Positions 1 to 58,300 of a stretch of DNA of 58,300 bases are shown in pieces. Source of the stretch: Thermoleophilia bacterium (GTDB lineage: Bacteria > Actinomycetota > Thermoleophilia > Gaiellales > Gaiellaceae); assembly GCA_009694305.1 (NCBI GenBank), contig SHVL01000011.1, positions 1 through 58,300 on the forward strand, given 5' to 3'. A program made the position numbers and the translations under genes. Each line of letters opens with the position of its first letter. Positions within the stretch are counted from its first letter, which is position 1. Under the pieces are notes generated by a model. That model made no database searches. It was not told where the DNA came from and saw only the letters and a list, made by a program, of their open reading frames with translations.

Positions 1-306
1 GTGCTGTGGGTGCCGATCGTCTATGCCGTGATCGCGCTGGTGCTCATCTTCGGCTTCGGCACGCGCTTCCCGGTGGGCGTCGGTGGAGCCTGGGCGGCGC
101 TGACGGCCGTGCTGGCGTCGGCGGCGCTGGTCCTCGTGTTCGTCGCGCTTGACCGCGGCAAGGCATCGATCGTGGTGCCGGTCACGTCGATCTACCCGAT
201 CGTCACGCTCATCGGGTCGGCAGTGTTCCTGGCCGAGGGCGTGACCGTGCCGAAGGTCGTCGGGACGCTGCTCGTCGTCGCCGGCGCCACGCTGGTCACT
301 CGGTAG
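1..306 (+). CDS. EamA/DMT-family permease, C-terminal part (cut by window edge)
   Basis: This is the last 101 codons of an inner-membrane drug/metabolite transporter (EamA family). Visible are three to four hydrophobic segments and the family-typical ending: a stretch rich in V, I and P (IVVPVTSIYPIVTLIG), the FLAEG turn, then a final helix ending in GATLVTR. It matches the second EamA repeat, so the first repeat should lie upstream of the window. The substrate is unknown. Two full-length EamA genes lie further right, at 40413-41285 and 46704-47573. The true start is not visible. Confidence 0.75.
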   Translation: MLWVPIVYAVIALVLIFGFGTRFPVGVGGAWAALTAVLASAALVLVFVALDRGKASIVVPVTSIYPIVTLIGSAVFLAEGVTVPKVVGTLLVVAGATLVTR

Positions 307-358
307 CCGTAGCCGGGAGCCGGGCGCCGCCGGCCCTCTGACATGTTACGACTGGGCA

Positions 359-1075
359 GTGACGAAGCTGCAGCCTCAGGTCAACCTCAACGAACGCGTC
401 TACGAGCCGCTGCGGCAGCGCATGCTCACACGCCACCCGGGCCCGGGCGCAAAGCTCAGCCTGCACGAGCTGGCCGCCGAGCTCGGCGTGTCGCGCAGCC
501 CCGTTCATCATGCTCTGACCCGCCTCGTCAGCAAGGGGCTACTGTCGGTGAAGGCACGGCGCGGCTACTTTGTCACGCCAGTCACCGCGACCCACCTCGT
601 GGACAGCTACGAGGTGCGGGGCGCGCTCGAGCTGCACGCAGCAGCGAAGGCCCTCCAGCACCCCGACCCGGCCCTGCTCGCCCGGCTGCGTGCGCTGATG
701 GAGCAGTCCGAGCAGGCGATCTCGCACAGCGACTGGGACACCGCCAACGCCGCCTTCCACGAGTGCCGGGTGGACATGGCCGGCAACGCATTGCTCTCGT
801 GCGTCTACCGGCAGCTCTCGGTGAACCTGATGATGCAGGTGATCCGCGGCGGCAAGCTCGAGGGCAGCGAGCACCTCGCGCGCGAGCACCGCGCGATCGT
901 TGAGGCGTTCGAGGCGGACGACCTCCCCGCTGCCGAGGCTGCGATCACCGCGCACATCGCATCCGACAAACAGATCGCGCTCGCCACCGCCACTCAGCTC
1001 TCCCAGAACTTCATCGGCAGGCCTGCCAGCGCCACGCCGCCTGACTTCGTCACGAGCCAGGTGTCCTGCATGTAG
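359..1075 (+). CDS. GntR-family transcriptional regulator (FadR subfamily, FCD domain)
   Basis: DNA-binding repressor or activator of 238 aa and the only transcription factor seen in the window. An N-terminal winged helix (about residues 5-75) has the GntR signature around LHELAAELGVSRSPVHHAL and the wing RRGYFVTPV. The remainder is an all-helical FCD ligand domain (about 80-210), with His residues in FHECRVDMAGN, AREHRAIVEAF and AITAHIA that fit the family's metal/ligand site. Start is GTG at 359. The last 20 or so residues, after SQNFIG, do not look like the family: they are antisense to the M24 relic at 994-1160. The regulator probably once ended near residue 215. Its target is unknown; the neighbouring catabolic genes are likely. 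Confidence 0.85.
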   Translation: MTKLQPQVNLNERVYEPLRQRMLTRHPGPGAKLSLHELAAELGVSRSPVHHALTRLVSKGLLSVKARRGYFVTPVTATHLVDSYEVRGALELHAAAKALQHPDPALLARLRALMEQSEQAISHSDWDTANAAFHECRVDMAGNALLSCVYRQLSVNLMMQVIRGGKLEGSEHLAREHRAIVEAFEADDLPAAEAAITAHIASDKQIALATATQLSQNFIGRPASATPPDFVTSQVSCM

Positions 1076-1160
1076 ACGCAGTCCTCGCCGTTCGCCGCGA
1101 TCCCGTGCGGGTGGATCGAGAGGACCACGTTCTCGCGCAGCACCGTGGCTTCCCGGGGCG
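994..1160 (-). pseudogene. Relic of an M24 (creatinase/Xaa-Pro peptidase-like) gene, C-terminal end only
   Basis: On the minus strand, upstream of a TGA at 994-996, the reading frame gives the end of an M24-fold protein. It begins TVLRENVVLSIHPHGIAANG, continues with CVYMQDTWLVTKSGG, and ends LPMKFWES. This matches the last strands of the pita-bread fold seen in the intact M24 genes at 36203 and 38323 (MVLEFEPHPV...LVTEDG). No upstream body is present: before about 1160 the frame loses similarity and it soon runs into the SMP-30 gene. The piece overlaps the 3' end of the GntR gene in antisense. It is a deletion remnant with no function seen. Confidence 0.6.
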
Positions 1161-1346
1161 TGCGGCGATCGTAACCGCGCCCCGCCGACCGCGCCGGGGG
1201 GAAGAGCGACGGCTACCCGCGCGGGCGCTCGCCGCGCTCGAGCGCCGTCACGACCTCGCGGTACGCGCCGCGGCTCAGGAACCAGTCGATCGGGTGCCGG
1301 GATTGCGCTGTCCAGTGAGTACGACCGGTCGGCGTGCCCGCGGTGG
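1076..1346. other. Non-coding or decayed stretch between GntR and SMP-30 genes
   Basis: The left part (to about 1160) is the M24 relic. On the minus strand from about 1320 down to a stop near 1246 the frame reads HPIDWFLSRGAYREVV and ends GERPRG. This looks like a genuine protein C-terminus but has no recognisable family or start, so it may be a second gene relic. No promoter or terminator was recognised. Confidence 0.3.
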
Positions 1347-2225
1347 CTACGGGTGCACCACCCCTACCCGGGCGTGCCGTGGATATAGCGCCGCCCCGCG
1401 GGCGCCCGCGCCGAGCTCGAGCACGGCTCCCCTGCCCGCTGCGGTGACATACAGCCGGTCGAGTTCGGCGCCGCCAAAGCAGCAGTTGCTCGGATACGAG
1501 CCCTCGCCAAGGTACACCGTCTGGAGCAGGCTCCCTTCCGGCGAGAAGACGAGCACCGCGTCGGCCGGATTGACGCAGACCCAGACGGTGCCGTCGTCCG
1601 CCACCGCCATGCCGTCGCCTCCCGCCGGAGTCGTGCAGAACTGCTCCCTGGCGCCGAGCCGACCGTCAGCCCACGGGTACCGGACGACACGGCACGGCTG
1701 GGTCTCACAGACGTAGAGCACCGTTCCCGCCGGATCGAACGCAAGCCCGTTGGGGAAGAGCAGGCCGTCGTCGAGGAGGTCGAGCGCGCCCCGCGTGAGG
1801 TCGTAGGCGAACAGCCGGCCGGGCTCGGGCCGCGCGAGGGCGGACTCGCCCATCGGGTCAGTGAAGTAGAGGCGGCCATCCGGCCCGAAGCAGAGGTCGT
1901 TCGGGGCCGAGAGCCCCGCGGTGACGACGGGCACGACCGCATCGCCCTCGAGCCGGTAGATACCCGCAGGCGCCGCGGATGGCGCGCCCCACAGCCCCGA
2001 GCACTGGGCCAAGAAGACCTCCCCGCCCGCGCCGCGGGCCAGGCCGGTGGGGCCGCCGCCCGTCGCCACCCGCCGCTCCACCTGGCCGTCACCGAGCGTG
2101 ATGACGTCGCCCGCAAGCGACGTGAACGCGAGGCGACCGTCGCCCAGCCATAACGGGCCTTCGGTGAAGCCGAGTCCCTCGACGAGCGCGCGCACCTCAG
2201 GCCACGAGGTCGACGAGCCTGCCAT
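1347..2225 (-). CDS. SMP-30/gluconolactonase/LRE-like lactonase
   Basis: A 292-aa six-bladed beta-propeller hydrolase of the SMP-30/gluconolactonase type, predicted to open a lactone using one divalent metal. Seen in order are EGPLWLGDGRLAFTS (N-terminal metal Glu), APNDLCFGPDGRLYFTDP (the Asn-Asp propeller motif), LLFPNGLAFDPAGTVLYV, GGDGMAVADDGTVWV and a closing blade. Length is normal. The ATG at 2225 overlaps the end of the upstream NicX-like gene by 29 bases; a GTG at 2195, just after that gene's stop, is an alternative start. It is probably co-transcribed with the NicX-like and LLM genes to its right, where it could hydrolyse a cyclic ester made by the monooxygenase (inference). Confidence 0.85.
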   Translation of the reverse strand: MAGSSTSWPEVRALVEGLGFTEGPLWLGDGRLAFTSLAGDVITLGDGQVERRVATGGGPTGLARGAGGEVFLAQCSGLWGAPSAAPAGIYRLEGDAVVPVVTAGLSAPNDLCFGPDGRLYFTDPMGESALARPEPGRLFAYDLTRGALDLLDDGLLFPNGLAFDPAGTVLYVCETQPCRVVRYPWADGRLGAREQFCTTPAGGDGMAVADDGTVWVCVNPADAVLVFSPEGSLLQTVYLGEGSYPSNCCFGGAELDRLYVTAAGRGAVLELGAGARGAALYPRHARVGVVHP

Positions 2226-3240
2226 TGTCGAGGATCATGTCGCCGTCGACCCTGACGGTACAGCCGCGCAGCGGGATGTCGATGTGTGATTGCACCCACC
2301 GCCCGATGTTCCGGTTGGGACCGGTCGAGAAGATGAAGCCGCCACGCGTGGAGCGGGCGTCCATCCCGAGCGTCTCGTGCGACTCGTAGAAGGCGAGCGC
2401 CGTCCACTGCGCGTTCGGGTGCATGCCGAACCCGACGTGCGAGACCGCGTAGACGTCTGGGTCGTCCCAGCTCTCGAGGTAGTCGCGCAGCAGCGCTGCG
2501 TCGAGCCCGCCTTCGATCGCCGTGATCACATTGTCCTCGACCGTCAACTGGATCGGCGCCTGGACGTACCGCTTCCAGTGGAGGATCACATCGCCAACAT
2601 CGACGACGACCGTGCCGCTCGCGGTCCGTGGATACGCCGAGATGAGGGCGCTCGGCCAGTGATCCCACTTCCCGGGCTGATCGACGAAGCCGATCTGGCC
2701 GTTGGCGTGCGAATTCTCCGGGAACTCGTACAGGAGATCGGTGCCGGCCCCCGACGTCAGCTGGAGCTCGCGAATCCCGGTCAGGCGCGACGTGGCTGCT
2801 ACCACGCTCCGGCGGATCTCCTCGGTCGGGAACATCCGCTCGAGCGCGTCCGGTGGCTCGACGATCGTGAGGATGCGCGCGCCGGAGCGCTTCAGCTCTT
2901 CCCGGATGGGCAGATGGAGGATCGTGTCCGGCACCAGGTCGACGACAAAGGTCGAGTTCACGAGCGCAGCTCCGACAGCGGTCAGCAGCGGTGACTCCCT
3001 GGAGAGGGCAGGAATGCCGCCGACGATTCCGCGAGTCACGGTCGAGATGTCCGAGCCGAGCGTCCCGACCCGAATCTCGTAGGCGGACGCGCCGAGGACG
3101 CGCGCCGCTGCGAGTGACGACTCGACATATTCAGGGCGCGTACGTGACTCCGACAACACTGCGACGACATCGCTCGGCCCGACGCGGCAGAGCTCGAACT
3201 CCCTGACGAAGAGCGGGACGAGATCGGCGGGCGACTTCAT
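2197..3240 (-). CDS. NicX-like 2,5-dihydroxypyridine 5,6-dioxygenase family protein (copy 1)
   Basis: A 347-aa protein of the family containing NicX, the Fe(II) enzyme that cleaves 2,5-dihydroxypyridine to N-formylmaleamate, and aminopeptidase-like relatives. In characterised NicX the iron is held by two His and one Asp. Here H268 (in VSHVGFG), H319 and D321 (in SHIDIP) have nearly the same positions and spacing. Other shared blocks are WDHWPS, IEGGLDA and FSTGPN. The ATG at 3240 is chosen because AAGGAGAAG lies just before it; an in-frame ATG at 3282 lacks a ribosome site. It lies between an LLM gene upstream and the SMP-30 gene downstream. Ring cleavage of a hydroxylated N-heterocycle is plausible, but the substrate is unproven. 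Confidence 0.75.
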   Translation of the reverse strand: MKSPADLVPLFVREFELCRVGPSDVVAVLSESRTRPEYVESSLAAARVLGASAYEIRVGTLGSDISTVTRGIVGGIPALSRESPLLTAVGAALVNSTFVVDLVPDTILHLPIREELKRSGARILTIVEPPDALERMFPTEEIRRSVVAATSRLTGIRELQLTSGAGTDLLYEFPENSHANGQIGFVDQPGKWDHWPSALISAYPRTASGTVVVDVGDVILHWKRYVQAPIQLTVEDNVITAIEGGLDAALLRDYLESWDDPDVYAVSHVGFGMHPNAQWTALAFYESHETLGMDARSTRGGFIFSTGPNRNIGRWVQSHIDIPLRGCTVRVDGDMILDNGRLVDLVA

Positions 3241-3284
3241 GAGCTTCTCCTTTTGATAAGTACCAGGGACGAATCGCTGCATGT

Positions 3285-3368
3285 GGACACGTCAAGAGTC
3301 GAGGAAACCGACTGTCCTTTGCTTGATGTGTCCATAAAGGGAATGTCCAACACCGACGTGGCCGTGTC
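3285..3368. promoter_or_regulatory. Inverted repeat plus four spaced TGTCC/GGACA boxes between LLM and NicX-like genes
   Basis: A 12-base arm GGACACGTCAAG (3285-3296) pairs with CTTGATGTGTCC (3322-3333) with one mismatch. A second 5-base arm pair, AGTCG (3297-3301) and CGACT (3309-3313), sits inside it. TGTCC recurs at 3313, 3329, 3344 and 3364 with 15-20 base steps. The element lies directly upstream of the minus-strand NicX-like start and downstream of the LLM stop. It could be an operator, for instance for the GntR regulator, or an intra-operon hairpin. Confidence 0.4.
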
Positions 3369-3373
3369 CGAGG

Positions 3374-4456
3374 TCACGCCACCACAGGCGCCGAGGAAGC
3401 TCCCGCGTCGACGACCACGTCGCCCTTGAAACGCGACATGACCTCGCGGGCGAAGAGCTCCATGCTGCGCATCGCCTTCTCGTGCGGGATGCCGCCGAAT
3501 GACGTGAAGTTCATGATGTAGTCGCACCCACCCTCGTCGCGCATCCAACGCATCTTCTCGGCGACCCGATCGGGCGTCCCGAACATGCTCACGCTGCCGA
3601 AGACCTCGTCGAACGTGATCGTATCGAACCTTTCGAGCACGTCGGTGTAGTTCGCGTACTGCGGCGAGACATTGCTACGGATCCGCTCACCCCAGATCTT
3701 CGCCGCCTTGCGGACGTACCACATCACGGCGTCCTCAACGTCGCGCTTAACCTCGTCATCCGTCTCGCCGACGTAGACGAACTCGTTGTGGCACATCTGC
3801 AGGTCCGTGCGGCCCATCGCGGCGGTCGCGGTGTGCCAGACATCGAAGTAGTCGCGCTTCAGGAGGTCGTACGGCATGAGGTAGGGCCCGATGAGCCCGT
3901 TGATCCCGTGGTCTACGACCATCTGGGTCGTGTACGCGCTGACGGCCGCCTGCCAGAGCGGCGGATGCGGCTGCTGGTACGGCTTCGGCAAGACCTCGAT
4001 CTCCGGGATCTTCAAGAAGCGCCCGTCGTGGGACACGGTCTCCTGCGTCCAGCATTTCCGGATGATCTCGAGCGACTCGTCGAACCGCTCCCGGGCCTCG
4101 TCCAGCGAGACCCCGAAGCCGGCGAACTCGTTCGGCTGGCTCCCGCGGCCGACGCCGACGTCGACGCGACCCTTCGAAAGGTGGTCGAGGGTCGCCCAGT
4201 CCTCCGCGACCCTGATCGGATGATGGAACGGGAGTACGACAACGGCAGTGCCGACGCGAATCCGCCTCGTGCGCGCAATTGCATATGCAGTGAGCGCGGG
4301 GACGGCGGCCCTGCCGTACTCGCTGAAGTGGTGCTCGGTCAGCCACACAGAGTCGTAGCCGAGCTCCTCCGCGAACTCGATCTGCTCGATCATGTCGTGA
4401 AAGGGCTCCGGCTGACCCTTGAGCACCTGTGGAACAAGCAACAACCCGAACTTCAT
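3374..4456 (-). CDS. Bacterial luciferase-like flavin monooxygenase (LLM, copy 1)
   Basis: A 360-aa member of the luciferase-like monooxygenase superfamily, a TIM barrel that uses reduced flavin from a partner reductase and O2. Visible motifs are SVWLTEHHF (residues about 36-44), VGVGRGSQPNEFAGFG (flavin phosphate loop), VLPKPYQQPHPPLWQ and GINGLIGPY. These motifs recur in the LLMs at 55349 and 56832, so the three form one paralogous group. The start is the ATG at 4456, preceded by GGGAGGGG and giving the usual MKFGLLLVP N-terminus. It is first in a minus-strand set with the NicX-like and SMP-30 genes. Substrate is unknown; N-heterocycle hydroxylation or ring opening is one option. Confidence 0.85.
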   Translation of the reverse strand: MKFGLLLVPQVLKGQPEPFHDMIEQIEFAEELGYDSVWLTEHHFSEYGRAAVPALTAYAIARTRRIRVGTAVVVLPFHHPIRVAEDWATLDHLSKGRVDVGVGRGSQPNEFAGFGVSLDEARERFDESLEIIRKCWTQETVSHDGRFLKIPEIEVLPKPYQQPHPPLWQAAVSAYTTQMVVDHGINGLIGPYLMPYDLLKRDYFDVWHTATAAMGRTDLQMCHNEFVYVGETDDEVKRDVEDAVMWYVRKAAKIWGERIRSNVSPQYANYTDVLERFDTITFDEVFGSVSMFGTPDRVAEKMRWMRDEGGCDYIMNFTSFGGIPHEKAMRSMELFAREVMSRFKGDVVVDAGASSAPVVA

Positions 4457-4920
4457 ACGCCCCTCCCTGATCGACGGGTTAGCTGCTCGCAGGCCGGCGG
4501 CCGTAGCGTAACCGCGATAAGAGTACCAACGACCGGCTCGAAGCTCAAGTCGCCCTGGTCTACTTTTCCGCACTGCGATCTCGGGAATTGAGATCGTTCC
4601 CCCCTCCCTCGAAGCAACCGTTCACCCTCGTAGCGTGGGTCGAGCGTGCCAGATGGCGCAGCCGCTCGAGCGGGCCTGCTGCGTTGCTGCTACCGCCCGC
4701 TGGGTGTTGCTCGAGACGGGTGGCAAGCCGGCAAGAGTTCGAGTAGACGCAAGCGCTGCAGCTCCGGCGATCGGTGCACGGCAGCGCTCGCCGGGAATGA
4801 CAGCGCCCGCCCGCCTGAGAGAACGCGCCGAATTGTGCTGGCGGCGCGAATGGTGTAATAAAGGCGACACTGTCTTCGAAGATGTCCTGCGAATCGATCT
4901 CGGAAAGGAAGACTCCGACC
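4457..4920. other. Divergent intergenic region between LLM and hyuA operons
   Basis: This 464-base gap has no convincing gene in any frame. It should hold promoters for both flanking operons. One minus-strand candidate is listed at 4520-4548. On the plus strand TTGTGC (4833-4838), 17 bases and TAATAA (4856-4861) is a weak match for a hyuA promoter. An AGCGGGC/GCCCGCT inverted pair occurs near 4668-4710. Confidence 0.4.
4520..4548 (-). promoter_or_regulatory. Candidate sigma70-type promoter for the minus-strand LLM gene
   Basis: On the minus strand TTGAGC (4543-4548) is followed after 17 bases by TACTCT (4520-4525). Spacing is ideal, the -35 box is fair and the -10 box is weak. It would start transcription about 60 bases before the LLM start codon. 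Confidence 0.3.
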
Positions 4921-6969
4921 ATGGCAACCCGGATCGGCATCGATATCGGCGGAACGTTCACCGACCTGATCTACTACGATGACGAGACCGGCAGGGTCGA
5001 GATCGCGAAGACCGCCACGACTCCCGGGGCGCTCGAAAGAGGAGTCCTCCAGGCGGTCCGAATCGCTGTGCCCCCCGCGCTCGTGCGCAGCACGCGCTAC
5101 TTCATGCACGGTACGACGATCGGCCTGAACGCACTGCTCACGCGCTCCGGTGCGTCGACGGGTCTGCTCTGCACGGAGGGCTTTCGAGATGTGCTCGAGA
5201 TCGGCCGCGGCGATCGAGCTGTGATGTACGACATCTTCTGGAAGCGCCCGATGATGCTCGTTCCCCGACGTCATCGCCTCACGGTACGCGAGCGCATCCG
5301 CGCCGATGGTGAGATCCTGACTGCGCTCCTCGAGGAAGACGTCACCGTGGCGCTCGCCACGTTCGCGGACGCCGGCATCGAGTCGATCGCCGTCTGCCTG
5401 ATGAACGCCTATGTGAATCCCGTGCACGAGCTCGAGATCGAGCGCATTCTCCGCGTCCATGGCTTCGACGGTGAGATCTCGCTCTCCCACCGGCTATCCC
5501 GCGAGTACCGGGAGTACGAGCGCTCGTCGACGACCGTGATCGACGCGTACATCCGGCCTGCCACCGGCCGTTACCTGGAGGGCCTGCTACGCGGCTTGGC
5601 GGAGATCGGATTTGCCGGTGACGTGCTCGTGACCCGCTCCGGCGGTGGCGCGCTCAGCGCTGCCGAGCTGGCGATTCGTCCATTCGAGGCCATCCAGTCA
5701 GGGCCGGTAGCCGGCGTGGAGGGCGCGGCTGAGCTGTGTCGCGCTCACGGCTGGAAGCTGGCGATCACCGCAGACGTCGGCGGCACGAGCTTCGACACCG
5801 CCCTCATTGTCGATGGCCGTCCACACGTCAAGCACGAAGGCGAGATCGTCGGTTGGCCGCTCCAGACCTCGTGGGTCGACGTCGTGTCGATCGGAGCCGG
5901 CGGCGGCAGTATCGCGTACGCAGACGGCGGCCTTCTGCGCGTCGGACCCCGCTCCGCCGGGGCGGAACCGGGGCCGGCGTGCTACGGGCGCGGCGGCACG
6001 GAGCCCACTGTCACCGATGCCGCGCTGGTCCTCGGCATGTTCGGAGACGGAACTCTCAGTAGCGACTTCCGCCTCGACCGGGACGCGTCGGAACGTGCTC
6101 TCAAACCACTCGCAGACGAGCTCGGGATGGCCGTCGATGAGGCGGCACGCGGTGTGCTGACAGTCGCGGCAGCAGCGATGGCGGAGGCAATCCGCGAAAT
6201 CACCGTGGGGCAGGGGGAGGATCCACGCCAGGCGAAGGTGATCACGTTCGGAGGCGCAGGTCCGCTATTCGGGACGATGCTCGCCACTGAGCTGGGCGTG
6301 CCGGAGATCGCGGTGCCGCCGTACGCCGGCAACTTCTCTGCGTGGGGGCTGCTGGGCCAGGATGTGACGAAGGAAGCAGCTCAGACGATCTTCCGCGTTC
6401 TCTCGTCGAGCCTGATCGACGATCTGAACCGGATCCTCGGCGAGATGTTCGAGCGAACCGAGCACCAAGAGCAGCCTGGCAGCGCGCCATCCGAGCGAGT
6501 CGTCGGGCTCGACCTCCGCTATGTCGGTCAGGAGCACACGCTTACTGTCGAGCGACCGGCGCCGGATGGGCAGCTCCTGCCGGAGCACATTGAGGCGATC
6601 AAGCAGAGCTTCGCCGGCGAGTACGAACGGCGTTTCGGAACGACGCTCGATGAGCAGCTCGAGGTCGTCACGGTGCGCGCCACGGCAAGACAGAGCTTGC
6701 CGCGCAAGGCGCACCAACATCTCTTCGCGGGCGCGGCGACCGGAGTCGAGCGACCTCCGACCGTTCGCGCCTACTCGTTCGCAAGGCGCGATTGGCTCGA
6801 GTTCGCTGTACTCGAGCGCGCGTCGATCGAGAGCGATCGCCCGGTTGACGGTCCGGCCATCGTCTTCGAGCCGACGGCGACCACATACCTCGACGCAGGC
6901 TTTCACGCAGTGCTCGATGCGAGCGGGGCCTTGTTGATCACGCGCATCGCCGCAGGAGGTGTGGCATGA
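4921..6969 (+). CDS. hyuA: Hydantoinase/oxoprolinase family protein, HyuA subunit
   Basis: A 682-aa ATP-dependent subunit of a hydantoinase/5-oxoprolinase/acetone-carboxylase-like enzyme. It opens cyclic amides or hydantoins at the cost of ATP, together with HyuB. The ASKHA-type nucleotide site is clear: GIDIGGTFTD at the N-terminus, MHGTTIGLNALL, ADVGGTSFDTALI (about 284-297), GAGGGSIA and FGGAGPLFG. Length is normal. The start is the ATG at 4921, giving MATRIGIDIGG, with a GGAAAGGAAG site; an in-frame ATG at 4882 would add 13 atypical residues. The stop overlaps hyuB by ATGA. First gene of the six-gene operon ending at 13216. Confidence 0.92.
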   Translation: MATRIGIDIGGTFTDLIYYDDETGRVEIAKTATTPGALERGVLQAVRIAVPPALVRSTRYFMHGTTIGLNALLTRSGASTGLLCTEGFRDVLEIGRGDRAVMYDIFWKRPMMLVPRRHRLTVRERIRADGEILTALLEEDVTVALATFADAGIESIAVCLMNAYVNPVHELEIERILRVHGFDGEISLSHRLSREYREYERSSTTVIDAYIRPATGRYLEGLLRGLAEIGFAGDVLVTRSGGGALSAAELAIRPFEAIQSGPVAGVEGAAELCRAHGWKLAITADVGGTSFDTALIVDGRPHVKHEGEIVGWPLQTSWVDVVSIGAGGGSIAYADGGLLRVGPRSAGAEPGPACYGRGGTEPTVTDAALVLGMFGDGTLSSDFRLDRDASERALKPLADELGMAVDEAARGVLTVAAAAMAEAIREITVGQGEDPRQAKVITFGGAGPLFGTMLATELGVPEIAVPPYAGNFSAWGLLGQDVTKEAAQTIFRVLSSSLIDDLNRILGEMFERTEHQEQPGSAPSERVVGLDLRYVGQEHTLTVERPAPDGQLLPEHIEAIKQSFAGEYERRFGTTLDEQLEVVTVRATARQSLPRKAHQHLFAGAATGVERPPTVRAYSFARRDWLEFAVLERASIESDRPVDGPAIVFEPTATTYLDAGFHAVLDASGALLITRIAAGGVA

Positions 6970-8708
6970 AGGCGATGACCCCTCGCGCTGTCTCTGTCGC
7001 CGATCCCGTCACGACCGAGGTGATCCGCCACGCACTGCGCTCCGCAGCGGGTCAGATGAAGCGAACGCTGCTGCGTACCGCCTTCTCTCCGATCATCTAC
7101 GAGGTGGTCGACTTTGCCGTCGGCCTCTACGACCGCGAATTCCGGCTGCTCGCACAGGCGCCCACACTGGCGCTCAAGCTTGGAACTCTCGACTCCTGCA
7201 TCCGACATGCGGTCGCAGCGGTTGGCGGCGAGGACAGTCTCGAGGACGGCGATCTGATCCTCTACAACATTCCCTACTTCACGGGCGCCCACCCACAGGA
7301 CATCGCGCTCATCGCGCCGGTCTTCATCGACGGTGTACTCGTCGGCTACTCCCCTTGCAAGACTCATATGGTCGACCTCGCCGGGAAGGACCCGTACTCC
7401 ACGGACACCATCGACGTCCACCAGGAGGCGACGATCTTCCCGGGCGTCAAGCTCTACCGGGCCGGAGTGCGCAACGAGGAGCTCTGGAACCTCGTACTCG
7501 CGAACTCACGCGCGCCGCGCGTCGTCGGCGGTGACTTGAATGCGGTCGTCGGCTGCGTACGCACCGGCGCACGTGCCCTACGCGCGATCATCGAGAAGCA
7601 TGGGCACGAGGAGTTCCGGGCTGCGGTTGAACGCATCTTCGATCACGGTGAAGCCCAATCACGGGCCTTCATCGAGCAGATCCCCGACGGCCGCTACTCG
7701 ACCGAGTGCTGCATCGACAACAACGGACGCGACGACACGCCGATCACGTTCAACCTGACCATCGAGGTGAGTGGCAGCGAGCTGATGGTTGACCTCACCG
7801 ATGCGCCCGACCAGCAACCGGGACCGGTCAACTCCCCCGGGCCCGGGACGGTGTCGATGATGAAACTGGCCCTTGCCAGCCTTGCAGCGGTCGGCGAGGA
7901 TGCCAACGAAGGTCAGTTCCGACCACTTACGGTGAAGACACGCCCGAGCTCGCTGTTCGAACCGACGTACCCGGCGCCGGTGTTCGTCTACTGGGCGGCA
8001 TCCCTGCAGCTGATCGACGGCTTCTACCGCGCCCTCGCAGCGGCGCTGCCCGAGGCAGTGGCCGCCGAGTCTGGCTCCGACATGATGGTCTTCATGTGGT
8101 GGGGCCATCAGCGGATGAGCTACCAACGGCGGGGCACGCAGTGGAAGGAGCCGTGGATCGACGGCGGTTCGACGCCCATCGGCCAAGGAGGCCATTCCGG
8201 TGGTGACGGATCGAATGCGCTCATCCACATCACGGAGTCGGTGCTGCGGATCGGCCCCGCGGAGAAGTGGGAAGCCCAGAACCCATGGCTCGTCGAGAAG
8301 CGCGAGCTCGCCCCCGATTCCTGTGGACCAGGCCGGCACCGCGGCGGGCTGGGCGTCGACTTCCATCTCCGCGTGCTGGCCGAATGCTTTGTGACGAGCA
8401 CCGTGGAGCGCACCAAGACGCCGCCGCGAGGACTCTTCGGAGGAGGCGAGGCCCGCCCCAATAGTATGGCCATCCACCGAACGGACGGCTCGGTCACGCA
8501 GTACGGAAAGCGGACCGCCATCCTCGTCGAGGCTGACAGCCGTTTTGAGGCGCATTCCGGGGGTGGTGGCGGGTATGGCCCGCCGGGTGAGCGGGATGTG
8601 CAGTTGATCGCAAGTGATCTCACGGACGGCTACGTCACCGCAGAGCACGTCCGCAAGTACTACCCGCACTACGTCTTCCCGCATGAGCCTCCCCGGCAGG
8701 AGCCGTGA
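6966..8708 (+). CDS. hyuB: Hydantoinase/oxoprolinase family protein, HyuB subunit
   Basis: A 580-aa catalytic partner of HyuA. It starts with the conserved PVTTEVIRHALRSAAGQM region and contains the SPIIYEVVDFAVGLYD block, a metal-type TGAHPQDIALIAP segment (residues about 103-115), VNSPGPGT, and the C-terminal GGGGYGPP motif typical of HyuB. ATGA overlap with hyuA implies coupled translation. Together the pair would hydrolyse a hydantoin, N-methylhydantoin or lactam with ATP. They could alternatively be a carboxylase-type complex, but no third small subunit is present. Confidence 0.92.
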   Translation: MKAMTPRAVSVADPVTTEVIRHALRSAAGQMKRTLLRTAFSPIIYEVVDFAVGLYDREFRLLAQAPTLALKLGTLDSCIRHAVAAVGGEDSLEDGDLILYNIPYFTGAHPQDIALIAPVFIDGVLVGYSPCKTHMVDLAGKDPYSTDTIDVHQEATIFPGVKLYRAGVRNEELWNLVLANSRAPRVVGGDLNAVVGCVRTGARALRAIIEKHGHEEFRAAVERIFDHGEAQSRAFIEQIPDGRYSTECCIDNNGRDDTPITFNLTIEVSGSELMVDLTDAPDQQPGPVNSPGPGTVSMMKLALASLAAVGEDANEGQFRPLTVKTRPSSLFEPTYPAPVFVYWAASLQLIDGFYRALAAALPEAVAAESGSDMMVFMWWGHQRMSYQRRGTQWKEPWIDGGSTPIGQGGHSGGDGSNALIHITESVLRIGPAEKWEAQNPWLVEKRELAPDSCGPGRHRGGLGVDFHLRVLAECFVTSTVERTKTPPRGLFGGGEARPNSMAIHRTDGSVTQYGKRTAILVEADSRFEAHSGGGGGYGPPGERDVQLIASDLTDGYVTAEHVRKYYPHYVFPHEPPRQEP

Positions 8709-8780
8709 ACGAAGAGCGAGATCGCGCCGCGAGCGCCAGCCGAGGAGACAACCCCCATGAACACCGAGGGAGGTAGGAAC

Positions 8781-9929
8781 ATGAGTACGATCGCAGCCTC
8801 GAAGGCCGAGCAGGCGAAAGGCAAGACCGGCTTTAGCCTGATCGACTGTGACGTCCATCCGTATATGCGCGACGGACTTTTCGACCTTGCTCCGTATATG
8901 ACCACGGAGTGGCGCCATCGCCTCGGTCTCGCGGATGTGTCGGGCTGGGCGAAGCACATCAACGGCGGCACCGTCGGTATGCCGAAGAACGAGTTCTATC
9001 GCATCTCCTCTGGCGCCCTGCGGTCGGATACGGCCCCACCCAACGGCGGGGTACCGGGCTCCGACCCAGCCTTCGTCGCACAGCAGCTGTTGGACGAGTA
9101 CGAGATCGACCGGGCGATCCTGATCGGCGGCCCGAACTCCGGTCACGGGGCGTTCCCGCACGCTCCATCGCTCGCCGCCGTGTGCTCCGCATACAATGAC
9201 TGGATCCTGGACACTTGGTGTTCCACTGACAAGCGGTACCTTGCCGCCATCCTCGTGCCACCGACGGATGCAGAACTTGCCGTCCAGGAGATCGAGCGCC
9301 TCGCCGATCGCCCTGGCGTCGCGGCAATCCACATGCCTGTCTCGGACATCGCGCCGGGCGAGAAGCACTTCTATCCGGTCTACGAGGCCGCGCAGCACTA
9401 TGGCCTCCCGATCATGATCCACCCCGGCGCGACCGAGAGCATCTATGTGAAGGCTCCCCGCCTCTCGTTCGTGCCCACCTTCTACCTAGAGTTTCACACC
9501 CTGCTCACGCAGCCCGCCATGTCGAGCGTCGTCAGCCTCATCTGTCACGGCGTGTTCGAGCGCTTCCCTCGGCTGAAGTACGTCTTCGCCGAGTGCGGCT
9601 TTGCCTGGGCGGTCGACGTCATGTGGCGGCTCGAGCGCGACTGGAAGGCCCAGCGTGTCGAGGTGCCCTGGGTGAAGAAGCATCCCTTCGAGTACCTCGA
9701 GTCGAACGTCCGCTTCACGACGCAACCGTTCTACGAGGCCGAGAAGCGTGAGCAGATCCACGCCGTGCTCGACGTGATCCGTGCCGAGAAGACGCTGCTG
9801 TTCAGTTCCGACTACCCACACTGGGACTTCGACGACCCGCGCAGAGCACTCGCCGACCTACCGAAGCCGATGCGGGAGCGGGTGTTCTCACAGAACGCCA
9901 TCGAGACGTTCGGGGATCGGCTCAGCTGA
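8781..9929 (+). CDS. Amidohydrolase family 2 protein (ACMSD/decarboxylase-like), operon copy
   Basis: A 382-aa metal-dependent hydrolase or decarboxylase with an amidohydrolase TIM barrel. The first metal motif is DCDVHPY (Asp-x-His rather than His-x-His). It is followed by IMIHPGATES, ICHGVFERFPRL, CGFAWAVDVMWRLE and a C-terminal catalytic Asp in LFSSDYPHWDFDDP. These fit the amidohydrolase-2 group that includes aminocarboxymuconate-semialdehyde and hydroxybenzoate-type decarboxylases. The ATG at 8781 is chosen because GAGGGAGGTAGG precedes it; the ATG at 8757 adds eight residues. Its stop overlaps the Rieske start by one base (TGATG). Likely role: decarboxylation or C-N hydrolysis in the same pathway as HyuAB. 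Confidence 0.88.
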   Translation: MSTIAASKAEQAKGKTGFSLIDCDVHPYMRDGLFDLAPYMTTEWRHRLGLADVSGWAKHINGGTVGMPKNEFYRISSGALRSDTAPPNGGVPGSDPAFVAQQLLDEYEIDRAILIGGPNSGHGAFPHAPSLAAVCSAYNDWILDTWCSTDKRYLAAILVPPTDAELAVQEIERLADRPGVAAIHMPVSDIAPGEKHFYPVYEAAQHYGLPIMIHPGATESIYVKAPRLSFVPTFYLEFHTLLTQPAMSSVVSLICHGVFERFPRLKYVFAECGFAWAVDVMWRLERDWKAQRVEVPWVKKHPFEYLESNVRFTTQPFYEAEKREQIHAVLDVIRAEKTLLFSSDYPHWDFDDPRRALADLPKPMRERVFSQNAIETFGDRLS

Positions 9930-10309
9930 TGCCGACGGGCAAGACCTCCGACGGGTCGATGCGGCACGTCGTCTGCACGGTCGATGAGCTCCCGCCAGGA
10001 TCGCGCAAGATCATCGACGTCGATGGCCGCTCGATCGGCATCTTCAACATCGGCGGTGAGCTGAAGGCGATCCGCAACATCTGCCCGCACCACGGGGCGC
10101 CGCTGTGCATCGGCGACCTCTCGGGGACGATGCTTCCCTCGGATCCCGGCGTCTACATCTACGGCATGGAGAATCGCGTGTTGCGCTGCCCGTGGCACGG
10201 CTACGAGTTCAACATCGACACCGGGCGCACACTCTACGATCCGAACGACCTCCGGGTGAAGATGTACCCCGTCGAAATAGAGGAGGGTCGGGTCGTAATC
10301 GTCGCCTAG
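9929..10309 (+). CDS. Rieske [2Fe-2S] ferredoxin-type protein
   Basis: A 126-aa soluble Rieske protein. The cluster ligands are C-P-H-H-G (NICPHHGAPLC) and C-P-W-H-G (LRCPWHGYEF), the two C-x-H and C-x-x-H halves of the Rieske motif. Between them is a loop (LSGTMLPSDPG) longer than in small ferredoxins. There is no oxygenase catalytic domain and no large oxygenase subunit anywhere in the window. It probably passes electrons to or from the flavoprotein encoded next, 17 bases downstream. It is translationally coupled to the preceding amidohydrolase. Confidence 0.9.
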   Translation: MPTGKTSDGSMRHVVCTVDELPPGSRKIIDVDGRSIGIFNIGGELKAIRNICPHHGAPLCIGDLSGTMLPSDPGVYIYGMENRVLRCPWHGYEFNIDTGRTLYDPNDLRVKMYPVEIEEGRVVIVA

Positions 10310-10326
10310 GACTAAGGAGAACCCGC

Positions 10327-12231
10327 ATGTTTGAACTGCTCGGCTCGCCAGGCGAGATCAGTGGCCTGAGGACGAAGAACCGCTTCATCCACTCGCCGCT
10401 GCATTCGATGCTCGTCGACGCGAACGGGCATGTGACGCCCGAGCTGCTCGCGTACCAGAGAGAGCGCGCACTCGGTGGCGCAGGGCTCTGCTTCACCGAG
10501 TACGCGTTCATCGACCACGATGCCAGCCGTGCGAATCTCGCGCAGCTCTCTTGTGCCGACGACCACGCCATTCCCGGCCTTGCCCGCCTGGCGGAGACGA
10601 TTCGCTTCGCCGGGGCGCTCGCGGGCATGCAGCTCAATCATGCCGGTCGCCAGCGCTTTCTCGCGACTGCTCCGATCGTGGCCCCCTCCCGTGTTCCCTG
10701 GGAGTGGTTGCACTCGATCGGCGCCCCGGTGCCGACCCAGTTGTCCGCGGAGGGAATCGCCGAGATCGTCGCCTCATTCGGGCGCGCCGCCTCGCGCGTG
10801 CGCATGGCCGGTTTCGACCTCGTCGAGCTGCACGCGGGGCACGGGTACCTTGTCGGGCAATTTCTCTCGGGGATCACGAATCGCCGAGACGACCTCTACG
10901 GCGGCGACCTCGTCGCGCGACAGCGCTTCCTGCTCGAGATCGTGGCCGCAATGCGGCGGGCTGTGGGGGACGACTTCCCGATCACCGTGCGGCTGTCCGG
11001 CACCGAAGGACAGCCGGAGGGGATCACCCTCGAGGAGACGGTCGAGACCGCACGCGCCCTGGAGAAGGCCGGGGTGGCCTTGATCGACATCTCCGCCGGC
11101 AACCACCACACGATGGATATCCAGGTACAGCCGATGTACGCGCCAGTCGCGGTAAACGCGAGCGCTGCCGCGGCTGTCAGGCGCGCCGTAAGGATCCCGG
11201 TCTCGGTGGTCGGCTCGGTCGTGATCCCATTGGCAGCGGAGGAGCTGCTCGAACGCGGCGACGCTGACTTCGTCCGCCTCGGGCGGCCGTTGCTCGCGGA
11301 CCCCCACTACCCGCGCAAGGTCCTCAGCGGGCGGCCCGAGACTGTGCGCCCGTGCATCCGCTGCAACGAGTGCCTCGACCGTGGAGTTGGACGCAAGCGC
11401 CACGTCGTCTGTGCTGTGAACTTCGCGTGCGGCCGAGAGGCGGCGCTTACAAGCGAGAAGCCGCGCTCCCAGCTTCGAGTCGTGATCGTTGGCGGCGGCA
11501 TCGCCGGCCTCGAGGCGGCCGCGGTAGCGGCGGAGAATGGTCATTCTGTGACGCTCTTCGAGCGGAACCGGCTCGGTGGCAGCCTCAACGACATCGCAGC
11601 CAGCGAGATCAAGGTCGACCTACGCAGGTACCTCGACTGGCTGCTGCAGCGGGCCGAAGGGAGGTTCGAGCATCTCCAGGCAGAGGCGACGGCAGACGAC
11701 GTCCGTCAGCTCGAGCCGGACGCGGTCATCCTTGCGACCGGTGCTCGACCCGCCGAGCACGGTGACGGCATCGTCGACATTCGCACTGCGCTTGCCCGTC
11801 CCGACTCGGTTGGCGCGAGGGTTGTCGTCGTGGGCGGCGGGCAGTTTGCGGTCGAGGCAGCCTGGGAGTTCGCCCGGGCAGCGAAACGCGTTGCCGTCGT
11901 CGCCCGCGAGGCGACGCTGGCCTCCGACGTCGGACCGCACACGTCGATCCCGCTGCTCAAGGCCATCGACGAGCTCGGTGTCGATACTCGGCTCGGCTGC
12001 TCCCACATCTCTGCTTCGGTCGGCGCGTGCCGCCTCCTCCGCAGTGACGGAACGGAAGAGGAGATCGCCTATGACACGCTCGTGACCTCCTCGTACGTGC
12101 CGGCCGGCGAGCTGGCTGCGTCACTCGCCGACGAGTCCTTTGCCGTCGTCTCGATTGGCGACTGCGTGTCGCCCCGCCGGATTCTCGATGCGGTCTGGGA
12201 CGCCAACGTGGCGATCAGGCAACTATCGTGA
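10327..12231 (+). CDS. OYE-type FMN/4Fe-4S/FAD oxidoreductase (2,4-dienoyl-CoA reductase-like, copy 1)
   Basis: A 634-aa multi-domain flavoprotein. Residues 1-330 form an old-yellow-enzyme TIM barrel with MQLNHAGRQ and ELHAGHGYL. Cysteines at 343, 346, 349, 362 and 368 (CIRCNEC...) supply a 4Fe-4S cluster. Residues from about 385 form FAD and NAD(P)H domains (VGGGIAGLEAA, then VGGGQFAVEAA). The family includes dienoyl-CoA reductase, trimethylamine dehydrogenase and N-methylproline or histamine dehydrogenase types, so it could reduce a C=C bond or oxidise an amine. The ATG at 10327 has AAGGAGA before it. A close paralogue lies at 20185-22119. Confidence 0.9.
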   Translation: MFELLGSPGEISGLRTKNRFIHSPLHSMLVDANGHVTPELLAYQRERALGGAGLCFTEYAFIDHDASRANLAQLSCADDHAIPGLARLAETIRFAGALAGMQLNHAGRQRFLATAPIVAPSRVPWEWLHSIGAPVPTQLSAEGIAEIVASFGRAASRVRMAGFDLVELHAGHGYLVGQFLSGITNRRDDLYGGDLVARQRFLLEIVAAMRRAVGDDFPITVRLSGTEGQPEGITLEETVETARALEKAGVALIDISAGNHHTMDIQVQPMYAPVAVNASAAAAVRRAVRIPVSVVGSVVIPLAAEELLERGDADFVRLGRPLLADPHYPRKVLSGRPETVRPCIRCNECLDRGVGRKRHVVCAVNFACGREAALTSEKPRSQLRVVIVGGGIAGLEAAAVAAENGHSVTLFERNRLGGSLNDIAASEIKVDLRRYLDWLLQRAEGRFEHLQAEATADDVRQLEPDAVILATGARPAEHGDGIVDIRTALARPDSVGARVVVVGGGQFAVEAAWEFARAAKRVAVVAREATLASDVGPHTSIPLLKAIDELGVDTRLGCSHISASVGACRLLRSDGTEEEIAYDTLVTSSYVPAGELAASLADESFAVVSIGDCVSPRRILDAVWDANVAIRQLS

Positions 12232-12238
12232 CCGGGTG

Positions 12239-13216
12239 ATGGACTACTCCTGCGGCCTGGCGCCGGGGCGCGATGCTCCGGAACTCGCGGCGCTTGCCGA
12301 GTCGGTCGGCTTCAGGCGCATCTGGCTTTGGGATTCGCCGGCGCTGCACGGCGACATCTGGATGTGGCTCGCGCTTGTCGCGCGCAGCACACACTCGGTC
12401 GGTATCGGCCCCGGACTGACAGTGCCGAGCTTGCGGCACGTCATGGTCACTGCTACGGCTGCTGCAACGCTCGAGCAACTTGCCCCCGGCCGAACGGCGA
12501 TTGCTGTTGGGACAGGGTTCTCGGCACGTTTGCTGCTGGGTCAGGAGCCGATGACTTGGGCCGACCTCAAGCGACACATACGACAGCTCAAGGGCCTCTT
12601 GCGAGGCGATGAGGTCGAAGTTGGCGACCGCGTGACGCAGATGCTGCACATGCCGCAATACGCTCCGCCACGGCCGCTCGAGATACCGGTCGTCGTAGCC
12701 GCCAACGGCCCGAAAGGGCTCCGAGTGGCCCACGAGCTGGGCGACGGTGTGATGTCCGTCAAGACTGCAATTCCGGGCTTCGACTGGTCGATTGTTGCCG
12801 GAAGCGGCACTGTGCTCGACGAGGGCGAGAGCGCAGCCTCGCCGCGGGTGCTCCAGACGGTCGGGCCGTACCTCACCATGCTCTACCACTACTTCTACGA
12901 ACTCCCGACTGCTGTCGACCTCGACGCGCTTCCGGGGGGGCGCGAGTGGCGCAAGGAGGTCGACGCAGTGCCCGAGAGCGTGCGCCACCTCCGTCTCCAC
13001 GCTACCCACATGGTTGCGGTCGACGAGCGCGACCGCTCGCTCGTGACCGCCGAGGCCGTGCGCGCCCTGACCTGGACAGACACGCCCGTCGAGTTGCGAC
13101 GGCGGTTCGCAGAGTTCGAAGCCGGCGGCGCGACCGAGATCTACTACCAGCCAAGTGGGCCGGATCTCAGACGCGAGATCGTCGCCTTCGCGCGGGCCGT
13201 CGGAATCGGCGGCTGA
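12239..13216 (+). CDS. F420/FMN-type LLM oxidoreductase (methylene-H4MPT reductase-like, copy 1)
   Basis: A 325-aa luciferase-fold protein of the subgroup that often uses coenzyme F420. It has IWLWDSPALHGDIW near residue 28, SVGIGPGLTVPSLRH, the barrel motif LEQLAPGRTAIAVGTGFSA, and PLEIPVVVAANGPKGLRVAHELGDGVM. Start is the ATG at 12239, 7 bases after the OYE stop; an adjacent GTG at 12236 is also possible. It closes the hyuA operon. The relative at 22527-23504 also sits beside an OYE gene, so the two enzymes probably serve one pathway. Cofactor choice (F420 or FMN) cannot be decided from the sequence. Confidence 0.85.
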   Translation: MDYSCGLAPGRDAPELAALAESVGFRRIWLWDSPALHGDIWMWLALVARSTHSVGIGPGLTVPSLRHVMVTATAAATLEQLAPGRTAIAVGTGFSARLLLGQEPMTWADLKRHIRQLKGLLRGDEVEVGDRVTQMLHMPQYAPPRPLEIPVVVAANGPKGLRVAHELGDGVMSVKTAIPGFDWSIVAGSGTVLDEGESAASPRVLQTVGPYLTMLYHYFYELPTAVDLDALPGGREWRKEVDAVPESVRHLRLHATHMVAVDERDRSLVTAEAVRALTWTDTPVELRRRFAEFEAGGATEIYYQPSGPDLRREIVAFARAVGIGG

Positions 13217-13370
13217 CGGAGAGCTCCAGCCACGTCGCTGCCGCCGGGGTCGCCCGCACCAGTGCGTCGTTCCTGGAGTTCCGCGCTCAGAACGGAGTGT
13301 GCGATGCAGGGGTGCCGACTGGCGCGTGCCGCAGTCGTACCACGTTGCCACCGCTCCTCGACACGCCGGG

Positions 13371-13399
13371 TTGACACACTCTCCCCAGGTAGGTAGAAA
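13371..13399 (+). promoter_or_regulatory. Candidate sigma70-type promoter for the BMP-family binding protein gene
   Basis: A perfect TTGACA (13371-13376), a 17-base spacer and TAGAAA (13394-13399) lie in the 242-base gap after the hyuA operon. Transcription would begin near 13406, about 50 bases before the start codon. The rest of the gap shows no gene. Confidence 0.55.
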
Positions 13400-13458
13400 C
13401 TGCAGCACCCCTGTTCGCACGAGGCAAAGTCCGTAGTCCTAAATCGTCAGGAGACTTG

Positions 13459-14457
13459 ATGAGGCGTATCGTTGTGCTGCTGGTAATACTCAGTGCCGCA
13501 GTGTTCGTCGGCACGGCCACCTCCGCCGGAGCAAAAGCGGGTGGAGCGCCGTTGCAGGTGCGGGTGATCACTGCGACCGCGACGACAGCCGGAACGTGGG
13601 ATCCGTCTCAGTTCGCGGCATACAGCGCAGTCTCCAAGCAGATGGGCTGGAAGCTGCAGATCGGTGAAGCCGTGCCGTACGGCGAGGCCGATCAGATGCT
13701 CGATCGCTGGGGTGCCGGCAAGGCCGACATCGTCTTCTCGACCGACAATGGCTTCGAAACTCACATGCTCGCTGCGGCAAAGAAGTACCCCGGCACCCTC
13801 TGGGTCACGATGTCGGACCTCTCGACCACGAATGGCCTTGCGAACGTCGCCGCGTACTCGGTGAACTGGTGCGAGGTTGGGTTCGTTGAGGGAGTTGCAG
13901 GGGCGCTCGTGAGCAAGACGCACATGATCAGCGCGGTCGAGTCGATCCCGATCCTGCCGACCTCAAAGACACTCGCGGGCATGAAGATCGGTGCAGAGGT
14001 TGCCGTTCCCGGCACCAAGGTCACCGGACAGATCGTGGGCGGCTTCGACGGCGGGCCATCCGCAGAGGTGGCTTCGAACCTCATCTCCAAGGGCGCTGAC
14101 GTTCTCTTCGCGGTTGCCACGGGTGGTGCCTCACCTGCGATCGCAGCACGGGCCCAGCAGCTCGGCAAGTTGTACGTCGGCTCCTACGGCGACGAGTCGA
14201 GGTTCGCGCCGAAAGCGACGGTAACAAGTGCCGTACTCAAGTTCGGACTTGGCTATGTGGCCGTGGCCAAGCAGCGGCAGAGTGGAACGTTCAAGCCGGG
14301 CATTATCCGCAAGGGCGTCGCGGACGGCTACATCAGCCTCACCGCGTTCCGCCTCGGCAAGACGGCGCAGGAAGCGCAGGCCGCGGCGATCCTGAAAAAC
14401 CTCGTGGCCGGCAAGTATGCAGCCCAGATGGCAAAGTGCCAGGCGGCGACGAAGTAG
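13459..14457 (+). CDS. BMP-family ABC transporter substrate-binding protein (copy 1)
   Basis: A 332-aa exported solute-binding protein of the basic membrane protein (PnrA/BMP) family, which binds nucleosides or related N-compounds. A signal peptide (MRRIVVLLVILSAAVFVG, then an Ala-rich cleavage region) is clear, with no lipobox Cys. The mature part has WDPSQFAAY, VFSTDNGFETHM, a C-V-G-F-type segment (NWCEVGFVEGVAG) and GSYGDESRFAPKATVTS near the C-terminus. Start ATG at 13459 follows AGGAG. The only BMP-type permease and ATPase genes are 36 kb away (50043-53615). A 17-bp hairpin terminator follows. The paralogue is at 35111-36121. Confidence 0.88.
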   Translation: MRRIVVLLVILSAAVFVGTATSAGAKAGGAPLQVRVITATATTAGTWDPSQFAAYSAVSKQMGWKLQIGEAVPYGEADQMLDRWGAGKADIVFSTDNGFETHMLAAAKKYPGTLWVTMSDLSTTNGLANVAAYSVNWCEVGFVEGVAGALVSKTHMISAVESIPILPTSKTLAGMKIGAEVAVPGTKVTGQIVGGFDGGPSAEVASNLISKGADVLFAVATGGASPAIAARAQQLGKLYVGSYGDESRFAPKATVTSAVLKFGLGYVAVAKQRQSGTFKPGIIRKGVADGYISLTAFRLGKTAQEAQAAAILKNLVAGKYAAQMAKCQAATK

Positions 14458-14477
14458 CGATTGCCGCTCGGTAGCTG

Positions 14478-14517
14478 GATGAGACGAGAGTCCCGACCAC
14501 GGGACTCTCGTCTCATC
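14478..14517. terminator. Strong stem-loop terminator after BMP binding protein gene
   Basis: A perfect 17-bp stem (14478-14494 pairs with 14501-14517) closes a 6-base loop, GACCAC. No U-run follows, so it may act as an I-shaped terminator or as an mRNA-stabilising hairpin that keeps binding-protein mRNA abundant. Confidence 0.75.
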
Positions 14518-14558
14518 GCACGTCCCAGCGGATATACCTGGACCTCTATCCCGTGAAC

Positions 14559-15659
14559 ATGAGGGAAACGCCCGTGGCCACTGTTAACGAGATCTCTCCG
14601 TTATCCACTGCAGTACGGGCTGGCGTCGACGCAGTCGGCGAAGAGTTGACCGATCTCTTCCAGGACTACCTCGCGCTTTGCGACCTGAACGAGTCGGAAA
14701 CGCTTGCCCTCGCCTACACGACTGACAGCCGGCCCGAGTACGTGCTCGCCGTGCGAGGAGCGGTGGCACGGATCGGGGCTCGCCTGATCGAATTGCCGAT
14801 CGCCAGCCAGATGACCGTGCGAGCACCGTCGATCCTGCGCGGCATGGGTGGAACGGCGACACTCGATGGAGCTTCGCTCGAGCGGATCAAAGCGGCCGAC
14901 ATACTCTTCGACATCACCGCAGAAGGCCTGCTCTGGTCCCCCGCGCTCGGTGAGGTGCTAGCGAGCGGTACCCGCACGGTGATGGCGATCGACCCCCCTG
15001 AGGCGCTGCAACGCATGTTCCCCTCTCAGGAACTTAAGCTCCGGGCATTGGCGAACGGCGAACGACTCGGGCGCGCCAAGACGCTTCGGGTTGTCAGCGA
15101 CGCCGGTACCGACCTGACCTGCGAACTCGGGCAGTACGCCGCCCGAGCGCGCTACGGTTTCTCAGATGAGGCCGGCCACTGGGATCACTGGCCCAGCGGG
15201 ATGGTCGCAACGTTCCCGAATGACGGGACGCCAGAGGGCGTTATTGTCGCGAACGAGGGCGACGTGCCGTTGCCGTTCAGTCGCTACCTGTCGGCGCCGG
15301 TCCGCTTCGTCTTCGAAAAGGGCATCCTGACTTCGATCGAGGGCGGCTTCGATGCGAGGCTCATTCGCGATTTCATCGACAGCTGGCACGACCCCCGCGG
15401 CTACGATTTCTCCCACCTGGGCTGGGGCCTACAGCGCCGCGCCAATTGGGCAGCGATTGCGCTGTTCGAAGGAGAGCGGATGATGTGCCAGGACATCCGG
15501 ACGTTCGAAGGCAACTTCCTCTTCAGCACGGGCCCCAACGAGGTGGCGGGCCGCTTTACGCCCTGCCACCTCGACATCGCCTGTCGTGACGTCACACTCC
15601 TGCTCGATGACGAGGTAATCGTCGAGAACGGCGTGGTGAAACCCGAGTCGTTGCAGTAA
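14559..15659 (+). CDS. NicX-like 2,5-dihydroxypyridine dioxygenase family protein (copy 2)
   Basis: A 366-aa paralogue of the protein at 2197-3240. The predicted Fe(II) ligands are present: H286 (FSHLGWG), H337 and D339 (CHLDIA), with the same 51/53-residue spacing. WDHWPSG, IEGGFDA and LFSTGPN are also conserved. The ATG at 14559 is used; a GTG at 14574 has a better ribosome site (GAGGGA, 7 bases away) and may be the real start. It lies alone between two stem-loops, downstream of a BMP-family binding protein, so it may act on the imported compound. Confidence 0.75.
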   Translation: MRETPVATVNEISPLSTAVRAGVDAVGEELTDLFQDYLALCDLNESETLALAYTTDSRPEYVLAVRGAVARIGARLIELPIASQMTVRAPSILRGMGGTATLDGASLERIKAADILFDITAEGLLWSPALGEVLASGTRTVMAIDPPEALQRMFPSQELKLRALANGERLGRAKTLRVVSDAGTDLTCELGQYAARARYGFSDEAGHWDHWPSGMVATFPNDGTPEGVIVANEGDVPLPFSRYLSAPVRFVFEKGILTSIEGGFDARLIRDFIDSWHDPRGYDFSHLGWGLQRRANWAAIALFEGERMMCQDIRTFEGNFLFSTGPNEVAGRFTPCHLDIACRDVTLLLDDEVIVENGVVKPESLQ

Positions 15660-15661
15660 CG

Positions 15662-15711
15662 GCCCGCGTACGTCTAGCTGCAGCGGGCATCTGATCGTCG
15701 AGAGCGACGAT
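15662..15711. terminator. Two small hairpins between convergent genes
   Basis: GCCCGC (15662-15667) pairs with GCGGGC (15683-15688), and ATCGTCG (15694-15700) pairs with CGACGAT (15705-15711) across an AGAG loop. They lie between the plus-strand NicX-like stop and the minus-strand cupin stop, so they may terminate both transcripts. Confidence 0.4.
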
Positions 15712-15745
15712 GCAGTTCCTCGGGAGCGGATGTACGGAGAATCGC

Positions 15746-16597
15746 CTATCTCACAAGATCGATGAACGGCTCGAGTGCCGTCGCCCCCTGATGCTCCGGG
15801 CGGTCGAGCAGGGATCCGGAACGCAGGTAACTTTCGGAAAACGCCACCCCACCCTCAATATCGCGGAGCTCAACCCCGAGCGCCCGGTTGCTGTGCACGA
15901 ACGCAAGCGCCCCGAACCGAGAGGCAAGCGGCCCGTGCCACCAGCCCGGGGGATTGCCAAGATAACTTCCGGCCGCAACCTGGCCTCGCTCGAGTGTCAG
16001 CCAATCGCCGTGAAGGAAGATCAGTTCCTCCCAGACCTCGTGCCGGTGCTCGTTCGGCGCCACATATCCCGGCAGCCACTGGTTCAGTCGCAAGAAGCCC
16101 GCTTCTCCGCCCTGCACCGGCCCCTCCAGTACGTCGTTTGCTCGCAGCACCTTGAATAGTCGACCGTAGGGAAGCCCCTTCAGCCGCCCCTCCTGCCATG
16201 GCTCAGCCCAGATGCTCGTCACTCGGAGAGCAGCCTCGGGCGCGACGGGAAGTCGATGCGAATGCCATACGAGCACCTGGGCCCCGCATCGCGACTCGAG
16301 GGCGTTCGCGACGCCTATCGGCGGAAGGCTGATGTAGCCACCACACCCGACGGCTTCGCCGTTGACGACGAGGTCTCCTTCGAGGACGAAGATCTCCGTC
16401 GTCGCCTCGTCACCGAGGTCAACGCTCTTCCAGGCTGGCGGGATCCTCACCATCAGGGTCGCAGAGTCGCTCTCGGCGTCCCGACTCAGCTCACGCCGCT
16501 CGAGGGCCGCAAACGTGCGCGGCCCGGGGCCGACCTCCCACTCCAAGCCGAAGATATTGAAGAATTGGGGCTCATCTCGGCGCCGCGACTTGGCCAT
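15746..16597 (-). CDS. Bicupin-domain protein (copy 1)
   Basis: A 283-aa protein with two cupin beta-barrels. The first (about 40-120) has EIFVLEGDLVVNGEAVGCGG. The second (about 185-260) has NEHRHEVWEELIFLHGDW, with His and Glu residues suited to metal binding, then GWWHGPL. It has no signal peptide. The start is the ATG at 16597 with GAGGAGGG upstream; an in-frame ATG at 16660 would add 21 residues unlike the paralogue at 44163-45026. The family has no firm function; ring-cleaving dioxygenase, isomerase or sensor roles are possible. It is divergent from the nitrile hydratase operon. Confidence 0.7.
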   Translation of the reverse strand: MAKSRRRDEPQFFNIFGLEWEVGPGPRTFAALERRELSRDAESDSATLMVRIPPAWKSVDLGDEATTEIFVLEGDLVVNGEAVGCGGYISLPPIGVANALESRCGAQVLVWHSHRLPVAPEAALRVTSIWAEPWQEGRLKGLPYGRLFKVLRANDVLEGPVQGGEAGFLRLNQWLPGYVAPNEHRHEVWEELIFLHGDWLTLERGQVAAGSYLGNPPGWWHGPLASRFGALAFVHSNRALGVELRDIEGGVAFSESYLRSGSLLDRPEHQGATALEPFIDLVR

Positions 16598-16644
16598 TCG
16601 TGCACACCCTCCTCGACCAGAGTGATCCGCCGAAACCACGCGGA

Positions 16645-16664
16645 CTGATTTCCAGATCAATCAG
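16645..16664. promoter_or_regulatory. Small inverted repeat in the cupin/nitrile hydratase divergent region
   Basis: CTGATT (16645-16650) and AATCAG (16659-16664) form a 6-base palindrome with 8 bases between the arms. Its place between two divergent start codons (16597 and 16807) fits an operator, but short palindromes also occur by chance. Confidence 0.25.
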
Positions 16665-16751
16665 CATCGCCGACTGCGGCCCGCCAAGTCAAATGCGACG
16701 GCGTAGCTGTTTCTGCAGCCAGGCGCTGCGCCCGCTAGTTTGGTGGGCGAC

Positions 16752-16780
16752 CTGACCTGCTCCAGCGGTCACGTGATACT
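16752..16780 (+). promoter_or_regulatory. Candidate promoter of the nitrile hydratase operon
   Basis: CTGACC (16752-16757), a 17-base spacer and GATACT (16775-16780) each match four of six consensus bases. The start point would fall about 20 bases before the beta-subunit start codon, leaving a very short leader. Confidence 0.35.
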
Positions 16781-16806
16781 GAAGAAGGCTTGTGGAGAGG
16801 AGTTCG

Positions 16807-17493
16807 ATGAACGGCGGGCAGGACATGGGCGGCACGCACGGCTTCGGCCCAGTCGTGGTCGAGAAGGACGAAGCGGTCTTTCAGGCCGACTGGGAGCGCC
16901 GCATCTTCGGAACCCAGATCTGCACGCGGCTACGCGGGATCGACACCCTGGACGAGGTGCGGGAAGGGCTCGAGTCCATGAGCCCGGCCCAGTACCTGTC
17001 GGCGAGCTACTACGAGAAGTGGATCCTCGCCCTCGAACGGCTACTCGTGGAGAAGCAGGTGCTGACCGAGGATGAGCTACTCGCGCGGTACAGCGAGTTC
17101 GCCGCGAACCCCTCCGCCGACCTGCCGAGCCACCCCGAGCCGAGCTTCGTGGAGTTCGCCGACCGGGTCGTCAGGACCGGCGGATCGGCGAGCCGAGAAG
17201 TGGTGAAGCCGCCTAGCTTCCGCGCGGGAGACATCGTCATCACACGCAACGTCCACCCGTGCAGGCACACGCGGATGCCGCGCTACGTCCGTGGACGTAG
17301 GGGTGTCATCGAACGCGTCTACGACGCCTTTCTCCTCCCCGACCTGAACGTCACGGGCGTCGAGCAGCCGGAGTACGTCTACGCAGTCGCACTCGAGGGC
17401 CGGGAGCTCTGGGGAGAGTCGGCCGAGGCCCGGTCGCGCGTCTACATCGATCTCTGGGAGAGCTACCTCCTGCCAGGCGAGGAGGCCGCATGA
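16807..17493 (+). CDS. nthB: Nitrile hydratase beta subunit
   Basis: The 228-aa beta subunit of nitrile hydratase, which hydrates R-CN to R-CONH2. The N-terminus MNGGQDMGGTHGFGPV is the family hallmark, followed by WERRIFGTQI and SASYYEKWILALERLL. The C-terminal SH3-like barrel has FRAGDIVITRNVHPCRHTRMPRY written here only in part: GDIV...HTRMPRYVRG. The start is the ATG at 16807, 5 bases after GGAGAGGAG. Gene order beta-alpha-activator is the one usual for cobalt-type enzymes. It overlaps the alpha gene by ATGA. Confidence 0.95.
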   Translation: MNGGQDMGGTHGFGPVVVEKDEAVFQADWERRIFGTQICTRLRGIDTLDEVREGLESMSPAQYLSASYYEKWILALERLLVEKQVLTEDELLARYSEFAANPSADLPSHPEPSFVEFADRVVRTGGSASREVVKPPSFRAGDIVITRNVHPCRHTRMPRYVRGRRGVIERVYDAFLLPDLNVTGVEQPEYVYAVALEGRELWGESAEARSRVYIDLWESYLLPGEEAA

Positions 17494-18101
17494 GCGAGGT
17501 CGAACATGTCCAGCCTGGCCATCTTCTGAGCGAGCGTGAGGCGACGCTGCGAACCAGGGCCCTCGAGTCGCTGCTGCTCGAGAAAGGCGTCCTCGCGGAC
17601 GGTGCGGTCGACGCTGTCGCGGGTATCTACGAGAACGACGTCGGACCACTCATCGGCGCGAGGGTCATTGCGCACGCCTGGGTCGACCCGGCCTTCAAGG
17701 CGCGGCTACTTGCGGACGGGGGACGGGCGGTGAAAGAGCTCGGAATCACGGGCATCGAGGGCGACCACCTTGTCGTGCTGGAGAACACGCGAGACGTTCA
17801 CAACGTCGTCGTCTGCACCCTCTGCTCGTGCTATCCGTGGGCGCTGCTCGGCTTGCCGCCACGCTGGTACAAGAGCTACGCGTATCGGTCGCGGGTCGTG
17901 ATCGAACCACGGACCGTGCTCCGCGAGCTGGGCCTCGACGTGCCCGAGTCGGTCGAGATCCGGGTCTGGGATTCGAGCTCCGACATGCGCTACATGGTCC
18001 TGCCGGAACGACCAGCGAGAACCGAAGCGCTGGGGGAGGCCGAGCTCGCGGAACTTGTGACCCGCGAGGCGATGATCGGCATCGCTACCGTGTCAACTTG
18101 A
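17490..18101 (+). CDS. nthA: Nitrile hydratase alpha subunit, cobalt type
   Basis: The 203-aa metal-binding subunit. The claw-setting motif is C109-T-L-C112-S-C114 in VVCTLCSCYPW; Thr in the second place marks the non-corrin cobalt type (iron enzymes have Ser). The next block, LLGLPPRWYKS, and the following YRSRVVIEPR are standard. Two of the cysteines should be oxidised to sulfinate and sulfenate in the mature enzyme. Length is normal. It overlaps the beta gene and the activator gene by four bases each, so the three are translationally coupled. No cobalt permease is seen in the window. Confidence 0.95.
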   Translation: MSEVEHVQPGHLLSEREATLRTRALESLLLEKGVLADGAVDAVAGIYENDVGPLIGARVIAHAWVDPAFKARLLADGGRAVKELGITGIEGDHLVVLENTRDVHNVVVCTLCSCYPWALLGLPPRWYKSYAYRSRVVIEPRTVLRELGLDVPESVEIRVWDSSSDMRYMVLPERPARTEALGEAELAELVTREAMIGIATVST

Positions 18102-18478
18102 GCGGGCGGGCGATCGAGGGCGTCATCGCCGACATGGCCGGAAGCTCAGCCCTGCCGCGCCGCAATGGCGAGCTCGTCTTCTCCGCCCCATGGGAGAGCC
18201 GTGCCTTCGGCGTCGCGGTATCGCTCTGCCAGGAGGGAGTGTACGAGTGGGACGACTTTCGCAGCCTGCTGATCGACGAGATCGCTGCCCACGAGCCCGA
18301 AGACGGGGAGCACTACTACCAACGCTGGTTCGCATCGCTCGAACGCCTGTTGCTCGATCGGGAAGTCGTCACGGAGGCCGAGCTGACGGCGCGTTACGCC
18401 GAGTTCGAGGCCGACGTTGAGGCCGAGCATGGGCACGAGCACGAGCACGACCATACCGACGAGCGGCGCTCGACCTAG
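18098..18478 (+). CDS. Nitrile hydratase activator / cobalt subunit-swapping chaperone, His-rich tail
   Basis: A 126-aa beta-subunit-like accessory protein that in cobalt enzymes loads metal by swapping alpha subunits. ALPRRNGELVFSAPWESRAF and YYQRWFASLERLLL are the family blocks, and AELTARYAEFEADVE mirrors the beta-subunit helix. The start is taken as the TTG at 18098, giving a TTGA overlap with the alpha stop; the ATG at 18134 is the alternative and would trim 12 residues. The last 18 or so residues contain GHEHEHDH, a His/Glu/Asp tail that could hold cobalt. The tail is unusual for such a small activator. Confidence 0.88.
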   Translation: MSGRAIEGVIADMAGSSALPRRNGELVFSAPWESRAFGVAVSLCQEGVYEWDDFRSLLIDEIAAHEPEDGEHYYQRWFASLERLLLDREVVTEAELTARYAEFEADVEAEHGHEHEHDHTDERRST

Positions 18479-18504
18479 CGGATCGCGAACGGAGGAGACC
18501 CGAC

Positions 18505-20046
18505 GTGCTACGCAGGATCCAGCGAAGCGAGCTTCAGGCCTACGCGCGACAGGCGATGTTCACGATCAGCGACGACGAGCTGGACGAATTCCTCGAGCTG
18601 ACCGATCGCATGTGCGGGCTGATGGACGCGTTCGTCGACGAGCCGTTGCCCGCGCCCGTCAACATTGCGGCGCGACGCGACGTGGGCCGTCGACCGGAGG
18701 CTGGCGAGGACCCGCTCAACGCCGTCATCCGCTGGTGCTCCGTTAAGGCCGACGTCGAGGGGCCGCTCTCCGGCAAGCGCATCGGCCTCAAGGACAACAT
18801 GGCCCTGGCGGGCGTTCCGATGACGTACGCGTCTCGGATTCTCGGCGACTACGTGCCCGAGCAGGACTGCGTCCTCGCGGAGCGTGTCCTCCGGGCAGGC
18901 GGCGAGATCGTGGCGAAGCTGAACATGGATAGCTTCGCCTGGTCGGGTGGCGCCGAGACGAGCGACTTCGGGCCGACCCTCAACCCGTTCGACCCGACGC
19001 GGACGGCTTCCGGCTCGTCCGGTGGGTCGGCGGCCGCTCTCTTCTACGAGGGCATCGACATGACCTTCGGCACCGACCAGGCGGGATCGATCAGGCTGCC
19101 CGCGTCCTGGTGTGGCGTTCTCGGCCTCAAGCCGACGCACGGTCTCATCCCCTACACGGGCATATCGGCAATCGACCACACGTACGACCATGTCGGCCCG
19201 CTTGCACGCACCGTCGAAGAGCTTGCGCTCGTGCTCGCCGCGGTCGCCGGCAAGGACGAGTCCGACCCGCGCCAGCACGAGGTCGAGGTAGCCGACTACG
19301 TAGGAGCCGTCAGGGAGGCTCCCGACGATCTCAGGGGAATCACGATCGGTGTGCTCGTCGAAGGTTTCAGCCACGGCGGGCCGTCGGCGCCACCCGGGAC
19401 ACGGGAGAGTGCGGAGGCGACCCGCGCTGTGGTCGAAGAGCTGGGGCGGATAGGGGCAATGGTGCGTGAGGTCTCGGTCCCTGAGCATCTCTACGGCGCG
19501 GGCCTGATGTTCGCGGCGATCGCCGAGGGACAGACGGCGATGACGATGAGTTTCGGCAACGGCTACCATTGGCGTGGCCGCTACGCACCCGATCTCTCGG
19601 TCGCGCTCGGCCAGGGGCTGCGTTCGCGCGGCGACGAGCTGCCGCCCTCGCTGAAGATGGTGCTCCTGCTTGGCACCCACTTCCGCGAGCACTACTTCGG
19701 CTCGCTCTACGCGAAGGCGCAGAACATGACGCCAGCACTGCGTGAGGCCTACGACAGGGCACTCGCGGAGGTCGACGTGCTGGTGCTGCCGACGGCGACC
19801 CATTATGCGCACGTCTACAAGCCGGAAGCCTCCTTCTCGGAGCGAGTATTTCGCGGCGACTCGATGATCGGCAACACCGGCCCGTTCGACGCCACCGGGC
19901 ACCCGGCGCTCAGCATGCCTGCAGGCGAGGCCGACGGGCTCCCCGTAGGAGTCATGCTCGTCGGTCGGCACTTTGCCGACGCTCAGCTGCTCTCCTTCGC
20001 CCGAACGTACGAGCGCAGCCTGGGCTGGCGGCCGAGGCGCCAATAG
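18505..20046 (+). CDS. Amidase (amidase-signature family)
   Basis: A 513-aa amidase that would convert the amide from nitrile hydratase into acid and ammonia. The Ser-cisSer-Lys triad is complete: Lys in RIGLKDNMALAG (about 92), the cis-Ser in SGSSGGSAAAL and the nucleophile Ser in TDQAGSIRLPA (about 196). A helical N-terminal extension of about 90 residues matches Rhodococcus-type nitrile-pathway amidases. It starts with GTG at 18505 after GGAGGAG, 26 bases beyond the activator gene, so it belongs to the nitrile hydratase operon. Aliphatic amide specificity is inferred from context. Confidence 0.92.
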   Translation: MLRRIQRSELQAYARQAMFTISDDELDEFLELTDRMCGLMDAFVDEPLPAPVNIAARRDVGRRPEAGEDPLNAVIRWCSVKADVEGPLSGKRIGLKDNMALAGVPMTYASRILGDYVPEQDCVLAERVLRAGGEIVAKLNMDSFAWSGGAETSDFGPTLNPFDPTRTASGSSGGSAAALFYEGIDMTFGTDQAGSIRLPASWCGVLGLKPTHGLIPYTGISAIDHTYDHVGPLARTVEELALVLAAVAGKDESDPRQHEVEVADYVGAVREAPDDLRGITIGVLVEGFSHGGPSAPPGTRESAEATRAVVEELGRIGAMVREVSVPEHLYGAGLMFAAIAEGQTAMTMSFGNGYHWRGRYAPDLSVALGQGLRSRGDELPPSLKMVLLLGTHFREHYFGSLYAKAQNMTPALREAYDRALAEVDVLVLPTATHYAHVYKPEASFSERVFRGDSMIGNTGPFDATGHPALSMPAGEADGLPVGVMLVGRHFADAQLLSFARTYERSLGWRPRRQ

Positions 20047-20184
20047 CGGATGGACTCCACCGGCTGGCCGGAAACCGGCACGCCCGACCTGTCGCGGACG
20101 CTCTCGCGTTGGCACGTCGTTCGCTACTGTGATACCACTGTTATTGATGGCGGACGCTGCTCAGCGAGATCGCAGGCTGCGTCG

Positions 20185-22119
20185 TTGAGCCCATATCCGC
20201 TCTCGAGTGCAACTGGGCGAATCGGGACGGTTGTGCTTGCAAACCGCTTCACGCTATCCCCGATCCACACGATGCTGGCCGACGCCGCCGGGTACGTCAC
20301 GCCTTCGCTGCTCGAGTTCTATCGCGAGCGCGCACGCGGGGGTGCCGGGCTGGTGACGGTCGAGTATGCCTTCGTCGACAACTGGGCCAGCCAGTCCAAC
20401 GTCTCCCAGGTCTCGATTGCGAGCGACGCCTGCATACCGGGGCTCGCGCGCCTGGCGGAGACGATCTGGCAGGGCGGATCGCTAGCCGCCATCCAGCTCT
20501 CTCACGCCGGACGCCAACGCTTTCTCGGCGTCGACCCGATCGTCGCGCCCTCTCGCATTCCGTGGAAGGCTCTTGCCGAGGCTGGCGCACCGATACCCAA
20601 AGCGCTGACAGCCGAGGAGATCGCCACGATCATCGAGTCGTTCGCCGCCGCGGCTCGGAGAGCGAAAGAGGCGGGCTTCGATGTCCTCGAGCTCCACGCA
20701 GGGCACGGTGGGCTGATCAACCAGTTCCTCTCGCCGCTAGCCAATCGACGTAGCGACCTCTACGGCGGGTCACTTGACCAGCGCCAGCGCTTCCTGCTCG
20801 AGATTGTCCGCTCTATCCGCGCTGCTACAAGCGGCTCGCTCCCTGTGATCGCCCGGTTGAGCGCTGCGGAGGCGGGCCCCGGGGGCATCACCCTTGACGA
20901 GACGATCGCAACTGCCCGCCTGCTCGAAACCGAGGGTATCGCGGCGATCGATGTCTCGGCAGGCGACGTCCAGACCGTCCACTTGCAGGTCCAGCCGATG
21001 AATAGCCCGACTGCGGCCAATGCCCCGGCTGCCCGGATCGTCAAGGCCGCGATCGGGATTCCCGTTCTCTCCGCTGGCTCGATCACGACTCCAGAATTGG
21101 CGGAGGGAATCCTCGAGCGCGGCGACTGCGACTTCATCCGGCTCGGGCGCCCTCTGCTCGCCGATCCGGCGTTTCCCCGCAAGGTCACGTCCGGACGATC
21201 GGAGACGATCGTGCCGTGCATCCGCTGCAACGAGTGCCTCGACAGTGGAACGTCGATCCGGCACTTCGTGCGGTGTGCAGTCAACTTTCGTTGCGGCCGC
21301 GAGGCCTACGTCGGCGATGTCACCCCTGTTCGCTGCCCACGCTCGGTCGCCGTCATCGGGGGCGGCCCCGCCGGTCTGGAGGCCGCATACCTGGCGGCAG
21401 CTTCTGGCCACCGCGTCACGCTGTTCGAGCGGGAGCGGCTCGGCGGTAGCCTGAACAAGATCGCCCGCCCCGACTTCAAGGAGGAGCTCCTTCGGTTCCG
21501 GGACTTCCTGATCAACCGGATCGACGGGATCGTCGACGTGCGTGGCGCCGCGACGGCTGTGGACATCAGCTCGCTCGACCCGGAGATCGTCATTCTCGCG
21601 ACCGGGGCAAGGCCGCTCCTGACACCGCAGTCTGACACGCTACGACGGATAGACATCCGAAGTGCGACGGCGGAGTTGCCCGAGCTCGGGACAGCTCTGG
21701 TAGTCGAGGGCGGCGGCCGTTTTGCAGTCGAGGCGGCGCTGCACCTGGCGCGAGGCGGCAGAACCGTCAGCATCGTGCTCCAGAAGAACGAGCTCGCCAC
21801 GGACGTCGGCGCCCACACACGGGTGCCGCTCGTAGCCGACCTTGCAACTTTGAATGTCAACTGCTGGTACGGGTCGAGCGTGGTTGGGGGTGGTGATGGT
21901 TACTGTCACGTCCTTCGTCCGGGAGGCGAAGTGGAGCTACTCCGCTGCGACACCCTGCTGACGACAGGCTATGAGCCCGATCGTGCGGCCGACGCGGCGC
22001 TCGACGCAGGACCGTGGCAAACCATCTCGATCGGAGACTGTATTGCCCCGAGGCGAATCATCCACGCGATCGAGGACGCCAACGTCGCGGTGCGGAACCT
22101 TGCTCGAGTGGACAACTGA
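20185..22119 (+). CDS. OYE-type FMN/4Fe-4S/FAD oxidoreductase (copy 2)
   Basis: A 644-aa paralogue of the enzyme at 10327-12231, with the same order: OYE barrel (AIQLSHAGRQ, ELHAGHGGL), cluster Cys motif CIRCNEC followed by two more Cys, then FAD (IGGGPAGLEAA) and a second dinucleotide fold (VEGGGRFAVEAA). The start is uncertain. The TTG at 20185 aligns the N-terminus exactly with copy 1 (PLSSATGRIG against LLGSPGEISG) and is used here, though its ribosome site is weak. An upstream ATG at 20050 would add 45 residues with no family likeness. It follows the amidase by 138 bases and precedes a VOC gene by 27. Confidence 0.85.
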   Translation: MSPYPLSSATGRIGTVVLANRFTLSPIHTMLADAAGYVTPSLLEFYRERARGGAGLVTVEYAFVDNWASQSNVSQVSIASDACIPGLARLAETIWQGGSLAAIQLSHAGRQRFLGVDPIVAPSRIPWKALAEAGAPIPKALTAEEIATIIESFAAAARRAKEAGFDVLELHAGHGGLINQFLSPLANRRSDLYGGSLDQRQRFLLEIVRSIRAATSGSLPVIARLSAAEAGPGGITLDETIATARLLETEGIAAIDVSAGDVQTVHLQVQPMNSPTAANAPAARIVKAAIGIPVLSAGSITTPELAEGILERGDCDFIRLGRPLLADPAFPRKVTSGRSETIVPCIRCNECLDSGTSIRHFVRCAVNFRCGREAYVGDVTPVRCPRSVAVIGGGPAGLEAAYLAAASGHRVTLFERERLGGSLNKIARPDFKEELLRFRDFLINRIDGIVDVRGAATAVDISSLDPEIVILATGARPLLTPQSDTLRRIDIRSATAELPELGTALVVEGGGRFAVEAALHLARGGRTVSIVLQKNELATDVGAHTRVPLVADLATLNVNCWYGSSVVGGGDGYCHVLRPGGEVELLRCDTLLTTGYEPDRAADAALDAGPWQTISIGDCIAPRRIIHAIEDANVAVRNLARVDN

Positions 22120-22146
22120 GAATCCTGTGCGACGCAAAGGAGGAGC

Positions 22147-22506
22147 ATGATCACCAACATCCGGATGGCGACGATGGACGTCACCGACCAAGAGGCGGCA
22201 CTCGACTTCTACACCCGCAAGCTCGGGCTCGAGAAGTGGTTCGACATGACCCACGAAGGCTCGCGGTTCCTCGTCGTGCGGCCGGTCGGCACGACGTGCG
22301 GGATCATCCTCTCACACGCCCCCAGCAGGGCCGGCTCAGCCAAATGCGTGCTCGCGACAGATGACATGGAGTCCACCGCCCGCGAGTTTCTCGCTGCAGG
22401 CGGTACGTTCGTCCATGCGCCGGTAATGCAGCCCTGGGGGATTATCGAAGGAGAGCTTCGCGATCCGGACGAAAACGAGATCGTGCTTGTTCAGCCCCCC
22501 GGCTGA
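22147..22506 (+). CDS. Glyoxalase/VOC-superfamily protein
   Basis: A 119-aa single VOC protein made of two beta-alpha-beta-beta-beta modules (MATMDVTDQEAALDFYTRKL and the LRDPDENEIVLVQPP ending). The C-terminal Glu of DENEIVL is the usual metal ligand; the N-terminal module has Met/Thr-Met where many enzymes have His, so a complete metal site is not certain. An AAAGGAGGAGC site precedes the ATG by a few bases. Possible roles are an isomerase, a ring-cleavage dioxygenase relative or a binding protein. It is the last gene of the nitrile hydratase-OYE group and is convergent, 20 bases from the next gene. Confidence 0.8.
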   Translation: MITNIRMATMDVTDQEAALDFYTRKLGLEKWFDMTHEGSRFLVVRPVGTTCGIILSHAPSRAGSAKCVLATDDMESTAREFLAAGGTFVHAPVMQPWGIIEGELRDPDENEIVLVQPPG

Positions 22507-22526
22507 CCGCAGGGCCTCTGACGACA

Positions 22527-23504
22527 TCAGGAGAACGCGAGCGTCGCGAACGCGCTGATCGTCGCGCGCCGCTCAGGGCCGAGCGGGAACATCGAGACAG
22601 CGTCGATGCCGGTCCCACGAAGCCAGTCGAGTTTCGCAGCGAGTATGGCCGGCGACCCGGAGAAGGCGAGCTTTCGGACGACCTCGGACGGGAGCAGGCG
22701 TCCCGCCTCGACGGCGCCCTGAAACTCGCCACCGCCGAAGTTCGCCGCGACGGCCGCGATGAGCTCTTCCGAGAGGCCAGCCTTCCGGGCTATGTCCGGA
22801 ACGACCGACGCATACCAAGCGGCAAGCGGCCGCGCGGCGTCCAGCGCCTCATCCTCGTTCGGCCCGATCCGCCCGTGCAGGAAGCAGCAGGTGGCGAATT
22901 CGGCACGCACACTGCGGGCGCGACCAGCCTCGAGGGACTGGGTTGCGGCAGCGAGGGCATCTGGGAATAGGCCAGCCAGGAGCACGACTCCGTCGCCACA
23001 TTCGCCGGCCAGCTCGGTCGTCCGTGGGCCGCTCGCAGCGAGGTAGATCGGCGGCGGCTCGACGGGCGTCAGCAGCCCTCCACCCCAGAACCGCTGGGCC
23101 CCGACAACCTCGTCGGCGAGCGTCTCCCCACTCCACAGGCGGCGCATGGCCGTCATCGTATCCCTGAGCGTCTGCAGCTTCGCGGGGCGGAAGCCGAGCT
23201 CGAACACGGGACTGTCTCCGGCACCGAGACCGCAGATGTATCGGCCGGGCGCGAGCTGGCTGAGCGAACGGCCGAGGTTCGCGGTCACGCCAACGTGACG
23301 CGTCAGCGGGTTCGTAACGCCCACCCCGACCTTGAGGATTGTCGTCGCCTGCAACGCGATAGTCGCATAGACGTAGGCATCACCCGCATGCAGCGAGGAG
23401 TCGGTAATCCAGAGGTGATCAAAGCCGAGCGACTCGATCCAGGCGGCGAAATCGCCGAACCGCCGCGGATCTTCCAGGCCCTGAGTCACAATTCCGTAGC
23501 GCAT
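22527..23504 (-). CDS. F420/FMN-type LLM oxidoreductase (copy 2)
   Basis: A 325-aa luciferase-fold protein, the same length as its relative at 12239-13216. It has HLWITDSSLHAGDAYVYA, KVGVGVTNPLTRH, LSQLAPGRYICGLGAGDSP and PPPIYLAASGPRTTELAGE, all subgroup blocks. The start is the ATG at 23504 (MRYGIVTQG), although the frame stays open far upstream through non-conserved sequence. It is transcribed against the OYE-VOC pair, and its start is 178 bases from the divergent Liv-type binding protein. An OYE gene beside an F420-type LLM is repeated at 10327-13216. Function is a guess: hydride transfer to a heterocycle or imine. Confidence 0.82.
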   Translation of the reverse strand: MRYGIVTQGLEDPRRFGDFAAWIESLGFDHLWITDSSLHAGDAYVYATIALQATTILKVGVGVTNPLTRHVGVTANLGRSLSQLAPGRYICGLGAGDSPVFELGFRPAKLQTLRDTMTAMRRLWSGETLADEVVGAQRFWGGGLLTPVEPPPIYLAASGPRTTELAGECGDGVVLLAGLFPDALAAATQSLEAGRARSVRAEFATCCFLHGRIGPNEDEALDAARPLAAWYASVVPDIARKAGLSEELIAAVAANFGGGEFQGAVEAGRLLPSEVVRKLAFSGSPAILAAKLDWLRGTGIDAVSMFPLGPERRATISAFATLAFS

Positions 23505-23569
23505 CGGGAGCGCATCATACGGTGTCCCGGTCGCACCCGCCACCGTCGGGGCCGACGATATCTTCGTGC

Positions 23570-23599
23570 TTGACCTCCGAGTCGAGACTAAGATAGACT
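23570..23599 (+). promoter_or_regulatory. Candidate promoter of the Liv transporter/molybdenum hydroxylase operon
   Basis: TTGACC (23570-23575), an 18-base spacer and TAGACT (23594-23599) lie in the AT-richer part of the divergent gap. Each box matches four or five of six consensus bases. The leader to the binding-protein start would be about 75 bases. Confidence 0.4.
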
Positions 23600-23682
23600 T
23601 GAATACCCGGACAGTTCGGGTGGTTAGCACGCTAGTTTCCTTCACGATCACAACTACACCAACGCATTGAGAGAGGAGTATC

Positions 23683-25248
23683 ATGCAGAAGCAGATCTTC
23701 GCCATTGTCGGTATCGCTGCAGCCTTCGCGTTCGCCGCGACGAGTGTCAGCGCAGGCCAGACGCGAACGAACGCAGATACGTTGCGCATCGGTTTCCTTG
23801 GCTCCCTGAGCGGAGCCGGGTCGTCGCTCGGCCAGCCAAACCAGCTCGGCGCACTCGCGGCCATCAAGAGAATCAACGATGCGGGCGGAGTGAGCGGGAG
23901 ACTACTCGAACTCGTCTCTCGCGACACGAAGGGTGATCCGACCCTCGCGATCGATGTCGCTCGCGAGCTGAGTTCGGATTCGTCAATCCTCGCGATCTTC
24001 GGCCCAGACTTTTCGTCGAACGTGCGCGCAGCGCTACCTGTCTTGAACGCGGCAAAGATCGCATCGTACTGGAGCACGCCGGTTCTCACACCCGTGGCAG
24101 GCCGGGACAGCTTCGAGTTTGCCGGCTTCAATGCCCAGGAGGACACGTATCGCATCGGTCTTTCCTGGGCTGCACAGCGGAAGGGCATCAAGAAGATCGG
24201 CATTCTCGCCGCGAACGACACCACCGGCGAGGCGGGACTGGGTTCGCTGCGGAAAGTTGCCCCGGACTACGGGATTGAGATCGTCGCTGTTGAGCGATTC
24301 GACCTCACGGCGGTCGACGTGACGCCACAGATCCAGAAGATCGTGAGCGCTAGCGCTCAGCTGATGGCAACGGTCGTCACCGGATCGGCCTTCGGTGTCG
24401 TCCTGCGTGGCGTCAACCAGCTCGGCCTTCGCTACAAGCTGCCGATCTTCGGCTCCACCGGTACGTGCACTCTCGCTCTGAAGGACATTGTCAAGGGCGT
24501 CGAGCCGGGCCTCTATGTCTGCCCGACGCAGAAGGCACCCCTCTGGCAATCGCTGCCGGCAAACGACCCGCAGCTGCCCGAACTGACGAAACTCGCCGCG
24601 GCTATCGGGGGCGACAAGATCTCGATCAACTCCGCCCTCGGGTGGGACGTCATGCATCTGTACGCCCAGGCCATGACCCTGGCGGCAAAGGGCGGCTCGA
24701 TCACACGCCAGTCGATCCGCGATGCGCTCGCGTCCGGGACGATCAAGTTCAACGGAGCCGACAACAACTACCGCCTCACCGAGGCTGACCACCGAGGCAT
24801 CGCCTACTCCGACCTGGCACTCGTGCAGTCGACCAAGGAAGGCACAGTGCTGAAAGCGATCGCCACGGGTGAGTTCCGCTTGGTTTCGACTCCGTTCCTA
24901 GGTCCGGCGGGCTCGGCACCGCTTGGCAGCTTCGTCGCCTCCCTCGCGCGTACGGGCGGGTTCACCGAAGCACAGGGCGGAGATCTGAAGTGGACGCTAA
25001 CGTTCAAGGGCCTGACGGGAAGTGCCCTGACAGCCGAGTTGCGCGTCGGTACCGCTGCCGGCGCCGCCGGGCCGGTGCTCGTACCGTTGTGCAAGCCCTG
25101 CAAGGACGGCCAGTCGGGCACCACCAAGATACCCGGTAAGGCGGTGCTGCAACTCCTCAGCGGTGGTCGATCCCAGGTCTATGTGGCAATCAACACACAG
25201 ACCGCCCCGACCGGCGCGCTCCGCGGCCAGATAGTACTCGCGAAGTAG
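23683..25248 (+). CDS. Liv-type ABC substrate-binding protein fused to a C-terminal CHRD domain
   Basis: A 521-aa exported protein. Residues 1-26 are a signal peptide ending in SVSAGQ. Residues about 35-395 form a type I periplasmic-binding fold of the branched-chain amino acid/amide group (LRIGFLGSLSGAGSS, IFGPDFSSNVRAALPV, ILAANDTTGE). Residues about 397-521 are extra and match a CHRD domain: LKWTLTFKGLTGSALTAEL, AGPVLVPLC, a Gly/Thr turn, VYVAINTQTAPTGALRGQI. The usual AHIH of CHRD is replaced by AELR. A typical Liv-type binding protein lacks this domain. ATG at 23683 has GAGAGGAG upstream. It probably captures an amino acid, amide or aromatic ligand for LivHMGF. Confidence 0.85.
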   Translation: MQKQIFAIVGIAAAFAFAATSVSAGQTRTNADTLRIGFLGSLSGAGSSLGQPNQLGALAAIKRINDAGGVSGRLLELVSRDTKGDPTLAIDVARELSSDSSILAIFGPDFSSNVRAALPVLNAAKIASYWSTPVLTPVAGRDSFEFAGFNAQEDTYRIGLSWAAQRKGIKKIGILAANDTTGEAGLGSLRKVAPDYGIEIVAVERFDLTAVDVTPQIQKIVSASAQLMATVVTGSAFGVVLRGVNQLGLRYKLPIFGSTGTCTLALKDIVKGVEPGLYVCPTQKAPLWQSLPANDPQLPELTKLAAAIGGDKISINSALGWDVMHLYAQAMTLAAKGGSITRQSIRDALASGTIKFNGADNNYRLTEADHRGIAYSDLALVQSTKEGTVLKAIATGEFRLVSTPFLGPAGSAPLGSFVASLARTGGFTEAQGGDLKWTLTFKGLTGSALTAELRVGTAAGAAGPVLVPLCKPCKDGQSGTTKIPGKAVLQLLSGGRSQVYVAINTQTAPTGALRGQIVLAK

Positions 25249-25258
25249 TCATTCTCGT

Positions 25259-25290
25259 GCGGGCGGGGGCGTCCCTGAGCCCCCGCCCGC
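25259..25290. terminator. GC-rich hairpin between binding protein and LivH genes
   Basis: A perfect 12-bp stem, GCGGGCGGGGGC (25259-25270) with GCCCCCGCCCGC (25279-25290), closes an 8-base loop 10 bases after the stop codon. A partial terminator here would give more binding protein than membrane components, as is common in ABC importer operons. Confidence 0.7.
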
Positions 25291-25318
25291 TCTGATAAGT
25301 CAACGCGAGCTGACCACA

Positions 25319-26194
25319 ATGCACGAGTTCCTCACGATCATCGCTGGGGCATTGACCACGGGTGCGATCTACGCGCCAACAGCGCTTGCGCTGACCCTAG
25401 TGTTCAACGTCACCGGAATCTTGAACCTCGCGCAGGGCGAGTTCTACGTCATCGCACCCTTCGTCTCGCTCTACGTGATGAAGGCGTGGGGCCTGTCCGT
25501 GGGCTGGTCGTCTGTGATCGGCGTGATAACGGTCGTCGGCGTCGCCGGGCTGGTCTACCTCCTCGCCCTTGCGCCGCTGCGGAAGACGACGGAGGAGAAC
25601 CTCATCGTGATCACCCTCGCGCTCGCGTTCGTGCTCTCGGGCGCAGGCTTGCTCCTGTTCGGCCCAGATCCGCGCTTCGTGCCGACGTTCACCGGACTCG
25701 ACCCGATCAAGCTGCTCGGCGTCCCAGTGTCCAAGCAGTCGCTCTGGGTCGTCGGCGCGACCTTCGTTCTGCTCGTGGTGGTCTGGCTCTTCTTCATCCG
25801 GACGCGCTACGGAATCGCGATGCGCGCCGCCTCGGACAACTTGAAGGCCGCGCAGTACCTCGGGCTCGACGCTCGGAGGATGGGAATGCTGGCATTCATG
25901 ATGGGCGGCCTGCTCGGTGGGGTTTCGGGGGTCATCTCGACACCGCTCACGCTTCTCGACGTTGCGATGGGCCTCGGCATCCTGCTCAAGGCGTTCATCG
26001 CGGCCGTCATCGGTGGCTGGGGCAGCTATCTCGGCGCCGTGGTTGGGGCCTTCACGCTCGGGCTTGCCCAGGTCGTATCGGCCACATACCTGCCGACGCT
26101 GTACGGCGACGCCTTCACCCTCGGGCTGCTGCTCGTCATTCTCTTCTTGCGACCCTCCGGGATGATTCCCTCAAGGGTCGCGCGCACCGCGTGA
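25319..26194 (+). CDS. livH: Branched-chain-type ABC transporter permease LivH
   Basis: A 291-aa inner-membrane permease with about eight hydrophobic segments. GAIYAPTALALTLVFNVTGILNLAQGEF is the LivH start (only short parts matter: FNVTGILNLAQGEF). YGIAMRAASDNLKAAQYLGLD is the cytoplasmic coupling loop that meets the ATPase, and GLAQVVSATYLP is near the end. Length is normal. It overlaps the next gene by GTGA. It should pair with the LivM half of the following fused protein. Confidence 0.92.
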   Translation: MHEFLTIIAGALTTGAIYAPTALALTLVFNVTGILNLAQGEFYVIAPFVSLYVMKAWGLSVGWSSVIGVITVVGVAGLVYLLALAPLRKTTEENLIVITLALAFVLSGAGLLLFGPDPRFVPTFTGLDPIKLLGVPVSKQSLWVVGATFVLLVVVWLFFIRTRYGIAMRAASDNLKAAQYLGLDARRMGMLAFMMGGLLGGVSGVISTPLTLLDVAMGLGILLKAFIAAVIGGWGSYLGAVVGAFTLGLAQVVSATYLPTLYGDAFTLGLLLVILFLRPSGMIPSRVARTA

Positions 26195-28053
26195 GCACTA
26201 TGCGAGGGGTTTCTCTCCGCAGCAGGTCAGGGGTGCCGGGTGTCGTTCTGGGCCTGGTCGCCGGCGCGGCCGGCCTTGTGATCATCTATTACGAGACACG
26301 CGGTTCGTTCTGGATCTACCGCATGAACCTCGTCGCGATCTACGCGATCGTGATCATCGGCTGGAATCTGCTGCTCGGCCTCTCAGGGCAGTTCTCACTC
26401 GGCCAGGCCGCGTTCTTCGGCATCGCGGGCTACACGTCCGCTAGCCTGGCGTCCGACCACGGCGTCCCGGTCATGGTCGCTGTCCTCGCCGGGACGCTGG
26501 CCGCGGTGGTCATTGCCGCTGCCGTCGCCGTCCCGCTACTGCGCTTTCGCGGTCTCTACCTCGCACTCGTTACGCTCGCGCTCGCGGTCGTAACTCAGAG
26601 CATTGCCGTCGGGTGGAAATCGTTCACCGGCGGTACGTCGGGCCGCATCGGCATTCCGGGTTGGCACTTCTGGATCATCAACTCGCGCTCGACGACCTCG
26701 TCCTTCGTCTTTCTCTGGATCCTTGTCGGCATCGCGTGGATCAGCGCCCGGGCCATCCGGCGCTCGCCCTTCGGCAAGACTGTCATCGCACAACGCGAGG
26801 ATGAGACGCTCGCGAAGGCCCTTGGCCTTGCTGTCCCCAGGCTGCGCGCGAAGATCTTCCTCACAAGCGTCGTCTACGCCGGCATCTCGGGGGGGCTCTT
26901 CGCTCACTACCAGAACTTTCTCGACCCCTCCCAGGTGGGCATGTTTGCGTCGTTCGATATCGTCGTTGCCGGACTCGTCGGCGGTGCCTACATCCCGATC
27001 GGCGGAATCTTTGGCAGCTTCGTCCACGTTGTCCTGCCCGCGAGCCTTGGCGAGTACGCCGAGTGGCGCCCCTTGATCTTCGGTTGCCTGCTGCTGGCCG
27101 TGATGATGGTCTTCCCCGGCGGCATCGCCGGTGGCATGGCGAGGATCGTGTCGACTGTGACGCACTTGGCCACGGGCCGAGCCAAGGCTCGACCGGTGAT
27201 GCAGCAGACCACTGCAAGGGCGCCCCGGGAAGCGGCAGCACGCGAGCCCCTCGGCTCGGTTGCCGGAACGACGGTGTCGGAGCAGGAGACCGTGCTTAGC
27301 GCCGTCGACATCGCGCGACACTTCGGGGGTGTCTTTGCTGTGGATGGAGTCTCGCTAGAGGTGACGTCGCGCGAAGTGCTCGCCGTGATCGGGCCGAACG
27401 GAGCCGGTAAGACGACGCTATTCAACTTGCTCTGTGGGCTCGTGGCGCCCGACAGAGGGCTGGTCGAGGTGAACGGCACGAATACGACGGGGCTGCCCCC
27501 CTGGGAGATCGCGCGTCTGGGTCTCGCTCGCACGTTCCAGACACCACACGTCCTGGGGATGCTGTCGGTACGTGACAACGTTGCGCTCGGCGCGTACGGC
27601 AAGACGAGCGTCCGACTGACAGACGGGCTCCTCGGTCGCCAGCGGTTGCAGCGCGAAATCGAGCCGGAGGTTGTCCGGGCGGCTGAATTGTGCGGCGTCG
27701 TCGACTTTCTCGACCATCCGGCCAGCGAGCTCTCGCTCGTACAGCAACGGTTCGTCGAGCTCGCGCGTGCCCTGGCCTCCAACCCGCGCGTCATCCTCTG
27801 CGACGAATCGGGAGCCGGCCTCACTGATGCCGAGCTGAACAGGCTGGCGGATCTGCTGTTGACGATCAATCGATCGCTCGGGATCGCACTCGTCGTGGTC
27901 GATCACCGCATGTCACTGATCCTGGACATTGCCGACCGAGTCATCGTCCTCGACCAGGGGAAGCAGCTCGCCATGGGCACCGGCGACGAGATCGTAGAAA
28001 ACCCCGATGTCCTGGCGGTGTACCTCGGTAGCGACTTCGCGGTGAGCCGATGA
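26191..28053 (+). CDS. Fused LivM permease-LivG ATPase
   Basis: A single 620-aa polypeptide. Residues 1-310 are a LivM permease (GWNLLLGLSGQFSLGQAAFFG, coupling loop QREDETLAKALGL, GGIFGSFVHVVLP). Residues about 320-370 are an Ala/Arg-rich linker. Residues about 372-620 are a LivG ATPase with Walker A GPNGAGKTTL (about 401) and Walker B VILCDESGAGL (about 534). The ATPase has changes at normally fixed sites: the signature reads ELSLVQQR, with Val where Gly is expected, and Walker B has DES instead of DEP. The start is GTG at 26191, overlapping the livH stop; the ATG at 26200 is the alternative. The stop overlaps livF by ATGA. Confidence 0.88.
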   Translation: MSTMRGVSLRSRSGVPGVVLGLVAGAAGLVIIYYETRGSFWIYRMNLVAIYAIVIIGWNLLLGLSGQFSLGQAAFFGIAGYTSASLASDHGVPVMVAVLAGTLAAVVIAAAVAVPLLRFRGLYLALVTLALAVVTQSIAVGWKSFTGGTSGRIGIPGWHFWIINSRSTTSSFVFLWILVGIAWISARAIRRSPFGKTVIAQREDETLAKALGLAVPRLRAKIFLTSVVYAGISGGLFAHYQNFLDPSQVGMFASFDIVVAGLVGGAYIPIGGIFGSFVHVVLPASLGEYAEWRPLIFGCLLLAVMMVFPGGIAGGMARIVSTVTHLATGRAKARPVMQQTTARAPREAAAREPLGSVAGTTVSEQETVLSAVDIARHFGGVFAVDGVSLEVTSREVLAVIGPNGAGKTTLFNLLCGLVAPDRGLVEVNGTNTTGLPPWEIARLGLARTFQTPHVLGMLSVRDNVALGAYGKTSVRLTDGLLGRQRLQREIEPEVVRAAELCGVVDFLDHPASELSLVQQRFVELARALASNPRVILCDESGAGLTDAELNRLADLLLTINRSLGIALVVVDHRMSLILDIADRVIVLDQGKQLAMGTGDEIVENPDVLAVYLGSDFAVSR

Positions 28054-28811
28054 CGATCCTCAAGATCACGGACGTGGGGGCGCGGTATGGAGCGATCGAG
28101 GTTCTGCACGGCATCTCGCTCGAGGTCCGTGAGGGCGAGATCGTGTCTCTGATCGGGCCAAACGGCGCAGGAAAGTCCACCTTGATGAAGACCCTGATCG
28201 GTGCTCATAGCGCCAGCGCGGGCACCATCGAGTTCCTGGGCGAAGACATCACTCGGCTTGCCACAAAGCGCCGGGTGCGGCGCGGTCTTGCACTCGTGCC
28301 GGAGGGGCGCCAGATCTTTCCCACCCTGACGATCGCTAACAACCTGATGCTCGGCGCATACCCCCTGGGCCGTCGGTTCGACAAGCAGAGTGGTCAGCTG
28401 CTCGAGGAGATCTACGAGCTGTTCCCGATCTTGAAGGTGCGCCGCCGCGATACCGCAGGCAGTCTCTCGGGCGGGCAGCAGCAGATGCTCGCAATTGCCC
28501 GTGCGCTGATGGCGAATCCGAAGCTCATCCTGATCGACGAGCTGTCTCAAGGCCTCTCGCCATTGCTCGTCACGGAGATCTACGAGCGTCTGCTCAAGAT
28601 CGTGGCGGAGCGATCACTTGCCGCCTGTATCGTCGAGCAGGAGGTGAATCTCGCACTTCGGATCGCGAGCCGGGCGTACGTTTTGGCGAGCGGTCGCATC
28701 GTTCTCTCCGGGGCCGGGAAGGACCTGCTCGATGATCCGCAGGTGAAGAGCCTTTACCTCCGCGGACGCCCGTCGGCAGATCGCCCGGCGTCGAGTCAGG
28801 CGCCGATATGA
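28050..28811 (+). CDS. livF: Branched-chain-type ABC transporter ATPase LivF
   Basis: A 253-aa ATPase subunit. Walker A is GPNGAGKSTL (about residue 36), the Q-loop region PEGRQIFPTLT is typical of LivF, the signature SLSGGQQQML is intact, Walker B is LILIDELSQGL (DEL in place of DEP) and the switch region is VEQEVNLAL, in which Glu-Gln-Glu replaces the usual EQN with no His. It is coupled by ATGA to the fused gene before and to the 70-codon gene after. Since the LivG half has a damaged signature motif, this subunit may supply the only fully canonical signature in the heterodimer. Confidence 0.92.
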   Translation: MTILKITDVGARYGAIEVLHGISLEVREGEIVSLIGPNGAGKSTLMKTLIGAHSASAGTIEFLGEDITRLATKRRVRRGLALVPEGRQIFPTLTIANNLMLGAYPLGRRFDKQSGQLLEEIYELFPILKVRRRDTAGSLSGGQQQMLAIARALMANPKLILIDELSQGLSPLLVTEIYERLLKIVAERSLAACIVEQEVNLALRIASRAYVLASGRIVLSGAGKDLLDDPQVKSLYLRGRPSADRPASSQAPI

Positions 28812-29020
28812 GGTCGGCGCCTCTCACGGCCGGCCGGCCGGCCGGCCTCAACGAGGTGCTTGCCTTCGCCGCCGCTGAGGGGGACCCCGACGAGGTCGCC
28901 CGGGGTCAGCGTCCGATGTCGCCCGTCAGCAACTGGATTGCGTGGCCCGATCGCCTCGCCCACGTCAACCCGTCCACGTTGCCGGCCCTGCGTGAACCGG
29001 CGGCAGAGGGAATCGCGTGA
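28808..29020 (+). pseudogene. Truncated FAD-subunit (CoxM-type) remnant of a molybdenum hydroxylase, 70 codons, still coupled
   Basis: A 70-aa reading frame joined by ATGA to livF and by GTGA to coxS-type gene. It aligns with the start of CoxM-type FAD-binding subunits, including the intact one at 43169-44038. The pairs are LNEVLAFAAAEGD with LDEALSLLAEYGE, GQRPMSP with GQSLVPL, and WPDRLAHVNP with RPERLIDINR; GQ and P-D/E-R-L are 12 residues apart in both. The FAD loop AGGQS is changed to ARGQR and the other 220 residues are missing. The position is exactly where coxM stands in coxM-S-L operons. It cannot bind FAD; whether it is made, for example to keep translation coupled, is unknown. Confidence 0.6.
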
Positions 29021-29502
29021 CGCGGCGGATCGCGATCAAGGTAAACGGAAGCTGGTACGAAGGGGACGTTGAGCCGCGTCTTCTGCTCTCCGATTTCATC
29101 CGCGACGTCGCCGGCCTGACCGGTACACACGTCGGCTGCGAACATGGCGTCTGCGGGGCGTGCACCGTCCAGCTCGACGGCGCCCCAGTGCGTTCGTGTT
29201 TGCTGCTGTCCGTCCAGGCCGATGGCAGGGAGGTCACGACAGTTGAGGGGCTGCAGAACGCCGGCGGCGCACTGCATGTGCTGCAGCAAGCGTTTCGTGA
29301 GACGCACGCGCTGCAGTGCGGCTTCTGCTCGCCTGGGTTCCTGATGTCGCTCGAGCCCTTGCTGCGCGCCGACGGCCCGGCAGAGCTGACCGACGCCGCT
29401 ATTCGTGAGGCGCTCTCGGGCAACCTCTGCCGCTGTACCGGGTACCAGAACATCGTTGCGGCTGTGCAGCTTGCGCTGGCGCGTCGTCGGGGGGCAGCGT
29501 GA
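29017..29502 (+). CDS. Molybdenum hydroxylase small [2Fe-2S] subunit (CoxS/XdhC-type)
   Basis: A 161-aa iron-sulfur subunit of the xanthine oxidase family. The N-terminal plant-ferredoxin cluster is held by Cys in GCEHGVCGACTV plus the Cys of RSCLLL. The C-terminal helical domain holds the second cluster with CGFCSPGFLMS and LCRCTGYQNIV. Length is normal. It starts with GTG at 29017, overlapping the CoxM remnant, and its stop overlaps the large-subunit start by GTGA. It carries electrons from the molybdenum centre to an FAD subunit, which is missing locally and may come from 43169-44038. Confidence 0.93.
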   Translation: MTRRIAIKVNGSWYEGDVEPRLLLSDFIRDVAGLTGTHVGCEHGVCGACTVQLDGAPVRSCLLLSVQADGREVTTVEGLQNAGGALHVLQQAFRETHALQCGFCSPGFLMSLEPLLRADGPAELTDAAIREALSGNLCRCTGYQNIVAAVQLALARRRGAA

Positions 29503-31784
29503 CCAAGCAGGCCACCCCAACGTTAGCGGCGTCGCTGGTCGGGATGTCCGTGCTCCGGGTCGACGACATCCCGCTGCTTACAGGCGCCGGCGCCTACGTT
29601 GGCGATGTGAATCGACCGGGGCAGGTCTGGGCGCGGATCGTCCGCAGCGAGATCGCGCACGGTCGGCTCTTACGGGTCGACGTCGAGGCTGCTCGGCGGT
29701 CAGCGGGGGTCGTGGGCGTCTTCTCGGGCAGCGATACCCCCGACGTGCGGATCCCACTCCGACTCGAGTGGGCCGCGACGGAGGCGACACGCGCTGCGCT
29801 CCAGCCGCCGCTCGCCCGCGATCGCGTCCGCTACGTGGGAGAGCCCGTCGCAGTCATCGTGGCGACGTCGCAGTATGCGGCCGAAGACGCGGCCGAACTG
29901 GTCGTCGTCGAGATCGAGGAGCTTCCGCCGCTGGTCGAGACGCGCGCCGCTGCAGAGAATGCTCACACAGTGCTCCACCAGACGGTGGGCGGAAATATCG
30001 TGAATCGCCTCGTCTTCGGCTACGGCGATGCCGAGGCTGCAACCCGTTCGGCAGCCGTGGTCATACGGGAGAGGATGGACATCCACCGGCATACCGGCGT
30101 CCCACTCGAGACGCGTGGCCTCGTCGCCGAGTACGAGCCGGAGAGCGGTCGGCTCACGGTCTGGGGCCCGACGAAGGTCAAGCATTTCAACCGGTCGGCG
30201 CTCAGCGGCCTGCTCGACATCGACGAAGGCCGGATTCGCTATGTCGAGACAGATGTCGGAGGCGGCTTCGGCGTGCGCGGGGAGTTCTACCCCGAGGATT
30301 TCGTGATTCCGTGGCTCGCGATCAGGCTGGAACGGCCAGTCAAGTGGATCGAGGACCGCCACGAGCACTTCGTCGCGACTAACCACTCGCGCGAGCAGAG
30401 TCACGACATCGAGCTCGCGGTCGCCGAAGACGGACGCTTTCTCGCCCTGCGCGACCGCAATTGGATCGATCTCGGCGCCTACGTCCGGACACATGGCCTG
30501 ACGCTCCCCGTCTCGACTGCGTTGCACATGTCCGGCCCGTACGCCTGGCAGGCGCTTGAGATCGATAGCTCGGCCGTGATGACGAACAAGACGCCGTCGG
30601 GGACCTACCGGGGACCCGGCATCGTGGAGGCGACGTTCGTCCGTGAGCGCCTTATCGACCGGGCTGCGGCGGAGCTCGGCCTCGACCCCGCTGAGCTGCG
30701 GCGCCGGAACATGGTTCCCGTCGAGGCCTTGCCGCAGCGGATCGAGTTGGGTCACGGAGTGGTGCGTTTCCTCGACAGCGGCGATTTCCCCGACGCATGG
30801 GACACCTTCCTCGAACAGGCCGGCTACGACGACCTCTGCGCCGAGCGAGACGCAGCTCGCGTACGCGGTGAGCACGTCGGCGTTGGGCTCGCGGCATATG
30901 TCGAGCACGGCGCAGTGGGCCCGTACGAGCAGGCCCGCATCGTCCCGGAGCCCGGTGGGCACTTCGCTGTCAGCGTCGGCGTCTCTGGTGTTGGGCAAGG
31001 GGTACGGACAGTGCTGGCCCAGGTCGCGGCCCAGGAGCTCGGCGTTCCGCTCGAGGACGTGACAGTCAGCCATCACGACACCGACACGATCCCTGGTGGC
31101 TTTGGCGCGTTCGCGAGCCGCGGCACCGTTTTCGGAGGAAGCGCCATCATGCTCGCTGCGCGTGACCTGCACAAGCGCGCCGCCGCTGCCGCCGCGAGCC
31201 AGCTCGGTGTACCGGCGGACGAGGTCACGATCGAGGGCGCGAGGGCCTCGGCCAAGGGGCGGAGCGTACCTCTTCTCGAGTTGGGCTGTGCCGGCGAAGG
31301 GCGCTTCGAGAAGGCGACCACCGAGGCGTCGTTCGGAGCAAGCCTCGCGCTCGTTGCGCTCGACCCTGGCACCGGCAAGATCGATGTCCGGCGTTTCATC
31401 GTTGCCTACGATGTCGGGCGGGCCGTCAACCCTGAGCTCGTCATCGGGCAACTCGTCGGCGCCGCAGCTCAGGGGATCGCGGGCGCGTTGATGGAAGAGC
31501 TCCCGTTCGATGAGACCGGCCAACCACTGTGCACGTCGTTCGTCGACTACCTGATGCCAACAGCCGCCGATCTGCCGTACATCGACGCACTCATCCTCGA
31601 GTACCCCGCGCTCGGAAATCCGCTGGGCGCACGAGGCGCCGGCGAAGGCGGCATCGACGGCACGGGCGGGTCGATCGCGAATGCGGTCGCCGACGCGCTC
31701 GGAGCGGCAGGTGTCGAGGTCCGCGCGCTGCCGCTTCGCCCGGAGGATGTCAAGCGACTGATTCGGCTGGCGGCAGGTGAGTGA
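29499..31784 (+). CDS. Molybdenum hydroxylase large subunit (xanthine dehydrogenase/CoxL-like, not CO dehydrogenase)
   Basis: A 761-aa molybdopterin-binding catalytic subunit of the aldehyde/xanthine oxidase family, which hydroxylates a ring carbon next to nitrogen or an aldehyde. ETRGLVAEYE, GGGFGVRGEFYPED, GTYRGPGIVEATF (about residue 367), GVSGVGQGVRT and RGAGEGGIDGTGG with the catalytic Glu (about 709) are visible. The loop YRGPG lacks the Cys of form I CO dehydrogenase (AYxCSFR), so CO oxidation is unlikely. Length is close to normal. It starts with GTG at 29499. Being in the Liv operon suggests that the imported ligand is its substrate, as in purine or nicotinate hydroxylation (inference). 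Confidence 0.92.
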   Translation: MTKQATPTLAASLVGMSVLRVDDIPLLTGAGAYVGDVNRPGQVWARIVRSEIAHGRLLRVDVEAARRSAGVVGVFSGSDTPDVRIPLRLEWAATEATRAALQPPLARDRVRYVGEPVAVIVATSQYAAEDAAELVVVEIEELPPLVETRAAAENAHTVLHQTVGGNIVNRLVFGYGDAEAATRSAAVVIRERMDIHRHTGVPLETRGLVAEYEPESGRLTVWGPTKVKHFNRSALSGLLDIDEGRIRYVETDVGGGFGVRGEFYPEDFVIPWLAIRLERPVKWIEDRHEHFVATNHSREQSHDIELAVAEDGRFLALRDRNWIDLGAYVRTHGLTLPVSTALHMSGPYAWQALEIDSSAVMTNKTPSGTYRGPGIVEATFVRERLIDRAAAELGLDPAELRRRNMVPVEALPQRIELGHGVVRFLDSGDFPDAWDTFLEQAGYDDLCAERDAARVRGEHVGVGLAAYVEHGAVGPYEQARIVPEPGGHFAVSVGVSGVGQGVRTVLAQVAAQELGVPLEDVTVSHHDTDTIPGGFGAFASRGTVFGGSAIMLAARDLHKRAAAAAASQLGVPADEVTIEGARASAKGRSVPLLELGCAGEGRFEKATTEASFGASLALVALDPGTGKIDVRRFIVAYDVGRAVNPELVIGQLVGAAAQGIAGALMEELPFDETGQPLCTSFVDYLMPTAADLPYIDALILEYPALGNPLGARGAGEGGIDGTGGSIANAVADALGAAGVEVRALPLRPEDVKRLIRLAAGE

Positions 31785-31794
31785 CGCAGTGGCA

Positions 31795-32841
31795 ATGCCG
31801 CTGCGCGAGCTCGGCCGGGATGGCCCGATGGTCGGAGCGATCGGCTTCGGCTGCCTCAGCCTGAGTGGTTACTACGGTGGCGGCGCGCTGGACGAAACCG
31901 CCGCGATCAGACTGATCCATGGCGCGATCGACCTCGGAGTAACGCTACTCGACACCGCGGACATGTACGGGATGGGCGATAACGAGCGTGTCCTGGGCAA
32001 GGCGATCGCGCACCGACGGGATGCCGTCTTTGTCGCGACAAAGTTCGGCAACATCCTCGACTCGACTGGCAAGATCATCGGGATCTCCGGTCGGCCAGAC
32101 TTCGTTCGCAGGAGCTGCGAGCAGAGCCTGCGTCGACTGGGAATCGAAGCGATCGACCTCTATCAACAGCATCGCATTGACCGTGAGACGCCGATCGAGG
32201 AGACCGTCGGTGCGATGCAGGAACTCGTCGACGAGGGAAAGGTGCGGTTCATCGGTGTCGGCGAGGCGCGTCCGAGCGACCTTCGCCGTGCCGTGGCGAC
32301 AGCGACCATCACGACGTTACAGAGCGAGTACTCGCTCTTCGTGCGTGCGCCCGAGAGCGACGACGTGCTCTCGGTCTGCGAGGAGCTCGGAGTCGGCTTT
32401 CTCGCCTACGCGCCGCTTGGTCGCGGGCTGCTCGCCGGCCGTTTCCCCGGCCCCGACGAATTCGTGGAGGGCGACAGCCGAGCGAAGGGCCTCTACCCGT
32501 GGCTGACCGGTGACGACCTGGAGCACAACCGCGCCCTTGTCCACGAGCTCGGTAACGTGGCCGCGGAGCTGGGCGCTACCACTGCGCAGGCCTCGCTCGC
32601 CTGGCTCCTCTCCGAGCGCGAGTGGATCGTACCGATCCCGGGGACCCGACACGCCGAGTACGTCGAGCAGAACATCAGTGCAGCGTTCCTGGAGCTCCCG
32701 GAATCCTCTCGCCGACGCCTGGACGCGCTCGGGCGCAACGCGCTCGGGGACCGGTACAACGCGCATCACATGCCGACGTGGACGTCGTCTCCGTCGGAGT
32801 CGTCGCCTCCACCCGCTCCGGAAGCGCGAAGACACGTCTGA
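31795..32841 (+). CDS. Aldo/keto reductase
   Basis: A 348-aa NADPH-dependent reductase with a TIM barrel. LLDTADMYGMGDNERVLGKA holds the catalytic Asp and Tyr, VATKFGN the Lys, and DLYQQHRID the His region (QHRID). Later come VRFIGVGE and the NADP site PIPGTRHAEYVEQN (about 286-300). The subgroup resembles AKR13/YajO-like enzymes. The ATG at 31795 is chosen (MPLRELGRDGP), with AGGTGAG upstream; GTG at 31777, inside the large-subunit gene, is possible. It belongs to the same operon and would reduce a carbonyl intermediate. Confidence 0.88.
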   Translation: MPLRELGRDGPMVGAIGFGCLSLSGYYGGGALDETAAIRLIHGAIDLGVTLLDTADMYGMGDNERVLGKAIAHRRDAVFVATKFGNILDSTGKIIGISGRPDFVRRSCEQSLRRLGIEAIDLYQQHRIDRETPIEETVGAMQELVDEGKVRFIGVGEARPSDLRRAVATATITTLQSEYSLFVRAPESDDVLSVCEELGVGFLAYAPLGRGLLAGRFPGPDEFVEGDSRAKGLYPWLTGDDLEHNRALVHELGNVAAELGATTAQASLAWLLSEREWIVPIPGTRHAEYVEQNISAAFLELPESSRRRLDALGRNALGDRYNAHHMPTWTSSPSESSPPPAPEARRHV

Positions 32842-32888
32842 GAGGTCTCTACCAGGGCATGCGGCCCACACCAATCGAAGGAGAGGGC

Positions 32889-33875
32889 ATGACGGAAGTG
32901 ATCGACACCCACACGCACTGGACTCCGTCTGCGCTCATCGAGGTGCTCGAGCGCCGCGAGGAGTTCCCCCGGATCATCAAGCAGGCAGACGGCTCACGGC
33001 TCATCGAGTACTCGCCGGGAAACCCGCATCCGTTCGGCGACGAGATGTGGGACGAGCGCGTGAAGCTCGCGAAGATGGACGCGGGGGGGATCGACCTCTC
33101 CGTGATCAGCGTCGTCGGTGGCATCTCGGTCGTCGACATGGTCGACGCCGCCGACGCTGTTGCTGTGGCGCGGGCCGCGAATGACGAGCTTGTCGACCTC
33201 TGCCACCGTCACCCGACGCGGTTTGCAGCCCTGGCTGCCCTGCCGTTGCGCACTGGTCCCGACGCTGCCATCGCCGAGCTCGAGCGGGCGATGTCGCTTG
33301 GCTTGAAGGGTGCGATGGTGTATTCGAACGTCCGCGGCCGGATGCTGGACGATGCCGAGTTCATGCCCGTCTGGGAGGCCGCCGCGAAGTTGGGTGCGGC
33401 CATCCAGATCCACCCGACGCATCCGCTGGCCGCGGATTGGCTGAGGACCGACATCCTCATCACCGGCATCGGCTTCCTGTTCGACACGACCACGGCCGCA
33501 CTGCGGCTGATCCTGGCAGGGGTGTACGAAAAGAGCCCGGACCTGAAGCTACAGCTCTGCCATATCGGCAGCCTGCTGCCCTATATCCTCGGGCGGCTCG
33601 ACTATCAGGCGCACATGTTCCCGCACGAGGTGAGTCACCTCTCGGCGCCGCCCAGCGAGTACGCCCGGAAGCTGTACACCGACTCGGTCTGCCTCTACCC
33701 TCCGGCCCTGCGCCTGTGCCTCGACGTCTATGGTCCCGATCACCTCATGTGGGGGACGGACGATCCCTTCTGGCCGGTTGACGGCGCCTTCGCTACGCTC
33801 GCGGCGCTGAACCTCCCAGCCGAGGAGTACGAGCTGATCACCGCAGGGACCGCACGACACGTCTTCGGCCTTTGA
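32889..33875 (+). CDS. Amidohydrolase family 2 protein (ACMSD-like), tandem copy A
   Basis: A 328-aa metal-dependent hydrolase or decarboxylase. Metal ligands are His8 and His10 (DTHTHW), His in IQIHPTHPLA (about 176), the next His in LCHIGSLLPY (about 225) and Asp in MWGTDDPFWP (about 291). This set fits the ACMSD-type decarboxylases. The start is the ATG at 32889 with AAGGAGAG before it; the frame is open upstream but without likeness. It is followed after 34 bases by a close paralogue. A role in decarboxylating or hydrolysing a ring-cleavage product is plausible. Confidence 0.88.
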   Translation: MTEVIDTHTHWTPSALIEVLERREEFPRIIKQADGSRLIEYSPGNPHPFGDEMWDERVKLAKMDAGGIDLSVISVVGGISVVDMVDAADAVAVARAANDELVDLCHRHPTRFAALAALPLRTGPDAAIAELERAMSLGLKGAMVYSNVRGRMLDDAEFMPVWEAAAKLGAAIQIHPTHPLAADWLRTDILITGIGFLFDTTTAALRLILAGVYEKSPDLKLQLCHIGSLLPYILGRLDYQAHMFPHEVSHLSAPPSEYARKLYTDSVCLYPPALRLCLDVYGPDHLMWGTDDPFWPVDGAFATLAALNLPAEEYELITAGTARHVFGL

Positions 33876-33909
33876 GTCCTCCATCCCAAACCGACTGAAG
33901 GAGACGGGT

Positions 33910-34905
33910 TTGAGCTATGTCATCGACACCCACACACACTGGACCCCTTCAACGCTGATTGATGTGCTCGAGCGGCGCGTGGAGTACCCGCGCATCGCCC
34001 GCGAGAACGGCACGCCGCACTTCGAGTTCGGTCCAGGCCGGCCATTCAAGCTGCCCGACGACATGTGGAACCCGGACGCGAAGATCGCCAAGATGGACGC
34101 GGCCGGGATCGATCTCAGCGTCATCAGCGTCGTCGGGGGCGTCGCAGTCGTGGATCTCGTCGACAACCCGAGCGACGCGATCGCGGTCGCACGGGCGGCC
34201 AACGACGAGCTGGCCGATCTCTGTCGCAGCCATCCGACGCGGTTCGCCGGCCTCGCCGCGCTGCCGCTCCTGGCGGGGACGGACAATGCGATCGCCGAGC
34301 TCGAGCGAGCTGCAACGGTGGGCCTCAAGGGCGCGATGGTGTACTCCAACGTGCACGGTCGGCATCTCGACGATCCCGAGTTCCTGCCGGTGTTCGACGC
34401 CGCCGCGAAGCTCGGAATGGTGATCCAGATCCACCCGACGCATCCGCTCGCGGCGGCCTGGCTGCCGAACGACGCCCTCATCACGGCGGTCGGCTACCTG
34501 TTCGACACGACAACCGCGGCTCTGCGCCTCATCTTCTCCGGCGTCTACGACCGGAACCCGGGCTTCAAGCTCATGCTCTGTCACGCCGGAAGCCTGCTGC
34601 CTTTCGTCACGGCTCGGATCGACTACCAGGCGGTCCTGTTCCCGAACGACGTCAAGCAACTCTCGGCGCCGCCGAGCGAGTACATCAAGAAGCTCTACAC
34701 GGACATCGTGTGCCGCCATCCGGGAGTCGCACGGCTCGCGCTCGACACCCACGGCCCCGAACGCACGATGTTCGGGACGGACGACCCGTACTGGCCGATC
34801 GACGGCGCCTTCGAGACGCTCGAGGCGTTGAGCCTCCCGCCCGCCGTACGCGAACAGGTCGAGTCGGGCACCGCGCGCAACGTGTTCGGCCTCGGAGTCG
34901 CTTGA
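33910..34905 (+). CDS. Amidohydrolase family 2 protein (ACMSD-like), tandem copy B
   Basis: A 331-aa near-copy of the preceding protein, and clearly its tandem duplicate. DTHTHWTPS, GIDLSVISVVGG, LKGAMVYSNV, QIHPTHPLAA and FGTDDPYWPIDGAF are shared with few changes. All metal ligands are kept. The start codon is TTG at 33910, with AAGGAGA eight bases upstream, so translation may be weaker than for copy A. It ends the long Liv/molybdenum hydroxylase operon and is followed by a hairpin at 34981. The two copies may act on different substrates or as a heteromer. Confidence 0.88.
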   Translation: MSYVIDTHTHWTPSTLIDVLERRVEYPRIARENGTPHFEFGPGRPFKLPDDMWNPDAKIAKMDAAGIDLSVISVVGGVAVVDLVDNPSDAIAVARAANDELADLCRSHPTRFAGLAALPLLAGTDNAIAELERAATVGLKGAMVYSNVHGRHLDDPEFLPVFDAAAKLGMVIQIHPTHPLAAAWLPNDALITAVGYLFDTTTAALRLIFSGVYDRNPGFKLMLCHAGSLLPFVTARIDYQAVLFPNDVKQLSAPPSEYIKKLYTDIVCRHPGVARLALDTHGPERTMFGTDDPYWPIDGAFETLEALSLPPAVREQVESGTARNVFGLGVA

Positions 34906-34980
34906 GCGGCCTCGGCGAAGGAGATGATCGGACACACTTGCAGTCCAAACTCCGAGCACCAAGCCACAAACGAGAACGGT

Positions 34981-35005
34981 ACTCCTTGGCCTGAAAGGCC
35001 GGAGT
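34981..35005. terminator. Stem-loop after tandem amidohydrolase genes
   Basis: ACTCC (34981-34985) pairs with GGAGT (35001-35005), and GGCCT (34988-34992) with AGGCC (34996-35000), around a GAA loop with a 2-base bulge. It lies 75 bases after the operon's last stop and before the next binding-protein gene. Confidence 0.5.
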
Positions 35006-35110
35006 TGCCTCAGGGATTCGGCGTGCAATAGAGTTTGTCGATAATCAGCACTCGGTCGACCGGGAGCGTTGCTCACGGCTGCCGAGAAACGCGAAAGGTG
35101 GGAAGGCTTC

Positions 35111-36121
35111 ATGGTGCTACGAAAATTCGCACGGCCGATCGTTGCGGCCGCTCTGGGGACGTTGCTCATGGCGACCCTCGGTATTATGGTCGGGAGCGCG
35201 AGTGCAAAGTCCGATGCTGCACCGGTGACGGTTCGCGTGATCACCGCGACCCCGACGACTGCGGGAATCTGGGACCCGACGCACAAGGCGGCCTATGCCG
35301 GAGTCGCGAAACAGAACAACTGGAAGCTCGTGATCGCCGAAACGATCCCCTACGGCAGCGCGGCGCAGGTCCTCAACCGTTGGGGCGACGAAAAGGTCAA
35401 CGTGGTCATCTCGACCGACTCAGGCTTCTCGTCGAGCTTCGTTCCCGCGGCACGCAAATACCCCAACACACTCTGGGTGCTGATGGGCCAGCCGTCTGGT
35501 GAGTGGAAGGATCTGAAGAACTTCGCCGCCTTGACCTACGATCAGTGCGGCTTCGGCTTTGCGCAGGGCGTCATCGCTGCCCTCCTGAGCAGGTCGCACA
35601 ACGTCGCCTACGTCGGAGCCATCCCGATCCTGCCGGCCCTGAACGTGCTCAAGGCAGCGAAGTACGGCGCCTCCGTCGCCGTGCCCGGCACGAAGGTCAG
35701 CGTTCAGTACACGGGCGGCTTCACCGATTCGCAGAAGTCCCAGGAGGTCGCATCGACGCTCATCGCCGGTGGCGCGGACGTCATCCTCGCGTTGACGAAC
35801 GGTGGCGTCTCGGGCTCGATTGCAGGGCGCGTGCAGCAGCTTGGCAAGACCTACATCGGTTCGTACGGGGACGAGTCGAAGTTTGCTCCGAAAGCGACCG
35901 TGACCAGCGTCGCAGCGAACCTCTCCGACGCCTACGGAACGATTGCGCAGCAGGTGGCTTCCGGCACGTTCAAGCCAGGCCTGTTCGTGACGGGGATCAA
36001 GCAGAACGGGATCCTTATCTACCCCTTCGCGCCCGGAAACGAGGCGACGGCGGCGCAGGTGAAGTCGATCATGGCGAAGTACGTGGCGGGGAAGTACGCC
36101 GTCCCGAACTGCAGCACGTAG
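35111..36121 (+). CDS. BMP-family ABC transporter substrate-binding protein (copy 2)
   Basis: A 336-aa exported binding protein, paralogous to 13459-14457. The signal peptide has a basic start (VLRKFARP), a hydrophobic core and an SASAKS cleavage region. VRVITATPTTAGIWDPTHKAAY, STDSGFSSSF and GSYGDESKFAPKATVTSV match copy 1 closely. The ATG at 35111 follows GGGAAGG; the frame is open from 35069 but without a signal-peptide pattern. The 205-base gap upstream holds a hairpin but no clear promoter. Ligands of this family are mostly nucleosides, but relatives bind other N-compounds, so the ligand is open. Confidence 0.88.
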   Translation: MVLRKFARPIVAAALGTLLMATLGIMVGSASAKSDAAPVTVRVITATPTTAGIWDPTHKAAYAGVAKQNNWKLVIAETIPYGSAAQVLNRWGDEKVNVVISTDSGFSSSFVPAARKYPNTLWVLMGQPSGEWKDLKNFAALTYDQCGFGFAQGVIAALLSRSHNVAYVGAIPILPALNVLKAAKYGASVAVPGTKVSVQYTGGFTDSQKSQEVASTLIAGGADVILALTNGGVSGSIAGRVQQLGKTYIGSYGDESKFAPKATVTSVAANLSDAYGTIAQQVASGTFKPGLFVTGIKQNGILIYPFAPGNEATAAQVKSIMAKYVAGKYAVPNCST

Positions 36122-36137
36122 GAAGCTGCTCGCTCGA

Positions 36138-36167
36138 GGGCGGAGCCGACTCGGGTCGGCTCCGCCC
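36138..36167. terminator. Bidirectional hairpin between BMP binding protein and M24 genes
   Basis: A perfect 13-bp stem (GGGCGGAGCCGAC, 36138-36150, with 36155-36167) closes a TCGG tetraloop, 16 bases after the plus-strand stop and 35 bases beyond the minus-strand stop. It fits termination in both directions. Confidence 0.7.
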
Positions 36168-36202
36168 CGTTCAATCAACGTCCGTGCCTGCCCGTCCCGC
36201 CT

Positions 36203-37387
36203 TCAGCCGATGACCGGCGTGTCAGGCGTGTAGAGCGGGTCGATCTGACGGCAACCGTCCTCGGTTACGAGGATCGCACTGCCGATCGAGACGCCTCGCT
36301 TGCCGTTCTGCGTCACCGGATGCGGCTCGAACTCGAGCACCATCCCTGTATCGACCCGTTCGCTGAGGTCTGGATACCAGCCGACCCGGGGGTACGTGCC
36401 CATCGGGAGTTCGAGCGAGAGGCCGAGCCCGTGGAACGCCGGGTTCGCGAAGACGAACCCAGCGCGCCCGATGGGCAAGGTGAGGGCTTCCTCGAGCTCC
36501 TTGAGCTGGATGCCGGGCCGAAGCACCTCGAGGCCGGCACGGTAGGCCTCGGCGGCGCAGGCAAGCAGGCGCTGCCACTCCTCATCCGGCTCGCCGATCG
36601 CGAACGCGACGTTGTACTGCGCCTTGTAACCGCGGTAGGTCGCATCGATCTCCATAAGGATGATGTCTCCGAGCTCGAGCCTCTTGTGCTGCGTAGGCCC
36701 GAAGAGCCCACCGCTCTGGCCGCCGTGGAGGATGTCCTTGCCCTGGCAGTACAGGATCATCGAGCCCTGGTCGCAGTCGTTGCGGAAGAGCGCGTCCTGG
36801 ATCGCCGCCCGGACCTCGGTATCCTCGACGCCCACGCCCGCTGTCTCGCGCATCGCCGCGAACACCTGCTGTGCCGCCTGGCAGCCGATCTCGAGGCAGC
36901 GCACTTCCTCGGCGCTCTTGATTCGCCGCGCATTCTCGACGAGATCGGTCGCGTCCACCACCTCCGCGCTCGGCAGGTGCTTCTGCAGGCTGACGTAGGT
37001 CGCCCAGGGAAAGCCGCCGTACTCTCCCCAGAGGCCGGAGACGCCGCTGACGCCGATGCGGCCACGGGAGAGGCCGAGTTCATCGACTCGGCCCGCGATC
37101 GTCTTGCCGAAGAACGGGATCGCCCCGCGCCAGTCGTCGACCCACGTCGGGTCGAGCCGGTTCTCGAACGTGTAGAGGGTCGGCTCGTGCTCGAGCGGGA
37201 AGAGGAGGTAGCCCTCATCGTTCACGTTCGTCATGTACTGGAGGTTTGCGTTCGAGTCGCGATAGCACGCGTACGAGCCGTGGACGATCAGAGCCTGCAG
37301 GCCGCGGCGCCCCATCTCATGCCGCACTGCACTCCACCGTCGATCGCGCTCGGTCGTCGATAGTTCGAACGGCGTTATCCTCTTCAT
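36203..37387 (-). CDS. M24-family creatinase-like hydrolase (copy 1)
   Basis: A 394-aa pita-bread-fold protein of the creatinase/Xaa-Pro aminopeptidase superfamily. An N-terminal creatinase domain (about 1-150; DRRWSAVRHEMGRRGL, YMTNVNDEGYLLFP) precedes the catalytic domain. Of the five metal ligands of peptidases, the first Asp (MEIDATYRGY), the His (PAFHGLGLSLE) and one Glu (LEFEPHPV) are present, but the second Asp is Gln (KAQYNVAF) and the last Glu is Ser (VSIGSAILVTEDG). This fits a metal-free creatinase or ectoine-hydrolase-like C-N hydrolase rather than a peptidase. The ATG at 37387 has AGGAGG upstream. Confidence 0.85.
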   Translation of the reverse strand: MKRITPFELSTTERDRRWSAVRHEMGRRGLQALIVHGSYACYRDSNANLQYMTNVNDEGYLLFPLEHEPTLYTFENRLDPTWVDDWRGAIPFFGKTIAGRVDELGLSRGRIGVSGVSGLWGEYGGFPWATYVSLQKHLPSAEVVDATDLVENARRIKSAEEVRCLEIGCQAAQQVFAAMRETAGVGVEDTEVRAAIQDALFRNDCDQGSMILYCQGKDILHGGQSGGLFGPTQHKRLELGDIILMEIDATYRGYKAQYNVAFAIGEPDEEWQRLLACAAEAYRAGLEVLRPGIQLKELEEALTLPIGRAGFVFANPAFHGLGLSLELPMGTYPRVGWYPDLSERVDTGMVLEFEPHPVTQNGKRGVSIGSAILVTEDGCRQIDPLYTPDTPVIG

Positions 37388-37475
37388 CGTCTTCGCCTCC
37401 TGGTCAGGGGATGTCTCGATTGATTTCTCTCAAGCGCCGCGGAGCGTACCAACCACGGTCGAGCCGGCGCGCCGC

Positions 37476-38297
37476 TCAACGTGCTTCGCGATGTTCGTTC
37501 AGGAACGCCAGGGCCACGTCGAGAAACTCGTCGAGCTGTTCCAGCGCGAGGCCGTGACTCGAGGCCGGTCCGCTGAACCGGTGGTAGCGAGCACCTGGTA
37601 TCGCGGCCGCCACCTCGTCGGCGTAGCACGCGGGGATGAGACGATCGTGCCCGCCGGCCACTACGAGCGTCGGCACGTCGAGCGTGCCGAGGCGGCCCAG
37701 CACGTCGTGCCCGATGCCGGCGTCGATGTGGCCGAGCATGGCGTGAAGCGGCGGCTGTGGCTCTGCCACGCCGAGGCTCGCGAGCTGTTCGAACTGCTCC
37801 GGTTCGGAGTTCAGGTACGACGGCGAGAAGACCAGCCAGCCGATTCCGCGCTCCCGTGCGATCGGTGGCGCGTACTCGGTCAGCGCGCGGATCAGCTCGA
37901 AGGCACCGCGGAGGTTGTTGTCAGTACGCGCCCACGGCGTATAGAGCGAGAGCGAGCGAATCCGCTCGGGCGCCCGCAGCGCCGCTTCCATGGCAACCGC
38001 CGATCCCATGGAGGAGCCGGCGATGTGCGCGCTGTCGACCTCCAGGACGTCGAGGAGCGAGAGCGCGTCGACAGCGAACTGCCCGACGTGGTAGCCAGCG
38101 TCCGTCCAGTCGCTTCCTCCCGTGCCACGATAGTCGGGCGCGATGCAGCGGAATTCGCCCGCAAGGCGCGGGATGTGCTGGCCCCAGGAGGCGCTCGATC
38201 GCCCCATCGGCGCGAGCAGGAGCAGGGGCTCGTCGCCACGGCCTCCCTCATCCAGGTATGCGACCGTGATCCCTGGCTCTATCGCTGTCCTCAGCAA
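37476..38297 (-). CDS. Alpha/beta hydrolase (NicD/RutD/enol-lactonase-like)
   Basis: A 273-aa alpha/beta-fold hydrolase. The nucleophile is in AGSSMGSAVAM (about residue 95), the acid in VVAGGHDRLIPA (about 215) and the His in SSHGLALEQ (about 248). PDYRGTGGSDW is the usual oxyanion-side loop. The start is taken as TTG at 38297, 25 bases after the upstream M24 stop; no ATG or GTG precedes the conserved TAIEPGITVAYLDEG, and the ribosome site is weak. Relatives include N-formylmaleamate deformylase and aminoacrylate hydrolase. Its place between two creatinase-like genes suggests amide or ester cleavage in the same pathway. Confidence 0.83.
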   Translation of the reverse strand: MLRTAIEPGITVAYLDEGGRGDEPLLLLAPMGRSSASWGQHIPRLAGEFRCIAPDYRGTGGSDWTDAGYHVGQFAVDALSLLDVLEVDSAHIAGSSMGSAVAMEAALRAPERIRSLSLYTPWARTDNNLRGAFELIRALTEYAPPIARERGIGWLVFSPSYLNSEPEQFEQLASLGVAEPQPPLHAMLGHIDAGIGHDVLGRLGTLDVPTLVVAGGHDRLIPACYADEVAAAIPGARYHRFSGPASSHGLALEQLDEFLDVALAFLNEHREAR

Positions 38298-38322
38298 GCG
38301 GTCGGGAGATGGACGCGACCGG

Positions 38323-39495
38323 CTACGAGAGAACCGGGGTGCCAGGGGAGTAGGGCGCGTCGAGCGGGCGGCAACCGTCCTCCGTGAGGAGGATCGGGCA
38401 GCCGATGCCGACGCCGCGTTTGCCGTTCTCGGTAACCGGGTGCGGTTCGAACTCGAGCACCATGCCTGCGTCGACCAGTTCGCTGAGATCCGGGTACCTG
38501 CCGACGCGCGGGCAGGTTCCCATCGGCAGCTCGAGCGAGAGGTCGAGGCCGTGAAATACGGGATTTGCGAACGTGAACCCCGCGTCCTTGATCGGCTGCA
38601 CGAGTGCCTGCTTGAGCTTCTGCAGCGTGATCCCCGCCCTGAGCGCCGCCAACCCGCTGCGGAACGCACGGGCTCCGCATTCGAACAGACGACGCCACCT
38701 CTCGTCGGGCTCGCGGATCGCGAAGGCCAGGTTGTACTGGGCCTCGTAACCCCGGTACGTGGCGTCCAGCTCGATCAGACTGATGTCGCCCTCCTCCAGC
38801 AGCGTGCGCTTGGCCGGCCCCACAAAGCCTCCGCTCTGGCCACCGTGGAGGATGCCCTTGCCCTGGCAATACAGGACCATCGAGCCCTGGTCGCAGTCGT
38901 TGCGGAACGGGGTGTCGGTGACCTCCGCTCGCACGTCTATGTCCTCGACCCCGACGCGGGCGGTCCTGATCACCGCCTCGATCGCCTTGCGCGCGCCAGC
39001 GCACGCGATCTCGAGACAGCGAATCTCCTCATGGCTCTTGATCTGGCGCACGCCCTCGACGATGTCCGTCGCCTCCTCGATCGTCGCCGACGGCAGGTGC
39101 TCGCGAAGCGACGCGTAGGTCGCGTGCGGGAATCCCCCGTACTCACCCCGGAGCCCGGAGCTGTTGACGAGCCCGAGCCGGTCCGAGCCGAGCCCCTGTC
39201 CGACGAGCCGTCGAGCGATCGACTTGCCGAAGAAGGGAATACCTCCTCGCCAGTCTGCGACCCAGGTCGGGTCGAGCCGATTCTCAAACGTATACAGCGT
39301 TGGCGCCGCATCGATGGGGAATACGAGGAACCCTTCGTCGTTCACATTCGTCATGTGCTGGAGGCTCGTGTTCGCATCGCGAAACGCAGCGTATGAACCC
39401 TGGATGATCAGACAGTCCAGATTCCGCCGCGCCATCTCCGACTGCACCAGCGTCCAACGCCGGTCGCGCTCGACTATCGAGAGCTCGAAAGGCAT
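38323..39495 (-). CDS. M24-family creatinase-like hydrolase (copy 2)
   Basis: A 390-aa paralogue of 36203-37387. The same domains are visible: LQHMTNVNDEGFLVFP in the N-terminal domain, then IELDATYRGYEAQYNLAF, PVFHGLDLSLELPMG and MVLEFEPHPVTENGKRGVGIG. The metal-ligand pattern is again incomplete (second Asp is Gln, last Glu is Cys or Gly in GIGCPILLTEDG). The start is the ATG at 39495, matching copy 1; GGAGGGG lies about 11 bases upstream, a long gap, and an ATG at 39519 would add eight residues. It is probably co-transcribed with the alpha/beta hydrolase downstream. Confidence 0.85.
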   Translation of the reverse strand: MPFELSIVERDRRWTLVQSEMARRNLDCLIIQGSYAAFRDANTSLQHMTNVNDEGFLVFPIDAAPTLYTFENRLDPTWVADWRGGIPFFGKSIARRLVGQGLGSDRLGLVNSSGLRGEYGGFPHATYASLREHLPSATIEEATDIVEGVRQIKSHEEIRCLEIACAGARKAIEAVIRTARVGVEDIDVRAEVTDTPFRNDCDQGSMVLYCQGKGILHGGQSGGFVGPAKRTLLEEGDISLIELDATYRGYEAQYNLAFAIREPDERWRRLFECGARAFRSGLAALRAGITLQKLKQALVQPIKDAGFTFANPVFHGLDLSLELPMGTCPRVGRYPDLSELVDAGMVLEFEPHPVTENGKRGVGIGCPILLTEDGCRPLDAPYSPGTPVLS

Positions 39496-39617
39496 GAGAC
39501 GACCGACCCCTCCTATCATGATCCGCCCATGGGAGCGGCGAGCACCTCGCGCCGGACATTCGGCCGTGCCCGATACTGTACCGACGGAGGGTGTCATGTA
39601 ATCAGGCGAAGCGGACG

Positions 39618-40295
39618 TCAGCTGGTGGCGGTTCCGACCGGAGCAGCCACCATCGCCGCCTCGTGGCCGGACCCGAAAACGTCGAGAATCGCCAAGCTCG
39701 TCATCACCCGCCCGAAGTGCAGGTCGATGCGATCACACGCCTGGACATGCATCTCGTTGGTGAACGACGCCATCGCATCGCTGACGACGACGACCTTCAA
39801 ATCACGGAAGAAGCCCGCGCGCGCCGTGGACTCGCAGCAGCATTCCGTGGTCACTCCCGTGATCACAATCGTGCCTTTCCCGAGGTTCCGCAGGATCATC
39901 TCGAGATCCGTCCCGTGAAACGCGTCGTACTTGTGCTTCGTCACAGAGCTCTCACCCTGGACCGGCTGCACAACGTCGGGGAAGAGGTCAAAGCTCGGGT
40001 GGCCACGCCACAACTCCTGCCGGTACTTGACAAGCGGGGAGCGATCGAGAATCAGTCCGCCTGCGGGCGGGCTGTGGTCCGATTGCGTCCAGATGACCGG
40101 GACGCCGTGCTCACGGGCGCCGTTGACCAGGCGGTTGATCGCCGGGATGATCTCCTGCCCTCCGGGGACGTTGAACAGCCCGTCTGTGGCGATGAAGCTG
40201 TTCTGCATGTCGATCACGATCAGCGCTGCATCGCTCGGATCGACGAGGAAGTACTCCTTCCCGAAGACGATCTTCGGAATGTCGTCTACGGCCAT
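39618..40295 (-). CDS. Isochorismatase-family cysteine hydrolase (N-carbamoylsarcosine amidase/NicF/RutB-like)
   Basis: A 225-aa cysteine hydrolase. The Asp-Lys-Cys triad is visible: IVIDMQNSF (Asp, about 37), VTKHKYDAFHGTDLE (Lys) and GVTTECCCESTARAG (Cys, about 170). The CxESTAR context is typical of amidohydrolases such as N-carbamoylsarcosine amidase, maleamate amidase and ureidoacrylate amidase, not of true isochorismatases. The start is the ATG at 40295 with AGAAGGAG upstream; an earlier ATG at 40370 lacks one. It is next to creatinase-like M24 genes, an alpha/beta hydrolase and, 2 kb away, RidA. It would release ammonia from a linear amide or carbamoyl product. Confidence 0.88.
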   Translation of the reverse strand: MAVDDIPKIVFGKEYFLVDPSDAALIVIDMQNSFIATDGLFNVPGGQEIIPAINRLVNGAREHGVPVIWTQSDHSPPAGGLILDRSPLVKYRQELWRGHPSFDLFPDVVQPVQGESSVTKHKYDAFHGTDLEMILRNLGKGTIVITGVTTECCCESTARAGFFRDLKVVVVSDAMASFTNEMHVQACDRIDLHFGRVMTSLAILDVFGSGHEAAMVAAPVGTATS

Positions 40296-40412
40296 CGTCT
40301 CGCTCCTTCTCGCTAGATTTGGTGGCCCGGTCGCCTCCACCTTTGCGCCTGCGTCCACCATGCGACACACTCTACGGCGTTCGAACGGGCAGAGCCAGGC
40401 CGGCCGGGCGGG

Positions 40413-41285
40413 CTACCCGACAGCCCCGACGATGGCGCCACCGACTACCACGAGGGTTGCCGAGACGAAGATCCGCGGTCCGATCGCCTCCCTCTGTCGA
40501 CCGATCAGTAATATCGCGAAGGCGACGGTCCAGAGCGACTGCGTCGCGGTCAAGGGAGCGACGATGATCACACGTCCGAAGCGATAGGCGAGCATGAAGC
40601 CGATGTAAGCGAGGCCGAAGAGAATGCCGGCTGGCAAGAATGCGACAACCGCCGGCCAGATCTCCCGCAGCGACGCACGGCGAGGTGTCACGAGGATGTA
40701 GCCGACCAGGACAAGTGTCCCCGTTCCGAGCACGGCGAGCGCTGCAAAGAGCGGTGAGACACCCGTGCCATTCGAGGCCCAGCGCGTGACGATCGCCTGC
40801 ACTGCGACACAGACCGACGCCAGGGCGCCGAAGACGAGACCGATCAGCTTGAAGTCCTTCGGCCGCTCTCCTCCCACGGCGAGCGCGATCCCGCCGACCA
40901 CGATCATCAGTGTGGCAACCACGATACCCGGACGGAACGGCTCCTCCAGCACCGTGATCGCGAGCACCGCCGACAACACCGGCGCCATCCCGATCAGGAT
41001 CCCGACCCGCGCTGAGCCGGCATCCCGCACCGCGTGCGTGAAGACGATCTGCGAGAGGCCCGGGGAGATCAGGCCGGCGAGCGCGAATCGCCAGAGGTTC
41101 CCGGTGTCCCCGGCATCCCCGAACGGGAGCGAGCAGAGTGTAATCGTCATTGCGACGAGGAGCGCGATCGCAGTCGGCGCCATGGCACCGAGTGTCGGGC
41201 TCACACCACGGAACAAGCCGCGCTGGACGGCCACCGTCAGGGCCCCGAAGAGTACTGCGACGATGAGAGAGAAGAGTACGTCCAT
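40413..41285 (-). CDS. EamA/DMT-family permease
   Basis: A 290-aa inner-membrane transporter with ten predicted hydrophobic segments in two EamA repeats. The first ends in VLSAVLAITVLEEPFRPG and the second in APLTATQSLWTVAFAIL. GERPKDFKLIGLVFG is the joining loop. The start is the ATG at 41285 (MDVLFSLIVAVLFGAL). The upstream open frame adds basic, non-conserved residues. It is closely related to the permease at 46704-47573 (same ERVRPKDF/GERPKDF loop), so the two are duplicates. Export of a metabolite is as likely as uptake. Confidence 0.88.
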   Translation of the reverse strand: MDVLFSLIVAVLFGALTVAVQRGLFRGVSPTLGAMAPTAIALLVAMTITLCSLPFGDAGDTGNLWRFALAGLISPGLSQIVFTHAVRDAGSARVGILIGMAPVLSAVLAITVLEEPFRPGIVVATLMIVVGGIALAVGGERPKDFKLIGLVFGALASVCVAVQAIVTRWASNGTGVSPLFAALAVLGTGTLVLVGYILVTPRRASLREIWPAVVAFLPAGILFGLAYIGFMLAYRFGRVIIVAPLTATQSLWTVAFAILLIGRQREAIGPRIFVSATLVVVGGAIVGAVG

Positions 41286-41499
41286 CAGCGTGACTGCCCG
41301 CCGGACGCGCGGTTGCGACAAAGACCGCACCTCGACCGGCTCGGCAGCGACACGTTTCGGCCACGGTGCACTGGCACGTCGCAATCACACTAGAGCATCG
41401 CATCGGACGCCCCGGGGCAGCCGTGCCCCCCCGCCGAGATGGCTCGCTCTTGCGACAACCGTGTTGCGCGAGGCGTGCCCCGCGTGCAGGATCTAGAGC

Positions 41500-42294
41500 A
41501 TGCTCAGAATCGGCCTGATTGGCTTCGGCGCGATCTCGCAACTGGTCGCCGCCGAGCTTGCCCACTCGACGGAGATCGAGCTCGCCGGCGTCCTCGTCCG
41601 GTCCGGGCGCGCGCACGAGGTGGCAAGCGTACTCGCGGCCACCGAGTCGCTTGCCGACCTGCTCGACCGTCGCCTCGACATCGTCGTTGAATGCGCCGGA
41701 CAGGAGGCTGTCCGTGAAGTCGGAGTAGCATCGCTGCGAAGCGGCGCCGACCTCATGCTGGTCTCGACGGGCGCTCTTGGTGATCCAGAGCTTCGGGAGC
41801 GCCTGATCGCTGCGGCTCGCTCTGTAGCGAAGCGCGTGCTCGTGCCTGCGGGGGCAATCGCGGGCCTCGACGGGCTCGTCGCGCTCCGGCGCTCGACCCT
41901 CAGGAGCGTCCGCTACACCTCGGCGAAGCCGCCCGCGGCCTGGAAGGGAACGCCGGCCGAGCGCGAGTTCGATCTCGACGGAATCTCCGAGGCAACGGAG
42001 ATCTTCGCGGGGTCTGCAGCCGACGCGGCGCGGCTCTACCCGAAGAACGCGAACCTCGCTGTCACGATCGCCCTCGCCGGCGTGGGCCTCGAGAAGACCG
42101 GGATCCGCTTGATCGCGGACCCGGGGTTGCGGGAGAACGTCGGCCGCATCGAGGCGATCGGGCGGCTCGGGAGCCTCGACGTAGAGGTACGAGGGCCGGC
42201 GGCAGCGGGGAATCCGAAGACGTCCGCGATCACCGCCTACAGTGTGATCGCTGCACTGGAGGGTCTGCAGGCACCACTCGTGTTGCCTGTCTGA
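41500..42294 (+). CDS. Aspartate dehydrogenase-family protein
   Basis: A 264-aa NAD(P)-dependent dehydrogenase. The Rossmann start is RIGLIGFGAISQLVA, followed by VVECAGQEAVRE and LVSTGALGDPELRE. The C-terminal aspartate-dehydrogenase domain has RLYPKNANLAVTIALAGVGLEKT and a closing AALEGLQAPLVLP. Characterised members interconvert L-aspartate with iminosuccinate, which falls to oxaloacetate and ammonia. Length is normal. It is divergent from the EamA gene (214-base gap, no clear promoter seen) and convergent with a RidA gene, whose product clears imines. Other amino acids may be the substrate. Confidence 0.85.
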   Translation: MLRIGLIGFGAISQLVAAELAHSTEIELAGVLVRSGRAHEVASVLAATESLADLLDRRLDIVVECAGQEAVREVGVASLRSGADLMLVSTGALGDPELRERLIAAARSVAKRVLVPAGAIAGLDGLVALRRSTLRSVRYTSAKPPAAWKGTPAEREFDLDGISEATEIFAGSAADAARLYPKNANLAVTIALAGVGLEKTGIRLIADPGLRENVGRIEAIGRLGSLDVEVRGPAAAGNPKTSAITAYSVIAALEGLQAPLVLPV

Positions 42295-42425
42295 CCGGTC
42301 AACGTGCGGATCGTCGGCGCATCGCGCGCCGTCGCGGACGACCGCTGCCGCCAACAACCCTCTCCTCCGCAGTCGTATCGTGGGTCAGCCGGTCGAACGG
42401 CCGACGCCCTGATGAAGCCGCGATG

Positions 42426-42812
42426 CTAGTCGCCGACGTACGCGATCACGTCGATCTGCACGAGCATGCGAGGAACATGGCTCAGGTCGACGCCGACCGT
42501 CGTCCGGACGGGTCGCGGCTCGGGGAAGTACTCCGCGTACACCTCGTTGAAGCCCGCAAACAGGCTCATGTCCGTCAAGTAGACATTGCTCTTCACCACA
42601 TCCTCGAAACCCGCGCCGCCCGCCTGCAGGATGTTCCCGATGTTCTCGAGCACGAGCCTGGTCTGGGAACGGATGTCGTCCCCCTCGACCTCTCCGCGCG
42701 AGTTGACAGGGCCGGTGCCGGTGACGAAGGTGAAGCCCCCCGCGGCAATGCCCTGGGAGTAGGCGCCGAGAGGTGGCTGCGCCTGTTCGGAGAAAAGCGC
42801 CCGCTTGGGCAC
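42426..42812 (-). CDS. RidA/YjgF-family enamine/imine deaminase
   Basis: A 128-aa trimeric RidA-fold protein. GAYSQGIAAGGFTFVTGTG and the ending RPVRTTVGVDLSHVPRMLVQIDVIAY contain the conserved Arg (about 104) and Tyr that act on 2-aminoacrylate-type enamines. In the pyrimidine Rut pathway a member (RutC) acts on aminoacrylate peracid products. The start is GTG at 42812, with GGAGGGCGAA before it. It is convergent with the aspartate-dehydrogenase-like gene. It probably hydrolyses reactive imines produced by the surrounding catabolic enzymes. Confidence 0.92.
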   Translation of the reverse strand: MPKRALFSEQAQPPLGAYSQGIAAGGFTFVTGTGPVNSRGEVEGDDIRSQTRLVLENIGNILQAGGAGFEDVVKSNVYLTDMSLFAGFNEVYAEYFPEPRPVRTTVGVDLSHVPRMLVQIDVIAYVGD

Positions 42813-43168
42813 TTCGCCCTCCTTTCTCAGTGAGTCGAATCGTCGCTGAACAGCCGAACGGCTGCGAGGAAGTCAGCAAGGCTAGCCCACGGCACCCTGT
42901 GCTCGCCATTCGCAACCCTCGCGGAGCTGGTACCCGGATTGATAGCCGAGACATCGCGCGGCCCGGCAGCCGTCACGACCGGGTTGTCCCGTCCGCCGAG
43001 ACGACCAGGCGCGACACACACTGGGTCTTGTCGTTTCATCACGACGTACCTGGCGCCCGCGTCGCCGATCGCGGCGATCCCCGGCCGCTGAAGCGGGAAT
43101 GGAGCGGTCACAGGGGAGGAGCGTCCACCAATCAAGTGTCACCGGCTGGATCGCGGCAAAAACCGTGG
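42813..43168. other. Intergenic stretch with an unrecognised minus-strand frame
   Basis: This 356-base gap between ridA-like and FAD-subunit genes contains a 102-codon open frame on the minus strand (42827-43135), with no ribosome site and no recognisable family. Its tail VPWASLADFLAAVRLFSDD looks protein-like, so it could be a gene relic. A promoter for the RidA gene should also lie here but none is convincing. Confidence 0.25.
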
Positions 43169-44038
43169 TCAGGGCCCGATCGTCGTCGCTGCCTCGAGGA
43201 GCGCGCGCTTCACCATCTCCTGCACAAGCCCGCGTCGGAATTCGCTGCCCCCGTGGGTGTCGCCCGACGGATGGATGTCGGCAACGCACCGCTCCGCGGC
43301 CTCGACTCGAGTCGCCGTGTCTAGCCGGCGGCCCACGAGCCACTGCTCGACCTCCACTCGACGCAGCGGCACGGAGCCGGCGGAGAGGAGAGCGATCGCA
43401 ATCTGCGTGCAGGTTCCGGTGGGTCCGATCTGGGCGACCACGGCCGCACCGCCCAGTGCGAAATCGCCATGCCTCCGAGCGAACTCGACGAACGCCGATC
43501 GAGTCCCGAACACGGGCACAGGCACCTCGATCTCAACGAGTAGCTCGTCCGGTCGCAGCGCAGTGGTCAGATGGGTTTTGAACAGCTCGTCCGCCGTGAA
43601 TGAGCGCACACCGGCTGTCGAGCGGGCATGGAAGCGAGCGCCGAGCGCTGCAAACGCGACCGGCAACTCCGCGGCCGGATCCGCGTGAGCGACCGACCCG
43701 CCCACCGTGCCACGATTACGAATCTGGGGATGTCCGACGAAGCTAACGGCCTGTGCAAGGAGTCTCACCCGGTGCGCTACCTCGACGGATCGCTCGAGGG
43801 TTGACTGCCTCGTGAGTGCGCCGATGCGCAAACTACCGTTCTCGAACCGGAGATAGTCTAACTCCGTGATGCGGTTGATGTCGATCAGACGCTCGGGGCG
43901 CGCCAAGCGGAAGTTCAGCAGCGGTACGAGGCTCTGCCCACCCGCGAGCACCTTCGCGTCCTCGCCGTACTCGGCGAGGAGCGACAGGGCCTCGTCCAGC
44001 GACTTAGGATCGTCGTACTCGAACGGTGTCGGCTTCAC
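43169..44038 (-). CDS. Molybdenum hydroxylase FAD-binding subunit (CoxM-type), isolated
   Basis: A 289-aa FAD subunit of the xanthine dehydrogenase/CO dehydrogenase family. The FAD loops are intact: VLAGGQSLVPLLNFRLARP (about 31-49) and IRNRGTVGGSVAHADPAAE (about 97-115). The C-terminal CO-dehydrogenase-flavoprotein domain is complete. The start is GTG at 44038 after AAAGGAGG, giving VKPTPFEYDDP. Such genes normally sit beside small and large subunit genes, but none is here. The only small and large subunit genes lie 11-15 kb away at 29017-31784, where the local FAD gene is a 70-codon remnant. It probably completes that enzyme in trans. Confidence 0.92.
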   Translation of the reverse strand: MKPTPFEYDDPKSLDEALSLLAEYGEDAKVLAGGQSLVPLLNFRLARPERLIDINRITELDYLRFENGSLRIGALTRQSTLERSVEVAHRVRLLAQAVSFVGHPQIRNRGTVGGSVAHADPAAELPVAFAALGARFHARSTAGVRSFTADELFKTHLTTALRPDELLVEIEVPVPVFGTRSAFVEFARRHGDFALGGAAVVAQIGPTGTCTQIAIALLSAGSVPLRRVEVEQWLVGRRLDTATRVEAAERCVADIHPSGDTHGGSEFRRGLVQEMVKRALLEAATTIGP

Positions 44039-44162
44039 GAATGGCCTCCTTTCACTAGAGCGTCGCACTGACCACCGCGTCCACAGGGATTGCTGCACGG
44101 GGCCCACAGACAGCGGCAGGGAGTACGTGCGCGTCGCCGCGACTCTGGCGGGGTCAACGAGG

Positions 44163-45026
44163 TCAGGAGGTCGCGGCCGCAGCAGGCGAGCTGATGCCGT
44201 ATTGCGCGAACGCCTCCTCGCCCCCATGCTGCGGCAGCGTCAGCCATGACCCGCGCTCGAGGTACGTGCGGCAGAACTCCTCGCCTCCTTCACAGTGGCG
44301 CTGGATCAGATCGAGCGGCCGATTGGAGTGCACGAGCGCGAGAGCGCCGTCGCGCGTCGCAACGGGTGCATGCCACGACTCACCCGGATTCCCGAGGAAG
44401 CTTCCAGGCACGATGATTCCGCGCTCGGCAACCCAGTCGCCTTGCAGGAAGATCAGCTCCTCCCACGTTGAATGGAGGTGCTCCATCGGCGCGATGAATC
44501 CGGGCTGCCACTGCATCACCCGAAGCAGGCCGGCGGCACTGCCGTGGGCGCCCTCGACGAAATCCGGGAGACGGAGCGACTTCCACCGCTGCGGCAGCTT
44601 GCGATCGAGCAGCCCCTCCTGCCACGGCTCGTCCCAAAAGCTCATGACGCGAACATCGTCCTGTCCGCTGATCTCCATACCGGGCGTCAGGAAGAGGTAC
44701 ATCTGCACGTCCTCGCAGGCGACAAGGCGCTCTGCGCCCTTACCGTGAGGCAGGAAGGCATAGCTGCCAACACCCAATGAGCGGCCGTCGAGCGAGAGCG
44801 AACCCTCGACGACGAAGAGTTCGGCCGTGATGTCGCTCTCGCCGGGGCTCCCACGCCAGCCCGCAGGGATGCGGATCATCGACGTCGAGGCGCCAGTCGT
44901 CGCATCTTCGCTGATCAGCCGCTGATCGAGCCCGGAGACGATGTCCCGCTCCGGCGCCGTTCGCCAGGGAAGGTCGAAGACGCTGAAGAAACCGGGGTTG
45001 TTGTCACGCTTCCAGTGGCCTGTCAT
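44163..45026 (-). CDS. Bicupin-domain protein (copy 2)
   Basis: A 287-aa paralogue of the bicupin at 15746-16597. The first barrel has ELFVVEGSLSLDGRSLGVG and the second HLHSTWEELIFLQGDW (His-x-His and Glu-Glu, suited to metal binding) and ESWHAPVATRDGALALVHSN. DEPWQEG and FFSVFDLPW are also shared with copy 1. No signal peptide. The ATG at 45026 follows GAAGGGAG; the frame runs upstream to 45056. It lies before the isolated FAD subunit gene on the same strand, 124 bases away. Function is unknown. Confidence 0.72.
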   Translation of the reverse strand: MTGHWKRDNNPGFFSVFDLPWRTAPERDIVSGLDQRLISEDATTGASTSMIRIPAGWRGSPGESDITAELFVVEGSLSLDGRSLGVGSYAFLPHGKGAERLVACEDVQMYLFLTPGMEISGQDDVRVMSFWDEPWQEGLLDRKLPQRWKSLRLPDFVEGAHGSAAGLLRVMQWQPGFIAPMEHLHSTWEELIFLQGDWVAERGIIVPGSFLGNPGESWHAPVATRDGALALVHSNRPLDLIQRHCEGGEEFCRTYLERGSWLTLPQHGGEEAFAQYGISSPAAAATS

Positions 45027-45172
45027 GAGAATGCTCCCTTCGACCTGTGCGATCACCCAGGCAGTTCTGTCATTACGCGGCGCCCGCCAGTCTATCCAGC
45101 GGACGGTGCTGCCCCGGTGTGGATTGAGCGGCGACGGTCTCGCGAGACGCCGGTGCGGAAACCTGCGTCTGT

Positions 45173-46603
45173 CTAGCTCTCGGGTGAGCCGAGCAGCGAC
45201 GGTCGAAGGTGCGCCCAGGGCCGCACCGCTTCAACTGCTGCGCAAACTCGCAAGACGGTTGCGTCGTCGTGGCGGCGGCCGATGACGTGCAAGCCGACGG
45301 GCAACCCGTCACTGGCGAGACCGCTCGGCACTGATGCCGCCGGTTGGCCGGTGAGGTTCATCCCGTAGGTGAACGGAGTCCATCTCATGCGCAGGGTCGG
45401 AACACCAGCGATGCTTGGCGGGCCGTCGATGCCGGCGGCGAACGCGGTCGACGGCATAGTCGGGGTGAGCAGCACGTCGTAGGACTCGAGGAACCGCACC
45501 ATCTTCTCGCTCCAGCGGGCTCGCTTGATCAGTGCATCGCCAATGTCGGCGGCGCCTAGGCGGAAGCCCTCCTCGATCATCTCGACGCGCCCGAAGTCGA
45601 CCAGGTTACGGACTTGCTCCCAGTCGTCACGGTGCCCTGCCGCATTCGCGGCCGCGAAGAACGCGTAGACGAGGTCGTGGGGATCGGAGAAGTCGAGCTC
45701 GACTTCCTCGACCGTCGCGCCGGCCTCGCCGAGCGCGAACGCCGCCTCCCGTGCGATCGCCGCGACCTCCGTCTCTACGGGCGCGTAGCCGAGGTTGGGA
45801 CTCCAGGCTACGCGGAGACCGCGTACGCCGCCGTCGACCGCCGCGACCCAGTCCACTTTCGGGGTGTTCAAGGACAGCCGGTCGCGAGGGTCGGCGCCGG
45901 CGATGGCCGAGAGGAGCAGCGCGGCATCCCTGACCGAGCGTGAAAGCACGGCAGTATGCCCGAGGGACTCGAGCGCGCTGTTCGGTGCGTACGGCACGAG
46001 ACCGAAGGTCGCCTTGAATCCGAAGATGCCGCAGTAGGCCGCTGGGATGCGGATCGAGCCGCCACCGTCGGTTCCGAGCGCGAAGGGACCGATTCCCGAC
46101 GCAACACAGGCCGCTCCACCACCGCTCGAGCCGCCGGGCGTCCGCTCGAGATTCCATGGGCTCCGCGTTGTTCCGAACACGCGGTTCGTCGTCTCGCCCT
46201 TCCAGCCGAACTCCGGCGTGTTCGTTTTACCGAGCATCACCGAGCCGGCTGCGAACGCCCGCTCCGCGGCCGGAGCATCCGCTTCCGGAACGAAGTCCTT
46301 CAGAAGCAGCGATCCGGCCGTCGTGCGGATCCCCTTCGTCTGGATGTTGTCCTTCACGGTGATCGGCAGGCCGAGCAACGGCCGCTTCTCGACATCGACG
46401 CCCGTTGCGTAGGCAGCCTCCGCCGCTGCTGCCTCCGCATGTGCGCGCTCGAGCGTCGGTGTGACGAGCGCGTTCAAGGCACCGTTGACGCGCTCGATCC
46501 GCTCGATGGTTGAGCTGAGCAGCTCTCTGGGCGAGAGAGTTCGCGCCAGGAACTGTGCGCGCAGTTCGCGAGCGGAGAGCGTGAGGATGTCGTCGTCGGT
46601 CAT
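45173..46603 (-). CDS. Amidase-signature family amidase (GatA/AtzF-like)
   Basis: A 476-aa amidase. The triad is complete: Lys in [13 protein letters not shown] (about 82), cis-Ser in [11 protein letters not shown] and nucleophile Ser in [13 protein letters not shown] (about 180). It ends with [11 protein letters not shown] and [16 protein letters not shown], the usual closing motifs. It has the standard N-terminus ([21 protein letters not shown]) and no extension, unlike the nitrile-pathway amidase at 18505. ATG at 46603 has AAAGGAG upstream. No gatB or gatC neighbours exist, so it is a catabolic amidase. It is divergent from the EamA gene at 46704. Confidence 0.9.
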
Positions 46604-46703
46604 CGAGTTTCGCTCCTTTGCTGGGCGTTTCGGCCTTCGCGCGGTAGACGGGACGGCTGATGTGGTAAATATATCTCGTGGGTCACGGATTCAGGGCACT
46701 CTA

Positions 46704-47573
46704 GTGTCCGGAGCGGCGCTGGCCGCACTCTCCGGGGTGTGCTTCGGCTTTCTCGTTGTCATCGTCGGCTTCGGCCTTCGAGCCGGGGTCGACTCGGACA
46801 TCGGCGCACTCGTGATGAACTCCGTAGCGCTCCTCGCAGCCGGGGTTGCGGTGGTGATTGCCGGAGACCATCCACTCGCGCACCTGGGCTCGCTCTGGCC
46901 GTACGTGCTCGTTGGCGTTCTGGTTCCGGGCGCCTCGCAGCCATTCTACGTCCGCGCCGTGGGCTCAGCGGGTGCCTCCCGCACCGCGATGGTCGTCTCG
47001 GTCTCGCCGCTGCTCTCGGCGATCGGCGCACTTGCGTTCCTCGGGGAACCGCTCAAGGTGGGGCTTGCCGTCGGCACGGTGCTGATCGTGCTCGCCGGCA
47101 TCACATTCTCGGCGGAGCGTGTCCGGCCGAAGGATTTCCGCGGCCTCGGCGTAGTGTTTGCACTCATGGCTGCCGCGCTGTACGCCGCGCGCGACAACAT
47201 CGTCCGGTGGAGCACCAGCGGTACAGCCGTGCCGGCATTCGTCGGCATGCTCACGGCTCTCGTCGCTGCCGTCGTGGTGCTCTCTCTGTATACGGTAGTC
47301 GCCCACCGCGCAAAGCCGGTACGGCTATCGCGTCGCGGCATTGCGTACTTCAGCCTCGCCGGGATCGCGCTCGGATTCGCATATGTCACCCTGTTTCTAG
47401 CCTTCAACCACAGCCGGGTGACGGTCGTCGCGCCGCTGATGGCCACATCGTCGCTCTGGACGCTGGTGCTTGCCGGGGCAGTGGCGAGGACAAGCGAAGC
47501 GATCAACCCTCGCCTGATCGCGGCCATCTTGCTCGTCGCGGCCGGGGGCGTGCTGATCGGCATAACCCGCTAG
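46704..47573 (+). CDS. EamA/DMT-family permease
   Basis: A 289-aa ten-helix transporter. The start is GTG at 46704 (VSGAALAALSGVCFGF); the frame is open upstream, through the amidase start, without membrane character. VSPLLSAIGALAFLGEPLKVG closes the first repeat and APLMATSSLWTLVLAGAV the second, with the AERVRPKDFRGLGVVF loop between. It is clearly a duplicate of the permease at 40413-41285. The divergent gap to the amidase gene is 100 bases and AT-rich around 46660-46680 (GTAAATATATC), where overlapping promoters are likely. Confidence 0.86.
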   Translation: MSGAALAALSGVCFGFLVVIVGFGLRAGVDSDIGALVMNSVALLAAGVAVVIAGDHPLAHLGSLWPYVLVGVLVPGASQPFYVRAVGSAGASRTAMVVSVSPLLSAIGALAFLGEPLKVGLAVGTVLIVLAGITFSAERVRPKDFRGLGVVFALMAAALYAARDNIVRWSTSGTAVPAFVGMLTALVAAVVVLSLYTVVAHRAKPVRLSRRGIAYFSLAGIALGFAYVTLFLAFNHSRVTVVAPLMATSSLWTLVLAGAVARTSEAINPRLIAAILLVAAGGVLIGITR

Positions 47574-47692
47574 CCTGGGGATCGTTCAAGAAGTACGCGG
47601 GGCCGCGTTGTAGTGGCGCTCCTGGACAGTCGAGGGTATTGCTCGCTCTCCTTGCACCGAGTCGCCCACCCTAGCTAGCCTCACCCGCGGAG

Positions 47693-48073
47693 ATGCGCAC
47701 TTACACCGTGCTGATGCGATCGGATGAGTCGACGGTCCCCATACGAATCGAGCACCGCTCGGAGGGGGACATCCGGATTGGCGACATGCTGTTGATCGCC
47801 GGACGTCAGATGCTCGTCGACAATGTCGACCGCGGTGCGGAAGAGACTCCGATCGTCGAGTGCCGGGCCCTGTGGCGGCTGCGGCTGCGCGATACGAACC
47901 ACCGGGCCGTGGGCGCTGGGTGGATTCTCAATGAGCAGCGTCACTTCGGAGAGGTCGAGACACTTATCTTCGAGGAAGGGAACCGCTACCGGCTTGTGCT
48001 TGCCGAACCCGAATGGCCGACGAGCTTCGACGGCTCGCTGATCGTCGAGCCTCACCCATTGGACATCGCCTGA
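47693..48073 (+). CDS. Hypothetical protein, 126 aa
   Basis: Not recognised. The protein starts MRTYTVLMRSDESTVP and alternates short hydrophobic and charged stretches, suggesting an all-beta fold. It has no signal peptide, membrane segment or Cys-rich motif beyond one Cys. Coding character (GC at third positions, no rare runs) is good, and it fills the space between the EamA and NicX-like genes. No strong ribosome site is seen before the ATG. It may be a small binding or regulatory protein of this cluster. Confidence 0.5.
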   Translation: MRTYTVLMRSDESTVPIRIEHRSEGDIRIGDMLLIAGRQMLVDNVDRGAEETPIVECRALWRLRLRDTNHRAVGAGWILNEQRHFGEVETLIFEEGNRYRLVLAEPEWPTSFDGSLIVEPHPLDIA

Positions 48074-48184
48074 CAGGGGTGAGGTGTTGCGCTAGGCTTC
48101 GCCCCCAAGGGGCGCGCAGACGAGCTGCATGGAGGACGGGTGTTCGCAGTTCCGCGACGGTCGCATTCGTTGAGGGAGGACCAG

Positions 48185-49216
48185 ATGAGGGAAGATAGTT
48201 CCGAGGCGGTCCAGCTGTTCCGCGAGGAGCTCGAGCTCTGCGGCGTCGAGGACGGGCAGACGGTGGCCATCCTGGCTCCCACGGGTTCACGACACGAGCG
48301 CGCGAACGGGTTCGCCGCTGCCGCTGCGGCGCTAGGGGCGGAGACCTTCGTGCTCGGGATACCGCCTCAGAAGGATTTGCGCGGCACGCTCGGGATCGGC
48401 CACACGACGCTCGCCGGCCGCACTGACCTCCTCGACCTCCTCAAGCGCGCCGATCTCGTCGTCGACCTCGCGTTCATCCACTTCTCACTGGAACAGCTCG
48501 AGCTGCTTGCGGCCGGCACTCGAGTTCTAGCCTGCGTCGAGCCGCTGGACATGCTGGCGAGGCTGCTCCCCACGCGAGGATTGCGCTCCCAGGTCGAAGC
48601 GGGGGCTGAGCTGATGGCTGCCGCGACCGAGCTCCGGGTGACATCACGGGCGGGGACGGACGCGACCTTCAGCCTGACCGGGGGCTTCCCGATCCTGACC
48701 GAGTACGGGTTCACCGACACACCCGGGAGATGGGACCACTGGCCGGCCGGATTCCTCGCGACACATGCCAGCGACAACGGTGTCGACGGCATGGTCGTGC
48801 TCGCCCCGGGCGACGTCGTCCTGCTGCCGGCGCCGCGAATCGTCAGCAGCCCGGTCAGCTTCAGGATCGAGGCTGGGTACATCGTCGAGATCGCCGGGGA
48901 CGGAGTCGACGCGATGCTCGTTCGCGACTACTTTCCCGATCCTCACGACGACCGCGATGCCTTCGGCGTCTCGCATATCGGCTGGGGCGTCAACGAGACG
49001 GCGCGGTGGGAGCTCCATCCCGATCCAACCGCCCTCCAGATGGATTTGCGCTCGTTTGCGGGCAACGTCTTGTTCTCCACTGGTCCCAACACCGACATGG
49101 GTGGCCCGCGCGACACGCCCTACCACCTCGACATCCCGATGCGTAACTGCTCGCTCTTCCTGGACGGCCGCGTGATCGTCGAAGACGGCCGAGTCGTCGC
49201 TGGCCAGCTGCACTAA
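48185..49216 (+). CDS. NicX-like 2,5-dihydroxypyridine dioxygenase family protein (copy 3)
   Basis: A 343-aa member of the same family as 2197-3240 and 14559-15659. Predicted iron ligands are H264 (VSHIGWG), H314 and D316 (YHLDIP). WDHWPAG, AGDGVDAMLVRDY and LFSTGPN are conserved. It is the most diverged of the three: in mid-protein IEGG is replaced by IAGD. The start is the ATG at 48185 with GAGGGAGGA upstream. An SDR gene follows after 19 bases and is probably co-transcribed, suggesting dehydrogenation of the ring substrate or product. Confidence 0.75.
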   Translation: MREDSSEAVQLFREELELCGVEDGQTVAILAPTGSRHERANGFAAAAAALGAETFVLGIPPQKDLRGTLGIGHTTLAGRTDLLDLLKRADLVVDLAFIHFSLEQLELLAAGTRVLACVEPLDMLARLLPTRGLRSQVEAGAELMAAATELRVTSRAGTDATFSLTGGFPILTEYGFTDTPGRWDHWPAGFLATHASDNGVDGMVVLAPGDVVLLPAPRIVSSPVSFRIEAGYIVEIAGDGVDAMLVRDYFPDPHDDRDAFGVSHIGWGVNETARWELHPDPTALQMDLRSFAGNVLFSTGPNTDMGGPRDTPYHLDIPMRNCSLFLDGRVIVEDGRVVAGQLH

Positions 49217-49235
49217 GAGAGTCGGCGGAAGGCGA

Positions 49236-49973
49236 GTGGAGCCGGGAACGTACGGGCGCGCCCTGGTGACCGGGGCGGCATCGGGAATCGGTGCGGCAAC
49301 CGTCGCGCGCCTCCTCGCCGACGGCATGAAGGTCGCGGCGCTCGATCTCGACGCCCGCGGGCTTGCCTCGCTCGACGCTACCTGCCGGGTCGTCGCCGAC
49401 GTCTCGTCCGAGGACGACGTACGCCGCGCCGTCGACGAGGCGGCAGCGGCGCTCGGAGGACTGGACACGATTGTGACGTGCGCGGGCGTCGCGTTGCTCG
49501 GGACGGTCGAGGCTTCTTTCGAGGAGTGGCAACGGACATTTGCGGTCAACGTGAGCGGGGTCTACCTCGTCGCCAGGGCCGCACTGCCGTACCTCCGCGC
49601 AGCGGGCGGCGGGGCGATCGTCAATGTCGCGTCGAACCTGGGCCTCGTTGCGACCGAGGGAGCGGCAGCGTACTGCGCGTCGAAGGGAGCAGTGATCCAG
49701 CTGACGCGCGCGATGGCGCTCGACCATGGGCGGGAAGGCATCCGAGTCAACGCCGTCTGCCCTGGCCCGACGGAGACGCCGATGGTGAAAGGCTGGCTTG
49801 GCACCTACCCGGACCCGGATGCCGCACGGGCGTTTCTCGAGCAGAACCACCTTCACGGACGACTGATCCGGCCCGATGAGATCGCCGCCGCGATCGCGTA
49901 CCTCATCTCACCCGGAGCAAGCTCGGTGTTCGGCGTTGTCCTCACCGTCGACGCCGGCTTCACGATCCGCTGA
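49236..49973 (+). CDS. Short-chain dehydrogenase/reductase (SDR), copy 1
   Basis: A 245-aa classical SDR. The NAD(P) site is TGAASGIG (about 12-19), followed by Asp at ALDLDARG, which favours NAD, CAGVALLG (NAG variant), Ser in NVASNLG (about 131) and Y-x-x-x-K in AYCASKGA (about 147-151). CPGPTETPM is the usual loop. The start is GTG at 49236, after GGCGGAAGGCG. It forms a pair with the NicX-like gene and ends 69 bases from the convergent ABC permease gene. It would oxidise or reduce a hydroxyl or keto intermediate. Confidence 0.9.
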   Translation: MEPGTYGRALVTGAASGIGAATVARLLADGMKVAALDLDARGLASLDATCRVVADVSSEDDVRRAVDEAAAALGGLDTIVTCAGVALLGTVEASFEEWQRTFAVNVSGVYLVARAALPYLRAAGGGAIVNVASNLGLVATEGAAAYCASKGAVIQLTRAMALDHGREGIRVNAVCPGPTETPMVKGWLGTYPDPDAARAFLEQNHLHGRLIRPDEIAAAIAYLISPGASSVFGVVLTVDAGFTIR

Positions 49974-50042
49974 GCTCTCCGCCAGGTGTCCAGCCCGCCG
50001 CGGCGCGCCATATCGACAAGCGGCCAGGCCTCTACTGGACGT

Positions 50043-50960
50043 CTACTTCGAGTCGTTAGGGAGACCGAGCCCTTCCTCCGCCGGCCCCTGGGTGCGTCCC
50101 CAGAAGAGCGCGATCGCCAGCAGTGTGACGACATAGGGCAGCAGTTGCATCCACTGCCCCGCCGCGCCGACGCGGAACTGCACTGCGTATGCGATTCCGA
50201 AGAGCAACGAAGCGGCGAGTACGGCGAGTGGTCGCCAGGCTCCAAGGATCACGCAGGCAAGTGCAATGAAGCCTCGTCCGCTGGCGATGCTGGTATCGAA
50301 GGTGCCGATGATCGCGAGCCCGATCGTCACCCCCGCAAGGCCAAGGAGTGTTCCGGCGGCTGCAAGGACGCAATACCGGAGCCTCACCAGCTTGATGCCG
50401 AGTGTCTGCGCCACGCTTACGGACTCACCACTGGAGCGGACGACGAGGCCCAGCCGGGTTCGCAGGAAGATCGCGACCGAGATCGCTCCGATGACTGTGA
50501 AGTACGTCAACGGCTGCTGGTGGGCGACGATGTCCAGCCAGTGATTCCCCGTCGAGCCCCAGCTGGGCCCAAGGGACAGTGCCCCGATCGTCGCACCGGC
50601 GCTGAACCACTGCTCGACGAGGAACGCCGTAAGGCCGATCGACAGAACATGAACTACCAGCCCGCCGACGACGTCGCCCATGCGCAGCGTCATCGAGAGG
50701 AAGCCGAAGAAGAGGCTCGTGACAACACCTGCGACGATCGCGAACACGACGCCCAGGGCGATCGAGCCGGTCCAGACCACCCCGGCGATCGAGAAGAAGG
50801 CGGAGATCAGCATGACGCCCTCGACCCCGACGAACAGCACGCCGGCGCGGGAGGTGAGGATGCAGGCGACGGCCGCCAGGGCGATCGGGCAGGTCACTCG
50901 GACGGTGGAATTCCAGAAATCCGAGGTTCCGAAGAACACTGTCAACAGGAGGCTACACAC
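50043..50960 (-). CDS. BMP-type ABC transporter permease 2 (YufQ-like)
   Basis: A 305-aa inner-membrane permease of the branched-chain/BMP type with eight to nine hydrophobic segments. GVLFVGVEGVMLISAFFS is the family entry motif, and SGESVSVAQTLGIKLVRLRY is the coupling loop. It ends with RTQGPAEEGLG. The start is taken as GTG at 50960, overlapping the upstream permease stop by 8 bases; the frame continues upstream within that gene, without likeness. It is the last gene of the six-gene minus-strand operon starting at 56383. Confidence 0.88.
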   Translation of the reverse strand: MCSLLLTVFFGTSDFWNSTVRVTCPIALAAVACILTSRAGVLFVGVEGVMLISAFFSIAGVVWTGSIALGVVFAIVAGVVTSLFFGFLSMTLRMGDVVGGLVVHVLSIGLTAFLVEQWFSAGATIGALSLGPSWGSTGNHWLDIVAHQQPLTYFTVIGAISVAIFLRTRLGLVVRSSGESVSVAQTLGIKLVRLRYCVLAAAGTLLGLAGVTIGLAIIGTFDTSIASGRGFIALACVILGAWRPLAVLAASLLFGIAYAVQFRVGAAGQWMQLLPYVVTLLAIALFWGRTQGPAEEGLGLPNDSK

Positions 50961-52140
50961 CGACGGCTCCTGGCCGCGCGATCTCTGCGGTCTCCCCGGC
51001 CGGCGGTTCGACCGGAGAGCTTGATTTCGGCCGGCCGAACGCCGCGAGCAGCCCTCCGCTGCGCCGTGCGACGACACACAGGAGGAAGAGGACGATCACG
51101 GGCAAGGTCTGCATGATCGTGACGATCGAGTCTGGCACTGACGCCTCGCCCTTGAGTACAGGACCCGCGGAACCGAGCATGCCGAAGAGAACGCCCCAGA
51201 GCGGGATCAGGTAGGGACTGCGTGTCGCGAGAAAGGCGATGAGAATTCCGGTGTAGCCCCACGGCGAGGCCCATCCGGGCGCGATGTAGTACCGGAGCCC
51301 GAGCAGGACGAGTCCGCCGGCCAGACCGCAGATCGCACCGCTGATGAGCATCGAACTGAGCCAGTAGCGCTCGATCGCAATGCCCGAGTACCTGGCTGCC
51401 TCCCGATTGAGGCCGATGGCTCGTAGGCGTAGACCAACCGTCGTGTTCTTCACGAAAACAATGGTGCCGAATGCGAGGACGAGCGCGACGATGATGCCCC
51501 AAGTGAGTTGCGTCCCGCTGAGCAACGCATTGATCTTCGCACCGCTGGGAATTGGCTTCGACTGAGGCGTGTAGGGGTTTGCCGCGTCCTGGAGCACGCC
51601 GCGGATGAGCTGGCTAATGATGATGAACGCGACGAAGTTCAACATCAAGGTCGAGATGATCTCGTTTGCCCCGCGGTACACCTTGATCACGGCGACGATC
51701 CCAGCCCAGAGGAGGCCGGCGACGGTGGCCGCGAGCAGGCCGAGCGGGATCAGCACCCAGGACGTGGACGGCAAGCCGGCGTAGAGCGTCGTCACGACTG
51801 CAGCTAGGCCGCCCATCTGGAGCTGCCCGTCGGCGCCGATGTTGAAGAGTCCCGTTTGTGCAGCCAACCAGACGGCAACGGCTGTCAGAATTATGGGCGT
51901 CGCCTCGCTCGCGGAAACGCCGAGCGAGGGTCTCGAGCCGACGGATCCGTTCCATAGCGCCCAGAGAATCTGGGCCGGATCGTAGTGGAGTGCGGTGAGG
52001 ATGCCGATCAGGACGCCGAGCGAGAGCAGGAATGCGAGTACCTGCGTGCCGACTTCGCGCCATGCCCCGCCCCGGCCGCGCAGGAGGCCGCGCCGCGGCG
52101 GCTCGAGAGCGGGAGCTGGAACGGCAGGAGCGCTGCTCAC
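50953..52140 (-). CDS. BMP-type ABC transporter permease 1 (YufP-like)
   Basis: A 395-aa permease, longer than its partner. It has an N-terminal Pro-rich cytoplasmic stretch (VSSAPAVPAPALEPPRRG), a first helix at about 35-55, the conserved TGLFNIGADGQLQMGG block (about 100-115), GANEIISTLMLNFVAF, and the loop GLNREAARYSGIAIERY. The start is GTG at 52140, with a GTGA overlap to the ATPase stop. It would pair with permease 2 as the membrane channel. The operon has no binding protein; the two candidates are at 13459 and 35111. Confidence 0.88.
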   Translation of the reverse strand: MSSAPAVPAPALEPPRRGLLRGRGGAWREVGTQVLAFLLSLGVLIGILTALHYDPAQILWALWNGSVGSRPSLGVSASEATPIILTAVAVWLAAQTGLFNIGADGQLQMGGLAAVVTTLYAGLPSTSWVLIPLGLLAATVAGLLWAGIVAVIKVYRGANEIISTLMLNFVAFIIISQLIRGVLQDAANPYTPQSKPIPSGAKINALLSGTQLTWGIIVALVLAFGTIVFVKNTTVGLRLRAIGLNREAARYSGIAIERYWLSSMLISGAICGLAGGLVLLGLRYYIAPGWASPWGYTGILIAFLATRSPYLIPLWGVLFGMLGSAGPVLKGEASVPDSIVTIMQTLPVIVLFLLCVVARRSGGLLAAFGRPKSSSPVEPPAGETAEIARPGAVGV

Positions 52141-53615
52141 GCCGCGTTGCCCCTGGTCTCGTCGTCGCTCGCGGTAAACCACTCCGCGAGCTGCTGGTGG
52201 TCGATCGCTTCGCGGTGCTGCGTGCCGACGATACGGCCACGGTTCATGACGACGATTCGGTGCGAGATTGACAAGAGCTCCTCGAGGTCGCTCGACGTGA
52301 TGAGTATGGTGACGCCGCGTCGGGCGTGGCTGACGAGCACCTCCCTCAACTTGAGGCTCGCCTGTACGTCGAGGCCGCGCGTCGGGTAGGCCAACAGGAG
52401 AAGCTTCGGATCTTGCTCGCAGGCTGCTGCGACGATCATCTTCTGCTGGTTGCCGCCCGAGAGCTGATCTCCGCGGTGCCTCGGGTGTGATGGCCGGACG
52501 TCGTAGTCGCTCAGGACAGACGGCAGCCGCGTGAGTGTCTCGCGCCCGAGCGCGTACTCGAAGTGATCGGAGATCGAGAACGTCGGGATGATCCCGTGAC
52601 GCTGGCGGTCGCCTGAGACGAGCTTCACGCCACGTTCGAAGCGCTCCCGGTATGAGAGCGCGGTCAGATCTGTGCCCTCGAGTTCGACACGGCCAGCGCC
52701 CGTGTGGCGGAGACCTGCGATCGCCTCGAGGAGTTCGAACTGCCCATTGCCGTCCACGCCTGCAATGCCGACAATCTCCCCTGCCCTGACCTCGAATGAG
52801 ACGTTATTGATGACTGTCTGCTTGGACTCGTTGACAGCGGAGAGGTCAGCCACGACGAGCATCCGCTGATCCTGTGGCTCAGAGACCTCGATCTCGTCAA
52901 CGAGCCGCACACCGAGCATCTCCATCGCAAGATCGCTGTTCGATGGCACCGTCGACCGATCGTGGCTGGCGACGTTCCGTCCATGCCGGAGCACCGTCAG
53001 ACGGTCAGCGATCGTCCGTGCTTCGTCGAGCCGATGGGTGATCAGGAGGATGGCGATCCCGCTCTCGGCGAGTTCGCGTACCTTCTCCAGAAACCCCGCG
53101 ACCGCAGTGGGGCTCAGCAAGCTGGTCGGCTCGTCCAGCAACAACACGCGCGGCTTCTGCGCCAGCGCACGGGTAAGTGCGATCCGCTGACGCTGCGGCA
53201 TTTCGAGGTTCCGCACCGGGATGTCGAGCGGCGCGGCGAGTGTGTACTCCGTTTGGACGGCTTCGATGCGCTTGCGAAGGGTGCGATTCGCCGACTCGCG
53301 AAGCGCGAGGCCGATGTTCTCGAGGCCGGTCATCGACGGCACAAGCATCAGCTCCTGGAAGACGGTTGCGATTCCGTGTTCCACGGACGCATGTGGATCT
53401 CCCGTCGGGATATCGCGGCCGTCGATAACGATCCGGCCCTCGTCGGGGGCGAAGCGTCCGGTAATAATGCTGACGAGTGTGCTCTTCCCCGCGCCGTTCT
53501 GCCCGAGCAAGGCGTGCACCTCGCCTCCGCGCAGCTCCAGGTTGATCCGATCGTTCGCCTGCAGCGTGCCGAAGCGCTTGCTGACGTTCTCGGCGACCAG
53601 CAGTGTCGGTGTCAT
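52137..53615 (-). CDS. BMP-type ABC transporter ATPase, two-domain (YufO/RbsA-like)
   Basis: A 492-aa double ATPase. Domain 1 has Walker A GQNGAGKSTL (about 39) and Walker B VLLLDEPTSLLSP, with signature region NLEMPQRQRIAL in which the usual LSxG is altered. Domain 2 has no canonical Walker A (IAGVDGNGQFELLEAI, as is normal for this type), signature QLSGGNQQKM and Walker B LLLLAYPTRGLD. Domain 1 thus carries the good ATP site and domain 2 the good signature, the usual asymmetry of this class. The ATG at 53615 overlaps the SDR stop (ATGA). Confidence 0.92.
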   Translation of the reverse strand: MTPTLLVAENVSKRFGTLQANDRINLELRGGEVHALLGQNGAGKSTLVSIITGRFAPDEGRIVIDGRDIPTGDPHASVEHGIATVFQELMLVPSMTGLENIGLALRESANRTLRKRIEAVQTEYTLAAPLDIPVRNLEMPQRQRIALTRALAQKPRVLLLDEPTSLLSPTAVAGFLEKVRELAESGIAILLITHRLDEARTIADRLTVLRHGRNVASHDRSTVPSNSDLAMEMLGVRLVDEIEVSEPQDQRMLVVADLSAVNESKQTVINNVSFEVRAGEIVGIAGVDGNGQFELLEAIAGLRHTGAGRVELEGTDLTALSYRERFERGVKLVSGDRQRHGIIPTFSISDHFEYALGRETLTRLPSVLSDYDVRPSHPRHRGDQLSGGNQQKMIVAAACEQDPKLLLLAYPTRGLDVQASLKLREVLVSHARRGVTILITSSDLEELLSISHRIVVMNRGRIVGTQHREAIDHQQLAEWFTASDDETRGNAA

Positions 53616-54400
53616 GCGTCGATGGTCTGACCGCCGTCGACGACGAGCGCGTGGCCCGTCACGAACGACGATTCGTCGGACGCGAGGAAGACCACGGAGG
53701 CTGCGACCTCTTCCGGCTGCGCAAGACGCGACATGACCCGGTTCAGCGCCCCGAGGGACGCCTCGGTTGCCGCCGGATCGGCGGAAGAGTCGATGAAGCG
53801 CCTGATCCGGGGTGCCTCAGTGGCTCCCGGACAGACGCAGTTGACCCGGATCGCTGGGCCGTAGTCGAGCGCCATCTGCTTGGTTAGCGCGATCACTGCG
53901 CCCTTCGAGGCGCAGTAGGCAGCGTAGGCTGGGAAGGCGAGAATGCCGAAGGTCGAGGCGATGTTCACGATGTTCCCGTGCCCGCGCTCGAGAAAGTGCG
54001 GGATGCACTCACGCGAGGTGTAGTAGATGCTCTTGAGGTTCGTCGCGATCACGTCATCCCAGTCGGACTCGACGATCTCGTGGATTCTGCCGTGGATGCC
54101 GATGCCGGCGTTGTTGACGATGATGTCGACGCCGCCGTAGCGTGCGATCGCTGTCGCAACCATCGCGGCGACGTCGCCCGCGACGCGGACGTCGGCCCGG
54201 ACGAATACGGACTCCCCGCCTGCGGCTCGGATCGACCCGACCGTCGCCTCGTTGAGCGACTCGTCGATGCCGCAGCAGACGACGTTCGCCCCTTCCGCAG
54301 CGAACGCCAGGGCGATGGAGCGTCCGATCCCCGTTCCGCTGCCGGTGACGATCGCGACGCGACCGTCGAGCCGACCGACGTCAACCGACGTGTCAGTCAC
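53612..54400 (-). CDS. Short-chain dehydrogenase/reductase (SDR), copy 2
   Basis: A 262-aa classical SDR. TGSGTGIG (about 19-26), NNAGIG (about 95), Ser in NIASTFG and AYCASKGA for the Y-x-x-x-K pair are all present, as is CPGATEAPRI. The ending FVTGHALVVDGGQ is standard. The start is taken as GTG at 54400, which overlaps the creatininase stop by 8 bases; an ATG at 54475 would add 25 residues within that gene. It is inserted between the creatininase-like and ABC ATPase genes, so it probably acts on the transported compound. Confidence 0.88.
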   Translation of the reverse strand: MTDTSVDVGRLDGRVAIVTGSGTGIGRSIALAFAAEGANVVCCGIDESLNEATVGSIRAAGGESVFVRADVRVAGDVAAMVATAIARYGGVDIIVNNAGIGIHGRIHEIVESDWDDVIATNLKSIYYTSRECIPHFLERGHGNIVNIASTFGILAFPAYAAYCASKGAVIALTKQMALDYGPAIRVNCVCPGATEAPRIRRFIDSSADPAATEASLGALNRVMSRLAQPEEVAASVVFLASDESSFVTGHALVVDGGQTIDA

Positions 54401-55268
54401 GCCGTTGCCAGGAATCAGGATCGAGCCTGACCGATGAGCGCGCACTATCCCCGTAGTCGTGGCTCCGGTACTCATCGAGCGCGGTGACGATGCCGGTCAC
54501 CGCAGCCTCGAACAGGCGAGCGCCGAGCTTCGCATCGGCGAGCGTGGCGTCACCCATCACCCCTGTCGGGAAGAGCTTCTCGATGTCGTAGCCCAGCGAG
54601 ACGTTGCCGGCGTCGTTGAGGTCCCGGCCCGCGCTCGAGATGCCGAAGTGGCGCTTCGGGTCGACGTAGTCGGCGACGGCAAGGTCCATCTTGACCAGCT
54701 CCGGATGGAGGTGGAGCTGGATCGAGGTCTCGAACTCGCCGCCATGCATCTCGCCGCCGATACCGGTGACGCGCTCGTCCGCGAACACCTTGCGGCAGAA
54801 ATCGATGTAGTGCAGGTAGAGGATCGGGACGCCGTGCCGGGCGGCGCACTCGCGGACTGCGAGCTGGCCCACCGGGCGGTTCGTCGCGTGACTCGACACG
54901 ATCGCAATCTTGCGGAAGCCGTGCGAGATGAGACTGCCGATGATGTCGTCGAGCAGTGCGAGCAACGTCTGAGGTCGGAGCGAGATTGTGCTCGGGAAGC
55001 TCATGTGGCTCGAGCTGTAGCCCCACCAGATCGGTGGTGCGACGACGGTGGAGTCCAGGCGTCGCGCAACGTCTTGGGCAACCGCCCAGGCAATCGCGAC
55101 GTCCGTATCGACAGGCAGGTGAGGTCCGTGCTGCTCCATTGCCCCGAGCGGGATCAGCACGAGGTAGTCGGAGTCGCGGGCCTCCTCCAGCTCCGTGTTC
55201 GTCAGTTCCTGCCAGAGCAGGCTCTGCTTCTTTCCACCTGCGCCCACACGTTCGGACTGCGGTTTCAT
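54393..55268 (-). CDS. Creatininase-family hydrolase
   Basis: A 291-aa metal-dependent amidohydrolase of the creatininase family, which opens cyclic amides (creatinine) or cleaves formamido and peptide bonds in relatives. Metal and catalytic residues are visible: Glu and His in PLGAMEQHGPHLPVDTD (about 43-59), the Asp of DTD, His in SSHATNRPVG and Glu-His in GGEMHGGEFETS (about 160). Length is slightly above creatininase's 260. The ATG at 55268 has AAAGGATGG upstream; the open frame further up is not conserved. It follows the LLM gene by 80 bases and is followed by the SDR and ABC genes. Confidence 0.88.
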   Translation of the reverse strand: MKPQSERVGAGGKKQSLLWQELTNTELEEARDSDYLVLIPLGAMEQHGPHLPVDTDVAIAWAVAQDVARRLDSTVVAPPIWWGYSSSHMSFPSTISLRPQTLLALLDDIIGSLISHGFRKIAIVSSHATNRPVGQLAVRECAARHGVPILYLHYIDFCRKVFADERVTGIGGEMHGGEFETSIQLHLHPELVKMDLAVADYVDPKRHFGISSAGRDLNDAGNVSLGYDIEKLFPTGVMGDATLADAKLGARLFEAAVTGIVTALDEYRSHDYGDSARSSVRLDPDSWQRRD

Positions 55269-55348
55269 CAGCCATCCTTTCGAACTGCGTTTCGTCGGGA
55301 CTTCAGTCGCCTCTACCCTCCGGCCGCGACGACATCCTTGTCCGCCTC

Positions 55349-56383
55349 CTACTTGAACGCAGGAATGACGCGCTCTCCAAAAAGCTCCAGCGAGCTCATC
55401 AACTTGGCTTGGTCGAGCTGAGGGCCCATACCAGCGAAGAGGATCAGCTCCTCGACGCCACATCGATCGAAGAACTTGATCTTTTCAATTGCCGTCTCAG
55501 GGCTACCGATAATGGCGTGACTCTCGACGATGTCGTCGTACGTCAGCTGCTTGAACTGCTTGATGATCGGCGCGAGGTACGCGTAGTCGGGAGTAGCTTC
55601 GGCCGCGTTCTGCTTGCCCCAGACATTCGACGCCTTACGGACGTACCACATCACGGCGTCCTGGGCTTCAGCGTACGCTTGTTCGTCGGTCGGGGCGATG
55701 TGAACCACTTCGTTGTGCGCAAGGCGCAAGTCGGGACTGCCGAAGTCGCTCTTCGCCTGGTGCCAGACATCGAAGTACCGTTCCTTCAGTACCTCGTATG
55801 GGGTCAGGTACGGGCCGATCAGACCGTTGATCCCCTTCTGCGCGATCTTCCGGATCGAGGCCTCGCTCACCGCCGGCTGCCAGAATTGCGGCAACGGCTT
55901 CGTGAACGGCTTCGGCACGAGCTCGATCTCCGGGATCTGCCAGAACTGGCCGTCGTACGAGAACCTCTCGTTCGTCAACAGACCGTTGATGATCGTGTAC
56001 GACTCCTCGAAGCGCAGGTTGGCCTCGGTGAGTGGGATGCCGAAGCCGGCGAACTCGTGCGGCTGGTTCCCGCGCCCGACTCCGACTCGGAAGCGGCCCT
56101 GGCCGAGGTGATCGAGGGTGGCGATCTGTTCTGCGACTTCGATCGGGTTGTGCCAGGGGAGGACGACTATGGCAATCCCGATGTCGATGCGCTTGGTCAT
56201 CGCAAGCGCTGTGGCAGCGAGCAGCTCAGGACACGGCCGCCCATACTCCTCGAAATGGTGCTCCGTGAACCAGTAGCAATCGAAACCGAGCCTCTCGCAG
56301 GCGACAACCTGCTCGAGAATTTCGTGGTGGCGCTCTGGTTTTCCGCGCTCCTGACTGATAACGGTTGCAACAGAGAAATCCAC
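55349..56383 (-). CDS. Bacterial luciferase-like flavin monooxygenase (LLM, copy 2)
   Basis: A 344-aa LLM, paralogous to 3374-4456 and 56832-57884. YWFTEHHFEEYGRP, VGVGRGNQPHEFAGFG, LVPKPFTKPLPQFWQPA and GINGLIGPYLTPYE are shared. The start is GTG at 56383 after AGGAGGA, giving VDFSVATVISQE, which matches the VDFSMLW start of the divergent copy. It is first in the minus-strand operon with creatininase, SDR and the ABC importer. A flavin reductase partner is not encoded in the window. Confidence 0.88.
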   Translation of the reverse strand: MDFSVATVISQERGKPERHHEILEQVVACERLGFDCYWFTEHHFEEYGRPCPELLAATALAMTKRIDIGIAIVVLPWHNPIEVAEQIATLDHLGQGRFRVGVGRGNQPHEFAGFGIPLTEANLRFEESYTIINGLLTNERFSYDGQFWQIPEIELVPKPFTKPLPQFWQPAVSEASIRKIAQKGINGLIGPYLTPYEVLKERYFDVWHQAKSDFGSPDLRLAHNEVVHIAPTDEQAYAEAQDAVMWYVRKASNVWGKQNAAEATPDYAYLAPIIKQFKQLTYDDIVESHAIIGSPETAIEKIKFFDRCGVEELILFAGMGPQLDQAKLMSSLELFGERVIPAFK

Positions 56384-56831
56384 GGTCGTCCTCCTGGTCG
56401 AGTATAAACGGCGAGCATGCGGCACCTTCGCAAGGGCCCCCCACAGCGACGTCATCGTCCGCACAGACTATTATATTCAACCCCGCCGTCACTCACAAGA
56501 TTGTCGGCTACATCGGTACGGTGCGCGACGCCGCGTCAACTTGACCTCGGGAGTGGAGTGGGTGGACGGGTTGTCCAAGACGACGAGCACGTACATCGAT
56601 CCGTCTGCCGACGAGCGGCGGCCTGCGCCGAAGGCGGTCGCAACGAGCGGCGTGATCGACTTCAGCGAGATCTACGCGGCGGTCGGGCAGCAGCGGGTGC
56701 AGGGCCGGTTCCTGCACGGGATCTTCCGCGCGCAATGGCCAGGCAGGGCAAGCCGGTGCCGAAGTGCCGGACGATCGGGGTGACGGCGCGCGGTCGCGCA
56801 GCGTAGACGACAAAGCGAACGAGGAGGCAAC
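56384..56831. other. Divergent region between LLM copies 2 and 3, with a coding-like fragment
   Basis: This 448-base gap holds the minus-strand promoter at 56470-56498. On the plus strand, 56541-56783 is an open frame with good codon character (internal segments GVIDFSEIYAAVG and GRFLHGIFRAQWPG) but no recognised family. Its TTG start has no ribosome site, and its last part (SRCRSAGRSG) looks frame-shifted. It may be the relic of another gene. The ribosome site GAGGAGG for the next gene is at its right end. Confidence 0.3.
56470..56498 (-). promoter_or_regulatory. Sigma70-type promoter for the LLM-creatininase-SDR-ABC operon
   Basis: On the minus strand TTGTGA (56493-56498) is followed by a 17-base spacer and a perfect TATAAT (56470-56475). 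It is the best promoter match in the window and stands out in a GC-rich background. Transcription would start near 56463, about 80 bases before the LLM start codon. Confidence 0.7.
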
Positions 56832-57884
56832 GTGGATTTTTCAATGCTCTGGGCTACCAGCGCGCTGCACGACCAGCCGGAAACGATCAACGAGACGATC
56901 GAGCACGCGGTCGCGCTCGAGGAGTTGGGATATGATTGCGTTTGGTTCGCGGAGCATCATTTCGGGGAGTACGGTCGCCCGTGCCCCGAGATGATGGCAG
57001 CGACGGTGGCCGCGAGGACCTCGCGGATCGACATCGGGATCGGTGTCATCGTCCTGCCGTGGCATCACCCGATCGACGTCGCGGAGCGCGTCGCGCTGCT
57101 CGACCACCTCTCGAACGGTCGCGTGCGCTTCGGCGTCGGCCGCGGTATGCAGCCGGCCGAGTTCGAGGGCTACAACATCTCGTTGTGGGAGGCGAAGGAG
57201 CGGTTCGAGGAGTCGCTCGAGGCGATCATCAACCTCTGGACGAACGACACGTACGCCCACAACGGGAAGTACTGGCAGTTCCCGGGGATCCGCCTACTGC
57301 CGAAGCCGCTGCAGAAGCCGTACCCGCCGCTCTACCAGCCGGCCCTCAGCGACACCACCGTGCGGAAGATCGTCGACCGCGGGATCAACGGCCTGATCGG
57401 GCCATTCCTGACGCCGTGGCAGCTGCTGAAGGAGAACTACTTCGAGCCGTGGAACGAGATCACCGCCGAGAAGGGGCGCACCGACCTGAAGCTCGTACAC
57501 AACGAGTTCGTGTACGTCGCGGAGACCGACGAGCAGGCGTACAGAGAGGCGAAGGAGGCGGCGATCTGGTACCCGCGTAAGGCTGGCGAGCTGTGGGCCT
57601 CGCATGACGCGAGCACGGCACCCCCGGACTACGCCTGGCTCACGCCGGTCATCGAGAAGTTCAGCAAGCTCGAGTACGACGAGATCTACAACGACCTCTC
57701 GCTCATCGGCAGCCCCGAGACGGTGATCCGCAAGCTGAAGTTCTTCGAGGACTGCGGCGTCGACGAGCTGATCTGCTTCACGCGGTTCGGGCCGCCGATG
57801 TCCCACGAGTTGGCGCTCAGGTCGAGCGAACTCTTCGCGAAGCACGTGATGCCGGAGTTCAAGCGGACACGGACTGCGAAGTAG
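56832..57884 (+). CDS. Bacterial luciferase-like flavin monooxygenase (LLM, copy 3)
   Basis: A 350-aa LLM, divergent from copy 2. CVWFAEHHFGEYGRPCPE, VGRGMQPAEFEGYN, LLPKPLQKPYPPLYQPALS and GINGLIGPFLTPW mark it as part of the same paralogous set. The start is GTG at 56832, seven bases after GAGGAGG. Length is normal. Downstream, only 3 bases after its stop, begins a broken NicX-like reading frame, so an LLM-NicX pair like that at 2197-4456 probably once stood here. Confidence 0.88.
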   Translation: MDFSMLWATSALHDQPETINETIEHAVALEELGYDCVWFAEHHFGEYGRPCPEMMAATVAARTSRIDIGIGVIVLPWHHPIDVAERVALLDHLSNGRVRFGVGRGMQPAEFEGYNISLWEAKERFEESLEAIINLWTNDTYAHNGKYWQFPGIRLLPKPLQKPYPPLYQPALSDTTVRKIVDRGINGLIGPFLTPWQLLKENYFEPWNEITAEKGRTDLKLVHNEFVYVAETDEQAYREAKEAAIWYPRKAGELWASHDASTAPPDYAWLTPVIEKFSKLEYDEIYNDLSLIGSPETVIRKLKFFEDCGVDELICFTRFGPPMSHELALRSSELFAKHVMPEFKRTRTAK

Positions 57885-57887
57885 CAC

Positions 57888-58300
57888 GACGGCGACCATC
57901 CACGACACCGTCGGCGTGATCGCGCTCGGAGAGGAGCTGAATGACCTCTTCCGCGACTACCTCGAGCTCTGCAAGCCGCGCTCGGACGAGACGTTTGCGA
58001 TCATCTACACCGCAGACAGCTGGCCCGAACAAGCCCGCCGGCCGCTACACGAACTGCCACTTCGGCCTCGCCCGAGGCGCCTCCCAGGGAAGTGCGCTTC
58101 CTCGCGGTCAGGTCGAGCGCGGCCGGCAAGCACGTCGTCTACGAGAGGCCGCTCGCTCGGCCGGGCGTTCGAGCTGGGCGCGAGCAAGGACGGCGCGCGC
58201 GTGGCCGGGCTCACCCACCCGCAGCGCTTCGAGAACTACCCCGACTTCACGCTGAAGCCGCTCGCCGGCTACCGTCACTTCACCGGCAGCTCCGAGGTGT
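57888..58300 (+). pseudogene. Broken NicX-like gene (copy 4) followed by scrambled coding fragments, to window edge
   Basis: From about 57888 to 58030 the frame reads GVIALGEELNDLFRDYLELC, then DETFAIIYTADSWPE. It matches the N-terminus of copy 2 (GEELTDLFQDYLALC, ETLALAYTTDSRPE). After that, likeness stops. A second frame near 58100-58150 reads AAGKHVVYERPLA, resembling the GKHV-cEKPLA motif of Gfo/Idh/MocA dehydrogenases. The first frame later gives FELGASKDGARVAGL and YPDFTLKPLAGYRHFTGSSE, unrecognised. The region looks like a join of gene ends after deletion; the window edge prevents a firm reading. Confidence 0.5.

Follow-up and report, generated by a model that had tools for sequence, protein, structure and literature searches.

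The open reading frame of 521 amino acids at positions 23683-25248 (plus strand) of the window, the 58,300-nucleotide stretch of an actinobacterial contig that was analysed here, encodes a Liv-type solute-binding protein (SBP) followed by a C-terminal CHRD domain. Judged from its sequence, the protein represents a new domain architecture made of two known families, of which one instance has been found. As an intact LivH-LivMG-LivF operon starts with this gene, the protein is most likely the receptor of an importer and not the product of an assembly chimera. As a best guess, tentatively held, a normal importer receptor has been equipped with a non-catalytic tail for docking or oligomerisation.

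The receptor and its genomic neighbourhood

The ATG start codon of the gene is closely preceded by GAGAGGAG, which resembles a ribosome-binding site. A signal peptide and a Liv-type binding fold had been claimed in the first-pass annotation, and both are present, with residues 1-24 forming an export signal without lipobox and residues 33-385 matching Peripla_BP_6 of Pfam well over the gathering cut-off (160.4 bits versus 31.7; E 1.3e-46) along profile positions 1-340 of 343. Equally, the SBP half scores 350 bits against our own SBP profile, the NCBIfam matches of the protein are to binding-protein families only and its SBP half has relatives in the PDB (7YLT, 4NQR, 3SG0). With the Liv-type (HAAT family) binding proteins, the protein thus shares the signal peptide, the full Peripla_BP_6 match and the downstream LivH, LivM, LivG and LivF genes, the export signal and the adjoining permease and ATPase genes being in place as in other members. 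On the other hand, it is distant from the other Liv-type binding proteins (best identity about 28%, too low to indicate the ligand), carries the additional C-terminal domain and lacks a lipobox. Two PnrA/Bmp-type binding proteins encoded in the window (13456-14457 and 35069-36121) are without lipobox as well, as are many binding proteins of the host group, which raises the question of their retention. The coordinates of the gene, its parts and the Liv genes are compiled in Table 1.

Table 1. Features of the receptor gene and the adjoining Liv genes, with positions in the window
Feature	Position	Strand	Evidence
SBP-CHRD fusion gene, 521 aa	23683..25248	+	ORF and Pfam
Signal peptide, residues 1-24, likely cleavage after VSA, without lipobox Cys	23683..23754	+	Sequence; hydrophobic peak
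Liv-type solute-binding protein, residues ~30-395	23770..24867	+	Peripla_BP_6 33-385; own SBP profile; PDB relatives
CHRD / SOD-like tail, residues ~396-521	24868..25245	+	Pfam 429-517; family profile; AF2; SOD structural matches
E452 and R454, replacing both His of AHIH	25036..25044	+	Comparison with 81 CHRDs
CKPC (C470, C473), Cys pair conserved in VPLCxPC subgroup	25090..25101	+	CHRD alignment
N504, replacing His of NVHT	25192..25194	+	Comparison with 81 CHRDs
12-bp G+C hairpin between receptor gene and livH, perfect, no T-run seen	25259..25290	+	z -5.9
LivH-type permease	25319..26194	+	BPD_transp_2, E 1e-34
LivM permease and LivG ATPase in a single ORF	25486..28053	+	BPD_transp_2 280-542, ABC_tran 620-774 of 855
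LivF-type ATPase	28050..28811	+	Domain and family matches

The livH gene starts 70 bases past the stop codon of the receptor gene behind the strong hairpin, which perhaps acts in mRNA stabilisation or attenuation and would allow an excess of receptor over permease. LivM permease and LivG ATPase share one reading frame (25486-28053) as a natural fusion, the true start of which is probably located near 26.2 kb, after livH. Upstream of the receptor gene, nitrile hydratase beta and alpha genes, the latter with a CTLCSC motif, are followed by an amidase gene (16792-20046), with a small intervening open reading frame that resembles a nitrile hydratase-like accessory protein. Downstream of the Liv genes, the 2Fe-2S and molybdenum-binding subunits of a member of the xanthine/CO dehydrogenase superfamily constitute a molybdenum hydroxylase gene pair (29017-31784), followed by genes for an aldo-keto reductase and amidohydrolases. 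As a guess from this gene neighbourhood, the imported solute could plausibly be an acid derived from a nitrile, an amide or an N-heterocycle. Apart from the molybdenum hydroxylase pair, a FAD-subunit-like gene is found at 43169-44227 on the minus strand.

Identity and predicted fold of the tail

The first-pass annotation had assigned about 125 extra residues behind the binding fold to a CHRD domain on the basis of the motifs TLTFKGLTGS, AGPVLVPL and YVAINTQTAPTGALRGQI, all of which are present in the tail. The match to the CHRD family PF07452 of Pfam at residues 429-517 is significant (40.4 bits versus a gathering cut-off of 24.1; E 6e-10), a whole-genome CHRD search of the host again retrieves the tail (43.4 bits), and the structural comparison described below delimits the domain to about 126 residues (396-521). 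Because the Pfam score is modest, a second profile was built from 19 CHRDs of related genomes, with the SBP-CHRD protein itself excluded, against which the tail scores 81 bits (E 2e-23; about residues 415-518). In light of the Pfam score and this independent profile score, the CHRD match has not arisen by chance.

Comparison of 81 CHRD segments bore out the claim that the usual AHIH motif has been lost as AELR and showed, as a finding absent from that earlier annotation, that the third conserved histidine is equally gone, with NVHT changed to AINT. While 75 of the 81 segments possess all three histidines, the tail displays E452, R454 and N504 instead and thus lacks residues that are usual for bacterial-type CHRDs, though not required by Pfam. 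Retained in the tail are the hydrophobic core motifs, the CKPC cysteine pair of the local CHRD subgroup, the GxLRGQ end and an open frame. In a tree of Cys-type CHRDs, the tail forms the longest branch (2.4-2.7 versus a median of 0.34). It is basic with a pI of 10.0, a charge ordinary among CHRDs, 30 of 75 being equally positive. A separate case of a CHRD with all three histidines lost (ARLR, NIYT) was observed behind Ig-like repeats in locus L053 (minus strand; CHRD residues 356-472 of a 474-aa frame).

In the host genome (2.47 Mb in 98 contigs) the tail is the sole CHRD, while CHRDs occur in 67 of the 103 genomes of the host family, mostly as small secreted proteins, and in several genomes of the host genus. 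Among those small secreted proteins, the 'VPLCxPC' CHRDs common in the host family are the nearest relatives of the tail. With standalone members of this subgroup (L063, L017, L029) the tail shares 44-47% identity over the best stretch, the cysteine pair and the GLTG and RGQ motifs, but differs from these proteins in lacking both a signal peptide of its own and the AHIH/NVHT histidines. Within the family, by contrast, close relatives are lacking for the receptor half (best identity 28%) and for LivH (best 33-35%). A CHRD tail of the local type therefore seems to have been acquired by a receptor of uncertain origin, a direction and timing that we infer from these sequence comparisons.

Structural prediction by AlphaFold2 (AF2) with residues 385-521 and an alignment of 37 CHRDs as input resulted in a model (pLDDT 81, pTM 0.77) composed entirely of strands except for one short helix. 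In a full-length prediction, most blocks of the tail from residue 411 onwards were above or near 90 pLDDT, while the SBP half, predicted without alignment rows, was modelled poorly and gave no readable inter-domain arrangement. The tail thus emerges from the prediction as a domain of its own outside the binding lobes and not as a part of them. Foldseek gave no match to the tail model under E 0.001, and the structural assignment to superoxide dismutases (SODs) comes from a second aligner, in which 50 of the 50 matches listed are SODs (best Z about 10, rmsd 2.7, 107 residues), chordin structures being absent among these 50. The alignment with SODs begins at model residue 12, corresponding to residue 396 of the protein, and the tail is accordingly predicted by the model to fold as an independent Cu/Zn-SOD-like Greek-key barrel right after the last strand of the SBP.

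Copper in SODs is bound by an HxH pair and a later histidine. From the fold and the order of the motifs we infer that the AHIH and NVHT positions of CHRDs correspond to these copper ligands; when the CHRD profile was compared with that of a bacterial Cu SOD, HIH was aligned on HVH at a non-significant E of 0.21. While the predicted tail fold is common to Cu/Zn and Cu-only SODs (Z about 10 over 107 residues), the tail differs in the copper-ligand histidines, which are not conserved, and in the lack of significant sequence similarity to the bacterial Cu SOD. SOD activity of the tail was rejected in view of the three lost histidines. The model agrees, on the other hand, with the crystal structure of the chordin CHRDs, which has been described as SOD-like (PMC13382577), and the family-CHRD profile matches human chordin structure entries (E 6e-5). 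Chordin CHRDs (PDB 9RD6; PMC13382577) have in common with the tail the Pfam family, the SOD-like Greek-key barrel, a metal site that is not conserved and export, but are arranged as four tandem CHRDs in an animal growth-factor antagonist.

Putative roles of the tail

From the operon, a receptor function of the protein in import is almost certain. In the proposed mechanism, the binding lobes would bind a small organic solute and pass it on to LivHM in the usual way. The tail would derive from a CHRD sequence that was fused, without its signal peptide, onto the receptor gene and, after fusion, would have lost the three-histidine site and diverged fast, so that with this loss the tail would no longer be an enzyme or a metal site. 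As a sticky fold-only module, the tail might hold the receptor at the envelope, in contact with a polymer of the wall or with a protein partner, or might oligomerise the receptor. The sequence does not discriminate between anchoring, oligomerisation and holding of the ligand, the three roles suggested in the first-pass annotation. A docking role is favoured because chordin CHRDs, catalytically dead SOD folds, bind heparan sulfate (PMC13382577), because bacterial CHRD proteins have been found as spore-surface proteins (PMC5335551) and beside CWB2 domains, and because the tail is basic; it is weakened by the charge of the tail being ordinary for CHRDs. Several Liv-type binding proteins of the host genome and family possess neither lipobox nor CHRD, which means that a CHRD is not required for retention. 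The narrower idea of the tail as an anchor that replaces the lipobox is weakened by the many family relatives of this kind.

The main rival explanation, which we consider doubtful, regards the tail as a tolerated relic of the fusion that folds and does no harm to the receptor, but has no selected function. Such a relic would be in line with the occurrence of one instance in the genomes searched, with the loss of all three conserved histidines and with other receptor relatives that manage without a CHRD, and the longest branch in the CHRD tree fits a loss of constraint too. However, the core motifs, the cysteine pair, the GxLRGQ end and the open frame have been kept and the AF2 model is confident, which indicates that the fold is still constrained or that the fusion is young; equally, in its codon-position G+C content the tail resembles normal coding DNA.

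Alternatively, though this is unlikely, the tail might serve as a second ligand or metal module, which by means of CKPC or new surface residues passes the solute or a metal on to the receptor or modulates how the receptor docks to LivHM. The cysteine pair has been retained despite the loss of the histidine triad, but the standalone subgroup shares it, and it may be no more than a disulfide. A CHRD that starts from about residue 396, directly behind the binding domain, would sit near the lobes, although no ligand site is readable from the AF2 model. Furthermore, a metal theme can be recognized in other actinobacterial proteins that combine CHRD and cupredoxin, while the operon at hand has molybdenum hydroxylase genes and nothing obvious for copper.

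Integrity, singularity and meaning of the fusion

A precedent for one open reading frame that is read as two proteins exists in Saro_1194 of Novosphingobium, a predicted fusion that likewise ends in a CHRD and turned out to be two proteins (PMC3608174), and an in-frame GTG at codon 389 of the SBP-CHRD gene is preceded by AAGGAAGG. In Saro_1194, however, a second signal peptide splits the open reading frame, whereas the segment before the CHRD lacks a hydrophobic signal in the SBP-CHRD gene (peak hydropathy 1.3 versus a median of 2.5 before other CHRDs). The tail can therefore be exported only together with the receptor, and a separately started tail would, unlike the usual CHRD, remain cytoplasmic. 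With neither a stop codon nor a frame change between the domains, we regard the two-protein reading as very improbable. An assembly chimera of a binding-protein gene and a CHRD gene might be suspected from the draft status of the assembly in 98 contigs and the uniqueness of the fusion, but is unlikely to the point of being hardly credible, as receptor, tail and livH lie on one contig in operon order and spacing, the tail alone would have to be inserted in frame between receptor gene and livH, the G+C content by codon position shows a normal coding pattern through the tail and is continuous across the gene, and no further CHRD exists in the host genome that the assembly might have misplaced.

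The first-pass annotation knew of no importer binding protein with a CHRD. In agreement, CHRD searches in the host family, class and phylum and in a sample of another phylum, covering about 1,000 different genomes, found no second binding-protein/CHRD fusion in the CHRD frames inspected among the matches listed, which for the class-wide search do not include the weakest ones. Of the long CHRD frames fetched from the matches listed and tested with the binding-protein profile, the SBP-CHRD gene alone has both domains; the others contain tandem CHRDs, cupredoxin-CWB2-CHRD, DUF4394-CWB2-CHRD, Ig-like repeats or no recognised domain. The combination of cupredoxin, the cell-wall-binding CWB2 and CHRD in the actinobacterial loci L118, L119 and L120 is an unremarked architecture in its own right and hints at a copper/cell-wall theme. 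A search with the whole SBP-CHRD protein in 84,980 genomes gave no related locus, and a CHRD-alignment search in 84,980 genomes gave 32 CHRD loci, none with a binding protein, by a pattern (YVNVHTx[KT]N) that needs the histidine motif and would miss degenerate tails. Plasmid matches by tblastn were to the binding-protein part only, none covering 80%, no match occurred in the viral contigs searched, and a literature search did not find a CHRD together with a substrate-binding protein.

By analogy with chordin and heparan sulfate, it might be speculated, as an unlikely generalisation, that ABC-importer receptors can acquire CHRDs as docking modules that act by their fold alone, with a dead SOD-like barrel tying the non-lipidated receptor of a monoderm to its envelope. 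Bacterial CHRDs are widespread and functionally obscure, and their fusion to a well-understood receptor gives a testable handle. If the tail docks the receptor, bacteria that lack an outer membrane would have an alternative to holding their binding proteins by a lipid anchor, and there would, equally, be a parallel to chordin, where a metal-free CHRD fold binds glycans.
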